Source: Thalassomonas actiniarum (GTDB lineage Bacteria; Pseudomonadota; Gammaproteobacteria; Enterobacterales; Alteromonadaceae). Taken from it: 64,000 nucleotides of DNA. A program made the position numbers and the translations under genes. This document shows, piece after piece, positions 1 to 64,000 of this stretch. The stretch lies in the NCBI RefSeq assembly GCF_000948975.2, contig NZ_CP059735.1:5702603-5766602 (forward strand), given 5' to 3'. Every line of letters starts with the position of its first letter. The first letter of the stretch is position 1. The notes beneath the pieces were generated by a model. The model searched no databases, was not told the origin of the DNA, and worked only from the letters and a program-made list of their open reading frames with translations.

Positions 1-2122
1 CTTCCAGGCCGGGGACATCCCACATTTCTTCCAGAGATTGCGGCGGAATATGCTGGTCGATAATGCCGTTGATAACATCGCTGCGAATGGCATGTACCAC
101 ATCTTTAATATCGGCTTCATCCAGCAACTCGTTACGCTGCTCGTAAATCACCTTACGCTGATCATTGGCAACATCATCAAATTCCAATAACTGCTTACGC
201 ATATCGAAGTTGCGGCCTTCAACCTTACGCTGGGCGTTTTCGATGCTACGGGTTACCCAGGGATGCTCAATGGCTTCACCATGTTCCATACCCAGTTTAC
301 GCATCATGTTGGCGATACGCTCTGAGGCGAAAATACGCATCAGGCCATCTTCCATCGACAGGTAGAAACGGGTTGAACCGGCATCACCCTGACGACCTGA
401 ACGGCCTCGTAACTGGTTATCGATACGGCGGGACTCATGACGCTCGGTAGCAACAATATGCAAACCACCCAGTCCTAAGACTTTCTCATGTGCTTCCTGC
501 CACTCGGCTTTCACCTTGGCAATTTGTTCTTCGGTAGGGTTGTTTAACTTGGCAATCATGGCATCAAGGTTACCGCCAAGTACGATATCGGTACCACGAC
601 CCGCCATATTGGTGGCGATAGTTACCGCCCCTTCTTTACCGGCATCGGCAACAATTTCTGCTTCCTGTGCGTGGAACTTGGCATTAAGCACCTTATGCTT
701 GATTTTTGCCTTGTTCAGGAACTGGGATAAAAACTCTGAAGTTTCGATACTGATGGTACCCACCAGTACAGGTTGGCCACGCTCAACACAATCTTTAATG
801 TCTTCAAGAATCGCTTCAAATTTCTCTTCCGCGGTCAGGTAGATTAAATCTGCCCGGTCGTCACGGATCATCGCCCGGTTGGTTGGGATGATCACGGTTT
901 CCAGGCCATAAATATGCTGGAATTCGAACGCTTCGGTATCGGCGGTACCTGTCATACCGGATAATTTTTCATAAAGACGGAAGTAGTTCTGGAAAGTAAT
1001 AGATGCCAGGGTCTGGTTTTCATTCTGGATCTTAACCCCTTCCTTCGCCTCTACCGCCTGATGTAAACCTTCTGACCAGCGACGGCCTTCCATGGTACGT
1101 CCGGTGTGCTCATCAACAATAACGATCTCACCTTCTTTAACAATATAATCAACGTCTTTCTGGAACAGTTTATGGGCACGCAAGCCCGCCATCACATGAT
1201 GCAGCAGGGAAATATTACTGGCAGCAAACAGTGATTCGCCGTCTTTGATCAGGCCTTTTTCCTGCATAATTTCTTCTATGCGCACCTGACCGCGTTCGGT
1301 CAAATAGACCTGTTTCGATTTTTCATCTACGGTAAAGTCGCCGGTACTTTCTTCACCTTCTTTATCTTCTTCTTCCTGCTGCTCTAAACCCGGTATTACG
1401 GTGTTAACCATGCGGTAAAGTTCAGAGCTGTCTTCCGCCTGTCCGGAAATAATCAAAGGGGTACGGGCTTCATCAATTAAGATGGAGTCGACTTCATCGA
1501 TAATGGCAAAATTCAGTTTTTTCTGTGCCCGCTCTGACGGCGCAAAGGCCATATTGTCGCGCAGGTAATCGAAACCGAATTCGTTGTTGGTACCGTAGGT
1601 GATATCTGCCTGATAAGCTTCCTGCTTATCGGTCGGAGACATGCCCGGGATATTGCAACCTACCGTCATACCAAGGAAAGAAAATAACGGCCGGCTCCAG
1701 TCGGCATCACGACGGGCCAGGTAGTCATTGACGGTAATCACGTGAACGCCGTTGCCGGTTAAGGCATTGAGGTAAGCCGGCAAGGTTGCGGTTAAGGTTT
1801 TACCTTCACCGGTACGCATTTCGGCGATTTGGCCGTTATGCAGCACCATACCACCTATCATTTGTACATCGAAGTGACGCATACCGAATACACGTTTACT
1901 GGCTTCACGCACCACGGCAAAGGCTTCTGGTAAAATATGCTCAAGCGCTTCATTTTTCTCTAAACGCTCTTTAAACTCAGCCGTTTTGTTTTTTAGCTCT
2001 TCATCACTCAGCGCTTCAATCACTGGCTCTAAGGCATTTATTTTATTGACTTCTTTTCGCATTTGCTTAAGTAGTCTGTCATTGCGACTACCAAACAGCT
2101 TTGTTAATAACTTTACAAACAT
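1..2122 (-). CDS. secA: SecA preprotein translocase ATPase (3' end cut by window edge)
   Basis: SecA is the cytoplasmic motor ATPase that drives secretory preproteins through SecYEG. The reading frame starts at the ATG complementary to 2120-2122 ([16 protein letters not shown]) and stays open to base 1, giving about 707 codons, so the C-terminal tail is missing from the window. Visible SecA motifs are the Walker [14 protein letters not shown], the helicase motif [32 protein letters not shown] and the second-domain [14 protein letters not shown] followed by RGRSGRQGD. An acidic insertion (about [13 protein letters not shown]) lies in the first nucleotide-binding domain. It follows the M23 peptidase gene and a terminator hairpin, the usual order in Vibrio and Shewanella relatives. 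Identity is secure. Confidence 0.98.
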
Positions 2123-2160
2123 CTTGTTAAACCATGTAATTGAAGAAAATCTTCATCCTA

Positions 2161-2190
2161 AAAATAAAGTGATCGGCCAAAGCCGATCAC
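2161..2190 (-). terminator. Rho-independent terminator between M23 gene and secA
   Basis: The 9-bp perfect stem GTGATCGGC/GCCGATCAC (2169-2177 with 2182-2190) closes on a four-base loop. Read on the minus strand it is followed by TTTATTTT. It lies after the M23 peptidase stop and 40 bases before the secA start, so it should limit read-through into secA. Confidence 0.8.
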
Positions 2191-2212
2191 AAAAAACGAA
2201 TTTTACCAATAT

Positions 2213-3118
2213 TTATTTGGCTTTACGATACACGTACTTAATTGGATTGATCTGGTTACCGTTACGTAAGATTTCATAGTGAACATGAGGACCGGTTGAA
2301 CGGCCCGTGCTTCCCATCCGGGCAATCACCTGTCCCTTACTGACCACATCACCCACTTTTACCAATAAAGTCTTATTATGCCCGTATCTGGTTTTAAGGC
2401 CAGCGCCATGGTCAATTTCAATTAAATTACCATAGCCATATCGCGGTTCGGCCCAGCTTACCACACCCGATGCCGTGGCAATAATCGCAGCATCTTCCTT
2501 GCCGGCAAAATCAACCCCTTTATGCATGGCAGGGCGGCCGCTAAAGGGATCCTTGCGCATACCAAAGTAGGAAGACAACCAGCCTTTACTGATTGGTCGA
2601 CCAGATAAATAACTGCTGTTCTCTATATGGTGTCCCAAAGTCACAGATTCAAGCAATTGCAGCTGTTTTTCTTCACGATTTATTTGCTCGGTCAAATCAC
2701 CGATGCTTAACAACAAATCTGACAGAGACAAAAACTGGGGATCATCGACCTCAGACAGCGGGCCACCGCTGGGCGGCAACTCGCCAAAATTAAACTCTTT
2801 TTCCGGGATATTGGCTTCACTGGCCAACCTGTCCCCCAAAGCATTTAATCTTAACACCTGACTTTGCAACTCGGCTAACCTTAAGGTCAGCGCCATTAAC
2901 TGCTGCTCATCGGCATGGGAGTTTACCAAATCCTGCTGGTCGAAATCTTGATTTAGCGCGTAATTATTCTGGCTTGGCACTTCATCGGCGGTAAACATTA
3001 AGTGAAAAATAACACCCGAGGCCAGGGCAAACGCCGAAACGGCGGAGATCCAATGAAATTTATTCAACTTCATTGAGAATCTTACATTCTTTCCGCGGTA
3101 CAGTAGTGTTAAACTCAT
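2213..3118 (-). CDS. M23 family (LytM-type) membrane-anchored metallopeptidase
   Basis: This is a 301-residue envelope protein that probably cleaves or helps cleave peptidoglycan cross-bridges. The N-terminus has a short basic stretch and one membrane anchor at about residues 24-44. A predicted coiled coil follows (about 60-100 and 140-160). The C-terminal M23/LytM domain (about 180-295) keeps the zinc-site motifs HKGVD and HVHYEI, so it should be catalytically competent. It starts only 28 bases from the divergent dciA gene, so the two promoters must overlap the opposite coding starts. It precedes secA, where enterobacteria carry secM instead. The start is the first ATG; no strong Shine-Dalgarno (SD) sequence precedes it. 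Confidence 0.9.
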   Translation of the reverse strand: MSLTLLYRGKNVRFSMKLNKFHWISAVSAFALASGVIFHLMFTADEVPSQNNYALNQDFDQQDLVNSHADEQQLMALTLRLAELQSQVLRLNALGDRLASEANIPEKEFNFGELPPSGGPLSEVDDPQFLSLSDLLLSIGDLTEQINREEKQLQLLESVTLGHHIENSSYLSGRPISKGWLSSYFGMRKDPFSGRPAMHKGVDFAGKEDAAIIATASGVVSWAEPRYGYGNLIEIDHGAGLKTRYGHNKTLLVKVGDVVSKGQVIARMGSTGRSTGPHVHYEILRNGNQINPIKYVYRKAK

Positions 3119-3146
3119 ATTAATTTATATTTTCCGATGTCTGAAC

Positions 3147-3614
3147 ATGGCGCGTAAGTCAAAAAAACCTGCAGATATGTCAGCTCTGTTCCAATCAACG
3201 ACAGGCACTTTGGCACAAATTCAACGAAAAACCAACTCTTTGGCAATATTAGCCGATATTGTACGTCAAATTTGCCCCGATCTGCCAGAGGACGTTTGGA
3301 AAGTCGCCAACTTTCACTCAAATACTTTGATTATAGAGGTTAAATCTCCGGTCTGGTCACAAAGACTGCAATTTGAGCGCATGAAAATTTGCCGACAATT
3401 GCAAATTGAAACCGATAATCAGTTCCAGCAAATCGAGATCAAGGTCAATCCCCACCAGCACAGGCGCTTCCCGACAAAAGAAGCAAAAGACAAGCCGCTA
3501 AAATCCCAAGTGTTGTCACAAAAAACCGCCGAGCAATTGCTCGCGGTCGCCGACAACGCCCCCAAAGGCCTGAAAGAAAAGCTGGAAAAACTGGCAAAAC
3601 ACGTTAAAAAATAA
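3147..3614 (+). CDS. dciA: DUF721 / DciA-like protein
   Basis: This 155-residue protein begins MARKSKKPADMSALF. It has the DUF721 layout: an N-terminal helical segment followed by a KH-like beta-alpha fold (about residues 40-105, with LIIEVKSPVWSQRLQF as core). DUF721 proteins such as DciA help load the replicative helicase DnaB in bacteria lacking DnaC. The basic C-terminal tail (about 105-155) is low-complexity and Lys-rich. It is divergent from the M23 gene, and the dciA-M23-secA neighbourhood is common in marine gammaproteobacteria. The family call is strong; the DnaB-loader role is taken from the family. Confidence 0.85.
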   Translation: MARKSKKPADMSALFQSTTGTLAQIQRKTNSLAILADIVRQICPDLPEDVWKVANFHSNTLIIEVKSPVWSQRLQFERMKICRQLQIETDNQFQQIEIKVNPHQHRRFPTKEAKDKPLKSQVLSQKTAEQLLAVADNAPKGLKEKLEKLAKHVKK

Positions 3615-3714
3615 ACTAAGCTCAAACTTGGGCTGCGGGTATACAGTACATTGCCTCTCCCGGTAAATATAATCCCGGGCGCCAAACCGGTTTACCTTTT
3701 CAAGAGGTGTGCTT

Positions 3715-4914
3715 TTGCAAGAGCTGATCAACAACACGATATCAACAGCCGGTATCTTGGTCACCCTGGGCCTGCTGTTTCTTATCGGCCTGGCAGCCCA
3801 TGAGACCGGTAAAAGAACCAACATTCCCCGCGTGACCCTGCTACTGCTATTAGGGGCTATTGCCAGCCCTAACGCGCTGGATATCGTTCCCCACCAACTA
3901 CAAAACTGGTTCCCTGTCGTCAGCCAAATCGCCTTGTGCATGGTGGGATTTTTATTGGGGGAGCAATTTATTTACCGCACCCTGAGTAAATCTGGAAAAA
4001 TCGTCTGGCTCATCACCGCTTTTGAATCCGTTGCCGCATCAATTTTCGTTTTTCTACTGCTTTATCTGCTCAGTGCTCCGATAATATTAGCCTTATTACT
4101 GGCGGGAATAGCCCCGGCAAGTGCCCCGGCAGCCACCATGGACGTGGTGAAAGAAAGTCATTTAAAAGGCCTGTTGCCGGGGACATTACTAAAAGTTGTC
4201 GCCATAGACGATGCCTTTGGCATTTTCCTGTTTGCCCTGTGTTTGGCTGCGGCAGAATTTATCAGCGGCTCTCCGGGTCTTTACCTGGGGTTCTTTAAGG
4301 CCATCTGGGAAATTCTCGGGGCTATCCTGATAGGGTGTGCCATAGGCTGGCCGATGGCAAAACTTACCGGCCGCTTGTCCTCGGGCGAGCCAACCCTGAT
4401 TGAAGCTTTGGGTTTTGTATTATTAAACGGCGGGCTTGCCCAGCTATCAGGGGCATCTTACCTTCTATCCAGCATAGTACTGGGGGCGGTCGTCGCCAAC
4501 TTTGCCCGCCATCATACCCGCCCGTTTCACGCCATAGAAGGCATCAGCACGCCCCTGCTGATCATATTTTTCTTTATGGCGGGTTTTCAATTTGATATCT
4601 CGGCATTTTCCCTTATCGGCTACATTGGCGGCGCCTATATCATTTCCCGATCAGCAGGCAAGATTTTAGGAGGCTACTTCGGGGCACAAATAGCGGGCGC
4701 AGATAAGATCATCCAAAACCATATCGGCTGGTGCTTGCTGCCCCAGGCAGGCGTCGCCTTGGGATTGGCCTTAATGGCCGCCGAGCGACATCCGGAATAT
4801 GCATCACAGCTCTTATCTTTATTGGTAGGCACCACCATCATATTTGAATTATTCGGTCCTGTGCTCACCCGTATGGCATTAATCAAGGCAGCTAAAGCAA
4901 ACAAAGCTGAATAA
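3715..4914 (+). CDS. CPA2-type cation/proton antiporter
   Basis: This is an integral inner-membrane protein of about 399 residues with roughly 11-13 hydrophobic segments. Motifs are those of Na+/H+ exchangers: an early GLAAHETGKRTNIPRVTLLLLLGA segment (conserved in CPA2 proteins) and the paired aspartates in AIDDAFGI at about residues 164-171, which in this fold bind the transported cation. There is no C-terminal TrkA-N domain, so it is the short form. The TTG at 3715 is preferred because AAGAGG (3702-3707) lies 7 bases upstream; the GTG at 3709 would be too close. It is convergent with the DapF-like gene. Substrate (Na+ or K+) cannot be read from sequence. Confidence 0.85.
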   Translation: MQELINNTISTAGILVTLGLLFLIGLAAHETGKRTNIPRVTLLLLLGAIASPNALDIVPHQLQNWFPVVSQIALCMVGFLLGEQFIYRTLSKSGKIVWLITAFESVAASIFVFLLLYLLSAPIILALLLAGIAPASAPAATMDVVKESHLKGLLPGTLLKVVAIDDAFGIFLFALCLAAAEFISGSPGLYLGFFKAIWEILGAILIGCAIGWPMAKLTGRLSSGEPTLIEALGFVLLNGGLAQLSGASYLLSSIVLGAVVANFARHHTRPFHAIEGISTPLLIIFFFMAGFQFDISAFSLIGYIGGAYIISRSAGKILGGYFGAQIAGADKIIQNHIGWCLLPQAGVALGLALMAAERHPEYASQLLSLLVGTTIIFELFGPVLTRMALIKAAKANKAE

Positions 4915-5001
4915 CTCCCCGTCACAAAACCAGACTTGGCAACAGAGCCAATCATCCAGGATATTGTAAGGATTATGAAAGGCCTCAAAAGTAACATTAA
5001 C

Positions 5002-5031
5002 AATAAACAGGCAGATATAAAGCTGTTTATT
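5002..5031. terminator. Possible bidirectional terminator hairpin
   Basis: AATAAACAG (5002-5010) pairs with CTGTTTATT (5023-5031) between the convergent antiporter and DapF-like genes. It has no clear T-run on either strand and the stem is AT-rich, so this is a weak call. The rest of 4915-5122 shows nothing else. Confidence 0.3.
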
Positions 5032-5122
5032 CTAGCTGTCAGTGCAGAGTTTTCCGGCTCAAGTTTTCTTCCCCGGTTCAAGCCCGAACCCAGCATAAAG
5101 CTGGCGAACGACAGCAGTTATT

Positions 5123-5950
5123 TCAAGATAAAGCCTCATCGCACAAGTTACCTTCCGCGATTTTACCAACCGCCCCGGTCATCACGGCATTAAATTGTTT
5201 ATCCAAAGCTATCTCGATAATCCCTCCGGGCATCTGCACCGAGATATTTTCCCGGCACAAACCAAGACAATAGACAACGGCAGCTGCCGCCACGCTGCTG
5301 CTCCCGGACGCCAGGGTATAACCGGCCCCCCGCTCCCATATTTCGATCTGTATCTGCTCTTGTCCCAAGACTTTAACAAACTGAACATTTGTCCTGTTGT
5401 TAAACCTCGGCTGACACTCAATAAGCGGGCCGTACTTCCTGGCCACGTCAGGAGATAATTCGTCAACTAAAATAACGCAGTGTGGATTACCGACATCTGC
5501 CCGGTAACCGATAAAAGCTTTATCTGATGCCTGAATATTTTCCGCTGTTGCCATAAGACAATTAGGCGCATCATGGTTAAAGGAGACTTGCCCCATCTCG
5601 ACCGTAACCGACTTTCCCGATGACGACACGGATGCACGAACAACACCTCCCGGCGTTTCAATCAAAAAAGGCTCATTGGAGACTAATTTTCGGTCCCAAA
5701 GGTAACGGGAAAATATCCGCAAACCATTGCCGCTTTTTTCCGCTTCACTGCCGTCGGGATTAAAAATCTTCAAGGAAAAATCACCGTTTCTTCCCGGTAA
5801 AGGCCCAAAAAGTACGCCGTCTGAGCCTATACCGTAATGACGGTGACATAAGGTGATAACTTCACTTTCGCTCGGCTGCTGCTCGACATCTTTCGGGTCA
5901 ACCATCAGGTAATCATTGCCCAGGGCATGATATTTAGTAAATTTTATCAT
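5123..5950 (-). CDS. DapF-family isomerase homologue with both catalytic Cys replaced by Ser
   Basis: The 275-residue protein has the full two-lobed diaminopimelate epimerase fold signature: MIKFTKYHALGNDYLM at the N-terminus, NPDGSEAEKSGNGLR, GNPHCVILVD, FNNRTNVQFV and ERGAGYTLASGSSSVAAA. In true DapF the two half-site motifs carry the acid/base cysteines (Cys73 and Cys217 in E. coli). Here they are Ser73 (AGC) and Ser215 (TCC), while the substrate-binding residues around them are kept. This cannot be called an ordinary DAP epimerase; a changed reaction such as a dehydratase or eliminase is possible. It lies 4 bases after a RidA-family gene, so the two are almost surely co-transcribed. It sits in the accessory block between lpxC and dciA, which fits an added function rather than lysine synthesis. 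Confidence 0.85.
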   Translation of the reverse strand: MIKFTKYHALGNDYLMVDPKDVEQQPSESEVITLCHRHYGIGSDGVLFGPLPGRNGDFSLKIFNPDGSEAEKSGNGLRIFSRYLWDRKLVSNEPFLIETPGGVVRASVSSSGKSVTVEMGQVSFNHDAPNCLMATAENIQASDKAFIGYRADVGNPHCVILVDELSPDVARKYGPLIECQPRFNNRTNVQFVKVLGQEQIQIEIWERGAGYTLASGSSSVAAAAVVYCLGLCRENISVQMPGGIIEIALDKQFNAVMTGAVGKIAEGNLCDEALS

Positions 5951-5954
5951 CTGG

Positions 5955-6314
5955 TTATTTAGCGGTGTCGCGTACCGCAGTAACTGTCACTTCAATTAAA
6001 ACATCCCCTTCAAGGGTAACCCCAAGGCAGGCCCTTTGCGGCCAATGCTGCGGCCCAGTACCCAGCCAGGCCTGCCAAACCGCATCCATTTTTCCCTTGT
6101 CCTGCATATTGGCGATATAAACCTGGGCAGAGACAATGCGGCTTTTATCCGAAGCCATTTCAAGCAAGTTGTTCTCAATTGTTTCAAGGGTCAGCCGGGT
6201 TTGTTCTTCGATGCCAACATTCGTATCGGATGAGGTTGCCACAGTCCATACCAGATCTTTATAGGCTGAGGATTTATTTCTACCGGGATAGATCCCAGGT
6301 TTTCTTTCGATCAT
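5955..6314 (-). CDS. RidA/YjgF family enamine/imine deaminase
   Basis: This 119-residue protein belongs to the RidA (YjgF/YER057c/UK114) family, small trimeric cytosolic enzymes that hydrolyse reactive 2-aminoacrylate-type enamines and imines. The C-terminal signature WPQRACLGVTLEGDVLIEV contains the family arginine (R94, equivalent to E. coli R105) and glutamate (E108), so it should be active. The preceding PGRNKSSAYKDLVW segment is degenerate relative to canonical RidA, suggesting a diverged subfamily. It forms a two-gene unit with the DapF-like gene 4 bases downstream, which suggests that the partner releases an enamine. No Shine-Dalgarno sequence precedes the ATG (AACCTCTTATG); no other in-frame start is better. 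Confidence 0.85.
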   Translation of the reverse strand: MIERKPGIYPGRNKSSAYKDLVWTVATSSDTNVGIEEQTRLTLETIENNLLEMASDKSRIVSAQVYIANMQDKGKMDAVWQAWLGTGPQHWPQRACLGVTLEGDVLIEVTVTAVRDTAK

Positions 6315-6405
6315 AAGAGGTTATTCGTTTATTAACACGAAGCGGAAAAATATCATATTTACATGAAAGGGCATGATTTTATTTGTATCAAACTGTCAAT
6401 GGCAG

Positions 6406-6441
6406 ACAAAAAACCTCAGAGCCGTAAATATGCCCGGCTCT
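6406..6441 (-). terminator. Candidate terminator upstream of ridA-like gene
   Basis: AGAGCCG (6418-6424) pairs with CGGCTCT (6435-6441). Read on the minus strand the stem is followed within four bases by TTTTTT. It would end transcripts coming from the peptidase-like gene before the RidA/DapF pair. With the hairpin at 6559-6588 it makes two hairpins in a 285-base gap that otherwise shows nothing. Confidence 0.45.
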
Positions 6442-6556
6442 TGAATTTGTTTTGCTCTCCCCTGCCACAATTCAATATCAGCAGTGCCAACGCAATACAT
6501 TGAGGTCGGAGTAAATGCTAACTTACAAACTTATAGGGTAAAACTTTGAAATTAAA

Positions 6557-6590
6557 GCTGGGCCTCTATACCAGCTAATTGAGGCCCAAT
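6557..6590 (-). terminator. Hairpin just after the C80-like gene
   Basis: TGGGCCTC (6559-6566) pairs perfectly with GAGGCCCA (6581-6588), 12 bases beyond the stop at 6600. The T-run on the minus strand is poor (GCTTTAATTT), so this is a probable but not ideal terminator. Confidence 0.45.
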
Positions 6591-6599
6591 AGGTTAATG

Positions 6600-7652
6600 C
6601 TATTTGGCAAACTTTTTTAATAACCTGGGACTCACAGGCGTACCGTGGCCTAAGTGTTTAGGATGCACACAAACAGGGTTTGGGTATTTGGCAAAAATAA
6701 CATTGCCCATACCGTAGATATACTTGTACACCAATTTGCCATACTTCCCCTGCGGCCCGGAGTTTTGCCGCCCGGAAGCTTCCACCAAGCGGATTTTCTG
6801 GCGAAGGTAATTTAACAGCTCCCGGCTTTCATAATCATGGGCAGGTAAGCCATGGTTGCGCCTTAATGCCCGTAAGGCCGTCAATTTATCGGCCGCCGTA
6901 GTATTCTGCTCGGCAGTCACTAAAGCAATAACAAAGTTCGCTTTGGCGCCACCGGCATTTAAAAAAAGGTTTCGATTTTGGTTCCACCAGGCAATAGATT
7001 GTATTACCCCCACCTCCTGACTGATGGCCTGGTTATCTAATGTGCCCTGAATCGCCAATTCGGTTTGCACTTCAGACTTACCGGTTACCGTATTAAAGCT
7101 AAGCTCACCGGTTCTGGCGGTCATACGAACCGAACGATTCGGGCTGATACGCTGGTACAGCTTATAGGCAAAACTGTCGGTCCAGTCGATGAGATCCAAG
7201 TTCTCATGATCAAGGCGGTAATTTGAACTGCGCGCGCCAAAACACATCACCAAACTAAAATTATACTGCACATTGGGAACAAACAAGGTAAGCAACAAGT
7301 TTGCTAGCTGCTGATAGCTAACATGTTCATCGGGACGTCGGCCTAAGGTTGAACGGATCAAGCCATAGTTAACGCTGGTCATGGGGCCGTGAATGGAAAG
7401 CATGACTTGAGTGGCCCCCTGGCACAGGTTCTTTATTTTAGTCCGGTCGGTACCAAAGTCAGGATAATGGGCCCCCGTGGTAAACGCCCGGTAAAAGTCC
7501 ACCATATCAATTTCAGTGACTTGCTCGGTTTTCTTTACATGATAATTTTTAAATCTAACGGAAGGGTTCTTAATTCTTAGCGCGGTAACGGCTTTATGAC
7601 CGTCAACACCTAAATCATCAGACATATTCAAAAAGACGATTTTCTTGGGCAT
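6600..7652 (-). CDS. Putative clan CD (C80-like) cysteine peptidase, uncharacterised
   Basis: This 350-residue soluble protein has no signal peptide or membrane segment. I do not recognise a named family. Two short motifs look like clan CD cysteine peptidases: QVMLSIHGP, a hydrophobic strand ending His-Gly (H88), and NFSLVMCFGARSS, a hydrophobic strand ending Cys (C137). The His-Cys separation of 49 residues and the intervening LANLLLTLF helix resemble the C80 autoprocessing domain of MARTX and large clostridial toxins. The C-terminal 140 residues are basic and contain a helical ALRALRRNHGLP segment. AAGGAGAG lies 6 bases before the ATG. It is 111 bases downstream of the membrane toxin/immunity-like pair and may belong to it. 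The peptidase call is inferred from motif geometry only. Confidence 0.5.
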   Translation of the reverse strand: MPKKIVFLNMSDDLGVDGHKAVTALRIKNPSVRFKNYHVKKTEQVTEIDMVDFYRAFTTGAHYPDFGTDRTKIKNLCQGATQVMLSIHGPMTSVNYGLIRSTLGRRPDEHVSYQQLANLLLTLFVPNVQYNFSLVMCFGARSSNYRLDHENLDLIDWTDSFAYKLYQRISPNRSVRMTARTGELSFNTVTGKSEVQTELAIQGTLDNQAISQEVGVIQSIAWWNQNRNLFLNAGGAKANFVIALVTAEQNTTAADKLTALRALRRNHGLPAHDYESRELLNYLRQKIRLVEASGRQNSGPQGKYGKLVYKYIYGMGNVIFAKYPNPVCVHPKHLGHGTPVSPRLLKKFAK

Positions 7653-7763
7653 TGACTCTCCTTTTCACTGAAGTAGATGACATCCGTAAAACATTATACT
7701 TAAAGGAGAAATCTATACTAGAGAATGTTGCTGCTTCGTATTTACTAAAGCCTGCAACTCAAA

Positions 7764-8360
7764 CTAATACTGAGAAAAACGTTTTGAATATGCTGCCAGC
7801 TTTTCACGTACCTTACCCTCTACTTCGGGTATTGTGGGCCTGTTAGCTAACCTTTCCTGCTCTGAAATCCATGCTAAAACCTCACCGCTGACAATATTGC
7901 TACTTTTGACACAGTATTGCGGCATTATCACCCAAATATCTGGCGTTCCGGCCCTGTGCTCTGAGTAATCATAACAGTAACTATACCCCTGACTTTCAAG
8001 GTAGGATGATGATATAAATTCAAAAAGTATTCTGGAAAGAATCAAACCTACAGCCAACAAAAAAAAAGATTTAAACCCGACAGATACTTTTTTATCCGTC
8101 ATTTTACCAACCAATCTTAAATAAAAAGCAGTAGTTAATAATCCGAAAATCGCCACAATAAAAGGCACTGAAAAGGTTAACGGCCACACTTCCACAAATA
8201 TTGATTTTGAAGAGAGTTTATCAAAGTTATCAATAACATCACCCAACTCAGCAATAAATACACCTGAAATAGCTAAACAAAACAATATACCACTAATTAA
8301 GGCCAACTTATATTTATTACCTTTAGGCTCTTCAAGATAAGTACTATTGCCTGACATCAT
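7764..8360 (-). CDS. Small multi-pass membrane protein, candidate immunity protein (DUF1240-like)
   Basis: This 198-residue protein has three clear membrane segments (about residues 18-38, 60-80, 96-114). A C-terminal soluble part follows, with two spaced cysteines in GYSYCYDYSEHR and VIMPQYC; this pattern recalls DUF1240-type small membrane proteins, from memory only. Its ATG overlaps the stop of the 308-residue gene (ATGA), so translation is coupled; the second ATG, 6 bases after AGAGG, may be the true start. A membrane-resident partner encoded right after a membrane-inserting protein is the usual layout for an immunity protein. Composition is more AT-rich than the dcw genes. Function unproven. 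Confidence 0.6.
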   Translation of the reverse strand: MMSGNSTYLEEPKGNKYKLALISGILFCLAISGVFIAELGDVIDNFDKLSSKSIFVEVWPLTFSVPFIVAIFGLLTTAFYLRLVGKMTDKKVSVGFKSFFLLAVGLILSRILFEFISSSYLESQGYSYCYDYSEHRAGTPDIWVIMPQYCVKSSNIVSGEVLAWISEQERLANRPTIPEVEGKVREKLAAYSKRFSQY

Positions 8361-9283
8361 AAACCTCTAAATTGGGGGACTGCAAAAAGACGATGCATGA
8401 AGCCAAACGGATCTTCATTCGACTGCTTATGTATTTGACTTATCTTATTTTTAGCAGCTGAAATTTTCTCATCAAAATTAGCTTCCGCCTGCCTCAATAT
8501 GTGAGCAAATTGCAAGGTCAACTTATTCGAATCTATTAGCACATTAGCGCCATACGCAATCATAGAACCAATAAGCACGACCGCAATTAATGGCCCTATA
8601 GTAACCATAGTAGCCGTTCCCACAGCCATAGATACTAAGCCAGCAGCAATCGCTGTACTACTCAGGGCTATCGATGCATCAACAGCAACACCGGCGACAA
8701 AATAATGCCATGTTTTTTCTTCATCAAGTAACTGCTCTATAGAATGAAACGCTGCAGAAACAATCAAAGAAATAATAAAACCGCCCTTTATTGAATTCAT
8801 TGCACCTAGCTTACCAACACCTAGTTGAATCACTTTAGGGTTGTTTGCCAAATAACGCGTGCCAGTTAAGTGCTGCCTAAGGGCGGGATAACCTTTAAAG
8901 ATTATATGAGCTTTACCAGAATATGTTTTCACCTGGTACTTAGAAAACATACTACCACTACGTTGCATCTCAGCAGCTAATACAGATAACGCTTTGACAT
9001 CCAACGCCACAGGAATGTAACTACTCAACCCCTTAAAGCTATTCCGCTTTTCTTGCCAATGCTGATTTAGACGAGCATCATTTACCTGCAGAACAACCCA
9101 ATCCATTGCCTGCAAGTCTGTTAGCCCTTGTAATTTTTTAACACTTAGTACGAGTTCTATGAACTCCTGACTATTCATTTGTATAAAAGTATGCTGATTG
9201 GCGGCTAACAGATCGGCAATTTGATATTGGCGTTGCAATTCCTTTGCAGTAAGCGAGCCTTGAGATAGGTGGTTATTTGCCAT
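8357..9283 (-). CDS. Putative membrane-inserting effector/toxin
   Basis: This 308-residue protein has a soluble helical N-terminal half (about 1-160) and a long hydrophobic C-terminal half. The latter has segments at about 163-180, 194-222 and 224-250, separated by Gly/Ala-rich turns, then a polar amphipathic tail. The segment GYPALRQHLTGTRYLA followed by NNPKVIQLGVGKLG resembles proteins I recall as type VI-associated or polymorphic-toxin-like membrane effectors. I cannot check this and no VgrG or PAAR gene is present here. AAGGA lies 7 bases before the ATG. It overlaps the downstream membrane gene by 4 bases, an arrangement typical of toxin followed by immunity. The real function is unknown. 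Confidence 0.55.
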   Translation of the reverse strand: MANNHLSQGSLTAKELQRQYQIADLLAANQHTFIQMNSQEFIELVLSVKKLQGLTDLQAMDWVVLQVNDARLNQHWQEKRNSFKGLSSYIPVALDVKALSVLAAEMQRSGSMFSKYQVKTYSGKAHIIFKGYPALRQHLTGTRYLANNPKVIQLGVGKLGAMNSIKGGFIISLIVSAAFHSIEQLLDEEKTWHYFVAGVAVDASIALSSTAIAAGLVSMAVGTATMVTIGPLIAVVLIGSMIAYGANVLIDSNKLTLQFAHILRQAEANFDEKISAAKNKISQIHKQSNEDPFGFMHRLFAVPQFRGL

Positions 9284-9433
9284 GTATAGTTCCTTTATAC
9301 CATGTGAAATACTTTATAAAAGGTAAGTTAACTCCTGCGAAATAACAACCGCCATTTAACTGAATAATTTGCAAAAGTTAAAAATCTGCAGTCAAAAAAG
9401 ACAGTTTCAGGAAGAATAAATTCCCCCCAAAAA

Positions 9434-9492
9434 ACCTCTTCCAGCGAGTAAAGCAACGGCACCTAACTTGAGGTGCAGCTACTTTACTTTTA
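9434..9492. terminator. Hairpin downstream of symE-like gene
   Basis: A nested inverted repeat: AGTAAAG with CTTTACT outside, and GCACCT with AGGTGC inside. It lies between the symE-like stop (9551) and the toxin gene start (9283). It is a plausible terminator for symE, although the minus-strand T-run comes about 20 bases after the stem. The rest of 9284-9550 is featureless. Confidence 0.4.
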
Positions 9493-9550
9493 TTAACAAT
9501 TGCTCAGTCTACCTCTAAATTTATTCCTCAATGAAGGAGTTTGAACAAGA

Positions 9551-9805
9551 CTATTTAGGGGTGATAACCATCCTTTCTTGATTAATCTCAATACTGACCT
9601 TTTGACCGATAGGAAAACCGGCCTGTCTGAGCCATTTTCCCCTGAGGACAATACAAGGTTCAAGACTAACAGGTGCATAGCTAATGCCTATGCCGCGGAT
9701 TTTTGAGGGCGACTCGCATACCGTTTCAAGTACAGTAAACTGCCGATAAATGGGATATTTTACTTTTGCAGAGGCTGGCTCTGACGTATCATGATATTCA
9801 GCCAT
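9551..9805 (-). CDS. symE: SymE-type toxin (SpoVT/AbrB-like fold)
   Basis: This 84-residue protein has a C-terminal half matching the SymE toxin family: GISYAPVSLEPCIVLRG, KWLRQAGFPIGQKVSIEI and RMVITPK at the end. In E. coli SymE is an SOS-induced protein with an AbrB-like fold that inhibits translation or condenses nucleic acid. It is repressed by the antisense RNA SymR, transcribed across its ribosome-binding site. GGAG lies 7 bases before the ATG. A candidate plus-strand RNA with its own terminator lies opposite the 5' end (see 9799-10003). I found no consensus LexA box (CTG-N10-CAG) upstream. It is alone in the accessory block next to lpxC. Confidence 0.75.
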   Translation of the reverse strand: MAEYHDTSEPASAKVKYPIYRQFTVLETVCESPSKIRGIGISYAPVSLEPCIVLRGKWLRQAGFPIGQKVSIEINQERMVITPK

Positions 9806-10003
9806 GACGTACTCCGTTGAAGTTCGTTGTGGTTAGCGACCTCTGAGTGTTCGCGCACTTAGGGGTTGCGACTTTGGTTGCTGCCTTTTTATCAGCAGCT
9901 AGTGATAAAAAATACTGAAATGAGTGCTCTCCTCTTTCACTGGATAGCACTATTAATAAAGACCTCTTTGCTGGTTAAATCAACGGCAAGAGGTCTTTTT
10001 TTG
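9799..10003 (+). ncRNA. Candidate SymR-like antisense RNA opposite the symE leader
   Basis: No plus-strand gene exists here, yet a strong plus-strand terminator ends at about 10003. At 9836-9849 and 9856-9869 is a hairpin whose 14 pairs all form as RNA only on the plus strand: 11 are Watson-Crick and 3 are G-U, and those 3 become A-C mismatches on the minus strand. A weak promoter (TTTGCA 9765-9770, 16 bases, TATCAT 9787-9792) would start transcription near 9799, making an RNA complementary to the symE start codon and ribosome-binding site, as SymR does in E. coli. The 5' end is inferred, not seen. Confidence 0.4.
9959..10003 (+). terminator. Strong plus-strand Rho-independent terminator
   Basis: AAGACCTCTT (9959-9968) pairs perfectly with AAGAGGTCTT (9988-9997), extended by GC after a one-base bulge, and is followed by a run of T to 10002. 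The minus-strand side has no T-run, so it serves plus-strand transcription, where no protein gene lies upstream. Confidence 0.8.
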
Positions 10004-10163
10004 AAATGCATTAAGACGGGTTTGTAAGTTATGGTTTACTTCATATCTAATGAAGGCTTTAGGCTGAATAAACAGGGGAAATAATGTCACTCTGCTTATA
10101 TCTAAGTTTCAAAAAATAAGACTCGGCCCTGTCAGGTGTTAAAAAATAGCCCAAATCTACAGA

Positions 10164-10194
10164 CACAAAAAAACCGGTCAATCGACCGGTTTTG
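10164..10194 (-). terminator. Terminator after lpxC
   Basis: The perfect stem AAAACCGGTC/GACCGGTTTT sits 25 bases beyond the lpxC stop. Read on the minus strand it runs into seven T. It ends the dcw-lpxC transcription unit, so secA must have its own promoter in this genome. Confidence 0.85.
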
Positions 10195-10217
10195 ATATTC
10201 AAATTCTTGGTGGAATT

Positions 10218-11135
10218 TTAAAATGCCGAAGGGCTGGTTTCCATATAGGCGATAGGCGCTTTGGCTTCATCTTCGTAAGTCACCCATTCCCAGCAGTCAA
10301 CCTGTTTGAATACTTCACGAAGCAGCATATTGTTCAGGGCATGGCCCGATTTAAAGGCGTTTAACTCGCCTAATATGCTGGTGCCACCCATATACAAGTC
10401 GCCGATGGCATCAAGGATCTTGTGCTTCACGAATTCGTCATCATAACGCAGATCGTCTTTGTTGAGCATGCGGTACTCATCGAGTACGATGGCGTTTTCC
10501 AAACTGCCGCCTAAGGCCAGGTTATGGGAGCGTAAAAACTCGATATCCTTCATAAAACCGAAGGTTCTGGCACGGCTGATTTCTTTGATAAAAGAGCAGG
10601 TAGAAAAGTCCATGCTCATTTGCTGACAGGTATTGGCAATTACCGGGTGGTTGAACTCGATGGCAAAGTTCACGCGGAAACCTTCATAAGGTTTCAGCTC
10701 AGCCCATTTATCGCCTTCTTCAACGCGAATGGTCTTTTTAATGCGGATAAAACGCTTAGACACATTTAAGGTTTCAATACCTACAGACTGGATCAGGTAG
10801 ACAAAAGGTAAGGCGCTACCGTCCATGATCGGAATTTCCGGAGAATCGACATCGATAATCAGGTTATCTATGCCTAAACCGGCAACCGCGGAAAGCAGGT
10901 GCTCAACGGTGGAAACCTGAACACCATCTTCATTGATTAGACAGGTACACAGCGTTGTTTCGCCCACGGCTTCCGGAGTCGCAGGAATATCAACAACAGG
11001 ATCGAGATCGACCCGGCGGAATACAATACCGGTGTTTGCCTGCGCAGGACGGAGAGTGACCTGCACTTTTTCACCTTTATGTAAGCCAACACCTATTGCT
11101 GAAACGCTTTCTTTGATTGTACGTTGTTTAATCAT
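10218..11135 (-). CDS. lpxC: UDP-3-O-acyl-N-acetylglucosamine deacetylase
   Basis: LpxC removes the N-acetyl group in the committed step of lipid A synthesis. The 305-residue length equals E. coli LpxC. The zinc-site motifs are present: TVEHLLSA for the first histidine and [13 protein letters not shown] for the second histidine and aspartate, plus KSGHALNN for the catalytic histidine. The start is the ATG at 11135 ([22 protein letters not shown]), which matches the family; a TTG one codon upstream is less likely. It is the last gene of the dcw cluster. A 140-base gap from ftsZ probably holds its own promoter. It faces a strong terminator and then the accessory block. Confidence 0.97.
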
Positions 11136-11278
11136 CAAATTGCCTTTTTCTTAAGTTTCACATGTTTACACAAATGTATAGACAAGCAAAAATCAAATAT
11201 TATCCAGCCACCTGTTAAGTGGCGACATAATATACCAAAAAATCCCTCTAATATCAAAGATCCGCAATTGTAAGGAAA

Positions 11279-12448
11279 TTAGTCTGCCTGTTTACGCAAG
11301 AAAGCAGGAATATCCAGATAATTATCCAAGTCGGCCGCAGTGGTCTTCACCGGTGCTGCCTGGGCATTTGCTTCCGGCATAGGGGCAGCCGCCACACCCG
11401 CTTCAACCTGAGGGCTGGCAGAGTAATCTGCGCCTACCACTTGTTGCTCAACCTGAGGTGCAGGGTTCACTAAGGTAATGTCAGGCTTGCGCTCGGCGCC
11501 GATGCCGGTGGCAACTACGGTTACCCGCAGGTCTTCTGTCATTTCTGGGTCGATTACCGCACCAACCACTACAGTCGCATTTTCAGAAGCAAACGCCTTA
11601 ACCGCGTTACCAACGGTTTCGAATTCATCGATGGTGATGTCCATACCGGCAGTAATGTTTACCAGGATACCGCGGGCACCGGCTAAATCGACATCTTCAA
11701 GTAACGGACTTGAGATAGCCGCTTCTGCCGCTTCTTCGGCGCGGTCCGGACCTGAAGCCAGGCCTGAGCCCATCATGGCAGTACCCATTTCCGACATTAC
11801 CGTGCGCACGTCGGCGAAATCCACGTTAATTAAACCTGGACGGGTAATAAGCTCGGCAATACCTTGAACCGCACCTAACAATACGTTGTTGGCGGCTTTA
11901 AAGGCGTCAAGCAAGCTGGTGCCCGGGCCTAATACCTTCAATAACTTTTCATTGGGGATAGTGATCAAAGAATCAACACTTTTCGCCAAAAACTCTACGC
12001 CCTGATCGGCATAGTTCATACGTTTTTTCCCTTCGAACGGGAACGGCTTAGTCACCACGGCTACGGTCAAAATGCCCATTTCTCTGGCCACTTCGGCAAC
12101 CACAGGCGCAGCACCGGTACCGGTACCACCGCCCATACCGGCAGCGATAAACACCATATCGGCACCTTGCAGGGTCTGACGGATAGTTTCTCTGTCTTCT
12201 TCTGCAGCCTTACGGCCAATTTCAGGGTTAGCGCCGGCGCCAAGCCCTTTGGTAACATCGGCACCTAGTTGCAAAGTAACATCCGCAGACGAGTTACGCA
12301 GCGCCTGTGAATCGGTATTTGCCGTGGTAAATTCAACCCCTTCAATGGTCTGGCTTACCATGTGCTCTACTGCGTTACCGCCACCGCCGCCGACACCGAC
12401 AACTTTAATGACCGCTTCTTCGTTGTGATCTTCCATCAATTCAAACAT
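11279..12448 (-). CDS. ftsZ: Cell division GTPase FtsZ
   Basis: FtsZ is the tubulin-like GTPase that forms the cytokinetic ring at midcell. The 389-residue protein starts [28 protein letters not shown]. It carries the tubulin signature [13 protein letters not shown], the T7-loop region [15 protein letters not shown], a variable linker (about 315-375) and the conserved C-terminal tail [11 protein letters not shown], which binds FtsA and ZipA. It follows ftsA after 76 bases. Nothing unusual. Confidence 0.98.
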
Positions 12449-12524
12449 ATCTCTCTCTCCGTTTTTGTTAAAACGTATTCCACCAAAACTAAAAATTTAC
12501 TGTTAACGCCAAGGGGCATTAACG

Positions 12525-13763
12525 CTAAAACTCGCCTTTAAACCAGGCATGGATGCGGGACCAGAGATCCCCCACCCCCTCTACATTATTCTTCTTAAGC
12601 GGCTTAGCTACCGCATTGGCCTGCTTGCCGTAACGTAATAAGCCGACAACCGTGGCATAAGCCGGGTCATCCACATATTCTTTTAATCCTTCAACATCTA
12701 TCGGGCTGGCGATACGCACCGGCATCTGGAATACCTCTTCGGCAAACTCCACCACACCTTCCATTTTCGCGGTACCGCCGGTAAAGACATAACCCGCTGC
12801 TATCTGTTCATCCAGGCCGCATTTGCGCAATTCTTCCTGTACCAGCTCAAATAACTCATGGTACCTGGGCTCCACCACTTCCGATAAGGTATGACGTGAC
12901 ATAGAGCGCGCCGGACGTCCGCCGACACTGGGCACTTCAATATTCTCTTCCATGCTGACCATGTCTTTTAACGCGCAGGCATACTGTACCTTGATTTCTT
13001 CGGCGTGGCTCAGCGGCGTACGGAATATCTTGGCGATATCACTGGTCACCTGATTACCGGCCACCGGGATTACCGCGGTATGACGCAAGGCGCCGCCGGT
13101 AAAGACCGAAATATCCATGGTACCCGCGCCCATATCCACCACGCAAATGCCTAATTCTTTTTCATCATCGGTGAGTACCGCATAACTTGACGCCAACGCT
13201 GAGAAAATCAGCTGGTCGGCTTCAAGATTGCAGCGCTCGACACATTTAACTATGTTCTTGGCCATATCGTTGGCACAGGTCACGATATGGACTTTGGCTT
13301 CCATCCGCACCCCGGACATACCAATAGGGCTCTTGATGCCGTCCTGACAGTCGATACTGTATTCCTGCGGCAAAACGTGCAGCATACGGCGCTCGGCGGA
13401 AATAGGCACAGAGCGGGCGGTATGGATCACATTATCCACATCTTCCTGGTTCACTTCCTTGTCATTGATCGGCACCATGCCGTTTTCGTTTTGACAAAGG
13501 ATGTGCTTACCGGATATGCCCAAGTAGATTGAGCTGATACGGCAATCCGCCATCAGCTCGGCTTCATTAATGGCCTTTTGTACCGACTCTATTACCAGGT
13601 TAAGGTCGTTGACGCCGCCCTTATCCATGCCCCGTGCCGGCTGGTTGCCCACCCCGACGATACTTAAATTATTGTCAGGCGTCACTTCGCCCACCGCGAC
13701 CGATATTTTCGATGTGCCGATATCTAATCCAACAACTAATTTTCTTTCTGCTACTTTCGACAT
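12525..13763 (-). CDS. ftsA: Cell division protein FtsA
   Basis: FtsA is the actin-like ATPase that tethers FtsZ filaments to the inner membrane and recruits later division proteins. The 412-residue protein shows the actin-family phosphate 1 motif LVVGLDIGTSKISVAVGEV, the second motif VVDMGAGTMDISVF and the adenosine motif VFTGGTAKMEG. The C-terminus RIHAWFKGEF is the amphipathic membrane-targeting helix. It starts 5 bases after ftsQ ends. Length and motifs are normal. Confidence 0.98.
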   Translation of the reverse strand: MSKVAERKLVVGLDIGTSKISVAVGEVTPDNNLSIVGVGNQPARGMDKGGVNDLNLVIESVQKAINEAELMADCRISSIYLGISGKHILCQNENGMVPINDKEVNQEDVDNVIHTARSVPISAERRMLHVLPQEYSIDCQDGIKSPIGMSGVRMEAKVHIVTCANDMAKNIVKCVERCNLEADQLIFSALASSYAVLTDDEKELGICVVDMGAGTMDISVFTGGALRHTAVIPVAGNQVTSDIAKIFRTPLSHAEEIKVQYACALKDMVSMEENIEVPSVGGRPARSMSRHTLSEVVEPRYHELFELVQEELRKCGLDEQIAAGYVFTGGTAKMEGVVEFAEEVFQMPVRIASPIDVEGLKEYVDDPAYATVVGLLRYGKQANAVAKPLKKNNVEGVGDLWSRIHAWFKGEF

Positions 13764-13768
13764 TCAGA

Positions 13769-14527
13769 TTAAGCTCTTTGTTTATCGGCTGCAGGCTTCC
13801 ACCCGACAGCAACTCCGGTATCATAACGCAAATCGATGTAATCAACCTGCTGATTTTCTTCTTTTTTCTGTTTTATTTGCGGATATACGTCCATAAAACG
13901 CTGAATTCGTTCAACCCGCTCTTCCCGGCCCAGGTTTAAAACCACGCCGTCATTTAAGGTCAGCTGCCAGGAAAAACGCTCCGACAGCATCAGCTCAGCT
14001 ATCGCCAGGCCGCGAAATTCCAGCAAGGCGTTTAAATTTCTAAAATTGTCCAAAGCGACAATTTCACTGCCTTCCGGCCCGTAAAACTGCGGCAAAGGCG
14101 ACGTTAACCGCCCGGTATCCGCCTGAAACGCTTTGCCTTCGCGGTTAATTAAAAAATCACCGTTCCACAGCGCCACCGGCGTCTGGTCCACCACATAAAT
14201 TTTCAGTTCGTTCGGCCACTGCTTACGCACCGATACCGAATAGACCCAGGGCAGCGTCATGATCTGCTGCTGCACCCGGTTGACATCCACCTGGAAAAAG
14301 TTGCCCATGTCGATATCGTCTATCGCCGTTAAAATATCCTGGCGATTGGTATAGGGCATCTCACCGCCAATGGCCAAAGTGGTCACCGGCGCACTTTCCT
14401 CGGCGTTGACCTCCTGGCTGATATACCAGCTGAGATAAAGCAGGCCAACCACGACCACAACAAAAAACACCACCCCGGACCAAAAGGACCAGTTGATGTC
14501 TTTTATTTGTCCGGCCGCTTTTGCCAT
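13769..14527 (-). CDS. ftsQ: Cell division protein FtsQ
   Basis: FtsQ is a bitopic inner-membrane divisome protein that links early and late components with FtsB and FtsL. The 252 residues comprise a short cytoplasmic tail, one transmembrane segment (about 16-34, GVVFFVVVVVGLLYLSWYI), a POTRA domain (about 50-120, from VTTLAIGGEMPYTNR) and the FtsQ beta domain (about 125-240). It begins 3 bases after ddl ends and 5 bases separate it from ftsA, so it is within one operon. Confidence 0.95.
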   Translation of the reverse strand: MAKAAGQIKDINWSFWSGVVFFVVVVVGLLYLSWYISQEVNAEESAPVTTLAIGGEMPYTNRQDILTAIDDIDMGNFFQVDVNRVQQQIMTLPWVYSVSVRKQWPNELKIYVVDQTPVALWNGDFLINREGKAFQADTGRLTSPLPQFYGPEGSEIVALDNFRNLNALLEFRGLAIAELMLSERFSWQLTLNDGVVLNLGREERVERIQRFMDVYPQIKQKKEENQQVDYIDLRYDTGVAVGWKPAADKQRA

Positions 14528-14530
14528 CGC

Positions 14531-15499
14531 TTATTTATCCTTTCCCGCCAGCTGCACAATAGCATCAACCAGCTGGTTAAAGTCCAGTCCGGCAACCTTG
14601 GCGGCTTTTGGCACCAGGGAGGTTTCCGTCATACCCGGTACGGTATTAACTTCCAGCAGCTGCCAGTCGCCCAGGCTGTTACGCATCAGATCTACCCGGC
14701 CCCAGTCTTTGGCGCCGGTGGCGTTAAAGGCCTTTAATGCCAGCTCGCCCAGTTCTGCTTCTTCTTCTGCCGGTAAGCCGCAAGGGCAGTTATACACGGT
14801 AGTGGTCGACTGGTACTTGGCCTCATAATCATAAAACTCACGCGGCGTTTCCATGGAGATGGCCGGCAACGCCTTATCCCCTAAGATGGATACGGTATAT
14901 TCAGGACCGTCGATCCACTCTTCCACTAAAATCTGTTCATCAAAAGCAAAAGCCGAAGTTAATGCCGCCACCAACTCCTGGGCATTGGCCGCTTTGGCCA
15001 TGCCGATACTGGAGCCTTCATTGGCGGGTTTCACCATCACCTGACCGCCGAGGCTTGCCAGGATCACCGGGGCATCTTCCGCGGTAAACGCCTGCTTTTC
15101 GACAATGGCAAAAGAGGCGGTCGGTAAATCCAGCGCCTGCCAGATTTGCTTGCTGCGGATTTTATCCATCGACAGGGCCGAACCCAAAACACCTGAGCCG
15201 GTATAAGGGATCCCCAAGTATTCCAATGCCCCCTGCAAACAACCGTCTTCACCGCCGCGGCCATGCAGGGCAATGAAGACTTTATCGATATTCATGTCCA
15301 GTAAAGCGGTGAGCTTATTTTCTTTGGTATCAAACAACACCACTTCATAACCCGAGGCCGTCAGGCCATTGGCTACCGCCCGGCCGGAGTTCAGGGAAAC
15401 TTCCCGCTCTGCCGAGGTGCCGCCGTATAACACGGCAATTTTCTCTTTGTTCATCTCTTTTGTCTTTCTTAAATCTGCTCTTTGTCCGGTATGGGTCAT
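14531..15499 (-). CDS. ddl: D-alanine--D-alanine ligase
   Basis: This ATP-grasp enzyme makes the D-Ala-D-Ala dipeptide used by MurF. The 322-residue protein contains [14 protein letters not shown] near the N-terminus, the glycine-loop segment [14 protein letters not shown] and the C-terminal [20 protein letters not shown]. The first ATG overlaps the murC stop (ATGA) and has GGGGA about 6 bases upstream. An alternative ATG 15 codons in would match shorter homologues. This is the dcw copy (ddlB type). Confidence 0.96.
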
Positions 15500-16956
15500 T
15501 TACTTTCCCCTGCGGTTAACAGAGGGTGACCGGCCAATTCACGCGCCACGGCACCGATATTGCCCGCGCCCTGGGTGATCACCATATCGCCGTCCTGCAA
15601 CTGCGCCGCAAGCAGCTCGGGCAACTTATCGCTGTCGCTGACATAAATAGGCTCCAGCTTGCCCCGCTGACGGATAGAGCGGGTCAGGCTCTTGCTGTCT
15701 GCCGAGACTATCGGCGCTTCACCTGCGGCATAAACATCAAGCAGCAGCAGACAATCGACTTCGGATAATACCTCAACAAAGTCTTCATATAAGTCCCGGG
15801 TACGTGAGTACCTGTGGGGCTGGAACACCATCACCAGGCGTTTGTCCGGCCAGCCGTTGCGCATTGCCTTAATGGTTGCCGCCACTTCGCTCGGGTGATG
15901 ACCGTAATCATCCACCAGCTGCATTTCACCGCTTTCGGTTGTTAATGGCGCCAATAACTCAAAACGGCGACCTATGCCTTCAAATTCACTTAATGCCTTG
16001 CAAATCGCTTTTTGCTCAAGGCCTTCATCCAGTGCCACGGCGATGCCCGCCAAAGCATTTAACACATTGTGCTCACCCGGCAGGTTAACACTGAGCTTCA
16101 TCGGCTCATGTCCCGGCATCAGTACGGTAAAGGCACTGCTGCCGCCAGCTTGCTGATAATCCACCGCACGGATATCAGCATCTTCACTGAAGCCGTAAGT
16201 GATCACCTGACGCGAGATCCGCGGCAATAATTCCCGTACCACAGGATTATCGATACAAACCACGGCGACACCATAAAACGGCAAATTATGCAGGAACTCG
16301 ATATAAGTGTCTTTAAGTTTTTCAAAATCTCCCTGGTAAGTTTCCATATGGTCCTGGTCGATATTGGTTACTACCGCCACCATAGGCTGGAGATGTAAAA
16401 ACGACGCATCGCTTTCATCGGCTTCGGCAATCAGATAACGGCTGCTGCCGAGCCTGGCATTGGTACCGGCGCTGTTAAGCAAACCGCCGATCACAAAAGT
16501 CGGATCTAATCCCGCCTCGCCAAAAATACTGGCAATCAAGCTGGTGGTCGTGGTTTTGCCATGGGTACCGGCTATTGCCACCCCGTGCCGGAAACGCATC
16601 AGCTCCGCCAGCATTTCCGCCCGGCGCACCACGGGAATACGCTGCGCTGCCGCGGCGACTAATTCGGGGTTTTCACCATCGATTGCCGTTGATACCACGA
16701 TCACGCTGGCGCCGTTTATATTGGCGGCGTTATGTCCGATATGGATCTTCGCCCCCAATGCCGTTAGGCGTTTTACTACGGCATTTTCACTGATGTCTGA
16801 ACCGGAGATCTGATAACCTTCATTTAATAAAACTTCGGCAATACCGCCCATACCGGCGCCGCCGATACCGACAAAATGAATTTGTTTCACCCGGCGCATT
16901 TCAGGCACCTTTATCGGCGCACTGTTCTTTTCTAAACTCGTCATTAAATTACTCAT
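15496..16956 (-). CDS. murC: UDP-N-acetylmuramate--L-alanine ligase
   Basis: MurC adds L-alanine to UDP-MurNAc, the first amino acid of the peptidoglycan stem. The 486-residue protein has the N-terminal UDP-binding motif [17 protein letters not shown], the ATP-binding loop [14 protein letters not shown] and the Mur ligase motifs EADESDASF and [10 protein letters not shown]. It overlaps murG and ddl by 4 bases each (ATGA), giving tight translational coupling. Confidence 0.98.
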
Positions 16957-18086
16957 TGTGCTAACAGCCCCTGACAGATACTGCTGACGGTGTCAGTGGC
17001 ATCGCTATGGGCCGCGGCTATCGCCGCCTTGGCCATGGCCTCGACTTCCCGCTCGTCAGTAAAAAGCCCGCTTAGCATCTGTGCCAAAGCTGCTGCATTA
17101 AATTCATTTTGCGGCAATAACTTAGCCGCGCCATGCGCCACTAAATACATTGCATTTTTTGTCTGGTGATCATCTACCGCATGGGGCAAAGGCACAAAAA
17201 TCGCCGCCTTGCCCGCCATCGCCAGCTCGGAAACCGTCAATGCCCCTGCCCGGCAGATCACTAAATCTGCCCAGCGATAAGCACCGGCCATATCCTTGAT
17301 AAAATCTCCTACCCGTACCTGGTGTTCATCAATACCGGCATCCCGGTAGGCCGATAATACCACCTCTCTATTATTGGCTCCGCTCTGGTGCCATACCTGA
17401 ACCGGCTGTTCCAGCTTGGACACGGCCACAGGCACAACATCGTTCAGCACTTTTGCCCCCAGGCTGCCGCCGACCACCAGGATTTTTTTGCCTGTTGCCG
17501 CTTGCGCTAACGGCTCTTGCTCTGCCTCATGCCCGACATTGCTTGGCGCTATGGTCTGGCGCACCGGGTTGCCCACCACCTGGCAGTTAACCTTGGCATC
17601 ATAAGCGCCGGGAAATGCCGCCAAGACTTTAGTGGCTACTTTTGCCAGTAAGCGGTTGCTCATGCCCGCCACGGCATTTTGTTCATGCAATACCAAAGGT
17701 TTTCTCATCAACCAGGCGGCAACACCACCCGGTCCGCTGGCATAACCGCCCATGCCCAGTACCACATCCGGTTTCACTGCGCGGATAATGGCAATCGACT
17801 GCCACAGTGAACGGATAAGATTAAAAGGCAATTTCAACCAGCCTTTTAACCCTTTGTTTCTCAGCCCGCTGATATTAATGAAAGATATCGGGTAGCCATG
17901 TTCAGGCACCAGCTTAGCTTCCATCCGCTCAGCGGTACCCAGCCAGTGGATATTCCAACCCCGGGCCTCAAGGTGCTGAGCGACGGCAATCCCCGGGAAA
18001 ATATGACCGCCGGTGCCGCCCGCCATCACCAACAGGGTAGGTGCTTCACCGTTCACTTTATTTACCTTTTCAGAGGACTTAGTCAT
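16953..18086 (-). CDS. murG: Undecaprenyl-PP-MurNAc-pentapeptide GlcNAc transferase
   Basis: MurG is the peripheral GT28 glycosyltransferase that converts lipid I to lipid II on the inner face of the membrane. The 377-residue protein begins with a short polar extension, then the N-terminal loop [13 protein letters not shown], and has the donor-site segment [12 protein letters not shown] and [24 protein letters not shown]. It overlaps ftsW and murC by 4 bases. Confidence 0.97.
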
Positions 18087-19306
18087 TTTCGCCCTCCTGA
18101 AGTTGCCTGGATGTTTTGCAAGCGGACTTCATGATCGATACGGATCAACACCACCACGGCTATGGTCATAATAATCATCGAGCTGCCGCCATAACTGATC
18201 AGCGGCATGGTCAAGCCTTTGGTCGGTACGATACCGGCGCTGGCGCCGACATTAACCGCCGCCTGAAAACTCATCCAGATCCCTATGGAGTAGGCAAAAT
18301 AACCTTCAAAAAATTTCTCCTGCGCCAGCGCCTTACGGCCGAGCAACAAAGCCTTGATCACCAGGATAAAACTCAGCACCAAGATCACGCTGATACCGAT
18401 AAAACCAAATTCTTCCGCCAATACCGCCATCACAAAGTCGGTATGGGCCTCCGGCAAATATTCCAGCTTCTGGATACTGTTGCCCAGGCCCTGACCAAAC
18501 ATTTCACCACGGCCGTACGCCATCAGCGACTGGGTCAGCTGATAACCGCTGCCAAAAGGATCCTGCCAGGGGTCGAGGAAACTGGTGATCCGCCGCCAGC
18601 GGTAGGGCTCAAAAACCGCCAGCAAAGACAGGGCGGTGACCCCGACACTGGCGATACCGATAAACTGCCATAACTTGGCCCCCGCCAGAAACAGCAAGCC
18701 AAAGGTAGTGACAAACATCACGATAATGGTACCGAGATCCGGCTGTGCCAATAACATCAGGGCCAGCAGGAAAAACACCACCAGAGGTTTAAGGAAACCT
18801 TTAAAGTTTTCCATCACCTCATCCCGTCGCCTGACCAGATAAGCCGACAGGTAACAAAAGAAAAACAACTTAGCAGGCTCTGCCGCCTGTATGGTAATGG
18901 GGCCGACGACAATCCAGCGGGTAGCGCCGTTGACCGAGCGGCCAACCAGCAGTACAACCAGCAGCAACACCATCGCCAGCAGCAACAAGCCGCCGCTGGA
19001 TTTTTGCCACCAGCTCATCGGCAGCTGCAAGGTTGCCACCGCAATACCCACACTCAATACGATATAAATCATATGGCGGATAACGAAATGGAACGGGTTA
19101 TCAAATAAGCGCTCTGCCACCGGCATTGAAGAGCTGGCCACCATAATAAGCCCCACCATATACATGGCGATGGCCAGGATCAGATAGCTGCGGTCAAAGG
19201 TGGTGGTCGGCGTCGAACTCTGACTTAACCAATCGGGCATTTTAAATGATCCCAGCATAGCACCAAGTCCTTTAAATACATTCATCTGCGACAGAGAAGC
19301 CATCAT
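18083..19306 (-). CDS. ftsW: Lipid II polymerase / division protein FtsW
   Basis: FtsW is the SEDS-family septal peptidoglycan polymerase working with FtsI. The 407-residue protein has about ten membrane segments, the SEDS core segment [17 protein letters not shown] with the catalytic-region Asp, and the C-terminal [14 protein letters not shown] signature. A cytoplasmic N-terminal extension of about 35 residues precedes the first segment. It overlaps murD and murG by 4 bases each. Confidence 0.97.
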
Positions 19307-20709
19307 GCACTTGCCCCCGGCGCTGCCTTGCCGACAAACGCCTGTACGGCATCGGCAAAAACCCGGCCGCGTACGGCAAAGTTTTTAAACATATCCAGGC
19401 TAGAACAGGCAGGAGATAACAACACGGTATCGCCTGCTTTAGCGCTTTTTCCTGCAAGGGCTACTGCCTGTTCCAGGTTATCAACCCTCTGGCTGTTTGC
19501 CGCTAATGCTGCCAGCTGTTCGCCGTCTTTGCCCAGGGTGATCAGTAAATTCACCTCATGGGCTAACAAATCTTTTAAAGGAGAAAAGTCAGCTCCCTTG
19601 CCGTCGCCGCCGGCGATTAAAATTAACTGCTGCCCGGCACTTTTGGTTTGCGCCAAACCGGAAATCGCCGCTATGGTGGCGCCGACATTGGTGGCTTTTG
19701 AGTCATTGATCCACAAGATGCCGTCGTTTGTTTTTAATGGCTGGCACCTGTGCTCCAGTCCGGTAAAACTGCTTAAATGCCCCAGCATTTGCTCCAGCGG
19801 CCAACCGGCACTTAAACCTAAGGCCAGCACCGCCAGGCAATTAAGGGCATTGTGTACACCCGAAAGCGGTAATTCACGCACCGAAATCAGCGCCTGTTGC
19901 CCGTACATCAGGGTCAGTTCATTATCAACGGTCGCCAAGCCTAAATGGCCGTCTTGCGGAGCATCGCTGCCAAAAGAGAGCACTTTGCCGTTAAAGGCTT
20001 TTTCATCAACCCAGGTCGCACTGTCGTCACGATTAACCACGGCCACACCGGCTTGTTGATAAATTTTCTGCTTGATATCGCGGTAATTTTCCATGGTCAG
20101 GTGGCGATCCAGGTGATCATCGCTGAGGTTTAATACCGAGGCCGCCAGCGGTTTCATGCTGGAGATGGTTTCCAGCTGAAAACTGGACAGTTCCAATATC
20201 AACAGCTCAGGGGCTTTGTCGATCAGATCTAATATCGGCACCCCGACATTACCGCCTAATTCGGCGTTTAATCCCAGGCTTTGTGCCAGGTGCGCCAGCA
20301 AAGACACCACAGTGGATTTACCGTTAGAGCCGGTCACGGCAATTACAGGTGCATCACTTAAGCGGCAAAAGAGTTCGACATCCCCCCATACCTGACAACC
20401 GGAAGCGATGGCACCGGCAATAGCCGCTTCAGCCATATCAATACCCGGACTTGCCAGGATAATATCCGCCGAGGCAATCAGGGCGGCATCCCATTGGCCC
20501 TGCACCAGTTCACAGTTGGGGTAATCCCGCTGAAAAACCGCGGCATCGATCGCCTGTTCCCGACTGTCGTTTACCGCAAATTCAAGCCCCCTTGATGCCA
20601 GGAAACGGGCACAGGATAACCCTGTTTGTCCCAGACCCAGTATCAGGATGCGCTTGCCTGTCAGCTGCTTTATCAGCTCAGGCCTAATGTTTGCAGTAAC
20701 GTCGGTCAT
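19303..20709 (-). CDS. murD: UDP-N-acetylmuramoyl-L-alanine--D-glutamate ligase
   Basis: MurD adds D-glutamate to UDP-MurNAc-L-Ala in the cytoplasm. The 468-residue protein shows the N-terminal Rossmann loop [15 protein letters not shown], the ATP loop [16 protein letters not shown] and the C-terminal [15 protein letters not shown] and [16 protein letters not shown] motifs. It follows mraY after 36 bases and overlaps ftsW by 4. Confidence 0.97.
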
Positions 20710-20745
20710 GAATATCAGCTTTTATCTTCACTCTTATCTTAATTT

Positions 20746-21828
20746 TTATCTTAACTTAAGCGTCGCCAGGCCAACCAAGACCAACACCAGGGACATGATC
20801 CAGAAACGGACAATTACCCTGGGCTCAGGCCAGCCTTTTAACTCATAATGATGGTGTATCGGCGCCATACGGAAAATCCGCTCGCCCCGCAATTTATATG
20901 AACCTACCTGGAGGATCACGGAAACGGTTTCCATCACAAACACGCCTCCCATAATAAACAACACCAGTTCCTGTCGCACCAGGACGGCAATCACACCTAA
21001 CGCCGCTCCCAAAGCCAGGGAGCCAACATCCCCCATAAACACCTGCGCCGGATAGGTATTAAACCAGAGGAAACCTAAACCTGCGCCGACAATAGCGGTA
21101 CACACCACCACCAGCTCACTGGCCAGGGCGATATGCGGAATATGCAGATATGATGAGAAATTCACATTCCCCGTCATATAGGCAAAAATGGCAAAGGCTC
21201 CCGCCACCATAATCGTGGGCACGATTGCCAGTCCATCCAGGCCATCGGTCAGGTTAACCGCATTACTGGTGCCGACAATTACAAAATAACTGAGCACCAC
21301 ATAAAAGATCCCCAGTTGCGGCAACACATCTTTAATAAAGGGGATCAGTAAAGCGGTTTCTTCCGGCCCCTGGGCAAACCAGTACAGGAAAAGCGCCGTG
21401 CTTAAACCAATCACCGTCTGCCAGAAATACTTCCAGCGGGCAATCAAGCCGTTAGAGTCTTTACGGATCACCTTACGATAATCGTCGACAAAACCTATCA
21501 GGCCGAAGCTGGCCACCACAAACAGCACCACCCACACATAAGCGTTACTTAAGTCTCCCCACAGCAATACGCTGAAAATGATCGACCCTAAAATTAAAAT
21601 ACCGCCCATGGTCGGGGTACCCGACTTGGATAAATGGCTCTCTGGCCCGTCGTCGCGTACCGTCTGGCCAATTTGCATTTTTTGCAGGGCGCGGATCAGC
21701 TTGGGACCGAAATACAGCGAAATCGCCAACGCGGTCAAGGTACTGACAATCGCCCTGAAAGTCAGATAAGAAAAAACGTTAAACCCGGAGTAATATTGGG
21801 TTAAAAACTCCCCTAACCAAAGTAGCAT
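20746..21828 (-). CDS. mraY: Phospho-MurNAc-pentapeptide translocase
   Basis: MraY transfers phospho-MurNAc-pentapeptide to undecaprenyl phosphate to make lipid I. The 360-residue protein has ten membrane segments and the Mg-binding aspartate motifs [19 protein letters not shown] and [11 protein letters not shown], with the HHHYELKGW-type histidine cluster near residue 325. It overlaps the murF stop by one base. Length matches E. coli MraY exactly. Confidence 0.98.
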
Positions 21829-23213
21829 CAGACATGTTCCTGTTGTGGCTGGCCATTCCGCCAGGCTATTATTTCCTGCACAACATGTTCCATATGCGCA
21901 CTGCGTGAACCTTTCACCAAAATTGAAATCGGCTGGGATTCGTTATCTAAAGTTTGTGCCAGGGTCGTCACCAGCTGCTCGCGCGAGCTGAAGTGACGGC
22001 CGTTTTCTTTAAAGGCATCCGCGGTACTCTGGCTTAACACCCCCAAAGTAAATAAGATATCTATGCCTAAGGATTTGGCGTATTCCCCCACTTCCTGATG
22101 GTAACTGCGCGCTTCCGAGCCCAGCTCTCCCATGTCTCCCAGCACCAGCACCCTGACCCCGGGATAAGCGGAAAGCAATTCGATACCCGCCTTAATGGAT
22201 TCAACATTGGCGTTATAGGTATCATCGATTAACCGGCAGTTACCGTTAAGCTCAAGCAAATTCAAACGGCCGCTGACCGGCGTCATCTGCGCCAGCCCCA
22301 AACGGATATCTTCCAGGCTTGCCCCCAATTCCAAGGTCACGGTAGCCGCCGCCACCGCATTGCAGACATTATGCTTGCCCGGCACCGTCAGCCGGATATC
22401 CACCTGGCCTTCCCGGGTATTTAAGGTAAAGCGGGCACAGCCGCTGGTATCTAAACGCACATCCGAGCTATAACAGCTGGCCTCACCGGCACAGGAAAAA
22501 CGGCGCACGGTTTTATCCTTCAGGCGCCACTGCCATTTATGAGCATATTTGCAATCCTGGTTATAGATGGCGACACCGCCCTGCGGCAGACCTTCAAAGA
22601 TCTCCCCTTTTGCCCGGGCAACACCGCATAAATCGCCAAAACCTTCCAAATGGGCGGCGGCAATGTTATTGATCATCGCCACATCCGGTGCAACCAGGCC
22701 TGTGGTATAGGCGATTTCCCCGATATGGTTGGCGCCCATTTCAATCACCGCATACTCATGCTGCGGTTCAAGGCGCAGCAAGGTTAACGGTACGCCGATA
22801 TCGTTATTAAAATTGCCTTTGGTAGCCAATACCTTGCCCAAACGGGACAAGATCGCCGCCACCATTTCTTTTACCGTGGTTTTGCCGCTGCTGCCGGTAA
22901 TGCCGACCGTTTTCGGCGCGATCTTGGCTTTGATATAAGCGCCGATCTTGCCCAGGGCAATGCGGGTATCTTCCACCACCACTTGCGGTATGTCACAGTC
23001 TACCCGGTGATCGACAATCACCGCACTGCAGCCCAATTCAACCACCTGTTCGATAAAACGGTGGCCGTCAAAATTAGGCCCTTTTAATGCCAGGAAAACA
23101 TCTCCGGCATTAAGCGCCCGGCTGTCGGTGCCGATCTGCTCAACATTGATATCTGCACCTACCAGGTTTCCCCCGGTTGCACTTGCTATTTCAGATAAAG
23201 GTAAACTGATCAT
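21828..23213 (-). CDS. murF: UDP-MurNAc-tripeptide--D-Ala-D-Ala ligase
   Basis: MurF adds D-Ala-D-Ala to complete the UDP-MurNAc-pentapeptide. The 461-residue protein has the N-terminal substrate domain ([16 protein letters not shown]), the ATP loop [27 protein letters not shown] and [14 protein letters not shown]. Its ATG overlaps by 4 bases the stop of a small 64-codon gene placed between murE and murF, an unusual feature of this cluster. Confidence 0.97.
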
Positions 23214-23404
23214 CGTTCACTCTCGCTTAGACTAGGTCGTTGAAAGTAATCACGTACCAGATAACGCATACTAACATCTGCTTTTTCATTGTTCATTAAA
23301 CTGTAATGCTTTGTAATAACAGTACTTCCTTTATCGCCGGCAACTAATGCCAGACTAAAATCCGCCTTCCCGCTTAACGGGAAAGGTAAAACTAATTTGT
23401 TCAT
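23210..23404 (-). CDS. Uncharacterised 64-residue protein between murE and murF
   Basis: This short frame exactly fills the gap between murE and murF and overlaps each by 4 bases (ATGA at both ends), the same coupling used by its neighbours, so it is very likely translated. The product begins MNKLVLPFPLSGKADFSLAL and ends [10 protein letters not shown]. It is soluble, without a signal or membrane segment, and looks like a small beta-rich domain (LVLPF, FSLALVAG, STVITKHYSL, MRYLVRDYF) with a polar tail. I do not recognise a family, and E. coli has no equivalent gene here. It may be a small accessory of Mur ligases or division; nothing in the sequence proves this. Confidence 0.7.
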   Translation of the reverse strand: MNKLVLPFPLSGKADFSLALVAGDKGSTVITKHYSLMNNEKADVSMRYLVRDYFQRPSLSESER

Positions 23405-24951
23405 GACCGGTTTTCTTTTTCGTTTTCCCTATGACTCTGTTGAGCACTTTCCTGATGGAAAAAGCCAAGCACCAGTTCACGTTCGTTATATTCAATTTTT
23501 TCATCTTTGATCATGATGTAATCTTCGTGGCCTTTACCCGCCAGCAGCACCATATCCCCGGCTTTGGCCCGGGATAATACCGACAGCACCGCCTGGGAGC
23601 GGTCGAGGATCACCGTCATTTTCTCTGTTTTTTCACAGCCGGCAAGAATATCGCCGACGATTAATTCCGCCGCCTCAAACCTGGGGTTATCATTGGTGAT
23701 CACCACATGATCCGCCAACTGCTCGGCTATTTTACCCATCTCAGGGCGCTTGCCTTTATCCCGGTCGCCGCCGCAGCCAAAGACCAGCCATAGTTGCCCC
23801 TGACAGTGGCGGCGGCATGCCAGCAAAGCTTTTTCCAGGGCATCCGGGGTATGGGCATAATCCACCACAGCGGTGGCTTTTCCCGGTGCGCTGATATTTT
23901 CCATGCGCCCCAAAATAGGAGTTAGAGTTTTCACCGCCGCACTCAAAGCATCCAGCGGCAAGTCTTTGGCGAACAGCACCGCAATCGCCGCCAGCAGGTT
24001 ATCGACATTAAAGTCCCCCATCAGCGGACTGTTTATTTCAAAGCAGCCTAAATGCGTGTCCAGGGTAAAACTTGTGCCCTCGGCGGTTGCCTTGATATTG
24101 GCGGCATACAGGTATTGCGAAAAGCTTTTCACTTGCTCGCTGCGGCCAAAAACGATCACCGGCTGCGTCTGTGGCCAGTTGGCCAGTTTTTCCCGGGCCC
24201 GGCTGTCATCGCCGTTTAAGATGGCAATTTGCCCGGCTTCTCCGGTAAAGATGGAGAATTTTGCCTCGGCATAATTTTCCATGGTTTGATGGTAATCAAG
24301 ATGATCGCGGCTAAGATTGGTAAAAACCGCAATATCGAGCAAACTGGGGCAAACCCGCTTCTGGGTTAAGGCGTGTGAAGACACTTCCATGGCAACATCG
24401 CTGATACCTTGTCCGGAAAACTCTGCCAGCAACTGGTGCAGCTGAGTCGGTCCCGGCGTGGTATTGGCAATGGGCTTTAAGGCATCCAGAGCGCCGGCCC
24501 CTACGGTGCCGATAATGGCGCACTCATGCCGGTAAGCCGACAGTAGTTTGGCAATGATCTGGCTGGTGCTGGTTTTACCGTTAGTGCCGGTAATGCCTAT
24601 TATGGTCATTGCCGCTTGCGGCTCCCGGTAATAGGCTTTGGCCAAATCATAAAGCTTACTGTCGAGCTGATAGAACTGTACTAAGTCCACCGATTTATCG
24701 CCAAAGGTGCGTTTAATGATATTGCCGTGCTGTAAATGATGCTGGCACTGGGCGATCACCAGATTGGCTCCCGCCAAGACCGCTTTTTCTATATGCTGGC
24801 GACCATCCTGGTTTGTGCCCAAAACCGCACAAAAAATATCTCCAGGCCGGATTTCCCGGCTGTCGTTAACCAGGTTGCCGGTAGCTACGGGCTCAATGCT
24901 GATATCAAACAGACCCAGGGCCTGATCTATGGCGTATTTTGCATCAGACAT
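23401..24951 (-). CDS. murE: UDP-MurNAc-tripeptide synthetase (DAP-adding)
   Basis: MurE adds meso-diaminopimelate to UDP-MurNAc-L-Ala-D-Glu. From the ATG at 24951 (MSDAKYAIDQAL) it is 516 residues. This start has AAGGGG 7 bases upstream and an 8-base overlap with ftsI, while a start at 25035 would lie deep inside ftsI. Motifs are LVNDSREIRPGDIFCA, GITGTNGKTSTSQI, TTPGPTQLH and the DNPR motif (TNDNPRFEAAE), which marks specificity for meso-DAP over lysine. Confidence 0.96.
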   Translation of the reverse strand: MSDAKYAIDQALGLFDISIEPVATGNLVNDSREIRPGDIFCAVLGTNQDGRQHIEKAVLAGANLVIAQCQHHLQHGNIIKRTFGDKSVDLVQFYQLDSKLYDLAKAYYREPQAAMTIIGITGTNGKTSTSQIIAKLLSAYRHECAIIGTVGAGALDALKPIANTTPGPTQLHQLLAEFSGQGISDVAMEVSSHALTQKRVCPSLLDIAVFTNLSRDHLDYHQTMENYAEAKFSIFTGEAGQIAILNGDDSRAREKLANWPQTQPVIVFGRSEQVKSFSQYLYAANIKATAEGTSFTLDTHLGCFEINSPLMGDFNVDNLLAAIAVLFAKDLPLDALSAAVKTLTPILGRMENISAPGKATAVVDYAHTPDALEKALLACRRHCQGQLWLVFGCGGDRDKGKRPEMGKIAEQLADHVVITNDNPRFEAAELIVGDILAGCEKTEKMTVILDRSQAVLSVLSRAKAGDMVLLAGKGHEDYIMIKDEKIEYNERELVLGFFHQESAQQSHRENEKENRS

Positions 24952-26719
24952 TGCTTTGCCCCTTGATAACTGCACTGTCCGTTGCCACTTGTTTTTCGCT
25001 GTCAGCATCTGACAAAGCGGCACTTGTGGTCGCATCCGGAGCGATATTGAGTAATTGCAATGCCCCTTTCATCACTCGGGAAAATACCGGCGCGGCAATT
25101 TCACCGCCGTGATAAAGGTCACCGCCGGGTTCGTTGATCATCACCACCACCGCCAGTTCCGGACGTGACAGCGGCGCGATACCGGCAAAAGTGCCGACAT
25201 AGTCATTACCGTAACCGCCGGCAACCGCCTTGATAGTCGTACCGGTTTTTCCGCCGACGCGATAGCCGTCGACCTTGGCATTGCTTACCTTTTCATTGAC
25301 CACATGCTCAAGCATATCCAGCACTTCGGCGGTATAATGTTTCGATAACACCCGCTCCCCTTCGGGGATTTTATCGGTTTTCAATATGCTTAACGGCCGC
25401 TTGATGCCGCCGTTTGCTACCGTGCTGTAAAATCTTGCCAACTGCGCCGGACTGATCGCCAAACCATGGCCCCAGGATAAGGTCGCCAGTTCGAATTTCG
25501 ACCAGCGGCTGCGATCCGATAACATGCCCGGGCTTTCGCCGATCAAGCCGGTACCGGTATCTTCGGCAAAGCCCATTTCAAAAAACTTATCCAGTAAGAA
25601 CTCTTTCGGCACCGACAGCGCAAGTTTAGTGGTGCCCATATTCGAAGAAGTGACCAGGATATCGGTCAGGCTGAGCTCGCCGCGATTTCTCGGATCCGAT
25701 ACCCGGCGACCGCCTAAACGCATCCAACCGGGGCTGGTGTCGATCACGGTATCCGGTTCGGCAGCGCCAAACTCGAGTGCGGTTAATACCGTCAGCGGCT
25801 TCATGGTGGAGCCGGGTTCAAAAACATCGGTAATGGCCCGGTTTCTCAACCTGTGGGTGGCGGTATTGGCGAGGTTATTCGGGTTATAAGACGGATTATT
25901 GACCATGGCCAGGATCTCGCCGGTATGGACATTGGTGACCACCACAGAGCCGGATCTGGCTTTAAAGGCCGCTACCGCCCCTTTTAATTCTCTATAGGCC
26001 AGCGCCTGGATGCGCTGGTCAATACTCAGGGTCAGATCTTGCGGCGGCCTTGACTCCTCCACCGAAAGAATTTCTATTTTTCTGCCTTTGGCATCTTTCC
26101 TGAACCGTTTTTGTCCGCCAACACCGGTTAACAGTTCATCGTAAACCCGCTCTATGCCTTCAATGCCTTTATCGTCAACATCGGTCACCCCGACAACATG
26201 GGCGCTTATTTCTCCTGCCGGATAAAAACGTTTCGACTCTTTGCGTAAAAATACCCCGGGAATTTTCAGCTCATGAATATAATTCGCCATGGCCGGGGAG
26301 ACTTTACGCTCGACATAAACAAAACGTTTTTTCGGATTTTTCGAGATACGCCGGGTCAGCTGATCGACATCCTGGCCGAGTACATCCGCCAGTGCCTGCC
26401 AGTGTTCGGTCATGCTCAGGGCATTGTTTTGCATGATCATTTTAGGATCTGCCCACACCGTTTCCACCGGTACGCTGATCGCCAGCTGGTCGCCGTTACG
26501 ATCGACAATAGAGCCACGCTGTACCGTATTGGCCAGGGTCCGCAAGGAACGCAGGTCCCCCTGTTTCTTCAGCATATCCGGTTCAACCACCTGGATGTAG
26601 GCAGCGCGGGCCATTAAACCGAGATAGATCAGCACGATAACAGCCAGCACAACGTAAAAACGCCATGCTATTGCTGTGACCTTGTTTTGCTCAGATTTTC
26701 TCTTTACGCTGTCTATCAT
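24944..26719 (-). CDS. ftsI: Septal peptidoglycan transpeptidase FtsI (PBP3)
   Basis: FtsI is the class B penicillin-binding protein that cross-links septal peptidoglycan with FtsW. From the ATG at 26719 (MIDSVKRKSEQNK) it has 591 residues: one membrane anchor (about 20-40), the PBP dimerisation domain, then the transpeptidase domain with SxxK in EPGSTMKPLTVL (about 300), SSNMGTTKLA and GGKTGTTIK. An upstream TTG at 26773 would give ATGA-like coupling to ftsL but a poorer N-terminus. All catalytic motifs are intact. Confidence 0.96.
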   Translation of the reverse strand: MIDSVKRKSEQNKVTAIAWRFYVVLAVIVLIYLGLMARAAYIQVVEPDMLKKQGDLRSLRTLANTVQRGSIVDRNGDQLAISVPVETVWADPKMIMQNNALSMTEHWQALADVLGQDVDQLTRRISKNPKKRFVYVERKVSPAMANYIHELKIPGVFLRKESKRFYPAGEISAHVVGVTDVDDKGIEGIERVYDELLTGVGGQKRFRKDAKGRKIEILSVEESRPPQDLTLSIDQRIQALAYRELKGAVAAFKARSGSVVVTNVHTGEILAMVNNPSYNPNNLANTATHRLRNRAITDVFEPGSTMKPLTVLTALEFGAAEPDTVIDTSPGWMRLGGRRVSDPRNRGELSLTDILVTSSNMGTTKLALSVPKEFLLDKFFEMGFAEDTGTGLIGESPGMLSDRSRWSKFELATLSWGHGLAISPAQLARFYSTVANGGIKRPLSILKTDKIPEGERVLSKHYTAEVLDMLEHVVNEKVSNAKVDGYRVGGKTGTTIKAVAGGYGNDYVGTFAGIAPLSRPELAVVVMINEPGGDLYHGGEIAAPVFSRVMKGALQLLNIAPDATTSAALSDADSEKQVATDSAVIKGQSNV

Positions 26720-26769
26720 AGTAATCGTATCGTTAGGTAGTTTTACCTGTCGGGTTAAACCCGGATTTA

Positions 26770-27084
26770 TCAAGGCAAGTGGATAACCACTTCGCTTTCG
26801 GCATCCGGCCGGCTCATCTCCAGTAACTTTTGTGCCTGAGTTTCAATTCGGCTGTGCTCCGCCAGTGCATTTTGCTCGAGCAACAGGTTGCGCCATTCGA
26901 TATCCAATTCATCCCGGTCGGTCAGCAAGAGTTCAAGCTCGCTTGTGGTCTGGCGATTTAAATGGGTAAAATAAATCACCGAAAACGCCGAAACTACCAC
27001 CAACAACAACAGCAAATAAATCACTAAGTGCCGCCTGATATCCTGCCAGATATCAAAAATAAGCACATTACCCGCCTTGGCCAT
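26770..27084 (-). CDS. ftsL: Cell division protein FtsL
   Basis: FtsL is a small bitopic divisome protein that pairs with FtsB and FtsQ. The 104 residues have a short cytoplasmic N-terminus, one membrane segment (about 17-38, LVIYLLLLLVVVSAFSVIY) and a periplasmic leucine-rich coiled coil (about 42-90). Position between rsmH and ftsI is diagnostic. It overlaps the rsmH stop by one base. Confidence 0.93.
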   Translation of the reverse strand: MAKAGNVLIFDIWQDIRRHLVIYLLLLLVVVSAFSVIYFTHLNRQTTSELELLLTDRDELDIEWRNLLLEQNALAEHSRIETQAQKLLEMSRPDAESEVVIHLP

Positions 27085-28022
27085 TACTGATCCGCTAACC
27101 TCTGCGCAACCCGCATCACTGAGCTTCTTGAGCGGACATTATCCTCTACTTCCTGCTTGCTCGGCTTTAACTTGCGTCCCACCAGGGCCAGCTTTTTGCC
27201 CTTTTGCAATTCTTCTTCACTGACAGGTAAACCACGCGGTACTTTTTTGCCCTGAGAATGTTTTTTCATAAACTGTTTTACCAGCCGATCCTCAAGGGAG
27301 TGAAAACTGATCACTACTAAGCGACCGCCCTGGGTCAAAACTGATAAAGAAGCATTGAGCGCCTGCTCAATTTGATCCAATTCGCTGTTGATATACATGC
27401 GGATCGCCTGAAAACTCCGGGTTGCCGGATGTTTTTTAATTTCCCGCTGCGGCGCCGTGGTTTTGATCAATTTCGCCAGCTGCCCGGTACGGGTCAGGGG
27501 GTTTTCTTCCCGGCTGTCCACTATGGCATTGGCGATACGCCAGGCATGTTTTTCTTCACCAAAAGTTTTTAACACCCAGCTGATATCTTCCACATCGGCT
27601 TGTGCCAGCCACTGCGCCGCCGTTTTTCCGCGGGTAGTGTCCATACGCATATCCAGCGGACCGTCCTGCATAAAGCTAAAACCGCGTTCGGCATCATCGA
27701 GCTGAGGTGAAGACACGCCAAGGTCAAGCAAAACACCGTCTACTTTCCCGATCAAATCATGCTTCTGGGCTATCTCTTCCAGTGCCGCAAAACCTTCATG
27801 CTCTATGGTAAAGCGGGCATCGTCGGCAAACTTTTCCGCCGCCGCGATCGCGGTTACATCCCGGTCGATGGCGATTAGGCGCCCTTTCTCTGAAAGCTTG
27901 GAAAGGATCAATCCCGAATGGCCGCCGCGGCCAAAAGTACAATCGATATAACAACCGTCCGGGTTTATTTCCAAACCGGAGACCGCTTCTTCTAACAGCA
28001 CTGAAATATGTGTATTATCCAT
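27084..28022 (-). CDS. rsmH: 16S rRNA m4C1402 methyltransferase RsmH (MraW)
   Basis: RsmH N4-methylates C1402 in the decoding centre of 16S rRNA using SAM. The 312-residue protein shows the SAM-binding motif [38 protein letters not shown] and [16 protein letters not shown]. It follows mraZ after 12 bases and overlaps ftsL by one base, the normal dcw order. Confidence 0.97.
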
Positions 28023-28034
28023 TGTCTTCTTTTT

Positions 28035-28493
28035 TTAGAGGGAAAGATCCATCAATCTTTCCGTTAATTCAATCTCGCCGGACTGGATCTGGCTGATGCC
28101 TTGTTGCATCTGCTCTTGCCAGGCCGCTTCGCTCCAAATCTCAAATTTTTTCAGCTGTCCCACCAACATGATATTTTTATCTAAATTGGCATGCTGGCGC
28201 AGCGGGCCATTGATCAAAATCCGGCCGTTTTTATCCAGGCTGCAGTCTGAGGCATTGCCTAATAACACTTGCTGTAGCAGCCGCTCTTGCGGATTCATGC
28301 TGGACAGCTCGCATAATTTGAGTTCTATTTCTTCCCATTCGGGCAGAGGATAAAGCAATAAACAAGGGTGTTGTATGTCCACGGTGCAGATCATCTGGCC
28401 ATCGCAATCGGCAATAAGCTCCTCGCGATACCTGGTTGGCATCGTGATGCGATTTTTAGTATCTAGCGTAATTGCGCTGGCGCCTCTGAACAT
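28035..28493 (-). CDS. mraZ: Transcriptional regulator MraZ
   Basis: MraZ is an AbrB-fold ring-forming repressor of its own dcw operon. From the ATG at 28493 (MFRGASAITLDTKNRITMPTR) it has 152 residues, the E. coli length, with two tandem MraZ domains each carrying a DxxxR motif (DTKNR and DKNGR). A GTG 12 codons upstream is possible, but it lies within the operator repeats described at 28524-28548, so the ATG is preferred. The promoter and operator lie directly upstream. Confidence 0.95.
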   Translation of the reverse strand: MFRGASAITLDTKNRITMPTRYREELIADCDGQMICTVDIQHPCLLLYPLPEWEEIELKLCELSSMNPQERLLQQVLLGNASDCSLDKNGRILINGPLRQHANLDKNIMLVGQLKKFEIWSEAAWQEQMQQGISQIQSGEIELTERLMDLSL

Positions 28494-28523
28494 AGCCCTT
28501 TTTTTATTATGTGATCTTTTAAG

Positions 28524-28548
28524 ATCCACTATTTCCCACTTTTCCCCA
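28524..28548 (-). promoter_or_regulatory. MraZ operator: three 5-base repeats at 10-bp spacing
   Basis: On the minus strand the repeats TGGGG, TGGGA and TGGAT occupy 28544-28548, 28534-28538 and 28524-28528, each separated by exactly 5 bases. MraZ is known to bind TGGGN repeats at this spacing. They lie just downstream of the predicted transcription start, where binding would block the operon. Confidence 0.8.
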
Positions 28549-28557
28549 CATTGCTAC

Positions 28558-28587
28558 AGTTTAGTGAGTAAAGCAAACCTATGTCAA
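28558..28587 (-). promoter_or_regulatory. Sigma70 promoter of the dcw operon (Pmra)
   Basis: On the minus strand a perfect -35 TTGACA (28582-28587) is followed after 18 bases by TAAACT (28558-28563, 4 of 6 to consensus). Transcription would start near 28551, at the edge of the MraZ repeats and about 58 bases before the mraZ ATG. Confidence 0.7.
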
Positions 28588-28754
28588 GCAATGTTTGTGA
28601 AAATGATCCCGCTGAAGGTCAATAAAATTAAGGGGTTTAGCGAAGTTGATGAAATTGTGGGACTTTGTGGATCTCGGTCCCAAATTATGACGAATTAGGG
28701 CAAAATAGTGACAGCCTTGTCAGATTTGATCCCGGATAAAGGGGCAAGAAAGAA

Positions 28755-28786
28755 CAAAAAAGGGGATAAAAAAGCAGCTATCCCCC
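28755..28786 (-). terminator. Terminator after the iron ABC transporter operon
   Basis: GGGGATA (28762-28768) pairs with TATCCCC (28779-28785) and is followed on the minus strand by six T. It lies 36 bases beyond the ATPase gene stop and insulates the dcw promoter. Confidence 0.75.
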
Positions 28787-28821
28787 ATTATCAGATTGTT
28801 ACCGGATGAATTGTCAAAAAA

Positions 28822-29886
28822 TTAGTGGCGATCTTTTGTAAACACCAAAAGCTCATGGGGCTTTATTTGCACCTTGAGGTTTTGCCCTAACGCCAGTATC
28901 CGGGGTGAATATAAGCTTAAGTGGTCAAAGGCCAGCTGCGCCGGAGCCTTGCTGCTGGCCAGATGGTAGTGATAGCCCTGCTCGGTTACACTGATATGGT
29001 TGACGATGACATTGTGGCCTTCTGTCTCTCCTTCACAGATTTCCACATCCTGGGGTTTCATTAATAACAACCGGTTTTCACCATTTGCCATGGCGCCTGA
29101 AGTATCCGTCAGTTTGCCTATGGCTGTGGTGAGTTCGTTGCCGGATAAGGCATACGGGATCCAGCTGCCTAACTGTAAGAAATCCGCCACCTGGTAGCAA
29201 TTAGGTTGCTGGCATACCTCGGCGGGTTTGCCAAGCTGCAACAACTTCCCTTCGTGCATGACCGCCACCTTATCGGCAAAGGTAAACACTTCATCCTTGT
29301 TATGGGTGACAAAAATGGCCGTCATTTGCAGTTTTTTCAACAGCAGGCGAATTTCCAGCATCAATTCATTGCGTAACCTGGCATCGATATTGGAAAACGG
29401 CTCGTCCAGCAGTAACAACTTAGGCTGCGGCGCCAGTGCCCGGGCAATCGCCACCCTTTGCTGCTGTCCGCCGGATAACTGGTGCGGATAACGCTCGCCA
29501 TGCTCCGTTAACTTCAGCAGCTCCAGCAGCTCACTGATCCTTTGCTTTTGCTCACTTTTGCTTAATTTAGTAATACCAAAAGCAATATTTTGAGCCACCG
29601 TCAGGTGCGGGAATAAGGCATAATCCTGGAAGATCATGCCAATGTGCCTGTGCTCCGGGGCAATGTGATGCTTAGGGCTGATCTGCATATTGCCGTCAAT
29701 GCGGATTTCTCCCCCCGCCATAGTGACAAAACCTGCCAGGGTATTAAGCAAGGTGGTTTTACCGCAGCCGCTGGGACCTAACAACCCCAGGATTTCCCCG
29801 CGGTCGAGCCGTAAACTGATATCGGATAAAATACTTTTACCGTCAAAGTTCACCGCCACTTGCTGTAAATTTAATATCTCACTCAC
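28822..29886 (-). CDS. fbpC: Ferric iron ABC transporter ATP-binding protein
   Basis: This 354-residue ATPase subunit of a periplasmic-binding-protein importer has Walker A GLLGPSGCGKTTLLNTLAG (about 33-51), a Q-loop, the signature LSGGQQQRVAIARAL, Walker B LLLLDEPFSNIDARL and the H-loop VTHNKDE. A C-terminal regulatory/TOBE-like region follows (about 235-350). It is third in an operon after the substrate-binding protein and permease. The operon content and an upstream Fur box point to Fe3+; the spermidine/sulfate-type ATPases are close relatives, so the substrate rests on context. Confidence 0.88.
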   Translation of the reverse strand: MSEILNLQQVAVNFDGKSILSDISLRLDRGEILGLLGPSGCGKTTLLNTLAGFVTMAGGEIRIDGNMQISPKHHIAPEHRHIGMIFQDYALFPHLTVAQNIAFGITKLSKSEQKQRISELLELLKLTEHGERYPHQLSGGQQQRVAIARALAPQPKLLLLDEPFSNIDARLRNELMLEIRLLLKKLQMTAIFVTHNKDEVFTFADKVAVMHEGKLLQLGKPAEVCQQPNCYQVADFLQLGSWIPYALSGNELTTAIGKLTDTSGAMANGENRLLLMKPQDVEICEGETEGHNVIVNHISVTEQGYHYHLASSKAPAQLAFDHLSLYSPRILALGQNLKVQIKPHELLVFTKDRH

Positions 29887-29927
29887 GTGATATCCTCTTA
29901 ATACACTTTAGTGCGATTGACTAGGGC

Positions 29928-31553
29928 TTAGCTCGGTTTGGTCCGGTTCAGCCAGATGATCGGCAATAAACCGAATAACACGATTAATATTGCCCCTAAA
30001 GCCCCCTGCTCTAACATTTCATCCGAAATAAGCTGGTATACCTGGGTGCTCAGGGTTTCAAAGTTAAAGGGCCTGAGCAGCAATACCGCGGGCAATTCTT
30101 TCATGGCTTCGACAAACACCAACAGCCAGGCCACCAACAACGAAGGTTTCAGCAAGGGTAAATGCACCTTAAGCAACATCTTGTTCAAACCGACCCCCAG
30201 GCTGGCAGGGGCCAGATCCAGGGAATGGGGAATTTGCCCGATACCGCTGGCGATAGTGCCGTTGGCGATGGCGGCAAAGCGGACAATAAAGGCAAAAACG
30301 ATGACAAAAATAGAGCCGGAAAGCACCAGCCCCGGACTTTGCCAACCAAACATTTCCGCCAGGTCGTTAATCCAGTGATCCAGCGGCCCGAAAGTTGCCA
30401 GCATCGCCATGGCGATCACGGTACCGGGAATGGCATAGCCAAAACCGGAAATCACCTGCGGCACATGGGCAAACTTATCCCGGTGCAGGCGGCGGTATAA
30501 GCCAAACAATAAGGCCAGCAGCACCGTCAGGGTAGCGGCATATACCGCCACTTCCAAACTGTTTTTACCGGTCACCATCAATTGCGATAACTGCTCGGCG
30601 CCACTGTATTCATATGCCATCTGCAGCAATAAACCCAAGGGCAAGACAAAACCCGCCAGCACCAAAAACCAGCAAAAAATTCCGGCGCCGGCTTGCTGCC
30701 AGGGAGTTAACACCATCACTTCGGTTTGTTTATTGGGGCGGTTGCTCTGATGGCGCTGACCGGCACGGCTCTTTTGCTCGGCCACCACAGTAAAGAGAAT
30801 AAACAGCATCAGCACACTGGCCAGGGCATTGGCAGAGGTTAAATCCCCGTAACCGAGCCAGGTATCATAAATGGCCGTGGTCAGGGTATTGACGGCAAAA
30901 TACTGTACCGTGGCAAAGTCCGCCAGGGTTTCCATCAAAACTAAACTGGCGGCCACGGCAATCGCAGGCCGAGCCAGCGGCAGGGCTATTTTAAAAAAAC
31001 TCTGCCGGGTAGAAAGTCCCAGCAGGCGGCCGGCGCGCAATAAATTCTGATCTTGCTGTTCAAACGCGGTGCGTGCCAGCATATAAACATAAGGAAATAA
31101 TACCAGGGAGAGGATCACCGCCGCACCGGGTAAGGTACGCAGATCAAAAAACCAATAATCCGCCGGGCTACTCCAGCCAAAACTGGCCCTTAAAAAGCGC
31201 TGCACCGGTCCGGCATAATCAAACAAGTCGGTATAAAGATAGGCCACCAGGTAGGCGGGCATGGCCAGAGGTAATAACAGCAGCCAGCGCAGGTATTTTT
31301 TTCCCAGGACATTGGTCTGGGCGATAATGATCGCCGCCGGTACGCCAAAACACAGGGAAAGCAGCACCACCAGGGCGCCGAGCAGCAAGGTATTGATGAT
31401 ATAGTCAGGTAATACCGTTTGCCACAAATGAACAAAAAGATCTGCCGGCGCACCTATGCCCGCCAGCAACATCACCAGCACCGGCGCCAAAAGCGCCAGT
31501 GCCGACAACCAGGTTGTGGTTAACCAGGTTTTACTGTTATTGCCCGAAATCAC
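29928..31553 (-). CDS. fbpB: Ferric iron ABC transporter permease
   Basis: This 541-residue inner-membrane permease is of the fused type seen in FbpB/SfuB: two tandem BPD_transp_1 domains in one chain, each with about six membrane segments and an EAA-like loop (LLGLSTRQSFFKIALPLARPA near 190 and ASLGVGLNKMLLKVHLPLLKPS near 470). It overlaps the binding-protein stop by 4 bases and is followed 41 bases later by the ATPase gene. Confidence 0.9.
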   Translation of the reverse strand: MISGNNSKTWLTTTWLSALALLAPVLVMLLAGIGAPADLFVHLWQTVLPDYIINTLLLGALVVLLSLCFGVPAAIIIAQTNVLGKKYLRWLLLLPLAMPAYLVAYLYTDLFDYAGPVQRFLRASFGWSSPADYWFFDLRTLPGAAVILSLVLFPYVYMLARTAFEQQDQNLLRAGRLLGLSTRQSFFKIALPLARPAIAVAASLVLMETLADFATVQYFAVNTLTTAIYDTWLGYGDLTSANALASVLMLFILFTVVAEQKSRAGQRHQSNRPNKQTEVMVLTPWQQAGAGIFCWFLVLAGFVLPLGLLLQMAYEYSGAEQLSQLMVTGKNSLEVAVYAATLTVLLALLFGLYRRLHRDKFAHVPQVISGFGYAIPGTVIAMAMLATFGPLDHWINDLAEMFGWQSPGLVLSGSIFVIVFAFIVRFAAIANGTIASGIGQIPHSLDLAPASLGVGLNKMLLKVHLPLLKPSLLVAWLLVFVEAMKELPAVLLLRPFNFETLSTQVYQLISDEMLEQGALGAILIVLFGLLPIIWLNRTKPS

Positions 31554-32560
31554 AAATCAAACTGGACTTTATCCAATAGCACCAAAGCAGTTTTGCGGTT
31601 GGCGGCTATGGTTTCCAACGGCAGATGATCTGCTTTAAAGTCACCCCAGGAGGCAACCAGCTTGGAAACTTTGACGCCAACACGTACCGGATATTCCATA
31701 TTGGTTTCGGCATACATGGCCTGGGCCTGCTTGGAGGCTAAAAATTCCATCAGCGCCTTGGCATTTTTCGCATGAGGCGCATATTTAGCCATAGCTACAC
31801 CCGAGATATTGACATGGGCACCACGGGTTTGCTGGTTGGGGAAATTGATATTAACGGCATCGGCCCAGACTTTTTGCTTGTCGTCTTTCAGCATTTTGCC
31901 AAAGTAATAGCTATTGCCTAAAGAAAGATCACATAAGCCCTGGTGGATGGCCTGTACCTGGGCACGGTCACTGCCCTGTGGTTTACGAGCCAGATTAGCT
32001 TTGACTCCCTCAAGCCAGGTTAAAGTTTCGGCTTCGCCATGCTCGGCCACCATAGCGGCGACTAAAGCAACATTGTAGGGATGTTTGCCGCTGCGGGTGC
32101 AAATTCGCCCTTTCCATTTGGGATCCGCCAGTTCTTCATAGGTAAAATCGACATCACCTAAACGTTTGGCGCTATAAATGTTTCTCACCCGGGTAGTTAA
32201 TCCGTACCAGGTATTATCGGATGCACGGTAGCGGGCAGGAATAGCATCAACCAGGGCTTTTGAATCCACCGGTTGCAGCAGCTGTTTGTCCTGCAATTCA
32301 ATCAAACGGCTGATATCTGTGGTCAGCAGTACATCCGCCGGGCTGTGTTTGCCTTCACGGGACAAGCGCTCTGCCATGCCTTTTTTGGCAAACACGACAT
32401 TCACTTTCACCCCGGTTTGCTCGGTAAATTTATCAAACAGGGGTTTTACTAAAAATGGCTGGCGGTAAGAGTAAACATTGACTTCTTCAGCGGCAGCGGC
32501 CAAAAACGGCATTGCCACCGCCAGTAATAAACTCATTTTTTTTAAGGTATTTGCGAACAT
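31550..32560 (-). CDS. fbpA: Ferric iron-binding periplasmic protein
   Basis: This 336-residue type II periplasmic binding protein has a cleavable signal peptide (MFANTLKKMSLLLAVAMPFLAAAA). The mature part begins EEVNVYSYRQPFLVKPLFDKF, as in the FbpA/IdiA/FutA family. The adjacent tyrosines in GNSYYFGKM (about residues 217-218) are the Fe3+ ligands in that family. A 7-1-7 Fur box lies about 100 bases upstream. It is the first gene of the operon. Confidence 0.92.
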   Translation of the reverse strand: MFANTLKKMSLLLAVAMPFLAAAAEEVNVYSYRQPFLVKPLFDKFTEQTGVKVNVVFAKKGMAERLSREGKHSPADVLLTTDISRLIELQDKQLLQPVDSKALVDAIPARYRASDNTWYGLTTRVRNIYSAKRLGDVDFTYEELADPKWKGRICTRSGKHPYNVALVAAMVAEHGEAETLTWLEGVKANLARKPQGSDRAQVQAIHQGLCDLSLGNSYYFGKMLKDDKQKVWADAVNINFPNQQTRGAHVNISGVAMAKYAPHAKNAKALMEFLASKQAQAMYAETNMEYPVRVGVKVSKLVASWGDFKADHLPLETIAANRKTALVLLDKVQFDL

Positions 32561-32656
32561 AAGGAACCTGTATAAAAAAGTTAAAAATCGCGTACATAAA
32601 ACGATTTTAATAATAATCGCCAGCCTAATGAAGTACCACTAAGCTGTCAAGGTTTT

Positions 32657-32671
32657 TGAGAACCGTTCTCA
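32657..32671 (-). promoter_or_regulatory. Fur box upstream of fbpA-like gene
   Basis: TGAGAAC-C-GTTCTCA is a perfect 7-1-7 inverted repeat that fits the Fur consensus shape TGATAAT-N-ATTATCA. It lies about 97 bases upstream of the first gene of the ferric transporter operon, so iron repression is expected. Confidence 0.75.
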
Positions 32672-32694
32672 TTTAAGTGAAACTTTCGCTCACT

Positions 32695-33213
32695 TTACTG
32701 ATCTGTATCATCATTTTGCCCGGCGCCATCAAGCTGCCTATGAATAAAGCCGGTTGCCTCTTCGGACAGACAGCGGCTGGAAATATAACTCCTGCCCCCT
32801 TTATGTATTACCAATAACCCCTGCCCGGTAGGGCTAACCTGGTTAATATCCCCCCAGCTGATCAGGGCATCGACATAAACCGATTTAGATCTTATGCCCT
32901 GCCCGTCTATGGTTAAGGTGACCTGGCTATTGGCGCTGCGGCTGAGCATCTGCCGCGCCAGCCACCAGGGCTTTTGATATTTCACACTTAGCGCTTCAAC
33001 CACACCGAGACCAATCAGAAACCAGGCGGCATATTGGTCTATCTCGGTGAAAAGTGATAATCCCAACCCCATCAACGCCAGAAAAATTGCTTTACTGTAC
33101 GCCCGCAGCGAATAATCCGGCACAACGGACTCCTGATAACACTCGCTAAAGTGGCTTTTATCTAATTTAAAGGTGGTGGAATAAGCAAAAGAATCGGTCA
33201 TAACAATATTCAT
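32695..33213 (-). CDS. YcxB-like membrane protein
   Basis: This 172-residue protein has two adjacent membrane segments (about 40-56 and 63-80). They are followed by a cytoplasmic beta-rich domain (about 95-160) with IDGQGIRSKSVYVDALISWGDINQV, typical of YcxB-like C-terminal domains (PF14317 type). No function is established for the family. It stands alone between the iron transporter and another hypothetical gene, on the same strand. The C-terminus is acidic and polar. Confidence 0.65.
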   Translation of the reverse strand: MNIVMTDSFAYSTTFKLDKSHFSECYQESVVPDYSLRAYSKAIFLALMGLGLSLFTEIDQYAAWFLIGLGVVEALSVKYQKPWWLARQMLSRSANSQVTLTIDGQGIRSKSVYVDALISWGDINQVSPTGQGLLVIHKGGRSYISSRCLSEEATGFIHRQLDGAGQNDDTDQ

Positions 33214-33362
33214 TTATAAACAGTGGCGCTAGTGTAGCGAATATTAACAACAAGGCAATCTTTAGCCTGCCCAATACAGACAAAAAAGCTGCGGCATATT
33301 GTTGTAAAAGCTTTGCGTACCTCAGGCAAGTTCACATCAAAGAACATCCCACATCAACTTAT

Positions 33363-33824
33363 TCAATCGTCAGTGACACTAGGCTTGCTTTCACTTTTCG
33401 TGATTATTTTATCTAAGCAGCGATCAATCGAGGCTTTAGCCGTGGCCGTTAATCCCCCCCTATCATGCTGCTCTTTAAGCAAGGCTTCCACCTGGCAAAA
33501 TAAATCATCCAGATTACGCCCCGGTTCCGGGGTGTTATTTAAAGAACAAACCTCGGCATCTTTGGACAACTCCTCTTTTACCGGTTTATTCTCAAGCTCG
33601 GCCGCGCCGAATAAGTTTAGCCAGTGATCGGTTTTTCTTCCCAGCCTCATCACCTTGTAAAAATAACTGTGTGGATATTGATGCCCTTTTATCAGATCAA
33701 TCACGGCGCTGACGATAGACACAGGACTAAGCAAGAGATCCCGTATGGCATCGAGTGCCAGTTTCACCTGAAAAATGCCTATATCTCGTAATAACTGCCA
33801 ACGACTTAACTTAGGCTCTGTCAT
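33363..33824 (-). CDS. Hypothetical protein downstream of the cox operon
   Basis: This 153-residue soluble protein has an N-terminal amphipathic half (LLRDIGIFQVKLALDAIRDLLL and then SIVSAVIDLIKGHQYPHSYF) that could associate with a membrane. An acidic middle and a helical tail follow. I do not recognise a family. It follows the Sco gene after 77 bases on the same strand and may be the last gene of the oxidase operon or independent. Confidence 0.6.
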   Translation of the reverse strand: MTEPKLSRWQLLRDIGIFQVKLALDAIRDLLLSPVSIVSAVIDLIKGHQYPHSYFYKVMRLGRKTDHWLNLFGAAELENKPVKEELSKDAEVCSLNNTPEPGRNLDDLFCQVEALLKEQHDRGGLTATAKASIDRCLDKIITKSESKPSVTDD

Positions 33825-33901
33825 CTTAAAATCTCAACAAAAATAAAGCGCTAGAATACCATGAAGTGACGGTTTTGGATGAGGTGCTTTGTAAAAGAAT
33901 A

Positions 33902-34657
33902 TTAGCCGAGGTTGTCGCGGATCCAGAGATAGTCCCGGTACAGGACATCGATGTCAAATGCCAGGTTGCCAAAAGGATCTTTCAGCGGCTGAAATACCGC
34001 CTGTAACTGCCCGTGCGGATTAATGAGATATAAAGCACCGCCATGGCTGACCTGGTAGTCGCCGTTATCATTATTCACCTGCGCCTTAATGCCTAAGTCC
34101 TGTTCAAAAGCTCTTGCCCGGGCTTTTTCTTCCGCCCTGATCCCCGTTAAATTTTCACTGAAATAGGCAACATATAATGCCAGTTTCTCAGCACTGTCCC
34201 GGGCAGGATCTATGGTATAAAACAAAAAATGCAGATCCGGGTGCTTATCGCCTGTGTTCAGTTTATTTTCCAGTTGGGACAACAGCAGCAAGGTATTGGG
34301 GCAAACATCCGGACAGGAGGTGTAGCCATAGGACATCAAATGCCACCTCCCCTTTAATGCCTGATTGTTAAAGACCTGGTTATGGTGATCCCTTAACTGA
34401 AAAGACGCCATGTTAAGGCCTGAAGTTAACTTGGTGCCTCTGCTGAGCCGGGCCTTGCTTAACGGCGAAGCCGCCAGCTTGTCATCAAGCGGCCGGGTAT
34501 AATTTAACAACGAATGACTAAGAGAAGAAATCGTCTCCGGCAGATAAAATAACAGCCAGATCAGGGCAAATAAAAAGCCGCAGACAATCGCCAAGCTCAT
34601 GTTCAGCTTGGTCCTGACACTCCGGTTAATGGCATGTTTTGAGCGTTGCACCGCCAT
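33902..34657 (-). CDS. SCO1/SenC copper chaperone for cytochrome oxidase
   Basis: Sco proteins deliver copper to, or reduce, the CuA site of oxidase subunit II. The chosen start (MAVQRSKHAINRSV) lies 4 bases after the upstream stop; an upstream alternative would overlap it. The 251 residues comprise a membrane anchor (about 24-42) and a periplasmic thioredoxin-like domain. That domain has the copper-binding CxxxC in YTSCPDVCPNTLLLL and the distal histidine in VSHGGALYLINP. It is in the oxidase operon, as expected. Confidence 0.9.
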   Translation of the reverse strand: MAVQRSKHAINRSVRTKLNMSLAIVCGFLFALIWLLFYLPETISSLSHSLLNYTRPLDDKLAASPLSKARLSRGTKLTSGLNMASFQLRDHHNQVFNNQALKGRWHLMSYGYTSCPDVCPNTLLLLSQLENKLNTGDKHPDLHFLFYTIDPARDSAEKLALYVAYFSENLTGIRAEEKARARAFEQDLGIKAQVNNDNGDYQVSHGGALYLINPHGQLQAVFQPLKDPFGNLAFDIDVLYRDYLWIRDNLG

Positions 34658-34661
34658 AACC

Positions 34662-35006
34662 TTAAGAAGAAATAAACGACAATAAGCGGTTGATAAAAGT
34701 GTAATCCCCTTCAATGGCCATCAGCACTATCAACACCAAGATCGCCAGCGGCGGTAAAAACAGCACCAGCTTTAACGCTATCCGCTCCCAGGCAACGTGC
34801 ATGAAAATAGCCAGGATAAAACCCGCTTTTAAAAACATAAAAATTAAAATTAACGACCACCTGAGCATCCCCTGCAACTGGAAATAATCCACCATATACG
34901 ACAGGGTGCTGAGCACAAAAAGTAATACCCAGACTTTCAGGTACAAGCTGATGGGGTGCTGCTTAACCCCTGCTTGTGCCTGTGCTTGTACATTCGACTG
35001 ACTCAT
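34662..35006 (-). CDS. Cytochrome c oxidase subunit IV-like (CtaF/CyoD-type) protein
   Basis: This 114-residue protein has three membrane segments (about 26-42, 50-68, 76-98) in the arrangement of prokaryotic COX4-type subunits. The segments HPISLYLKVWVLLFVLSTLS and FMFLKAGFILAIFMHVAWE match the pattern. It sits between the second subunit III gene (9 bases upstream) and sco (4 bases downstream). It probably supports assembly or stability of the oxidase. Confidence 0.8.
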   Translation of the reverse strand: MSQSNVQAQAQAGVKQHPISLYLKVWVLLFVLSTLSYMVDYFQLQGMLRWSLILIFMFLKAGFILAIFMHVAWERIALKLVLFLPPLAILVLIVLMAIEGDYTFINRLLSFISS

Positions 35007-35014
35007 ACTTTACC

Positions 35015-35716
35015 TCACCATAAATAGAAAAAGGCAAAAATAAACACCCATACCAGATCAACAAAATGCCAGTACAAACCGGTAATTTCGACGATATGGT
35101 AGCCTTTTTTTTCATAATCTCCGCGGGCCACCTTTCTGGCGATCACCGCCAGGTAGATCACCCCGGCGCTGACATGCATGCCGTGAAAGCCGGTGATCAT
35201 AAAAAACGCCGCGCCAAACTGCGCCGCCCCCATGGGATTGCCCCAGGGCCTGATGCCTTCATCAACAATAAGCTTAGTCCATTCAAAGGCCTGCATGCCG
35301 ACAAACAAGGCCCCCAACAAGGCGGTGGCCGCCATAAAATAAACGGTTTTCTTTTTATCGCCCCGGTAGGCATAATTTACCGCCATCGCCATAGTGCCGC
35401 TGCTGGTGATCAATACAAAGGTCATAATGGCGATCAACACCAAAGGGATATGATGTCCGGCTATGGTCAGGGCAAACACTTCGCTGGAGTTGGGCCAGCT
35501 GTCCATGGCGGACATGCGCACATTCATATAGGCGGTGAGAAAAATACTGAAGATGAAAGTATCGCTGAGCAGAAAGATCCACATCATCAATTTGCCCCAG
35601 GGCATATCGAAGGTTTGTTTATCCGCCGACCAGTCCCTGACAACTCCCTGCCAGTTATCCTCGTTTTTCTCTTGTGTATTTGTGTTTTCTGTTGGCGGTA
35701 TATTCTCTTTCATCAT
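35015..35716 (-). CDS. Cytochrome c oxidase subunit III family protein (second copy)
   Basis: This protein of about 233 residues starts at the ATG 7 bases after AGGAG (MMKENIPPTEN), with an extended polar N-terminus and then five membrane segments. Subunit III hallmarks are the central GHHIPLVLIAIMTFVL, AFEWTKLIVDEGIRPWG and FHGMHVSAGVIYLAV, plus the ending YWHFVDLVWVFIFAFFYLW. It follows a different subunit III-like gene directly, so this operon encodes two divergent paralogues. Confidence 0.88.
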   Translation of the reverse strand: MMKENIPPTENTNTQEKNEDNWQGVVRDWSADKQTFDMPWGKLMMWIFLLSDTFIFSIFLTAYMNVRMSAMDSWPNSSEVFALTIAGHHIPLVLIAIMTFVLITSSGTMAMAVNYAYRGDKKKTVYFMAATALLGALFVGMQAFEWTKLIVDEGIRPWGNPMGAAQFGAAFFMITGFHGMHVSAGVIYLAVIARKVARGDYEKKGYHIVEITGLYWHFVDLVWVFIFAFFYLW

Positions 35717-35726
35717 TCTCCAGCTC

Positions 35727-36437
35727 CTAAAAGCCACAAAAAGCAGCAATCGTGTTATAGGTATCCGGGCTCGCCGTTAACAGGGCAAACAAAAACAGCC
35801 ATAATAAAAACAGGTAATGCCAGTAAAAAGCACACAGCCCCAGGCTGCGCCTGAGCAACGCCAGCTCGCTTTTGCGATAAAAATGCACCAATACCCGTAC
35901 CAGCGCCAGCAAGCCGCCGAGTAAATGAATACCGTGCACCGCCGTTAACATATAAAAGTAGCTGTTGGCGGGATTGCTATAAATTAAAAAACCCTGTCGG
36001 CTCAGCTGCTGCCACACCAGGTATTGGCCAAACACAAAAGCGATGGAAAAAATCACCGCCAGCACCAGGTAAATCAACAAAGCATTGATTTCCCGGGCTT
36101 CCCCTGTGGGTCTTACCGCCTTATTGGCATCTTTGCTTGAGAGCTGTAAAAAAATACTCGCCAACAGTAAAAAGCCGCTGTTAAGCCATAACTGCACGGA
36201 ATGGGTCAGGGGTAACCAGGGCTCCCCCGCCAGCGCCTGGAAATCAGGATATTGGGAGCGGGATAAGTAGGTAATAGTAAAAAGAAAAAACAAGACAGAA
36301 ACCACGGCAATAAAGAACTTCAGGGCGGTTTTTGCCGGAAATCCCGATGGCGCATAAGCCGGTACGCCATCAACGGCAAGACCCGACTCTTCTGCCGACA
36401 ACCAGGGTTTTTCAGCAAGTTTACTGAAAATACTCAT
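35727..36437 (-). CDS. Cytochrome c oxidase subunit III family protein (first copy)
   Basis: This 236-residue protein has five membrane segments and the subunit III-type features FGQYLVWQQLSRQG, MLTAVHGIHLLGGLLAL and FYWHYLFLLWLFLFALL. Compared with the next gene it is diverged in the helix III region. Its start overlaps the coxA stop by 4 bases (ATGA). Tandem subunit III genes occur in some marine caa3/cbaa-type operons. Each probably contributes one half or an accessory position; this cannot be resolved here. Confidence 0.85.
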   Translation of the reverse strand: MSIFSKLAEKPWLSAEESGLAVDGVPAYAPSGFPAKTALKFFIAVVSVLFFLFTITYLSRSQYPDFQALAGEPWLPLTHSVQLWLNSGFLLLASIFLQLSSKDANKAVRPTGEAREINALLIYLVLAVIFSIAFVFGQYLVWQQLSRQGFLIYSNPANSYFYMLTAVHGIHLLGGLLALVRVLVHFYRKSELALLRRSLGLCAFYWHYLFLLWLFLFALLTASPDTYNTIAAFCGF

Positions 36438-38245
36438 GACTTATCCTCCGCCGGCTTTTCTTTCAGGGGCACCACATTACTCCCCCGGGGCAAATCCTGC
36501 TCTGTTGCCAGTTTTTCCACTTCACTTTCCGGCATATTTTGCGGAATAAAATCCGCCTTGACGCCCGGTACGCTATAGTCATAAGCCCAGCGGTAAACCA
36601 CAGGTAAGTTTTCCCCCCAGTTACCGTGTCCGGGTGGTGTGGTTTGCGTTTGCCACTCCAAAGTCGTGGCATTCCAGGGATTGTCACCGGCTTTTTTCCC
36701 TTTAAAGGCACTCCAGATAACGTTATAGATAAAGATCAACTGCACCACGCCGACAATAATCGCAGAAATGGTAATATTGGCATTTAGCACCTGGGCCGAG
36801 TCGGGAATAAATTCCGTCGGTCCCATGGCAAAATAACGCCTGGGCACGCCGAGAAATCCCAGGTAATGCATAGGTAAATAAATGGCATAGGTGCCTAAAA
36901 AGGTAAACCAGAAGTGAGCCTTACCTAAACCTGTATGCAAGAATCGTCCGGTGATTTTCGGATACCAGTGGTAGATAGCGGCAAATAGCACCATGATCGG
37001 CGAAACGCCCATCACCATATGGAAGTGCGCGACGACAAAATAAGTATCCGACAGGGGTAAGTCCACCACGACATTACCGAGAAAGAGCCCGGTAAGGCCG
37101 CCATGGGTAAAGGTAAAAATAAAGCCGATGGCGAACATCATGGGCACCGTCATATGGATATTGCCCCGCCACAGGGTCAGCACCCAGTTATAGACTTTCA
37201 ATGCCGTCGGCACGGCAATAATCAAAGTGGTGGTGGCAAAGAAAAAGCCAAAATAGGGATTCATACCGCTGACATACATATGATGGGCCCAGACGATAAA
37301 ACTCAGGCCGCCGATGGCCACTATTGCCCATACCATCATGCGGTAGCCAAAAATATTCTTTCTGGCGTGGGTGGCCAAGACATCGGAGACCATACCAAAA
37401 GCCGGCAGGGCAACAATATACACTTCGGGATGGCCAAAGAACCAGAACAGGTGCTGGAACAGCACAGGGCTGCCGCCGGTATAATCCAGAGTTTCCCCCA
37501 GGGATAACACCGCAGGCATAAAGAAGCTGGTGCCGATGACTTTATCCAGCACCATCATAATGGCACTCACCAGCAAAGCGGGGAACGCCAGCAAGCCCAA
37601 AATCGTCGCAATAAAAATTCCCCAGATGGTCAGCGGCATCCGCATCAGGGTCATGCCCCTGGCCCTGGCCTGCAAAATGGTGGTGACATAATTTAAGCCC
37701 CCCATGGTAAAGGCGATAATAAAAATCGCCAGCGAGGCCAGCATTAAAATAATACCGCCGTCATTACCCGGGGTGCCGGGCAATATCGTCTGCGGCGGAT
37801 ATAAGGTCCAACCGGCCCCCGTGGGCCCGCCGGTAACAAAAAAGCTGGCCAGCAGCACCAGCACCGCCAGTAAATAGGTCCAGTAACTGAGCATATTGAG
37901 AAAAGGAAACACCATGTCCCTGGCGCCCACCATCAGCGGGATCAGGTAGTTGCCAAATCCCCCGAGCAACAATGCCGTGAGCAGGTAAATCACCATGATC
38001 ATGCCGTGCATAGTCACGAATTGCAGATAAGCCGAGGGATCGATAAAGGAAAAGCTATCGGGAAAACCTAGCTGCAACCGCATCAGCCCCGACAACACCA
38101 GAGCCACCAGGCCAACGCCGATGGCGGTGATGGAATACTGAATTGCGATCACTTTATGATCCTGACTCCAGATATACTTGGTAAAAAAGCTCCCGGGATG
38201 GGGAGAATCATCAACTTGATCGGCAATTGCGGTATAAGAAGTCAT
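36434..38245 (-). CDS. ctaD: Cytochrome c oxidase subunit I (heme-copper oxidase, A-type)
   Basis: This 603-residue catalytic subunit holds low-spin heme, the high-spin heme-CuB centre and proton channels. Visible residues are the heme ligand in FVTMHGMIMVIYLL, the CuB/cross-linked segment WFFGHPEVYIVALP, the histidine pair AHHMYVSGM and the heme ligands in FVVAHFHMVMG. The E of HPEVY is the D-channel glutamate, so it is type A1. A polar C-terminal tail of about 60 residues extends past the last helix. It follows subunit II after 120 bases. Confidence 0.96.
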   Translation of the reverse strand: MTSYTAIADQVDDSPHPGSFFTKYIWSQDHKVIAIQYSITAIGVGLVALVLSGLMRLQLGFPDSFSFIDPSAYLQFVTMHGMIMVIYLLTALLLGGFGNYLIPLMVGARDMVFPFLNMLSYWTYLLAVLVLLASFFVTGGPTGAGWTLYPPQTILPGTPGNDGGIILMLASLAIFIIAFTMGGLNYVTTILQARARGMTLMRMPLTIWGIFIATILGLLAFPALLVSAIMMVLDKVIGTSFFMPAVLSLGETLDYTGGSPVLFQHLFWFFGHPEVYIVALPAFGMVSDVLATHARKNIFGYRMMVWAIVAIGGLSFIVWAHHMYVSGMNPYFGFFFATTTLIIAVPTALKVYNWVLTLWRGNIHMTVPMMFAIGFIFTFTHGGLTGLFLGNVVVDLPLSDTYFVVAHFHMVMGVSPIMVLFAAIYHWYPKITGRFLHTGLGKAHFWFTFLGTYAIYLPMHYLGFLGVPRRYFAMGPTEFIPDSAQVLNANITISAIIVGVVQLIFIYNVIWSAFKGKKAGDNPWNATTLEWQTQTTPPGHGNWGENLPVVYRWAYDYSVPGVKADFIPQNMPESEVEKLATEQDLPRGSNVVPLKEKPAEDKS

Positions 38246-38365
38246 TTATCTCACCTTCAATCTCATTATTATTGTGCGAACAACCAGGTCATCGCGTATT
38301 CGGATAGCAAACATCCGTTTGCTCCTTCAACTTTCTGTCGGTGCTAATGCATATCGGCAAGGGCA

Positions 38366-39796
38366 TTATTCTCCTGCCGATGCTGTTTCCGGCTGCAGCG
38401 CACGCCCTTTACCCGGCAAATTTGAGGTTAATGCCCCACCGGGCGCAAGCGAACCGATATAGGCCACCACATCATCCACCGCCTGTTCGTTTTGCAACAG
38501 CCTGGACATCAGTATCATCTGGCTGCCGTATAAATCTTTTCGATGTGCGCCCCGGATGCTTTGCTGGTAGTTGCTCAGCTGCCTTTTCAGGTACCAGGGT
38601 TGCAAGCCCGTCAGCTTAGGAGCATTGAGGGCAAATTTTCCTTCGCCGTTATCGCCATGGCAGTAGGAGCAATTGCGATACAAAATCTTCCCCTTAGCCA
38701 AATTTCCGCCGGCACCGGCTTTTGCCGCTTGCTCCGGCAAGGTGGCAATATAGGCAAGCACATCATCAATCGCCTTATCGTCGGCTAAGGTCGCCGACAT
38801 CGCCGCCATTTGTTGCCCGAATTGATCGTTTTTGTGGCTGCCCCGGATCCCCTGCTGATAATATTTCAGCTGACGTTTCATATACCAGGCAGGCTGACTT
38901 GCAAGTTGGGGGGCATTCATGGCTTCATTGCCTTCGCCGTTACTACCGTGGCAGGCGCTACAAGCGGCAAAGAGTGTTTTTCCTTTAACAAGATCATATT
39001 CGGGAGGTTGCAGGGTTTGGGCAAAAGTCGTCTGCTTTGCCAACCAGAGATCATAGGACTGCCTGCTGTCGACGACGATATGGCCGCGCATGGTATAATG
39101 CGCCATGCCGCAGAGCTCTTCACACAGTATTTCATAGCGTCCCAACTTAGTCGGCGTAAACCATAAATAACTGACCAGGCCCGGCACCAAATCCATTTTC
39201 ACCCGAAACTGGGGCACGGCAAAATTATGCAAAACATCTTTTGAGCGCATCAGCACTTTAACCGGTTGATCTATCGGCACATGCATTTCGTTACTGAAAA
39301 TTAAAATATCATCCAGGGCATTGGCATCTTCTGGATTGATACCAAAGGGGTTTTTCTCGCTGATCAGCTCAACCGCCGTCTGCCCCAAAATCCCGTCTTT
39401 CCCGGGCAGGCGATAACTCCAGTGCCATTGCTGGCCTACCGCTTCAAAGACATCGGCATCTTCGGGCACATTGACAAACTGTCCCCAAACAAATAATCCC
39501 GGCGCCAGCATAGCCGCAACCCCTATGGTAGTGATCAGCGTCAGCCAGGTTTCCAGCTTTTTATTTTCAGGTTCATAATCAGCACGTTTATTTTTGTTAA
39601 AACGGTAGCGGAACACCGCATAGGCGAGAAAACAGTTAACCAGCACAAAAACAATGCCGGTTACCCAAAAGGTAATATTAATAGTGTCATCTATCGAGCT
39701 CCAGTTGGACGCCAGTGGCGTAAACCACCAGGGACTGGCAAAGTGAAAAACCAACGAAGCCACCACCAGGATTATAATGACAATTGCTACCAGCAT
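38366..39796 (-). CDS. ctaC: Cytochrome c oxidase subunit II with two fused cytochrome c domains
   Basis: This 476-residue subunit of a caa3-type oxidase has two membrane helices (about 3-22 and 44-64, with another hydrophobic stretch near 93-110). The periplasmic cupredoxin domain carries the CuA ligands (CEELCGMAHYTMRGH). Two class I cytochrome c domains follow in tandem, with heme motifs CSACH (about 280) and CSYCH (about 376). Most caa3 enzymes have one such domain. GGGGAG lies 8 bases before the ATG. It is the first gene of the operon. Confidence 0.94.
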   Translation of the reverse strand: MLVAIVIIILVVASLVFHFASPWWFTPLASNWSSIDDTINITFWVTGIVFVLVNCFLAYAVFRYRFNKNKRADYEPENKKLETWLTLITTIGVAAMLAPGLFVWGQFVNVPEDADVFEAVGQQWHWSYRLPGKDGILGQTAVELISEKNPFGINPEDANALDDILIFSNEMHVPIDQPVKVLMRSKDVLHNFAVPQFRVKMDLVPGLVSYLWFTPTKLGRYEILCEELCGMAHYTMRGHIVVDSRQSYDLWLAKQTTFAQTLQPPEYDLVKGKTLFAACSACHGSNGEGNEAMNAPQLASQPAWYMKRQLKYYQQGIRGSHKNDQFGQQMAAMSATLADDKAIDDVLAYIATLPEQAAKAGAGGNLAKGKILYRNCSYCHGDNGEGKFALNAPKLTGLQPWYLKRQLSNYQQSIRGAHRKDLYGSQMILMSRLLQNEQAVDDVVAYIGSLAPGGALTSNLPGKGRALQPETASAGE

Positions 39797-40163
39797 ATAT
39801 TCTGCTCCCCAAAAGCCTTTAAGCCAAACAGAGATAAAAAACCTTGTTTCTGCCGCCCCTTAGTTCTTCACTTTGCTCAGGAAAATACAGTGAAAAAGCA
39901 ATCGGCCGGCAGCAGGAGAAACCAACAAAACATATGGTAAATAGCTGATGTTTATTGAGTTAAGTTGACCGCGTGTTTATCCGGAATTTATTTTTATCTA
40001 ACTACTATTAACATAGACCAAAAAAATGAATGTTCCAGAATCAACCGGAAAAACAAGGTATTAATTAAGAGCTTATAAAAACAAAAAAAACGAAGTGATA
40101 TAGAAGAAAGGACAGCGGCATGAAGCCAGTCATGCCGCCGGTGTCGCCTGAACCGCCTGCAGA
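39797..40163. other. 367-base intergenic region upstream of the cox operon
   Basis: It should hold the oxidase promoter, but I see no convincing -35/-10 pair or operator. At the right end lies the terminator hairpin of the next gene (40115-40138). No ORF of note is present. Confidence 0.5.
40106..40138 (-). terminator. Terminator hairpin after the 185-residue membrane protein gene
   Basis: Perfect 9-bp stem GCGGCATGA (40115-40123) with TCATGCCGC (40130-40138), followed on the minus strand by a pyrimidine-rich TGTCCTTTCTTC rather than a pure T-run. It lies 26 bases past the stop. Confidence 0.5.
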
Positions 40164-40721
40164 CTAAGGCATGGTTTTCATAAAACTGCGGAATTTATCC
40201 TGCCCCCGCACCACCCATCTTGGGGTGGCTGCCCCGGTACCGGCAGCTTCCAGTGCAGGATGCGCTTTAATCACTTTACTGAACGCCTGCTCCTGGTTGG
40301 CATCGACATCGACAAACAGAATATGTTTGCCTTTATGTAATAGCTCCTGAAAACGTTCAAAATTTACGTTAGGTTTCTGGATACCGATAAAGCCGCCTTC
40401 CCAGGTACAAAAGCCTAGCACTATGATTGCCAGAAATATCACGGGTAACCAACCAGCTGAACTTTCTGTCCATCCCATAAGATAAGAAACCAATAAAGTT
40501 AGCGCTGCGCCTACTACGCCAACCATGGCACCCACTTCGGTTGAATGCACGACATCTTGTTTTAAAACGGCTTCCACTTCATGTAAATGATGGTTTTCCA
40601 CTTCCGTATCATTCTCGCTCAAAATATGAATCTGAGGTTCTGTGATGCCTTCTGCTTCCAGTTCTTGCTCAACTAACTCCAAATCATCAAGATCATCAGT
40701 GATATAATAATGTCTTAACAT
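40164..40721 (-). CDS. Conserved membrane protein of unknown function
   Basis: This 185-residue protein has an acidic N-terminal part (LRHYYITDDLDDLELVEQEL), a glycine-rich hydrophobic segment (about 64-82, GAMVGVVGAALTLLVSYLMG), a second segment (about 90-106) and a C-terminal soluble domain ending RGQDKFRSFMKTMP. The N-terminus reads like a domain seen in stress-related DUF1269-like or glycine-zipper proteins, but I cannot name a family. GGAG lies 7 bases before the ATG. It stands alone between the oxidase and the two-component system. Confidence 0.65.
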   Translation of the reverse strand: MLRHYYITDDLDDLELVEQELEAEGITEPQIHILSENDTEVENHHLHEVEAVLKQDVVHSTEVGAMVGVVGAALTLLVSYLMGWTESSAGWLPVIFLAIIVLGFCTWEGGFIGIQKPNVNFERFQELLHKGKHILFVDVDANQEQAFSKVIKAHPALEAAGTGAATPRWVVRGQDKFRSFMKTMP

Positions 40722-41056
40722 ATTTAACTCCTATTGATAGAGCCCGATCATTACACGTTTTTCCCGAGAATGATCCCCAACGGATTCGGATAATACGGCT
40801 AATATTGGCATAAATAAATTAAGGCTTGGCCCCTTTATTTAAACCATAAGGCACAATTAAAGTATCCGACCTATTTAGTCAAGTATAGCAGTAATCCAAC
40901 AATAACAAACTCTTGCCGGGCAAGGGGTTAACCAGAAGTAATCACTTGCTTTACTTTTTGTTATTTGCATTTATTGAACAAGGGAGTCATCAAAGGAGAC
41001 AGGCCGCTTAATTGTAAAAATGCGCCGGTGGCAACAGACACTCACCAAGCCAGCTC
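40722..41056. other. 335-base intergenic region
   Basis: It lies upstream of the 185-residue membrane protein gene and downstream of the response regulator gene. It is AT-rich. I see no ORF, terminator or repeat that I can support. Confidence 0.5.
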
Positions 41057-41731
41057 TCAGCAAATTTCAACCTTATAGCCGACACCATAAACCGCCTGGA
41101 TCACTTCGGCCCCGGGTAATAATATCGCCAGTTTTTTACGTATTTTTTTAATATGGCAATCTATGGTACGCTCGCTGACAATGCGGTGATCATCATATAC
41201 CTGCGCCATCAACTGCTCCCGGGTGAATACTTTGTCCGGCTGAGCCAGCAAAATTTTAAATAGCTGGAATTCCACCTGGGTCAGGGCTACTTTTTCTCCT
41301 TTAATCATCGCCGTATAGCTTTCATCATAAAGCGCGATGACCGGCTCCCGGACGAGCCGACGGTCACCGGCACAGCGCCGCCCTACCGCGCGGATCCTGG
41401 CCAATACCTCTCTCGGGCTATAAGGTTTACAGATATAATCATCGGCCCCCAATTCCAGCCCCAATAAGCGGTCGATTTCCTCAATCCGCGCCGTCATCAT
41501 AATAATAGGCACCTGGGAAAATAACCGGATCTCCTTGCATATCTCTATGCCGTCTTTACCCGGCAACATTAAATCAAGCAAAATAAAATCCACCGGATAC
41601 TGCTTTACCCAGTCGACAACTTCTAAACCATTTTCCAGCAGCTCAGTATCAAAACCCGCCTGTAACAAGTAATCCGACATTAACCTTGCCAGTTTCACTT
41701 CATCCTCAACAATCAATATCTTCTGCTTCAT
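41057..41731 (-). CDS. baeR: OmpR-family response regulator (BaeR-like)
   Basis: This 224-residue DNA-binding response regulator has a receiver domain (about 1-118) with phosphoacceptor D53 in FILLDLMLPGKDG and the switch segment DDYICKPYSPREVLARI. A winged-helix output domain (about 130-222) has VFTREQLMAQVYDDHRIV and RTIDCHIKKIRKKL. Segments such as IEEIDRLLGLELGADDYICK match BaeR, the envelope-stress regulator of efflux genes. The kinase gene is 6 bases upstream. BaeR is the best guess. Confidence 0.85.
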   Translation of the reverse strand: MKQKILIVEDEVKLARLMSDYLLQAGFDTELLENGLEVVDWVKQYPVDFILLDLMLPGKDGIEICKEIRLFSQVPIIMMTARIEEIDRLLGLELGADDYICKPYSPREVLARIRAVGRRCAGDRRLVREPVIALYDESYTAMIKGEKVALTQVEFQLFKILLAQPDKVFTREQLMAQVYDDHRIVSERTIDCHIKKIRKKLAILLPGAEVIQAVYGVGYKVEIC

Positions 41732-41737
41732 TTGCTG

Positions 41738-43255
41738 TTACTCTTTTCCGGGACATGAGGCCTTAAGACCTTGACCACCAACACCATCAAATTCTCTTTT
41801 AAACTGTTTATTAAAAAGCGGGATTTTAATGATCAGCCATAAGCCCCCCATTGTTGAAGCTTTCGCCCGGATAGTACCGGCATGAGCTTTGACAATATTG
41901 TGGCAAATAGACAAGCCTAAACCGGCACCGCCGGTTCTGCGGCTACGGGAAGCGTCCACCCGGTATAAACGTTCGAAAATCTTATCCAGCTCATCAATAC
42001 CCACCCCGGGAGATGAGTCTTTAAAATCCAGCAACAAATTTTGCCCGTCGCTATGACTTGCTATCTGTAGTTTCCCCGGGTTATCGGTATAATCTAGGGT
42101 GTTCTTCAAGACATTAGAAAACAACTGTTTCAGCCGGTCAGCATCCGCCAACACCAGGCAAGTACCGGCACCGGAATCAAAGCTGACTTCTATGCCTTTG
42201 CGGGTAAAGTCATGACGAAACCCTGCCAGGGTGGTTTCGAGGATCACCTCGGGGTTTAGTGGCTGTTTCAGATAATTAAGCCCGCCGATATCCGACATCG
42301 ACAACTCGTAGAGGTCCCTGAGCAAGAAGTTCAGATGCTCAACTTCACCGTGCAAGGAGGCAATTGCCTCCGGCGTGGACTGGCGTATACCGTCCTGGAT
42401 CGCTTCTATCTCACCTTTTAATATCGCCAGCGGCGTGCGTAACTCATGGGAGATATCCGCCACCCATTGCCGGCGGGCCTGTTCATTTTCTTGCAGGGTG
42501 TGAGCCAGGGTATTAAAGTTGACCGACAACAGCCCCAATTCATCTTGACTGCTCACTGGAATGGCGGTTTGATATTTACCGGCAATCAAGTTAAGGGTTC
42601 CCCGAGTGAGTTCGTTTATCGGCTTAACCAAATAAGTGGCAACAGGCAGCACCGCCAGCAATGAAATGATGACCATGATCACAGCCACCAAAATAAAGGT
42701 ATGGCTTTGCTGGCGGATGAATTGCAGATCCAGCTTATCCAATTGGGGCTGATGCTTTATCTGCCCCAGGTAACCCACGGTTTGATCGCCGGCAATAATG
42801 GGGTGCAACTTAAGCTCACTCACCTCCCCGGGGGGCCCATGCAATATGTTTTTATTTTCATCAAGCAGATAAGACGGTTCATGTCCGGGATGCCCGCCCT
42901 TTCCGGCTCCCGGTACCGGGCCTGGCGACTTCAAACGATTTTCTCCCTCAGGCGCTATCTCAAAAGGCCTGTGCCCCGGGGGCTTCCCCATGGGGACGGG
43001 CACTCCCCGGACAGGCTGCATAAGTTCAAACCAATAGCTGCGATGACTGCTGATATACTGCCAACTCTGCTCTTTTTGCCACTCCCGGGCCAGCTGCTCA
43101 CTAAACTCCTGATGCAGCCGGCTTTCCTGCTGGTCGACATAGTTTAAAAACCCCTGATCAAAGCTCCACTGCATCACAAGATACATGCATAACACCACCC
43201 CGCCGGTGGCCGCCAGCAAGGTGGCAAATAATTTTGAACGTATACTAAAACTCAT
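41738..43255 (-). CDS. baeS: Sensor histidine kinase (BaeS-like)
   Basis: This 505-residue membrane kinase has a first membrane segment (about 9-28), a periplasmic sensor region of about 150 residues and a second membrane segment (about 187-207). A HAMP domain, a HisKA domain with H near 270 in VADISHELRTPLAIL, and a HATPase domain with the N box and G boxes (TGGAGLGLSICHNIV) follow. The periplasmic part contains an unusual Pro/Gly-rich stretch with KPPGHRPFE and GKGGHPGHEP, including several histidines that could bind metal. A polar C-terminal tail extends past the ATPase domain. Co-transcribed with the response regulator. Confidence 0.88.
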   Translation of the reverse strand: MSFSIRSKLFATLLAATGGVVLCMYLVMQWSFDQGFLNYVDQQESRLHQEFSEQLAREWQKEQSWQYISSHRSYWFELMQPVRGVPVPMGKPPGHRPFEIAPEGENRLKSPGPVPGAGKGGHPGHEPSYLLDENKNILHGPPGEVSELKLHPIIAGDQTVGYLGQIKHQPQLDKLDLQFIRQQSHTFILVAVIMVIISLLAVLPVATYLVKPINELTRGTLNLIAGKYQTAIPVSSQDELGLLSVNFNTLAHTLQENEQARRQWVADISHELRTPLAILKGEIEAIQDGIRQSTPEAIASLHGEVEHLNFLLRDLYELSMSDIGGLNYLKQPLNPEVILETTLAGFRHDFTRKGIEVSFDSGAGTCLVLADADRLKQLFSNVLKNTLDYTDNPGKLQIASHSDGQNLLLDFKDSSPGVGIDELDKIFERLYRVDASRSRRTGGAGLGLSICHNIVKAHAGTIRAKASTMGGLWLIIKIPLFNKQFKREFDGVGGQGLKASCPGKE

Positions 43256-43621
43256 AACACTTCATTGGCGCCGACTTTATACGGCAGCTGAGGATCCCGA
43301 ATTTGCTAACACTAGCATTGCCGGCGGCAGATAACAGGCAAGTCATCGGATTTCCTCAATCTTTCCACAATGCTTGCACAATCTGATTGAAAATAAGCTG
43401 TTAGCTTTAAAACAGCCAAGGGGCTCAACCGGTTATCCGGACAAAAGTTAGCTGGCTGTCCCCTGCTCCTGTTCATCCATGAACCCGCAGGATTGCTTGC
43501 AGGATGCAAGTACTTCGCTTATGCCGGGAGCATATAAGCTGAAATACTTCCATGTATAAAAAAAGTACGCCCGGAAAAACCAGGCGTACTTCTCTCATTA
43601 AGCCATGTGAATAAATTTACA
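43256..43621. other. 366-base intergenic region between baeS-like and DUF885 genes
   Basis: It contains the strong terminator of the DUF885 gene (43558-43591). A 65-codon open frame at 43312-43509 has no ribosome-binding site and random composition and is not called. The baeSR promoter is presumably here but I cannot define it. Confidence 0.5.
43558..43591 (-). terminator. Terminator after the DUF885 gene
   Basis: AAGTACGCC (43563-43571) pairs perfectly with GGCGTACTT (43583-43591), and on the minus strand the stem runs into seven T. It lies 30 bases beyond the stop. Confidence 0.85.
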
Positions 43622-45463
43622 TTAAGCTTTTTTCTGCGCTTCCACCCATTGCTCTACCTTGGCCTGTAAAATCGGCATAGGCAAAGCACCGTCAATGAGA
43701 ATCTGGGTATGGAATTTACGGATATCGAACTTATCCCCTAAAGCCGCTTCCGCTTTTGTTCTCATGTCGCGGATAGCACGCTGGCCGATTTTATAGGCCA
43801 ACGCCTGACCGGGAATAGAGATATAACGCTCTACTTCAGATTCAACATCACTGGCCGCCATAGATGAATTGGCGGTCATAAAGTCTATTGCCTGCTGACG
43901 GCTCCAGCCCTTGGCGTGCAAGCCGGTATCTACGACTAAGCGCATCGCCCTGAGCTGTTCATCAGCCAGACGCCCGTACCACTGGTAGGGATCGGTAAAC
44001 AAGCCCATTTCTTTACCCAGGCTTTCCGCATACAGGGCCCAGCCTTCGGCAAATACGGTATAGCCGCCAAATCTTCTGAATTTTGCCAACCCTTCTACTT
44101 CCTGCTGGATAGCAATCTGGAAATGGTGTCCCGGGGCAGCTTCATGGATGCTCAGGGTTTCCATAATAAATTTAGGCTGAGCTTTTAAATCATGGGTATT
44201 GATATAGAAGATCCCCGGACGCGAACCGTCAGGCGCCGGGCTCTGGTAACTGGCGCCGGCAGAAGAGGCGGCGCGGAAGGCTTCCACCGGACGCACTTCA
44301 TAATCGGCTTTAGGGAACACTTCAAACAACTGGCCGACCCGGCTGTTGATGTCGGCCTTAACCGTTTCATAAGCATCTACCACTTCCTGCTCGGAGGAAA
44401 AATAGAATTGCTCGTCTTCTTTAAGGAAAGTAAAGAACTCAGGCAAGCTGCCGTTAAAGCCCACGGTTTCTTTTACTTTTTTCATCTCACCGAGAATACG
44501 CGCCACTTCCTGCTGACCGTACTGATGAATTTCGTCTGCCGTTAACGCCAAGGTGGTATTTTCGGCAATCTGATGCTCATACCAGGCTTTGCCTTTAGGC
44601 AAGGCCGACAAGCCCACCGAATCCCGGCCATGCTGCTGATACTCATCGGTGACAAATGCCAGGGTTTTCTTATAGGTGGGGATAATCACCTGCTCTATCA
44701 CCTTGGAATAGCTGGCAATAATTTTTGCTTTTTCCGAGGCGCTGATTTTTTCGTTTTGCTCGAGCATGGTCAGCGGGCCATAAAAAACACTGCTTTTAAC
44801 ATCGTCAACCACATGGGCTTGCAGCTGAGGGATCACTTTTTCAATAATCGCCTTAGGCAATACCACATTTTTTTCAATACCTTCACGCATGACTTCAATA
44901 GTGCTGTCCATAAACAGGGCAAAGCCTTTGGCGCGCTGCTCGAAGTTATAATAATCTTTTGCGGTATTAAACGGCTGGGCACTGGCTCCCGAACCTAAGG
45001 TGGCAAAGAAGTTATGGATGCCGTACATCTGGTTGAAGGGCAGCATATGTTGGCCAAAACGGGTGCCGCGAATGGCCATTACCCGGTCTTGCTTAAAGAT
45101 TTTATAACTTAATAAATCCTGTCCTTCGAGTTTGCTCTCATCTATTTCCTTGATAGCTTTCAGGTACTTTTTCTCAAATGCCAGCTCCTTTGCCCGGTTT
45201 TCGGCGGTGAGCGGGGCGGGAAATTTATCATTATAGGCATTTTCACCGACAAAAGTCGCATATATCGGATTAAGCACCATCACCTCTTTAAAGTATTGAT
45301 CTAATAAGATATTAAGGCGCTGGGCTTCACTTTGTTTAGCCTGAGTTGCACCGGCTAAAGCCGTGGCTGAAGCGTTTTCGACATTGCTTGATGAGGAAAT
45401 AGAGTTTGACTGGCACGCGCTTAGCAGTAAAACAACCGACGCCCCCAAGAGTTGCTTTTTCAT
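43622..45463 (-). CDS. DUF885 family lipoprotein, putative metallopeptidase
   Basis: This 613-residue protein begins with a lipoprotein signal (MKKQLLGASVVLLLSAC, lipobox LSAC, Cys17) and a Ser-rich linker, so it should be membrane-anchored in the periplasm. The rest is an all-helical DUF885 domain with the zinc-site-like motif SIHEAAPGHHFQ (about 435-446), a separate conserved glutamate region FAEGWALYAESLG and FGGYTVFAEGW. DUF885 proteins look like M32/M3-type peptidases, but their substrates are mostly unknown. Monocistronic with its own terminator. Confidence 0.88.
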   Translation of the reverse strand: MKKQLLGASVVLLLSACQSNSISSSSNVENASATALAGATQAKQSEAQRLNILLDQYFKEVMVLNPIYATFVGENAYNDKFPAPLTAENRAKELAFEKKYLKAIKEIDESKLEGQDLLSYKIFKQDRVMAIRGTRFGQHMLPFNQMYGIHNFFATLGSGASAQPFNTAKDYYNFEQRAKGFALFMDSTIEVMREGIEKNVVLPKAIIEKVIPQLQAHVVDDVKSSVFYGPLTMLEQNEKISASEKAKIIASYSKVIEQVIIPTYKKTLAFVTDEYQQHGRDSVGLSALPKGKAWYEHQIAENTTLALTADEIHQYGQQEVARILGEMKKVKETVGFNGSLPEFFTFLKEDEQFYFSSEQEVVDAYETVKADINSRVGQLFEVFPKADYEVRPVEAFRAASSAGASYQSPAPDGSRPGIFYINTHDLKAQPKFIMETLSIHEAAPGHHFQIAIQQEVEGLAKFRRFGGYTVFAEGWALYAESLGKEMGLFTDPYQWYGRLADEQLRAMRLVVDTGLHAKGWSRQQAIDFMTANSSMAASDVESEVERYISIPGQALAYKIGQRAIRDMRTKAEAALGDKFDIRKFHTQILIDGALPMPILQAKVEQWVEAQKKA

Positions 45464-45656
45464 GATTTGTTCCTAAAAAGTTATTTTTATGTTTATTTTA
45501 TATTTATCATTAATATTTAAGCATGCCTGAGAAATAAGGCACAATCTAAAAGGTAAGAGAATATGACAAAAGCCCGTTGCCGCTCCCTTATATCTAGAGC
45601 CTTATCAGCAAGTAAACCGGAAAGATAAGCGGGAATGGATTAAGGAGAGAAAAAGT

Positions 45657-46136
45657 TTAGCTATTACCGACATCCAGTAATTTACGGATAGAGTCGGCAA
45701 TTTCATCAATTTTAGTAACATCGGTCGGCGCAATAAAAATGGTGTCATCACCGGCCAAAGTTCCTAAAATACCGGCCGCTTCCCCCATGCTGTCGAGCAT
45801 ACGGGCAATCAAAGGCGCACCGCCGATGCCGGTTTTTAAGATAATCTGCATATTGTTATGCTTAACCCCCAACACCACCGACTGGATGGCATGTTTAGAT
45901 CTGGGGATCACCAGCTCTTCCGGCAAGATATAAACGGTTTGATCTGAGGTATTGCGGGATTTTACCGCGCCGAGTTTCGCCAACAGCCGGGAAATTTTTG
46001 CCTGGGACAGATTTTCAAACCCCAGTTCTGCCAGCGCATCCGCCAACTGCCCCTGAGAGCCGTAACACTGATCCCTTAGCAAGCGTTTAAAGGCAAGGAT
46101 TAATTCAGAGTCATTTTTATTCGTTTTCAGGGTCAT
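45657..46136 (-). CDS. argR: Arginine repressor ArgR
   Basis: ArgR is the hexameric arginine-sensing repressor of arginine biosynthesis. The 159-residue protein has an N-terminal winged helix (about 1-75) with GSQGQLADALAELGFENLSQAKISRLL and a C-terminal oligomerisation/arginine-binding domain (about 85-155) with GTLAGDDTIFIAPTDV. It stands alone here and is not next to mdh as in many relatives. Confidence 0.95.
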   Translation of the reverse strand: MTLKTNKNDSELILAFKRLLRDQCYGSQGQLADALAELGFENLSQAKISRLLAKLGAVKSRNTSDQTVYILPEELVIPRSKHAIQSVVLGVKHNNMQIILKTGIGGAPLIARMLDSMGEAAGILGTLAGDDTIFIAPTDVTKIDEIADSIRKLLDVGNS

Positions 46137-46269
46137 ACTACTACTCGGTTCGCTTTAGGGTGAGATGCCGACAAAGATCCTTTTTTATCTCAACAGTTTT
46201 TCTCAACAACAGTGATCCGGCGAGTGTAACAACAGATGCCGGGGTGATGCAATGCTATTAGCTTATGCC

Positions 46270-46300
46270 AAAAACAAAGCAGGAGGCAAATGCCTCCTGC
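46270..46300 (-). terminator. Terminator after the FabD-like gene
   Basis: Perfect 10-bp stem GCAGGAGGCA/TGCCTCCTGC (46279-46288 and 46291-46300) with a minus-strand tail TTTGTTTTT. The loop is only two bases long as drawn, so the inner pairs probably open. It ends the gcdH/E1/acyltransferase block. Confidence 0.75.
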
Positions 46301-46327
46301 TAATAAGTTTGCACTTTAAATAACTAA

Positions 46328-47389
46328 CTAGGGCAGCACCAGTTTACGCTGCTCTTCGAGCCCCATCGACAGGATAAACGGCTCTTGTTTTTGCTGGCTG
46401 ATAAAATCAGCCTTAGTCTGCATACCCAGCCATTGATGGCGGATCAGACATTGGGCTACCGCACCGCCCAAAGTAGCTCCCGGCCCCAGGATAATCAGCT
46501 TGTCCGGGGCATATTCTTTAATCGCCACCTCAACTGCCTTGCTGAAATTATAAGGCGCAACCACCTGGGTGCCCAGGGTATAATCATAAAGAGCATCAAG
46601 ATCTGCGCCATAAGGCTGCCATATCTGACCTTCACCGTCGATGAGCGGTACTTGCGGCTTATCAAATAATGACTTGGCCAATAAGGACTTGGCTTTTTCC
46701 GAGGTGCCCTGTAATAACGGGGTGTGGAAAGCAGCATGGTTAAACAGGTTCATCGGGTATCTGTCCTGTACCACAGGCAGCTTCTGCTCCAATGCCGCCA
46801 GGCCTGCTTTATTGCCGCCAAAAACCAGGTAGCCGCCAAGTTCAATCGAGATATGTACTTCGGCGTCCGGCAATTGGTTGACCTCATCCAGCCATGCCAG
46901 CACCTGCTTTTTGATATCATCCTGCTGCTGCCAGTCGTCGTTGATCACCGGATAGATCATCTGACCGCCGATCACGCCGTCGGTCATCATAGAGCCCATG
47001 GTATTGATCAGCTCAATCGCCGCGGCCGGTTTAAGGGCCCCGGCAACCGCCAGGGCAATGTACCAGCCCATAGAGTTTCCGGTAACGGCAACAATATCGT
47101 ATTCATCGCGGTCTATGCTTTGATAGTCGGCGGCGGCGCAGGCATAAATCAATGCAGAAGCATTTTCACCCGCGGTGTGCAGGCGCATGCTGTATTTGTC
47201 CATGTCGTCGAGTTCGCTGATGGCTGTTTGCCCCTGCCCCGCCCGGTAGTGGTCTATCACTTCCACCAGCTCGGTTTTATCGCTGTGCAAGCGTTTCAGG
47301 TAACCCAGTTCTTCTTTGTTGTAGGTACCGCGCCCGGGGCAGATCACCACGGCGCGTTTTTTATTTTTGTTTATATCCGTTGAGCTCAT
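46328..47389 (-). CDS. FabD-like acyltransferase lacking the malonate-binding arginine
   Basis: This 353-residue protein has the FabD/acyltransferase fold. An N-terminal CPGRGTY motif replaces the usual PGQGSQ, the nucleophile elbow is GNSMG (S106) in place of GHSxG, and the catalytic histidine is H222 in NHAAFHTPLL. The arginine that holds the malonyl carboxylate (the RGxxM motif) is replaced: NTMGSMM has M131 there. It therefore probably does not use malonyl-CoA and may handle neutral acyl groups. The start is the ATG at 47389 with GGAAG 6 bases upstream. It follows, by 13 bases, a fused branched-chain-type 2-oxoacid dehydrogenase E1, which could supply the acyl group. Function otherwise unknown. 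Confidence 0.75.
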   Translation of the reverse strand: MSSTDINKNKKRAVVICPGRGTYNKEELGYLKRLHSDKTELVEVIDHYRAGQGQTAISELDDMDKYSMRLHTAGENASALIYACAAADYQSIDRDEYDIVAVTGNSMGWYIALAVAGALKPAAAIELINTMGSMMTDGVIGGQMIYPVINDDWQQQDDIKKQVLAWLDEVNQLPDAEVHISIELGGYLVFGGNKAGLAALEQKLPVVQDRYPMNLFNHAAFHTPLLQGTSEKAKSLLAKSLFDKPQVPLIDGEGQIWQPYGADLDALYDYTLGTQVVAPYNFSKAVEVAIKEYAPDKLIILGPGATLGGAVAQCLIRHQWLGMQTKADFISQQKQEPFILSMGLEEQRKLVLP

Positions 47390-47402
47390 ATCACACTTCC
47401 GC

Positions 47403-49679
47403 TTAAACTTTTTCGATGTTGTCATGATGTAAAACAACCACGGGATCTATGGTGATACCCGAGAGCATTTCTTTTGCCGTTTCAACAATTTCATTGTTTG
47501 ACGGCAGTACCTGGTAAGCGGCAGCCCCCAAAGGAATAAAACAGTCTTCGGCGGTAATGCGGCGCACACGTTTTTGCGGTTTTCCCGCCGACTGTGCTTC
47601 CTGGATCAAGGTCATCAGCGCCTCGCTGACAGAGCCTGTTTTACGGCATTCATCAACAATCAAGACATTGTCAAAACCGCGTACCTGTTTCACTATGCCT
47701 TTTTCATCCAGCGGCGCCAGCCAACGTAAATCAATCACGGTGCAATGAATGCCCTGCTCCGTCAGAATTTTCTCCGCCTGACGCGACAGGTAATAACCGT
47801 TGCCGTAACTGATGATGCACAGGTCTTTGCCTTCGCCATAAACGCTGATTTTCTGGTTAATGTCGTCACCCGAGGTTAATGTCGCCTGTTCCGGGCTGAC
47901 ATATTCCGAGGTCCATAAACCGTCCCCTTCTTCATGCAAATCTTTGGTCATATAAAGGGCAATAGGTTCTAAGAACACCACCAGGCGTTGCTGTTCCTGC
48001 GCCAGGCGAACACAAGCGCGCATCATTTCTACCGCATCTGCCCCGTTTGACGGACAGGCCAAGATCAGCCCCGGGATATCCCGGAACACGGCAAAAGAAT
48101 TGTCATTATGGAAATGACCGCCGAAACCTTTCTGGTATGCCAGCCCGGCAATACGGATCACCATGCCATTGCTGTACTGGCCGTTGGAGAAAAACGGCAG
48201 GGTCGCCGCTTCGCCGCGGATCTGATCTTCGGCATTGTGCACATAAGCCAGGAACTGAATTTCCGGGATAGGCAAGAAACCGTTATGGGCCAGGCCGATG
48301 GCCGTGCCTAAGATAGATTGTTCATCCAGCAGGGTATTGAGTACCCGGTTCTGGCCAAACCTTTCACACAGCTTACTGGTGACATTATAAACACCGCCTT
48401 TTTTGCCGATATCTTCACCGCACATAACGATATTTTCATGCTCGGCCATCAGGTCCATCAGGGCCCAGTTAATCAACTTGGCCAAATGCTGTTTCTTGCT
48501 CAGGTTATGCTTTTCATGCCTGAACAGCTGCTCCCTTTGCGCCTGGCTGACATTGGCCGTTGCCACCTCACGGCCAGGCGGGATAATGCTGGCCATCACC
48601 TCTTCCGGCGACTCCAACCTGTCTTTGGTGGCGACGACATCGGCGATGGCGGCAATGCGTTTTTCTACCGACTGATAAAGGGCAATGATCTGCTCTTCAT
48701 CCAAAATATTGTTCTCCAGCAAGATGCGGGCGCTATGCAGCAGCGGATCTTGCTGTTCGTTGGCTTCAATTTCCGCCACCGGGCGGTAAACAAATTCCGC
48801 ATCAGAGCCGGCATGCCCGAGCAAACGGATGGTTTTCACATGTAAAAATACCGGCTTGCGGTATTTACGCGCCAGCCGTTCGGCTTTTTTCGCGGTGTGA
48901 TAGGTATCGAGCAGGTTTAAACCGTCGCAATACAAATAAGTTAACCCGGCGCGGTTGCTGAAATTCGCCTTGACCCAACCCTCCGGGGTCGAGGTGGAAA
49001 TGCCTATGCCATTGTCTTCACAAACATAAACAATCGGCATAGGGATCGACTGATAAGCCGCCCAGGCGGTACTGTTAATTGCCCCCTGCGCGGTGGAATG
49101 GTTCGATGAGGCATCGCCGAAGTTACAAATCACCACGCCATCGTCGGGCATTTCACCGTCGTGCTTCATTCTTTTTGCCAAATCGATACTAAAGGCCGCC
49201 CCCATCGCCTTGGGCAAATGCGAAGCAATCGTGCTGGTTTGCGGCGGAATGCTCAGGGTTTTGCTGCCAAGTACCTTATGGCGGCCACCGGAAATGGGAT
49301 CATCTTTTGAAGCGGCAAACGAGAGCAACATGTCATAAAGCGGCGTCTGGCCTTTCACCTGCTTACCGCGCTGGATAACAAAAGCGCCGCTGCGGTAATG
49401 CAAAAACGCCATATCATCCGAGCGAAATGCCTTGGCATAAGCGGCATTGCCTTCGTGACCGGCGCTGCCTATGGTATAAAAACTTTGCCCCTGCTTTTGC
49501 ATGATGCGGGACTGCAGATCCAAATGCCGGCTCATCACCTGGCTTTCAAATATATCAATCACTTCTTCATGGCTTAAGCCAACATCTTCCGGGGTCAGTG
49601 TGCTGCTTGCCTCGGGCAGCTTGCCCTCGCGGACAAATTTAACAAAATTCTCTTTTACCAGCAGGTTGCGGTCTAACAT
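47403..49679 (-). CDS. Fused alpha/beta E1 component of a 2-oxoacid dehydrogenase
   Basis: This 758-residue protein joins an E1 alpha subunit (about 1-370) to an E1 beta subunit (about 390-750). The alpha part has the thiamine-diphosphate motif beginning VICNFGDASSNHSTAQGA and ending YVCEDNGIGI (GDA in place of GDG). The beta part has VMCGEDIGKKGGVYNVT and the conserved FFSNGQYSNGMVIRIAG segment. Similar fusions occur in branched-chain oxoacid dehydrogenases. No E2 or E3 gene is adjacent, so acyl acceptance must occur on an unlinked E2 or elsewhere. It lies between gcdH (upstream) and the FabD-like gene. Confidence 0.88.
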   Translation of the reverse strand: MLDRNLLVKENFVKFVREGKLPEASSTLTPEDVGLSHEEVIDIFESQVMSRHLDLQSRIMQKQGQSFYTIGSAGHEGNAAYAKAFRSDDMAFLHYRSGAFVIQRGKQVKGQTPLYDMLLSFAASKDDPISGGRHKVLGSKTLSIPPQTSTIASHLPKAMGAAFSIDLAKRMKHDGEMPDDGVVICNFGDASSNHSTAQGAINSTAWAAYQSIPMPIVYVCEDNGIGISTSTPEGWVKANFSNRAGLTYLYCDGLNLLDTYHTAKKAERLARKYRKPVFLHVKTIRLLGHAGSDAEFVYRPVAEIEANEQQDPLLHSARILLENNILDEEQIIALYQSVEKRIAAIADVVATKDRLESPEEVMASIIPPGREVATANVSQAQREQLFRHEKHNLSKKQHLAKLINWALMDLMAEHENIVMCGEDIGKKGGVYNVTSKLCERFGQNRVLNTLLDEQSILGTAIGLAHNGFLPIPEIQFLAYVHNAEDQIRGEAATLPFFSNGQYSNGMVIRIAGLAYQKGFGGHFHNDNSFAVFRDIPGLILACPSNGADAVEMMRACVRLAQEQQRLVVFLEPIALYMTKDLHEEGDGLWTSEYVSPEQATLTSGDDINQKISVYGEGKDLCIISYGNGYYLSRQAEKILTEQGIHCTVIDLRWLAPLDEKGIVKQVRGFDNVLIVDECRKTGSVSEALMTLIQEAQSAGKPQKRVRRITAEDCFIPLGAAAYQVLPSNNEIVETAKEMLSGITIDPVVVLHHDNIEKV

Positions 49680-49766
49680 TTGTGCTCCAAATAATCAGTA
49701 AGGTTCCGGCATCTAGATTTGCGACAGGCCGGGAAGCAGGCAGCTTCCCGGCGAAGGTGATAAGGC

Positions 49767-50954
49767 TTAGAAAAAAGCCTGAATACCGGTTTGTGCCCGG
49801 CCCAAGATCAGGGCGTGCACGTCGTGGGTACCTTCATAGGTATTAACCGCTTCCAGGTTCATCACATGACGGATCACATGGAACTCGTCGCTGATACCGT
49901 TACCGCCGTGCATATCACGGGCAGTGCGGGCAATATCCAACGCCTTGCCGCAAGAGTTGCGTTTGACTAAAGAAATGGATTCAGGCGCCAAAGTACCGGC
50001 ATCCATCAAGCGACCCACCTGCAGACAGGCAAACAAACCGGTAGTGATCTCGGTTTGCATATCCGCCAGTTTCTTCTGGATTAGCTGGGTAGAGGCTAAC
50101 GGCTTACCAAACTGCTCACGGTCTAAAGTATATTGGCGGGCGGCATGCCAGCAAAACTCCGCAGCACCCAAGGCGCCCCAGGAAATACCGTAACGGGCCT
50201 TATTCAGGCAGCCAAACGGGCCGGATAAACCTTTGGCATTGGGTAACATTTGCTCGGCAGGCACAAAGACATTGTCCATCACGATTTCACCGGTAATGGA
50301 AGCTCTTAACGAGAACTTGCCTTCAATTTTCGGCGCAGATAAACCTTCCATGCCTTTTTCTAAAATAAAGCCGCGGATCACGCCGTCTAGCTTGGCCCAG
50401 ACAATGAAAACATCGGCAATCGGTGAGTTGGTGATCCACATTTTAGTACCGCTGATACGGTAGCCGCCGTCAACCGCCACCGCTTTGGTTGCCATGCTCG
50501 CCGGATCTGAACCTGAGTTCGGCTCGGTTAGGCCAAAACAGCCGATCAGCTCAGCCGTCGCCAGCTTAGGCAAATACTTCATCTTCTGCTCTTCGCTGCC
50601 GTAGGCATAGATAGGATGCATCACCAGGGAAGACTGCACGCTCATGGCGCTGCGGTAACCGCTGTCGACCCTTTCCACTTCACGCGCCACCAGGCCGTAA
50701 ACCACAGAGTTGGTACCGGCACAGCCGTATTTTTCCGGGATAGTACAACCCAATAACCCCAGCTCGCCCAGCTCTTTCATGATATTGACATCGAACGTTT
50801 CATTGCGGTTGGCTTCAAGCACCCGCGGCATTAACTTTTCCTGACAGTATTGATGGGCACTGTCGCGGATCATCCGCTCTTCTTCGCTCAGCAGCGAATC
50901 AAGTAATAGCGGATCTTGCCAGTTAAAGGATGGGCGTGTAACTGAATTAGACAT
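49767..50954 (-). CDS. gcdH: Glutaryl-CoA dehydrogenase
   Basis: GcdH oxidises and decarboxylates glutaryl-CoA to crotonyl-CoA in lysine and tryptophan degradation. The 395-residue flavoprotein begins [24 protein letters not shown] and has [23 protein letters not shown] and the catalytic glutamate in [20 protein letters not shown], which is typical of GcdH rather than of short-chain acyl-CoA dehydrogenases. A LysR gene is divergent. The fused E1 gene follows after 87 bases. Confidence 0.94.
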
Positions 50955-51065
50955 GAAAAAGCACCTTAAAGTTATCGAGTAATTACGTATCTTTTCGATA
51001 CTAATAAAAAGGCAGCCAAAGTTAAAATATCTATTTCCTTTAACAGATATAGGAGTAAACTATAC

Positions 51066-51080
51066 CTAGCTGTACACTAG
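51066..51080. promoter_or_regulatory. Candidate LysR-type regulator site
   Basis: CTAG-C-TGTACA-CTAG is an interrupted palindrome fitting the T-N11-A pattern (T at 51067, A at 51079). It lies in the 198-base divergent gap between gcdH and the LysR gene, about 110 bases upstream of gcdH and 72 before the regulator. The assignment rests on position and symmetry only. Confidence 0.4.
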
Positions 51081-51152
51081 ATAAACAAAGCCACAGACAG
51101 TGGTCAGACCATGAATTTTAAAAATTTTCTTTAAGAAGATGAGCTTAGCTAT

Positions 51153-51983
51153 ATGGATTTAAGAAGCCTGCAATATTTTGTCGCCGTTTTTGAAAAGCGC
51201 AGCTTTAGCGCTGCGGCAAAAACCTGCTATGTCGCCCAACCGTCGATTTCTGCGGCCGTGGCCCAGCTGGAGCAGCATTTAAATACCAGTCTGTTTAACC
51301 GCCATGCCCGCGGCGTCAATCCCACCAACAGCGGCGATAAACTCTATCCGCTGGCGAAGCAGCTGATCGGCCAGGCAGATGCCATTAAAACCGTATTTAC
51401 CGAGCGCAGCGTTAAACAGCCCTTTTATCTCGGTGTTACCAAAGGGCTAGGGGTAAAGCGCATGAGCGCGCTGTTAAAAGACTTTACCTCCGCCGAACAG
51501 CAGGTGGAGCTGACCTTAGTGCCTCATACCGAACCGTGCGATGCCCGTATTATTATCAAGGAAGAGCTGAAAGAGCAGGAAACCCACTGGTCGCTGTGGC
51601 AGGAAGATTACCTGCTGGCACTGCCCTACAACCATATTTTATCCCTGCAGGACAGCATAAAATTACGGGATCTCGACGGCCTGCCTTTTATCCAGCGTAC
51701 TCCCTGCACCGAATGGGACACCCTGAGCGATGCCCTGACTTTGGAAGGGATCAGCGTCGATACCCGGGCAAAAATCCAAACCATAGATTATGCCCTCGGC
51801 CTGGTACAAGCCGGATTGGGCTGCGCCCTGGTGCCCGCCCACCCGGAAATCATCAGCAAAACCGATGTGGTATTCAAACCGATAGAAGGCTTAAGGCTGA
51901 TGCGGGAAACCATACTTGCCTACCAGCAGCCATCGGATATTATCAATACCTTATTACAGTTGGTGTTAAAACACAGGCGATAA
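51153..51983 (+). CDS. LysR-family transcriptional regulator, probably of gcdH
   Basis: This 276-residue LysR-type regulator has an N-terminal winged helix-turn-helix (about 1-60) with LRSLQYFVAVFEKRSFSAAA and QPSISAAVAQLEQHL. An effector-binding domain follows (about 90-270), shorter than the usual 300 residues. It is divergent from gcdH, the arrangement of the GcdR regulators of glutarate/lysine catabolism; this role is inferred from position. Confidence 0.85.
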   Translation: MDLRSLQYFVAVFEKRSFSAAAKTCYVAQPSISAAVAQLEQHLNTSLFNRHARGVNPTNSGDKLYPLAKQLIGQADAIKTVFTERSVKQPFYLGVTKGLGVKRMSALLKDFTSAEQQVELTLVPHTEPCDARIIIKEELKEQETHWSLWQEDYLLALPYNHILSLQDSIKLRDLDGLPFIQRTPCTEWDTLSDALTLEGISVDTRAKIQTIDYALGLVQAGLGCALVPAHPEIISKTDVVFKPIEGLRLMRETILAYQQPSDIINTLLQLVLKHRR

Positions 51984-52133
51984 CCCTTGGGATCAAGTAC
52001 GTACTTACACATTGCAAACTTCACGATAAGCAAACTGTAATAGCTCCTTGAATAACATGGAGGAAACTCATACACTGTTCATTTTATAGGCAACGGATTT
52101 TGCATACAGATAACATCATCGGAGGATGTTCTT

Positions 52134-52763
52134 TTGCTTAAGCACTTTTCCCACAAAAAGCAAACCTCTGTGATAAGTGCATTGTTTCATTCCCGCAAAT
52201 TTCAGTTCATTATCGCCATTGCTGTTATTTTATTCTTCACATTCTTAATACAGCCACAGGAGGTACAAGCCATGTTTGGCATTTTTAAGCGTTATGAGGT
52301 GGAGATGTCCCCTGAGGTACGCGGTCGTATCACAAACAACGGTAGCCCCTTGGCAGGTATACAGGTAGCCCGCAGTCTTTCTTATGAGGGGTACCAAAAA
52401 GGTAAAGAGCAACTGGAACATACTACGACCGATGCCGATGGTCGCTTTTCATTCAAACCGCTGATGGTGAAGTCACGCCTACCGGGGGATTTGTTCGGCC
52501 AAAATATGCTAGTTTGGCAAGCTGTTTATGTTGAACGCGACGAACAGCTCTACCACCTTTGGTCCACCCATAAGATATGGCACTCTGTAAAACCCCTGTC
52601 CGAGTTATTAATTCAACTTAATTGCGATTTACAAGATAAGAAAGTTCAGCATGAAATAAATACCTTGGACTATGGAGGTATGTCATCTCAGGTAGTTGGT
52701 TCTATCTGTCACTGGCAAGGAGCGCGAATATCCACCTATATAGAGCCGCCAGGCAGGCGTTAA
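52134..52763 (+). CDS. DUF6795-like domain protein with optional signal sequence
   Basis: Two starts are possible. A TTG at 52134 with GGAGG 8 bases upstream gives 209 residues with a hydrophobic segment (about 25-40) and an AxA-like end (EVQA). An internal ATG at 52272, preceded by a very strong AGGAGG at 8 bases, gives 163 residues beginning MFGIFKRYEVEMSPEVRGRI, the point where I recall DUF6795 proteins usually start. The domain contains GSPLAGIQVARSLSYEGY and TTDADGRFSFKPL, an Ig/carboxypeptidase-regulatory-like beta sandwich. Function is unknown. A small membrane protein follows 55 bases later. Confidence 0.65.
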   Translation: MLKHFSHKKQTSVISALFHSRKFQFIIAIAVILFFTFLIQPQEVQAMFGIFKRYEVEMSPEVRGRITNNGSPLAGIQVARSLSYEGYQKGKEQLEHTTTDADGRFSFKPLMVKSRLPGDLFGQNMLVWQAVYVERDEQLYHLWSTHKIWHSVKPLSELLIQLNCDLQDKKVQHEINTLDYGGMSSQVVGSICHWQGARISTYIEPPGRR

Positions 52764-52818
52764 AACAAAACTCATGATACAAAGCTCTGTTTTATATCAA
52801 GGTGTTAAGGAGGAATAA

Positions 52819-53232
52819 ATGGGTCTTGTCTTAGCCCCCTTGATTATCTTCTGGCTGACAATAGCCCTTTATTCATTGAATATGGGCTATGCATTAATAA
52901 GCGATTCAACCGGGTATCCAAATGCTGTTTCTGTCATAGCCATTGCGCTTTTCTCTTTGCTAATTTATCTCCGCCTCGGTTTCGCCAGATTTAAAAGCAG
53001 GAAAAAGCTCTTGGTATTTGAAATACCAATATACTTTACCACCAATAAAGTATCATTTTTCCTGGTCATTCTCGCTATACTGGCTTACAAGTTTGGCTCA
53101 GATTATCTCAGCCACGAATACCTCAAACCTATACCATTTATACTGACATTCACGATTTCTTTCGCCGCCATCATAGGTACTTTTTATTCAGAAACGTTTA
53201 TAAAAAAATACAAAATAACTCAAATACACTAA
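52819..53232 (+). CDS. Small four-helix membrane protein, unknown
   Basis: This 137-residue protein is largely hydrophobic with four membrane segments (about 3-24, 36-52, 72-90, 104-123) and basic ends. AAGGAGG lies about 6 bases before the ATG, so it is well expressed if transcribed. It follows the DUF6795-like gene and probably shares its transcript; it could be its membrane partner or immunity-like protein. No family recognised. Confidence 0.6.
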   Translation: MGLVLAPLIIFWLTIALYSLNMGYALISDSTGYPNAVSVIAIALFSLLIYLRLGFARFKSRKKLLVFEIPIYFTTNKVSFFLVILAILAYKFGSDYLSHEYLKPIPFILTFTISFAAIIGTFYSETFIKKYKITQIH

Positions 53233-53384
53233 TTTAGACATTTAGCCTTGCTGTAACCGACATAAAACGCCAATACCATGTTCCGATAAGACTCAGATAT
53301 GCAAGCCCTGTGACTAAACTCGTGATTATCAAATCGTAAACAGTTATTATCAATCGATAAAAAAGAAGTAAATGTTACGAGGGA

Positions 53385-56300
53385 ATGATGACTTTAGGTA
53401 TTATCAATGAATCAAATTTTGGCTTTCTAAAGCAACATGACCCCATATTCTTTGATTTAGCCAATGCAGCTGAACGTGCTTTTACCAGTGACCCCAACAC
53501 CACATTAATTAAACTTCGTCAGCTAGCCGAAGCATTAGCACAAGATATAGCATCACGAGTCGGAATAGAATTTGACGACAACACAACTCAAGCTAATTTG
53601 CTGTATAAAATAAATAAAGAAATCAGCTTTGAGCCGGTTATCCGGCAACTTTTCCACTCCCTGAGAATAGAAGGCAATAAAGCCACCCACAAATTTAAAA
53701 CCAAACATAAAGAAGCACTTGACGGTTTAAAGTTAGCCAGGGAATTAGCAATTTGGTTTCACCGCTCATTTGCAAATTTAACTCAGGCATTTAAACCCGG
53801 GGCATTTATACTGCCTGAAGATCCCAGCCTGCAACTTCGAACATTACAAACAAAAATCCAGACGTTACAAAACCAATTAACTGAAAACAATGAACAACTT
53901 GAAACCAATCAAAATTTAGCCTTATTACTGGCACAAGAAAAAGAAGAATATGCCGTACTCGCCGAACAAATGGATGTTGAGGCACGCACCCTCGCCGAAC
54001 AAGTAAAACAACACGATGCGTTAATTAAGCAACAACAAACCGCATTCGAGCAAAGGTTAAAAGAATTACAAACCCAGTTAAAACAAAAAGATAAAGAAGT
54101 TGAAAAAGCTCGAAAACAAGTCAGTAAAAAAACCAAAAAAGCAAGCCACAATTTTGAGTTAAATGAAGAACTAACACGCATTCTTATCGACCAACAATTA
54201 GAAGAAGCTGGCTGGACGGTTGATACCCAAGAACTAACCTGGGCCAATGGCACAAGACCAGAAAAAAACACCCATAAAGCAATCGCTGAGTGGCCAACCG
54301 AGCTAAATGGTAAAAAAGGCAGGGCTGACTACGTACTGTTTAACGGCTTAATTCCCATTGCCGTGGTTGAAGCCAAAAAAGCCAACACCAATGTAGCAGG
54401 TAAAATCCCTCAGGCAGAGCGGTACGCTAAAGGCTTTAAAGTGACGCAATTAATGACAAATGCCTGGGAAGTTAGCGGACAAACAATTGCCTGGCCCGAT
54501 GAGGATAGCGGACATTACATGGTGCCATTTGTCTACTCCTGTAATGGCCGCCCCTTTGTTAAACAAAGTAAAGAACATTCAGGCACCTGGTTTCGGGACG
54601 TGCGCAAACCGGCCAATATAGCAAAACCGCTAGAGCAGTTTCACTCTCCTGCGGGTTTGCTGGATAAGCTCAAACGAGATAAAGACGAAGCAGAGAAGCT
54701 GTTACAACAAGAAGGCTTCAATTATTTGGGGTTGCGTAACTACCAACAAAAAGCCATAGCAGCCGTTGAAACCGCATTAGAGAATAATAACAGCAAATGC
54801 CTGTTAGCCATGGCAACAGGTACGGGTAAAACCAGAACCATCATAGGCCTGATGTACCGCTTTTTAAAAGCAGAGCGTTTCAAACGCATCCTGTTCTTAG
54901 TCGACAGAACTGCCTTAGGCACTCAGGCCAAAGATGCCTTTGACGAAGCCAAACTGGAACAGAATAAAACCTTATCTTCTATTTACAATATTGCCGACCT
55001 CGGTGATATGAAAAGCGAAGCCGAAACCCGGGTGCAAGTAGCGACGGTACAGGCCATGGTGATGCGAATATACAAATCGGATACGCCACCACCGATAGAC
55101 GAATTTGACTGTATTATTGTTGATGAAGCCCACCGGGGCTATGTACTTGATCAGGAGATGACCGAAGGTGAAATAACCAACCGGGACAGCAGCCAATACT
55201 TATCTGCCTACTGCCGAGTATTAGACTATTTTGATGCCGTAAAAATAGGCTTAACCGCCACACCGGCAAAACACACCAGTAATATTTTCGGCAAGCCCAT
55301 TTATACCTACAGTTACCGAGAAGCCGTTGCAGAAGACTGGTTAATAGATCACGAACCGCCAATACGTTACCAAACCCTGCTCAGTCAACATGGCATTACC
55401 TTTGAGAAAGGGGAAACGGTATCTGCTATTAATACCCAAACCGGTGAAGTAGAAAGCGCAGAACTTGAAGATGAAGTAAAATTTGATGTCGACGCCTTTA
55501 ACCGCAAGGTTATCACCCCTGAATTTAACAAAGTTATCTGTGAACAACTGGTACAAGAACTAGATCCGTTTGGCGAAGAAAAAACCCTTATTTTTTGTAC
55601 CCGCGACATACATGCCGACATGGTCAAAAGCGCCCTGGATAAAGCCTTTAAAAACTTGTACGGCGACGAATATAAACAAGCTGCGGTGGCTAAAATCACC
55701 GGTGAAAGTGATAAGGTTGAACAACTTATTCGCCAATATAAAAATGAGCGTTTTCCCAATATCGCCATTACCGTTGACCTGCTCACTACAGGCATTGACG
55801 TACCCGAAATTAACCATTTAGTATTTTTACGCCGGGTAAAATCACGTATTTTATATGAACAAATGCTCGGTCGTGCCACTCGTCGTTGTGATGAAATAGG
55901 TAAAACCGCGTTTAAAATTTACGACCCGGTAGATATTTATCACGCACTTGAAGATCTCAATACTATGAAACCCATCAGCAAAGATCCCAACATTACCCTG
56001 GATCAACTGGTGGAAGAATTAACCGATCCCGAGCATTTAACCAAAGCCTTAGCCACACCGGGCGAAAAAGCCGATACCAGCCATGCCCATGATGTATTAG
56101 CGCAACTCAGCCAAAAAGTGATGCGGGTAATGCGCAAAGCAGCCAAAAAAGCCGAGAACAAACCTGAACTCAAAGAAAAATTACACCAATTAGAAGGTGT
56201 TTGGGGCATCACAGCCAACAAGCTCCACCAACATCTGCACACCATAGGCCCTCAAGCTGCAGCAGCATTCCTGCATCAACATAGCGGCATACTCAAACAA

Positions 56301-56903
56301 CTGTCAGAAGTACGATTTTTAGCGGGCTCAGATGCTATGCCAATTATTTACCAGGGTAAAGATAAGTTTGTTAGCCGCGAACAATCTTATGGCGCCCATG
56401 AAAAACCCGCTGATTACCTGCTCAGTTTTAATGAATTTATCAAAGAGAACATCAACCAGTCAGCGGCACTTTCCGTAGTGGTTTCACGCCCGAAAGACCT
56501 TACCCGGGCACAGCTCAAAGAAGTAAAATTAATGCTCGACAATGCCGGTTTCAGCGAGGCCCATTTACAAAGTGCCTGGCGCAGCAGTACCAATCAGGAT
56601 ATTGCCGCCAGTATTATCGGTTATATCCGTCAGGCAGCATTAGGGGAAGCACTGTTACCTTTTGAACAAAGGGTACAACAGGCCATGCAAAAGCTTTATC
56701 AGCAACACAGCTGGTCACCAATACAGCGAAAATGGCTGGAGCGCCTGGCCAAACAGCTGACCTTTGAAGTGATAATAGACAAAGACTTTGTGAACCAGCG
56801 CTTCGCCCAGCAAGGCGGTGCTAAACAGCTAGATAAAATATTAACCAACCAACTCAATACCGTTATTGAAGAGCTAAGCGACTTCTTATGGGTAGCCAGT
56901 TAA
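53385..56903 (+). CDS. hsdR: Type I restriction enzyme, R (endonuclease/translocase) subunit
   Basis: HsdR is the motor and nuclease of a type I restriction system. The 1172-residue protein has, in order, an N-terminal DUF4145-like helical domain (about 15-120), a long Gln/Glu-rich coiled coil (about 145-255), the HsdR nuclease domain with D near 315 (RADYVLFN) and VEAKK near 328, a superfamily 2 helicase with ATGTGKTRT near 478 and VDEAHRG near 578, the second RecA domain with TTGIDVPEINHLVFLRRV, and an EcoEI-like C-terminal domain. All catalytic motifs are intact. It is separated from hsdM by a fic gene, and has its own 150-base leader. Confidence 0.95.
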   Translation: MMTLGIINESNFGFLKQHDPIFFDLANAAERAFTSDPNTTLIKLRQLAEALAQDIASRVGIEFDDNTTQANLLYKINKEISFEPVIRQLFHSLRIEGNKATHKFKTKHKEALDGLKLARELAIWFHRSFANLTQAFKPGAFILPEDPSLQLRTLQTKIQTLQNQLTENNEQLETNQNLALLLAQEKEEYAVLAEQMDVEARTLAEQVKQHDALIKQQQTAFEQRLKELQTQLKQKDKEVEKARKQVSKKTKKASHNFELNEELTRILIDQQLEEAGWTVDTQELTWANGTRPEKNTHKAIAEWPTELNGKKGRADYVLFNGLIPIAVVEAKKANTNVAGKIPQAERYAKGFKVTQLMTNAWEVSGQTIAWPDEDSGHYMVPFVYSCNGRPFVKQSKEHSGTWFRDVRKPANIAKPLEQFHSPAGLLDKLKRDKDEAEKLLQQEGFNYLGLRNYQQKAIAAVETALENNNSKCLLAMATGTGKTRTIIGLMYRFLKAERFKRILFLVDRTALGTQAKDAFDEAKLEQNKTLSSIYNIADLGDMKSEAETRVQVATVQAMVMRIYKSDTPPPIDEFDCIIVDEAHRGYVLDQEMTEGEITNRDSSQYLSAYCRVLDYFDAVKIGLTATPAKHTSNIFGKPIYTYSYREAVAEDWLIDHEPPIRYQTLLSQHGITFEKGETVSAINTQTGEVESAELEDEVKFDVDAFNRKVITPEFNKVICEQLVQELDPFGEEKTLIFCTRDIHADMVKSALDKAFKNLYGDEYKQAAVAKITGESDKVEQLIRQYKNERFPNIAITVDLLTTGIDVPEINHLVFLRRVKSRILYEQMLGRATRRCDEIGKTAFKIYDPVDIYHALEDLNTMKPISKDPNITLDQLVEELTDPEHLTKALATPGEKADTSHAHDVLAQLSQKVMRVMRKAAKKAENKPELKEKLHQLEGVWGITANKLHQHLHTIGPQAAAAFLHQHSGILKQLSEVRFLAGSDAMPIIYQGKDKFVSREQSYGAHEKPADYLLSFNEFIKENINQSAALSVVVSRPKDLTRAQLKEVKLMLDNAGFSEAHLQSAWRSSTNQDIAASIIGYIRQAALGEALLPFEQRVQQAMQKLYQQHSWSPIQRKWLERLAKQLTFEVIIDKDFVNQRFAQQGGAKQLDKILTNQLNTVIEELSDFLWVAS

Positions 56904-57164
56904 TAGCCGGGCAGCTGTGGCTATAGCAGTAAACCCAATATCAGCTTAGCTGCTGACTTGCACATGCCTTAAGCCCCACAAGCGAAAGGTATACAAAATG
57001 TATTTTTGTATACCTATTGGCCCTTAAATATATACAAAACGTATTTTTCTATACATATTGTTATGATATGTATAGAAAACTCATTTTTCTATACATATCG
57101 CCCGCCAACAGATAGAATACCCCAAGTTTTATCCATGCCCTGCCGACAATAAAAAGAGTGATAA
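56904..57164. other. 261-base gap between hsdR and fic, holding an operator array
   Basis: The stretch contains three large palindromes (see 56987-57098) followed by 66 bases to the fic start. GTGATAA precedes the ATG. No gene is present. Confidence 0.6.
56987..57098. promoter_or_regulatory. Three phased palindromes upstream of fic
   Basis: Copy 1 (56987-57015) has perfect 12-base arms AGGTATACAAAA, copy 2 (57028-57056) the same length with two mismatches, and copy 3 (57066-57098) perfect 14-base arms beginning ATATGTATAG. All have a 5-base centre and the core TATAsAAAA-N5-TTTTsTATA. The centres (57001, 57042, 57082) are 41 and 40 bases apart, about four DNA turns, so all face the same side of the helix. 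This looks like an operator array for a dimeric regulator, probably the Fic protein's own C-terminal helix-turn-helix. Confidence 0.7.
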
Positions 57165-58244
57165 ATGAGCTTTAAAATTGCAGCCTTACCGTTTGCTGAT
57201 ATCGAATCTTGGGAAACCCGTAAGGTGCTGAAAAAAACCGCCCAAGCGCATCGCTATTTGGCAGAATTAAAAGGAGTGGCCGAAACAATTCCCAATGAGG
57301 CTATTCTGATCAGCACCCTCACCCTGCAAGAAGCCAAACACAGCTCGGCAATCGAAAACATTATCACCACCCATGATGAATTATTCAAAGCCGAACTCTA
57401 TAACGAAGCAACAGTAAACCCGGCAACCAAAGAAGTGCAGGATTATGCCATAGCCTTACGTACCGGCTTTGGCTTGGTACGCGACAGCAAGCTTATTCGT
57501 TTAGCCGATATTCTCACCATACAAAACACACTTGAAAACAACAGGGCCGGTTTTCGAAAATTACCCGGTACCGAGCTAAAAAACGCCCAAACCGGTGAAG
57601 TTATTTACACCCCGCCGCAACATCCGCAAGAAATAGAAAGCTTGATGGATAACTTAGTGCAATATATTAATGACGATGCTCTATGTAGTGCCGATCCCCT
57701 GGTAAAAATGGCCATTATTCACCATCAGTTTGAAAGCATACACCCGTTTTATGACGGCAACGGCCGTACCGGCCGCATCATCAATATGCTCTATTTAGTA
57801 GCACAGGGCTTATTAGACTTGCCGGTATTATATTTAAGCGGATATTTGATCCAAACCAAAACAGATTATTATCAAAATTTACAGGCTGTGCGTGACAGCG
57901 GCCAATGGGAACCCTGGCTGATATACATGCTGGAAGGCATAGCACAAACCGCCCAGGTCACTATTACTTTGATCAAAAAAATAAAAGCATTAATGCAACA
58001 TTTTAAACAACAAATACGCGAGCAGTTACCCAAGATTTACCGCCAGGAATTATTAAACAATTTGTTTAATCACCCTTATACCAAAATTGAATTTATGATG
58101 AATGACCTCGGGGTAACCCGGTTAACGGCCACCAAATACCTGGAACAACTGGTAGATATTGGCCTGTTACAAAAAGAGAAAGTAGGACGCAGTAACTTTT
58201 ACATCAATCAGTCATTACTGCAGTTATTTACCGAGCGTCAATAG
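57165..58244 (+). CDS. Fic family protein (class II) with C-terminal winged helix
   Basis: Fic enzymes usually transfer AMP from ATP to protein hydroxyls. The 359-residue protein has an N-terminal Fic_N region with the inhibitory motif SSAIEN (residues 60-65, Ser/Thr-xxx-Glu-Asn), marking a class II, self-inhibited Fic. The active-site motif HPFYDGNGRTGR (from H193) is complete. The C-terminal part (about 290-359) is a winged helix with LGVTRLTATKYLEQLVDIG, likely DNA-binding. It lies between hsdR and hsdM on the same strand, behind the palindrome array. Stand-alone Fic genes inside type I loci are recurrent; a regulatory role for the restriction operon is an inference. Confidence 0.9.
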   Translation: MSFKIAALPFADIESWETRKVLKKTAQAHRYLAELKGVAETIPNEAILISTLTLQEAKHSSAIENIITTHDELFKAELYNEATVNPATKEVQDYAIALRTGFGLVRDSKLIRLADILTIQNTLENNRAGFRKLPGTELKNAQTGEVIYTPPQHPQEIESLMDNLVQYINDDALCSADPLVKMAIIHHQFESIHPFYDGNGRTGRIINMLYLVAQGLLDLPVLYLSGYLIQTKTDYYQNLQAVRDSGQWEPWLIYMLEGIAQTAQVTITLIKKIKALMQHFKQQIREQLPKIYRQELLNNLFNHPYTKIEFMMNDLGVTRLTATKYLEQLVDIGLLQKEKVGRSNFYINQSLLQLFTERQ

Positions 58245-58325
58245 GCTTTAATCACTGCACCATAGCAGCTGTACTACAGCAGGCAGCACACAAACAATTA
58301 AGCAAAAACTATTTTAGGAAAAGCA

Positions 58326-59939
58326 ATGAGCAACAACGATATCGTACAAAAACTCTGGAATTTGTGTGACGTATTACGCGACGACGGCATTAACTACTCA
58401 GATTACGTCACCGAGTTAGTACTCTTGTTATTTATTAAAATGGTACACGAAAATACCGAAGCAGGATTACTCAATAAACATACCTTACCTGCTGGCTGCC
58501 GCTGGACAGACTTAAGCGAAAAAGACGGTTTAAACCTGCTTAACGATTACAAAAACATTTTACTGGCGCTTTCCACTGGTAAACGCCGGGAAACAGACCC
58601 TGATGATCCGGAAAAAACCATAGAAAAAGTCGTGGTCACCGACCCGTTAATTCTAGCCATCTATGCCGACGCCCAAACCCGTTTGCGCGAACCGCGCCAT
58701 TTAAAACAATTGATAGAATCATTAGACAGCATAGACTGGTTCAGCGCACAAAAAGATGGCCTGGGGGACTTATACGAAGGGTTACTGGAAAAAAATGCCA
58801 ACGAAACAAAATCAGGCGCAGGTCAATACTTTACCCCCCGCGAATTAATCGATTCTATGGTCCGCTGTATCAAGCCAGAGTTAGGTGAAGTGATCCAAGA
58901 CCCGGCAGCAGGTACCGGCGGCTTCTTAATTGCCGCAGACAGCTATTTAAGAGCACAAACCGATGACTATATCGATTTGTCACAAGAAGAGTCCAAGTTT
59001 CAAATCAACCACGCCTTTGTCGGGGTTGAACTCGTCCCAAGCACCCGCCGCCTGGCACTGATGAACTGTTTATTGCACGGCATGGAAGGCGACGACGAAG
59101 GAGTTGTACATTTAGGTAACGCTTTAGGCGATGCCGGTAAAAAGTTAAAACCGGCCGATATTATCCTGGCAAACCCGCCGTTCGGCACCAGCAAAGGCGG
59201 TGATGCCTCCATTACCCGGGATGACTTAACCTACCCTACCAGCAATAAACAACTGGCTTTTTTACAGCATATTTACCGTAACTTAAAACCCGGTGGCCGC
59301 GCTGCCGTAGTATTACCCGATAATGTATTATTTGAAGCTGGCGTCGGCACCGACATACGCCGCGATTTAATGAACAAGTGCAACTTGCATACTATTTTAC
59401 GTTTACCCACAGGTATCTTTTACGCCGCCGGGGTGAAAACCAATGTTCTATTTTTCACTAAAGGTTCAGCGAAAGGCGGCAAAAAAGGAAAATTACAAGA
59501 AGAAAACTGCACTGAGAATACCTGGGTTTATGACTTACGTACCAACATGCCAAGTTTTGGTAAACGTAGCCCATTTGGTGCAAAGCACTTAGCCCCGTTT
59601 GAAAGCGTGTATGGCGAAGATGCTAACGGCCAAAGCTCACGCACCGAAGGAGAATGGAGTTTTAATGCCGAGCAGGTGGAAATTGAAAAATCTGCATCCA
59701 ACCAAGATATAGATGAACACTTAGCCCACAGCCGTTGGCGGGTATTTACCCGTGATTATATTCGTAATACTAAAGGCGATTCACTGGATATCAGCTGGTT
59801 GAAAGATAAAGACAGCATTGATGCCGCAGACCTTGGTACCCCGGAAGAACTAGCCGAAGAGGCGATGACCGAGCTTAAAGGCGCTCTGAAGGACTTGGAA
59901 GCGTTAGTCAAAGCTTTGGGCTCTGAGGTGAAAGGATGA
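58326..59939 (+). CDS. hsdM: Type I restriction-modification, M (adenine methyltransferase) subunit
   Basis: HsdM N6-methylates adenine in the recognition site using SAM. The 537-residue protein has an N-terminal helical domain (HsdM_N, about 1-135) and the methyltransferase core with motif I DPAAGTGGFLIAA (about 191) and motif IV NPPFG (about 282). GAGQYFTPRELIDSMV, preceding motif I, is the usual signature. Unmodified length for the family. It overlaps hsdS by 4 bases (ATGA). Confidence 0.96.
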   Translation: MSNNDIVQKLWNLCDVLRDDGINYSDYVTELVLLLFIKMVHENTEAGLLNKHTLPAGCRWTDLSEKDGLNLLNDYKNILLALSTGKRRETDPDDPEKTIEKVVVTDPLILAIYADAQTRLREPRHLKQLIESLDSIDWFSAQKDGLGDLYEGLLEKNANETKSGAGQYFTPRELIDSMVRCIKPELGEVIQDPAAGTGGFLIAADSYLRAQTDDYIDLSQEESKFQINHAFVGVELVPSTRRLALMNCLLHGMEGDDEGVVHLGNALGDAGKKLKPADIILANPPFGTSKGGDASITRDDLTYPTSNKQLAFLQHIYRNLKPGGRAAVVLPDNVLFEAGVGTDIRRDLMNKCNLHTILRLPTGIFYAAGVKTNVLFFTKGSAKGGKKGKLQEENCTENTWVYDLRTNMPSFGKRSPFGAKHLAPFESVYGEDANGQSSRTEGEWSFNAEQVEIEKSASNQDIDEHLAHSRWRVFTRDYIRNTKGDSLDISWLKDKDSIDAADLGTPEELAEEAMTELKGALKDLEALVKALGSEVKG

Positions 59940-61675
59940 GCCAGAAATTACCAAAAGGATGGAGATCGGCACAGATATCCGATGTTTCAATTAAAGGTGC
60001 ACAAAGAAGACCAGAATCAGATGAACTATTCACATATGTAGATATTGGTAGCATTAATCGTGATTTAAAAAGAATTAATACACCTCAAGAAATTAAAGGT
60101 GAAGGAGCGCCAAGTAGGGCACGTAAAGTAATAAATAAAGGTGACATCCTAGTATCTTTGACCAGGCCTAATTTGAATGCAGTTGCACTGGTAACTGCTC
60201 AATATGATAAGCAGATAGCATCAACTGGGTTTGAAGTCATAAAACCCTTTGGCATAGAAAGTCGCTACATTTTTTCTTTAACTAGATCGAAGGATTTCAT
60301 TGATAGCATTTCAGGTGTTGTACAAGGAGCTTTATATCCAGCCGCTAAATCCACTGATGTGCAAGGATATGTATTCCCACTCCCCCCTCTAGCTGAACAA
60401 AAAATCATAGCCGATAAACTAGATGAACTACTAGCACAGGTGGAAAGTATTAAAGGCCGTCTCGATGTCATTCCGGCTCTCTTAAAATCCTTTCGCCAAT
60501 CCGTACTTGCCTCCGCAATTAGTGGAAAGTTAACTAAAGGGTGGCGAAATAAAGTAAAGAATTACCCTAACATCAAAGAAAATATTCAAAAACATGCAGA
60601 TGAAACAATAGAGAATTCAAAAAGTAAAGCTCTTCGGACTAAGCTATCAAAAATATTTAATGAGCCTGAAAAGCCTTTAGCATTGGACTTTGAAACGCCG
60701 ATCAATTGGGTCCATTGTAATATAGCTAAACTATGTGAACCATTTAGTTATGGTACATCAGCCAAATCAAAGACTGAAGGTGAAATTCCTGTACTAAGAA
60801 TGGGAAACTTACAGGAAGGTAAGCTTGATTGGAGCAATTTAGTATATACATCAGATAAAAACGAAATAACTAAGTACTCCCTAAAAAGTGGGGATGTTTT
60901 ATTCAACAGAACAAACAGCCCAGAACTTGTAGGTAAAACAGCTATTTATTCAGGTGAAAAAGAGGCTATATATGCAGGGTATCTAATAAAAGCACGCTGC
61001 TCAGAATTATTACTACCTGAATATCTAAACTATTCATTAAATAGCTCTTATGGTAAGGAATATTGCAGGCAAGTAAAATCAGATGGAGTTAGTCAATCAA
61101 ACATCAACGCACAAAAACTTGGTGCATTTGTTTTACCGCTCCCTTCAGTGGAAGAACAAAGCGAAATAGTTCACCGTGTCGAAGAGCTATTTACCTTTGC
61201 CAATAAGGTTGAAGCACAAATTAACGCCGCACAAACACGGGTTAACAACTTGACTCAATCCATTCTTACAAAAGCCTTTAGCGGTGAGCTGACCAAAGAC
61301 TGGCGTGCAGCTAACCCTGAGTTAATCAGCGGTGATAATAGCGCCTCAGCCCTGTTAGAAAAAATAAAACTCGAACGTGAACAGCAGGCAGCTCAAAAGA
61401 AGAAAAAAAAATCAGCTAAGAAAAGTACAACAAAAAAAGCATCAGCGAGTACAACACAACCTAAAACAACAGCTAAAACTTTAGCCACAGATTCTCATAT
61501 CATTGAAAAAATGCTCGCTGAAAAAACCGGCCTAACCGCACAAAATATTTTTGAACAGCTCGCCAATGAACTTTCCTTGACCCAGGTATTTACTGAAATA
61601 GCTAACTTACTGGCAGAGAATAAAATTGAAGAGCAAACCATTAACGGCATAACAGGATTTGTGCTAAAACAATGA
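59936..61675 (+). CDS. hsdS: Type I restriction specificity subunit with extra C-terminal domain
   Basis: HsdS determines the DNA target of the M and R subunits. The 579 residues have two target-recognition domains (about 5-150 and 235-400), each followed by a helical conserved region: LPPLAEQKIIADKLDELL and LPLPSVEEQSEIVHRVEELF. The two repeats end ISGKLTKGWR and FSGELTKDWR. Beyond about residue 480 is an unusual tail: a Lys/Ala/Thr-rich linker (EKKKKKSAKK type, with a run of nine A at 61403-61411) and a compact domain (about 515-579, ending GITGFVLKQ) that looks like a winged helix. The recognition domains are much more AT-rich than hsdM, as expected for exchanged domains. It overlaps the ATPase gene by 4 bases. 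Confidence 0.93.
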   Translation: MSQKLPKGWRSAQISDVSIKGAQRRPESDELFTYVDIGSINRDLKRINTPQEIKGEGAPSRARKVINKGDILVSLTRPNLNAVALVTAQYDKQIASTGFEVIKPFGIESRYIFSLTRSKDFIDSISGVVQGALYPAAKSTDVQGYVFPLPPLAEQKIIADKLDELLAQVESIKGRLDVIPALLKSFRQSVLASAISGKLTKGWRNKVKNYPNIKENIQKHADETIENSKSKALRTKLSKIFNEPEKPLALDFETPINWVHCNIAKLCEPFSYGTSAKSKTEGEIPVLRMGNLQEGKLDWSNLVYTSDKNEITKYSLKSGDVLFNRTNSPELVGKTAIYSGEKEAIYAGYLIKARCSELLLPEYLNYSLNSSYGKEYCRQVKSDGVSQSNINAQKLGAFVLPLPSVEEQSEIVHRVEELFTFANKVEAQINAAQTRVNNLTQSILTKAFSGELTKDWRAANPELISGDNSASALLEKIKLEREQQAAQKKKKKSAKKSTTKKASASTTQPKTTAKTLATDSHIIEKMLAEKTGLTAQNIFEQLANELSLTQVFTEIANLLAENKIEEQTINGITGFVLKQ

Positions 61676-63264
61676 AACTACAATATTTAAAAATTACCTC
61701 GCCCTTTAAAAATATTAACGGTATCGAAATAAAGTTTTCGACAAGCCAGGGGCGCACGGTGATCGTTGGCCAAAACGGCACCGGTAAATCCAATATCATT
61801 GAAGCGCTGGTGCATATTTTTAAACAGCTGGAGTCAGGCTTGCCGCCGCGATTTTCTTACCAGTTAAAATATAAAATTGGCGAAGGCGACGTGGAAACCT
61901 GGCTGGATATTTCCGCCGATAAAGACATTACCGATACTAAAGCCCAGTACCAAATACAGTATCAGGAATATTTAAATGGCAAACCGGCAACAAAATGGTT
62001 ACCTGTTGCCATCACTAAAGTAAAACGTGATAGAGCCGGTTTATCGCGTTTTTTACCCCGCAATGTCTTTGCCTATTATTCAGGCCCCAGCGACCGTTTA
62101 GAGTCATTGTTTTATCAGGCTCGTAAAACCTTTTATCTTGATGTTATTCAAGACGGTGCCGACTTTCGCGACAATATCCGGCCGTTTTTTTATGCCAAAC
62201 CTTTTCACAGTCAGTTTGCCCTGCTGGCTTTATTTGCCGCCCGGGGCTTTCCCAAGGCATTGAGGTTTTTAGAAAAAGAACTTTGTATCTCCAGCTTTGA
62301 ATCAGCCACTTTTGTCTTAAAAAAGCCGGATTGGGGCAGTAACGATGCAACAGACTTTTGGGGAGCAAGCGGCGCAATACGCGAGTTTTTAGAGTTAATC
62401 AAACAACACTGCATCGGCCCGATAGAAACGCAAGAGCCCATCCCCGGCCAGCTGAGCAAACGCGTTAAAAACAGGACTGTGGTGAGCTATTTTTTACCCC
62501 ATAAAAAGCAACTGGACTTATTTACCAAAAACATGCGTCCGGATGTGTTTTTTAAATTTTTAGAAGCCAGCTATTTGTCGGGTATTCTGGAGCGGGTAAA
62601 GGTTGAAGTAAAACAAACCAAGTCCCATCAAAATGTTGAATTTACCCAACTCAGTGAAGGCGAACAGCAGTTATTAACTATCGTGGGCCTATTACAGTTC
62701 ACCGCCAAACAAGATGCGTTATTTTTACTGGACGAACCCGACACCCATTTGAACCCCAATTGGGCGGCAAAATACCATAGATTTTTAGATATCTTTGTCC
62801 CTGATGAGTTTAGAAGTCATATTGTAATGACCACCCATCACCCACTTTCCATTGCCGAACTTGAAAAAGAACAAATTCAGGTGGTCAAGCGTGATGAAAA
62901 TACCCAGCAGGTTTCCGTATCGACACCAGACAAATCACCTCGGGGCATGAATGTTAACGGCATCCTGACAAGCGATATGTTCGGCCTGTTAACCACTCTG
63001 GACAATGAAACCCAAGCACTGATCAGAGAGCGTAAAAAGCTGGTTGTTGAAGAAAACGATCCCGAAAGGTTAAATGAGTTAAACACGCAGTTAGAGCAGC
63101 TTGGCTACGGTTATATCCACCCGGATGAAGATTATCGCCAGTTTTTAATTGCCCGCAGTAAATACCTGGAATATGGGCAAGAAGTTGCTTCGGTCGAGGC
63201 GCGTAAACAAATGATCAAGAATATCCTCAAGGACATGAAGGTATCGCCCGATGAGATACGTTGA
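61672..63264 (+). CDS. AAA/ABC-type ATPase, PtuA-like (Septu)
   Basis: This 530-residue soluble ATPase has Walker A VGQNGTGKSNI (about 35-45), an ABC-type signature TQLSEGEQQLLTIVGLL (about 327), Walker B ALFLLDEPDTHLNPNW (about 351) and a switch histidine in MTTHHPLSI (about 385). It matches the OLD/PtuA-type ATPases of defence systems. Next to it, overlapping by 14 bases, is an HNH nuclease gene, the pair that defines Septu. Its ATG overlaps the hsdS stop by 4 bases (ATGA), so it is translationally coupled to the type I operon. Septu is the best call; other ATPase-HNH defence pairs cannot be excluded. Confidence 0.75.
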   Translation: MKLQYLKITSPFKNINGIEIKFSTSQGRTVIVGQNGTGKSNIIEALVHIFKQLESGLPPRFSYQLKYKIGEGDVETWLDISADKDITDTKAQYQIQYQEYLNGKPATKWLPVAITKVKRDRAGLSRFLPRNVFAYYSGPSDRLESLFYQARKTFYLDVIQDGADFRDNIRPFFYAKPFHSQFALLALFAARGFPKALRFLEKELCISSFESATFVLKKPDWGSNDATDFWGASGAIREFLELIKQHCIGPIETQEPIPGQLSKRVKNRTVVSYFLPHKKQLDLFTKNMRPDVFFKFLEASYLSGILERVKVEVKQTKSHQNVEFTQLSEGEQQLLTIVGLLQFTAKQDALFLLDEPDTHLNPNWAAKYHRFLDIFVPDEFRSHIVMTTHHPLSIAELEKEQIQVVKRDENTQQVSVSTPDKSPRGMNVNGILTSDMFGLLTTLDNETQALIRERKKLVVEENDPERLNELNTQLEQLGYGYIHPDEDYRQFLIARSKYLEYGQEVASVEARKQMIKNILKDMKVSPDEIR

Positions 63265-64000
63265 TAAGTCAAAATTTGCCCAATGCAAAACTAAAACCTG
63301 GGATAAAAATGCCGAAAAATGGGCTGAACAAGTGAAAGCAGCCGACGATCCTATTGCTGAAATAAAGAAGATTGGTAATAAATGGAGCTCTTTAAAGCGC
63401 TCGTTTGTTAAAGAGTTCGGCCTTAAATGCTGGTATACCGAAGTCCCTCAATACGGCACTGACTTTGACGTTGACCATTTTGCCCCCAAAGGGCGGGTAA
63501 AAAATGATGCCGGCCAAATAGTGATGCAAGGGGATTGTCAGCATCCCGGCTATTGGTGGAAAGCCTTTGATATAGAAAATTACCGTTACTCATGTATTTA
63601 TGCCAACCGCAGCCGTGATGACGGCGGTAAAGTCGATTATTTTCCTATCGTTGATGAGAGCAAACGCGCCTGGTCTGAAGCCAGTGATTGCGATTATGAC
63701 TACCGGCAAATTCTCGACCCTTGCAGCCTGGATGATGTCAAGCTACTGACTTTTGAAACAGACAGCGGATTAGTTACCTCTAGCGTATCTGAACTTGATG
63801 ATGAGGCAGGCTTTAAAAAAGTAAAAATAAGCAGAACCAGGCTCAATTTAGATAATGACACAATCGTTAAAGGCCGCCTGAAAGCAATTAAAACGGTCAC
63901 ATCTCATATAAACCTTCTCAAACTTGTCTCCAGGGTTTCAGAGGAAGACCTTGACCAGGAAGATATCAATGGTATCGCCAATGCTAAAAGTGAGCTGATT
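63251..64000 (+). CDS. HNH-type nuclease, PtuB-like (cut by window edge)
   Basis: The frame opens at ATG 63251, inside the 3' end of the ATPase gene (14-base overlap in another frame), and remains open to base 64000 for 250 codons. The sequence has the TIGR02646/PtuB-type HNH pattern: C60 in LKCWYTE, D75-H76 in DVDHFAPKG, then AFDIENYRYSCIYANRSR with the asparagine of the HNH fold. These enzymes cut DNA when the ATPase partner is triggered in Septu-type phage defence. The C-terminus and what follows are outside the window. Confidence 0.75.
   Translation, partial: MRYVDKSKFAQCKTKTWDKNAEKWAEQVKAADDPIAEIKKIGNKWSSLKRSFVKEFGLKCWYTEVPQYGTDFDVDHFAPKGRVKNDAGQIVMQGDCQHPGYWWKAFDIENYRYSCIYANRSRDDGGKVDYFPIVDESKRAWSEASDCDYDYRQILDPCSLDDVKLLTFETDSGLVTSSVSELDDEAGFKKVKISRTRLNLDNDTIVKGRLKAIKTVTSHINLLKLVSRVSEEDLDQEDINGIANAKSELI

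Follow-up and report, generated by a model that had tools for sequence, protein, structure and literature searches.

We describe a widespread subfamily of DapF proteins that carry serines in place of both catalytic cysteines and that, judging from their sequences and genomic settings, probably epimerise LL- to meso-diaminopimelate (DAP). DapF, an enzyme of cell-wall and lysine synthesis, is a two-cysteine, cofactor-free epimerase; if our reading is true, it would overturn the rule that this reaction, in the DapF fold, depends on a pair of cysteines. We favor DAP epimerisation because the Ser/Ser protein occurs as a sole DapF copy, because all Ser/Ser proteins fall into a single tree group, because fusion and operon links tie members of the subfamily to the DAP pathway, and because the DAP-binding residues are kept. 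Proteins with a different active site can thus be labeled DapF by automatic annotation, and we would not expect thiol-directed DapF inhibitors to act on Ser/Ser enzymes. In the open-licence literature, as far as its accessible portions extend, we found no naturally occurring Ser/Ser DapF described.

A DapF protein with two active-site serines

The window, by which we mean the whole 64,000-nucleotide stretch of Thalassomonas actiniarum DNA that was analysed, encodes on its minus strand a 275-residue protein, P0001 (5123..5950), that belongs to the DapF family (EC 5.1.1.7). It matches TIGR00652 at 233.3 bits, against a cut-off of 114.65, over essentially its full length (residues 2-269), matches PF01678 at 193.3 bits, is of DapF size, and finds DapF proteins as its best sequence matches among solved chains. 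A sequence-only reading of this DNA had claimed that both acid/base cysteines are replaced by serine, and its reading frame, strand and residues are all correct: Ser73 (codon 5732..5734, minus strand) lies in the motif EAEKSGNGLR and Ser215 (5306..5308, minus strand) in YTLASGSSS. Across a 200-row alignment of DapF proteins, the first of these columns holds serine in 126 rows and cysteine in 74, and the second holds serine in 127 and cysteine in 73, for a total of 126 Ser/Ser, 73 Cys/Cys and one Cys/Ser row; these counts include a few duplicates (L006 equals the window gene, L116 equals L083, L195 equals L098, L201 equals L027 and L203 equals L011), and L204 yielded no protein that could be used.

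P0001 thus departs from a canonical DAP epimerase at both acid/base positions and agrees with it at the DAP-binding and partner residues. Invariant in both types across the alignment are Asn12, Asn64, Gly74, Asn75, His157, Asn188, Glu206, Arg207 and Gly216, including the two partner residues His157 (5480..5482, minus strand) and Glu206 (5333..5335, minus strand), each present in 126/126 Ser/Ser and 73/73 Cys/Cys rows. Asn155 is invariant among the 126 Ser/Ser rows, and position 217, which adjoins retained substrate-contact residues, is serine in 121 of them. The roles that we give to these DAP-binding and partner residues are in part drawn from PMC8225329 and PMC5885031; the accessible portion of PMC8225329 lists substrate contacts for Asn, Gly-Asn and Gly residues.

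The sequence-only reading also held that every neighboring substrate-binding motif is kept, which stands for the substrate-binding residues but not for residues 72, 79, 211 and 218. At these positions P0001 follows a signature of its own group: Lys72 (5735..5737, minus strand) is present in 126/126 Ser/Ser and 0/73 Cys/Cys rows, ordinary rows having mostly Gln or Met; Ile79 (125/126) replaces a cysteine; Tyr211 (5318..5320, minus strand; Tyr in 122/126 and Phe in 4/126) mostly replaces a glutamate (64/73 Cys/Cys rows); and Ser218 (126/126) replaces a glycine. The signature also includes Cys35 (5846..5848, minus strand), fixed in 126/126 Ser/Ser rows and found in 15/73 Cys/Cys rows, where the position is varied. 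The Ser/Ser group lacks three conserved cysteines (73, 79 and 215), yet carries a different one that is fixed.

A sequencing error and a decaying or relaxed gene copy are both ruled out by Ser/Ser copies in congeneric genomes, two at 75-76% and a third at 60% identity to the window copy, and by low dN/dS. The latter is ~0.11-0.14 among the window copy and its counterparts in two congeners (G002 and G003), a rough value, since two of the three comparisons have a dS over 1, and on this basis we consider the window gene to be maintained.

Ser/Ser proteins form one branch of the DapF family

A genome scan for relatives, from which the best 80 of 550 were kept, returned Ser/Ser proteins at 80/80 loci; this sample is biased, as the two search patterns spare the catalytic residues but hold Tyr7 and Cys35, both marks of the Ser/Ser group. 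The same signature, Cys35 included, recurs in 41/41 Verrucomicrobiota rows that were found without these patterns. Judged by the titles of their records and their labels in the tree, the 80 loci span Gamma- and Betaproteobacteria, Deltaproteobacteria/Myxococcota, Desulfobacterales, Verrucomicrobiota, Chloroflexota, Methylomirabilota, a Nitrospira MAG and others.

The suggestion that P0001 might belong to a DapF subfamily of its own is borne out by phylogeny, in which a deep split sets the Ser/Ser proteins apart. In a tree of 195 rows without duplicates (123 Ser/Ser and 72 other), the division between Ser/Ser and the rest amounts to one change on one branch with an SH-aLRT of 100. Masking 13 signature columns in a 78-row subset (42 Ser/Ser and 36 Cys/Cys rows, without the long-branched L158 and L202) still gives one change, with an SH-aLRT of 99, which rules out that the signature columns alone cause the grouping. 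Both trees are quick and unrooted, and both reject a scatter of Ser/Ser proteins within ordinary DapF.

Pseudomonas orientalis (G121) carries two unusual members of the wider family. One is a divergent third DapF-like gene (L183:101-880) with a natural Cys/Ser pair, in motifs TCGSATR and GVPLGSGSCCC, that groups in the tree with the Cys proteins, outside the Ser/Ser group. The other is a divergent Ser/Ser dapF that follows aminotransferase, KAS-III-like, AMP-binding, short carrier-like and MFS reading frames; the region (L103:746-6810) is a possible biosynthetic cluster.

Ser/Ser proteins as the sole DapF match in many genomes

Further DapF genes were sought in 73 of the 80 locus genomes (those of L078, L082, L084, L093, L097, L108 and L112 being left out). 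The Ser/Ser gene is the sole TIGR00652 match in 51 of the 73, with coinciding coordinates in 51/51, and the other 22 genomes contain a further DapF match, which is Cys/Cys where read (19 of 22). A separate draw of 193 genomes from Verrucomicrobiota, the phylum of G104, gave 41 genomes with strong matches, which share 53-65% identity with the query (100% where the genome is that of the query itself), as well as 137 genomes with weaker matches and 15 with none. All 41 strong matches read as Ser/Ser, and 20 of the 137 weaker ones, picked among the matches listed, read as Cys/Cys (20/20). A single match is present in 35 of the 41 Ser/Ser genomes; six have several (G116, G210, G214, G243, G314 and G320), and PF01678 shows only one place for G116 and G214, so that at least 37 are sole-copy genomes, a count that excludes G210, G243, G314 and G320.

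A search with PF01678 revealed no second DapF-domain protein in 16/16 sole-copy genomes. Many genomes of the sole-copy set are MAGs. Some of the Verrucomicrobiota genomes each consist of one large contig (G227, G249, G216, G149 and G267 among them), and there the pattern is not explained by contigs that are missing. Bacteria of several phyla thus appear to have no DapF other than the Ser/Ser version, which therefore probably still performs the DapF reaction, without the residues considered essential for it. Over the best segment, the window protein shares 44-59% identity with these sole copies and 53% with a LysA-fused homolog described below.

Links to diaminopimelate and lysine synthesis

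A direct tie between the Ser/Ser subfamily and the DAP pathway is an 839-residue open reading frame in an Anaerolineae MAG (L071), which consists of LysA (TIGR01048, 353.6 bits) followed by a Ser/Ser DapF (TIGR00652, 217.6 bits). At three further loci dapL directly adjoins the Ser/Ser gene (L048, L087 and L091, the last with another DapL family), and at L054 lysC, dapB and dapA (in two reading frames) lie upstream of it. Two loci, L041 and L045, share the gene order leuC-leuD-dapF(Ser/Ser)-leuB-asd with very short spacers; the L041 neighbors were tested and asd was found at both loci, and leuC and the rest of L045 were named from sequence. The genomes of L041 and L045 also hold a Cys/Cys dapF. 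Neighbor searches with eight sequences for seven proteins (DapL, LysA, LysC, DapA, DapB, Asd and MurA) thus place direct DAP genes, the fusion included, at 5 of 80 loci and asd at two more, with mixed neighbors elsewhere. Pathway context is therefore present for the subfamily, though not for the window copy, among whose neighbors we saw no DAP-pathway genes.

LysA profile matches occur in 49 of the 51 sole-copy genomes, 28 over the cut-off and 21 below it; a few of the low matches (for example G082, at 79 bits) may be other decarboxylases. DapL, searched as one DapL family, is over the cut-off in 18 of the 51. MurE carries the motif DNPR, which we take to be of the meso-DAP type, in 16/16 sole-copy genomes tested. 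Meso-DAP dehydrogenase, an enzyme that bypasses DapF, is over the cut-off in 6 of the 51 sole-copy genomes and in 3 of the 41 Ser/Ser Verrucomicrobiota, G104 and G116 belonging to both sets. Of the three genomes in which dapL adjoins the Ser/Ser gene, two have it over the cut-off, G107 (L087) and G111 (L091). G227, whose sole DapF is Ser/Ser, likewise has a DAP dehydrogenase and for this reason offers no clean test of Ser/Ser function.

A better test is Cephaloticoccus primus CAG34 (L098/G116), which has only a Ser/Ser DapF, a DapL over the cut-off, a LysA match of 272 bits (under the cut-off), and no profile match to DAP dehydrogenase. The accessible portion of PMC5840417 places isolate Cag34 of Cephaloticoccus among 14 isolates, the majority of which have full pathways for most amino acids; lysine gets no separate mention for Cag34 there. 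For three Lacunisphaera strains and Opitutus terrae, the portion of PMC5303756 available to us reports DAP by GC/MS. TLC showed no DL-DAP in Lacunisphaera, a result that the authors attribute to low amounts, and strain IG16b of that genus is listed with both a DapL and a DapF protein. Taken as a whole, the gene context of the family points to DAP and lysine synthesis.

A possible mechanism, and alternatives

The accessible part of PMC5885031 describes DapF as having two helices placed end-on, each with one catalytic cysteine, together with an essential histidine and an essential glutamate. We propose that in the Ser/Ser proteins the serines occupy the thiol positions, each at a helix tip beside His157 or Glu206, and would act as acid/base catalysts, with the helix ends and the two partner residues activating them. 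Lys72, Tyr211, Ser218 and perhaps Cys35 would then retune the site for serine catalysis; alternatively, and still within an epimerase mechanism, Lys72 or Cys35 could be the actual base. In its fullest form, our proposal is that the Ser/Ser DapF is the sole, essential, cofactor-independent and cysteine-free DAP epimerase of whole lineages, with the two serines or a relocated Lys72/Cys35 taking the alpha proton, and we consider this somewhat better than an even prospect. Candidates for such lineages in our sample are Opitutia-type Verrucomicrobiota, Methylomirabilota, and some Anaerolineae and Deltaproteobacteria.

A clear difficulty for this proposal is that, according to the accessible text of PMC8225329, changing Cys to Ser in PddB, a DapF-like racemase, leaves <0.1% activity, and the same loss is cited there for M. 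tuberculosis DapF. By analogy, a partial precedent for a serine base exists in the proline racemase superfamily: a Ser/Cys 4-hydroxyproline 2-epimerase (B9JQV3, as labeled in a figure legend of PMC4113996, whose main text labels that epimerase differently) uses a natural serine as a base in a two-base epimerase, as far as the available part of that paper goes. Unlike P0001, this enzyme has a single serine, belongs to another superfamily and acts on another substrate. We rejected the chlamydial bifunctional DapF as a precedent, as it retains both cysteines in the portion of PMC5885031 accessible to us.

A counterpoint to DAP epimerisation is that 22 of the 73 genomes, and 4/4 genomes of the window genus, contain a further DapF, and in multi-copy genomes the Ser/Ser copy could have another task. 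Carried further, this thought leads to an alternative in which the Ser/Ser protein epimerises or racemises some other amino acid, the housekeeping DapF reaction being done elsewhere and the window genus having gained a second enzyme with a new substrate. The gammaproteobacterial carriers that we examined do retain another DapF, which is of the Cys/Cys type wherever it was read; relatives of DapF that act on other substrates are described in the accessible parts of PMC11602996 (a histidine racemase) and PMC8225329 (a Dab racemase); and the divergent Ser/Ser gene of Pseudomonas orientalis has its AMP-binding, KAS-III-like, aminotransferase and MFS neighbors. We nonetheless regard a different substrate as unlikely, given that the DAP-binding residues are kept in 126/126 Ser/Ser rows, that the window protein is so similar to the sole-copy and LysA-fused proteins, and that PF01678 finds no other DapF in the 16 sole-copy genomes. 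The replacement of both catalytic residues might instead mark a catalytically dead or regulatory homolog, perhaps one that binds RppH as in E. coli, where the available portion of PMC4227774 gives DapF a partner role with that protein. This we hold to be quite improbable: full conservation of the substrate-binding residues alongside a fixed new signature, together with the occurrence as a sole copy and in fusion with LysA, speaks for a catalytic protein.

The RidA neighbor

The sequence-only reading had paired the DapF-like protein, as an eliminase or dehydratase, with a RidA-type enamine hydrolase. The gene arrangement on which it drew is real: the dapF-like gene begins 4 bases (5951-5954) after an upstream gene for a 119-residue protein, P0002 (5955..6314, minus strand), which scores 52.3 bits against PF01042 (cut-off 27.3) and so belongs to the RidA/YjgF family. 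P0002 scores 34.9 against TIGR00004, below its cut-off of 106.25, and as a query reaches distant solved RidA chains. The analogy to the proline racemase family is also real but cuts both ways, since in the accessible part of PMC4113996 the Ser/Cys enzyme is an epimerase and the Ser/Thr enzyme (B9K4G4) a trans-3-hydroxyproline dehydratase. The latter resembles P0001 in having an active site without a cysteine pair, and differs from the role that we propose in that it dehydrates rather than epimerises and acts on a hydroxyproline.

In the loci and genomes searched, linkage to RidA was not detected beyond the genus. Within it, RidA adjoins the Ser/Ser dapF in three of four genomes searched (the window genome, G002 and G003); in G001 the two genes are unlinked, with RidA, a similarly short match, at C1:826495 and the Ser/Ser dapF at C1:3074446. 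The G001 gene (L009) also lies in a different sub-branch from L006-L008, the window gene among them, grouping with copies from Shewanella, Psychromonas and Marinomonas, which suggests separate horizontal gains of the Ser/Ser gene within the genus. Across the 80 Ser/Ser loci, of which 53 have at least 3 kb on both sides of the gene, six-frame searches with the window RidA, as a single sequence or a three-sequence profile, gave zero matches at E <= 1; these searches addressed the window RidA type only, with its own sequences as positive controls. A PF01042 search of 25 genomes (the three congeners and 22 others that have both a Ser/Ser and a further DapF) placed a RidA on the contig of the Ser/Ser gene and at most 5 kb from it in 0/22 of the latter: the nearest matches lie ~6.6 kb away in G121 (a 389-residue frame) and ~11 kb away in G131, and in G059 the gene is at a contig edge.

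On the loci and genomes searched, we reject RidA pairing as a family trait. Because adjacency was seen only in G002 and G003 besides the window, and the genes are unlinked in G001, the linkage looks like a local event in a single lineage, and P0002 is probably not a functional part of the DapF-like system. A dehydratase or eliminase whose enamine or imine product is handled by RidA, despite the close spacing of the two genes and the existence of a Ser/Thr dehydratase, is thus highly improbable, as the lack of linkage, the DAP-pathway fusion and neighbors, and the replacement of the housekeeping epimerase by Ser/Ser proteins in sole-copy genomes all stand against it.

The window genome and its surroundings

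The window genome (G000, 7.49 Mb) contains a second dapF (C1:6432363-6433157) with a Cys/Cys active site, flanked by reading frames that we take from their sequences to be lysA-like and DUF484-like. The window copy is therefore probably not the housekeeping one, and its role in this organism is less certain than in sole-copy carriers. On our preferred reading, DAP epimerisation by a cysteine-free enzyme, the Ser/Ser protein would give this bacterium, alongside its Cys/Cys DapF, a second enzyme for DAP epimerisation; we can only guess at a special use, such as a thiol-free backup under oxidation or the supply of DAP for a special product.

The Ser/Ser dapF and its RidA neighbor sit, as had been proposed, in what looks like an accessory block. 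Accessory-looking genes surround the pair, with an LpxC-like gene (10218-11138) on one side and on the other a gene at 3147, near a peptidase-like gene at 2213; names in the region 3147-11138 are partly our own assumption. A promoter scan stayed at chance level, and terminator-like matches numbered 8 against 1.9 expected. Carriage of the gene on plasmids was rejected, as every one of 108 matching plasmid records is below 60% identity; the best 20 of the 108 are 32-35% identical, 16 of them annotated as dapF. A transporter at 3709-4914 is absent from the corresponding place in G002 and G003. Three consecutive minus-strand reading frames (6600-9283; 350, 198 and 308 residues) have zero Pfam matches at E <= 0.001, and beyond them, at 9551-9805 on the minus strand, lies a SymE-type gene (PF08845, 46.9 bits).
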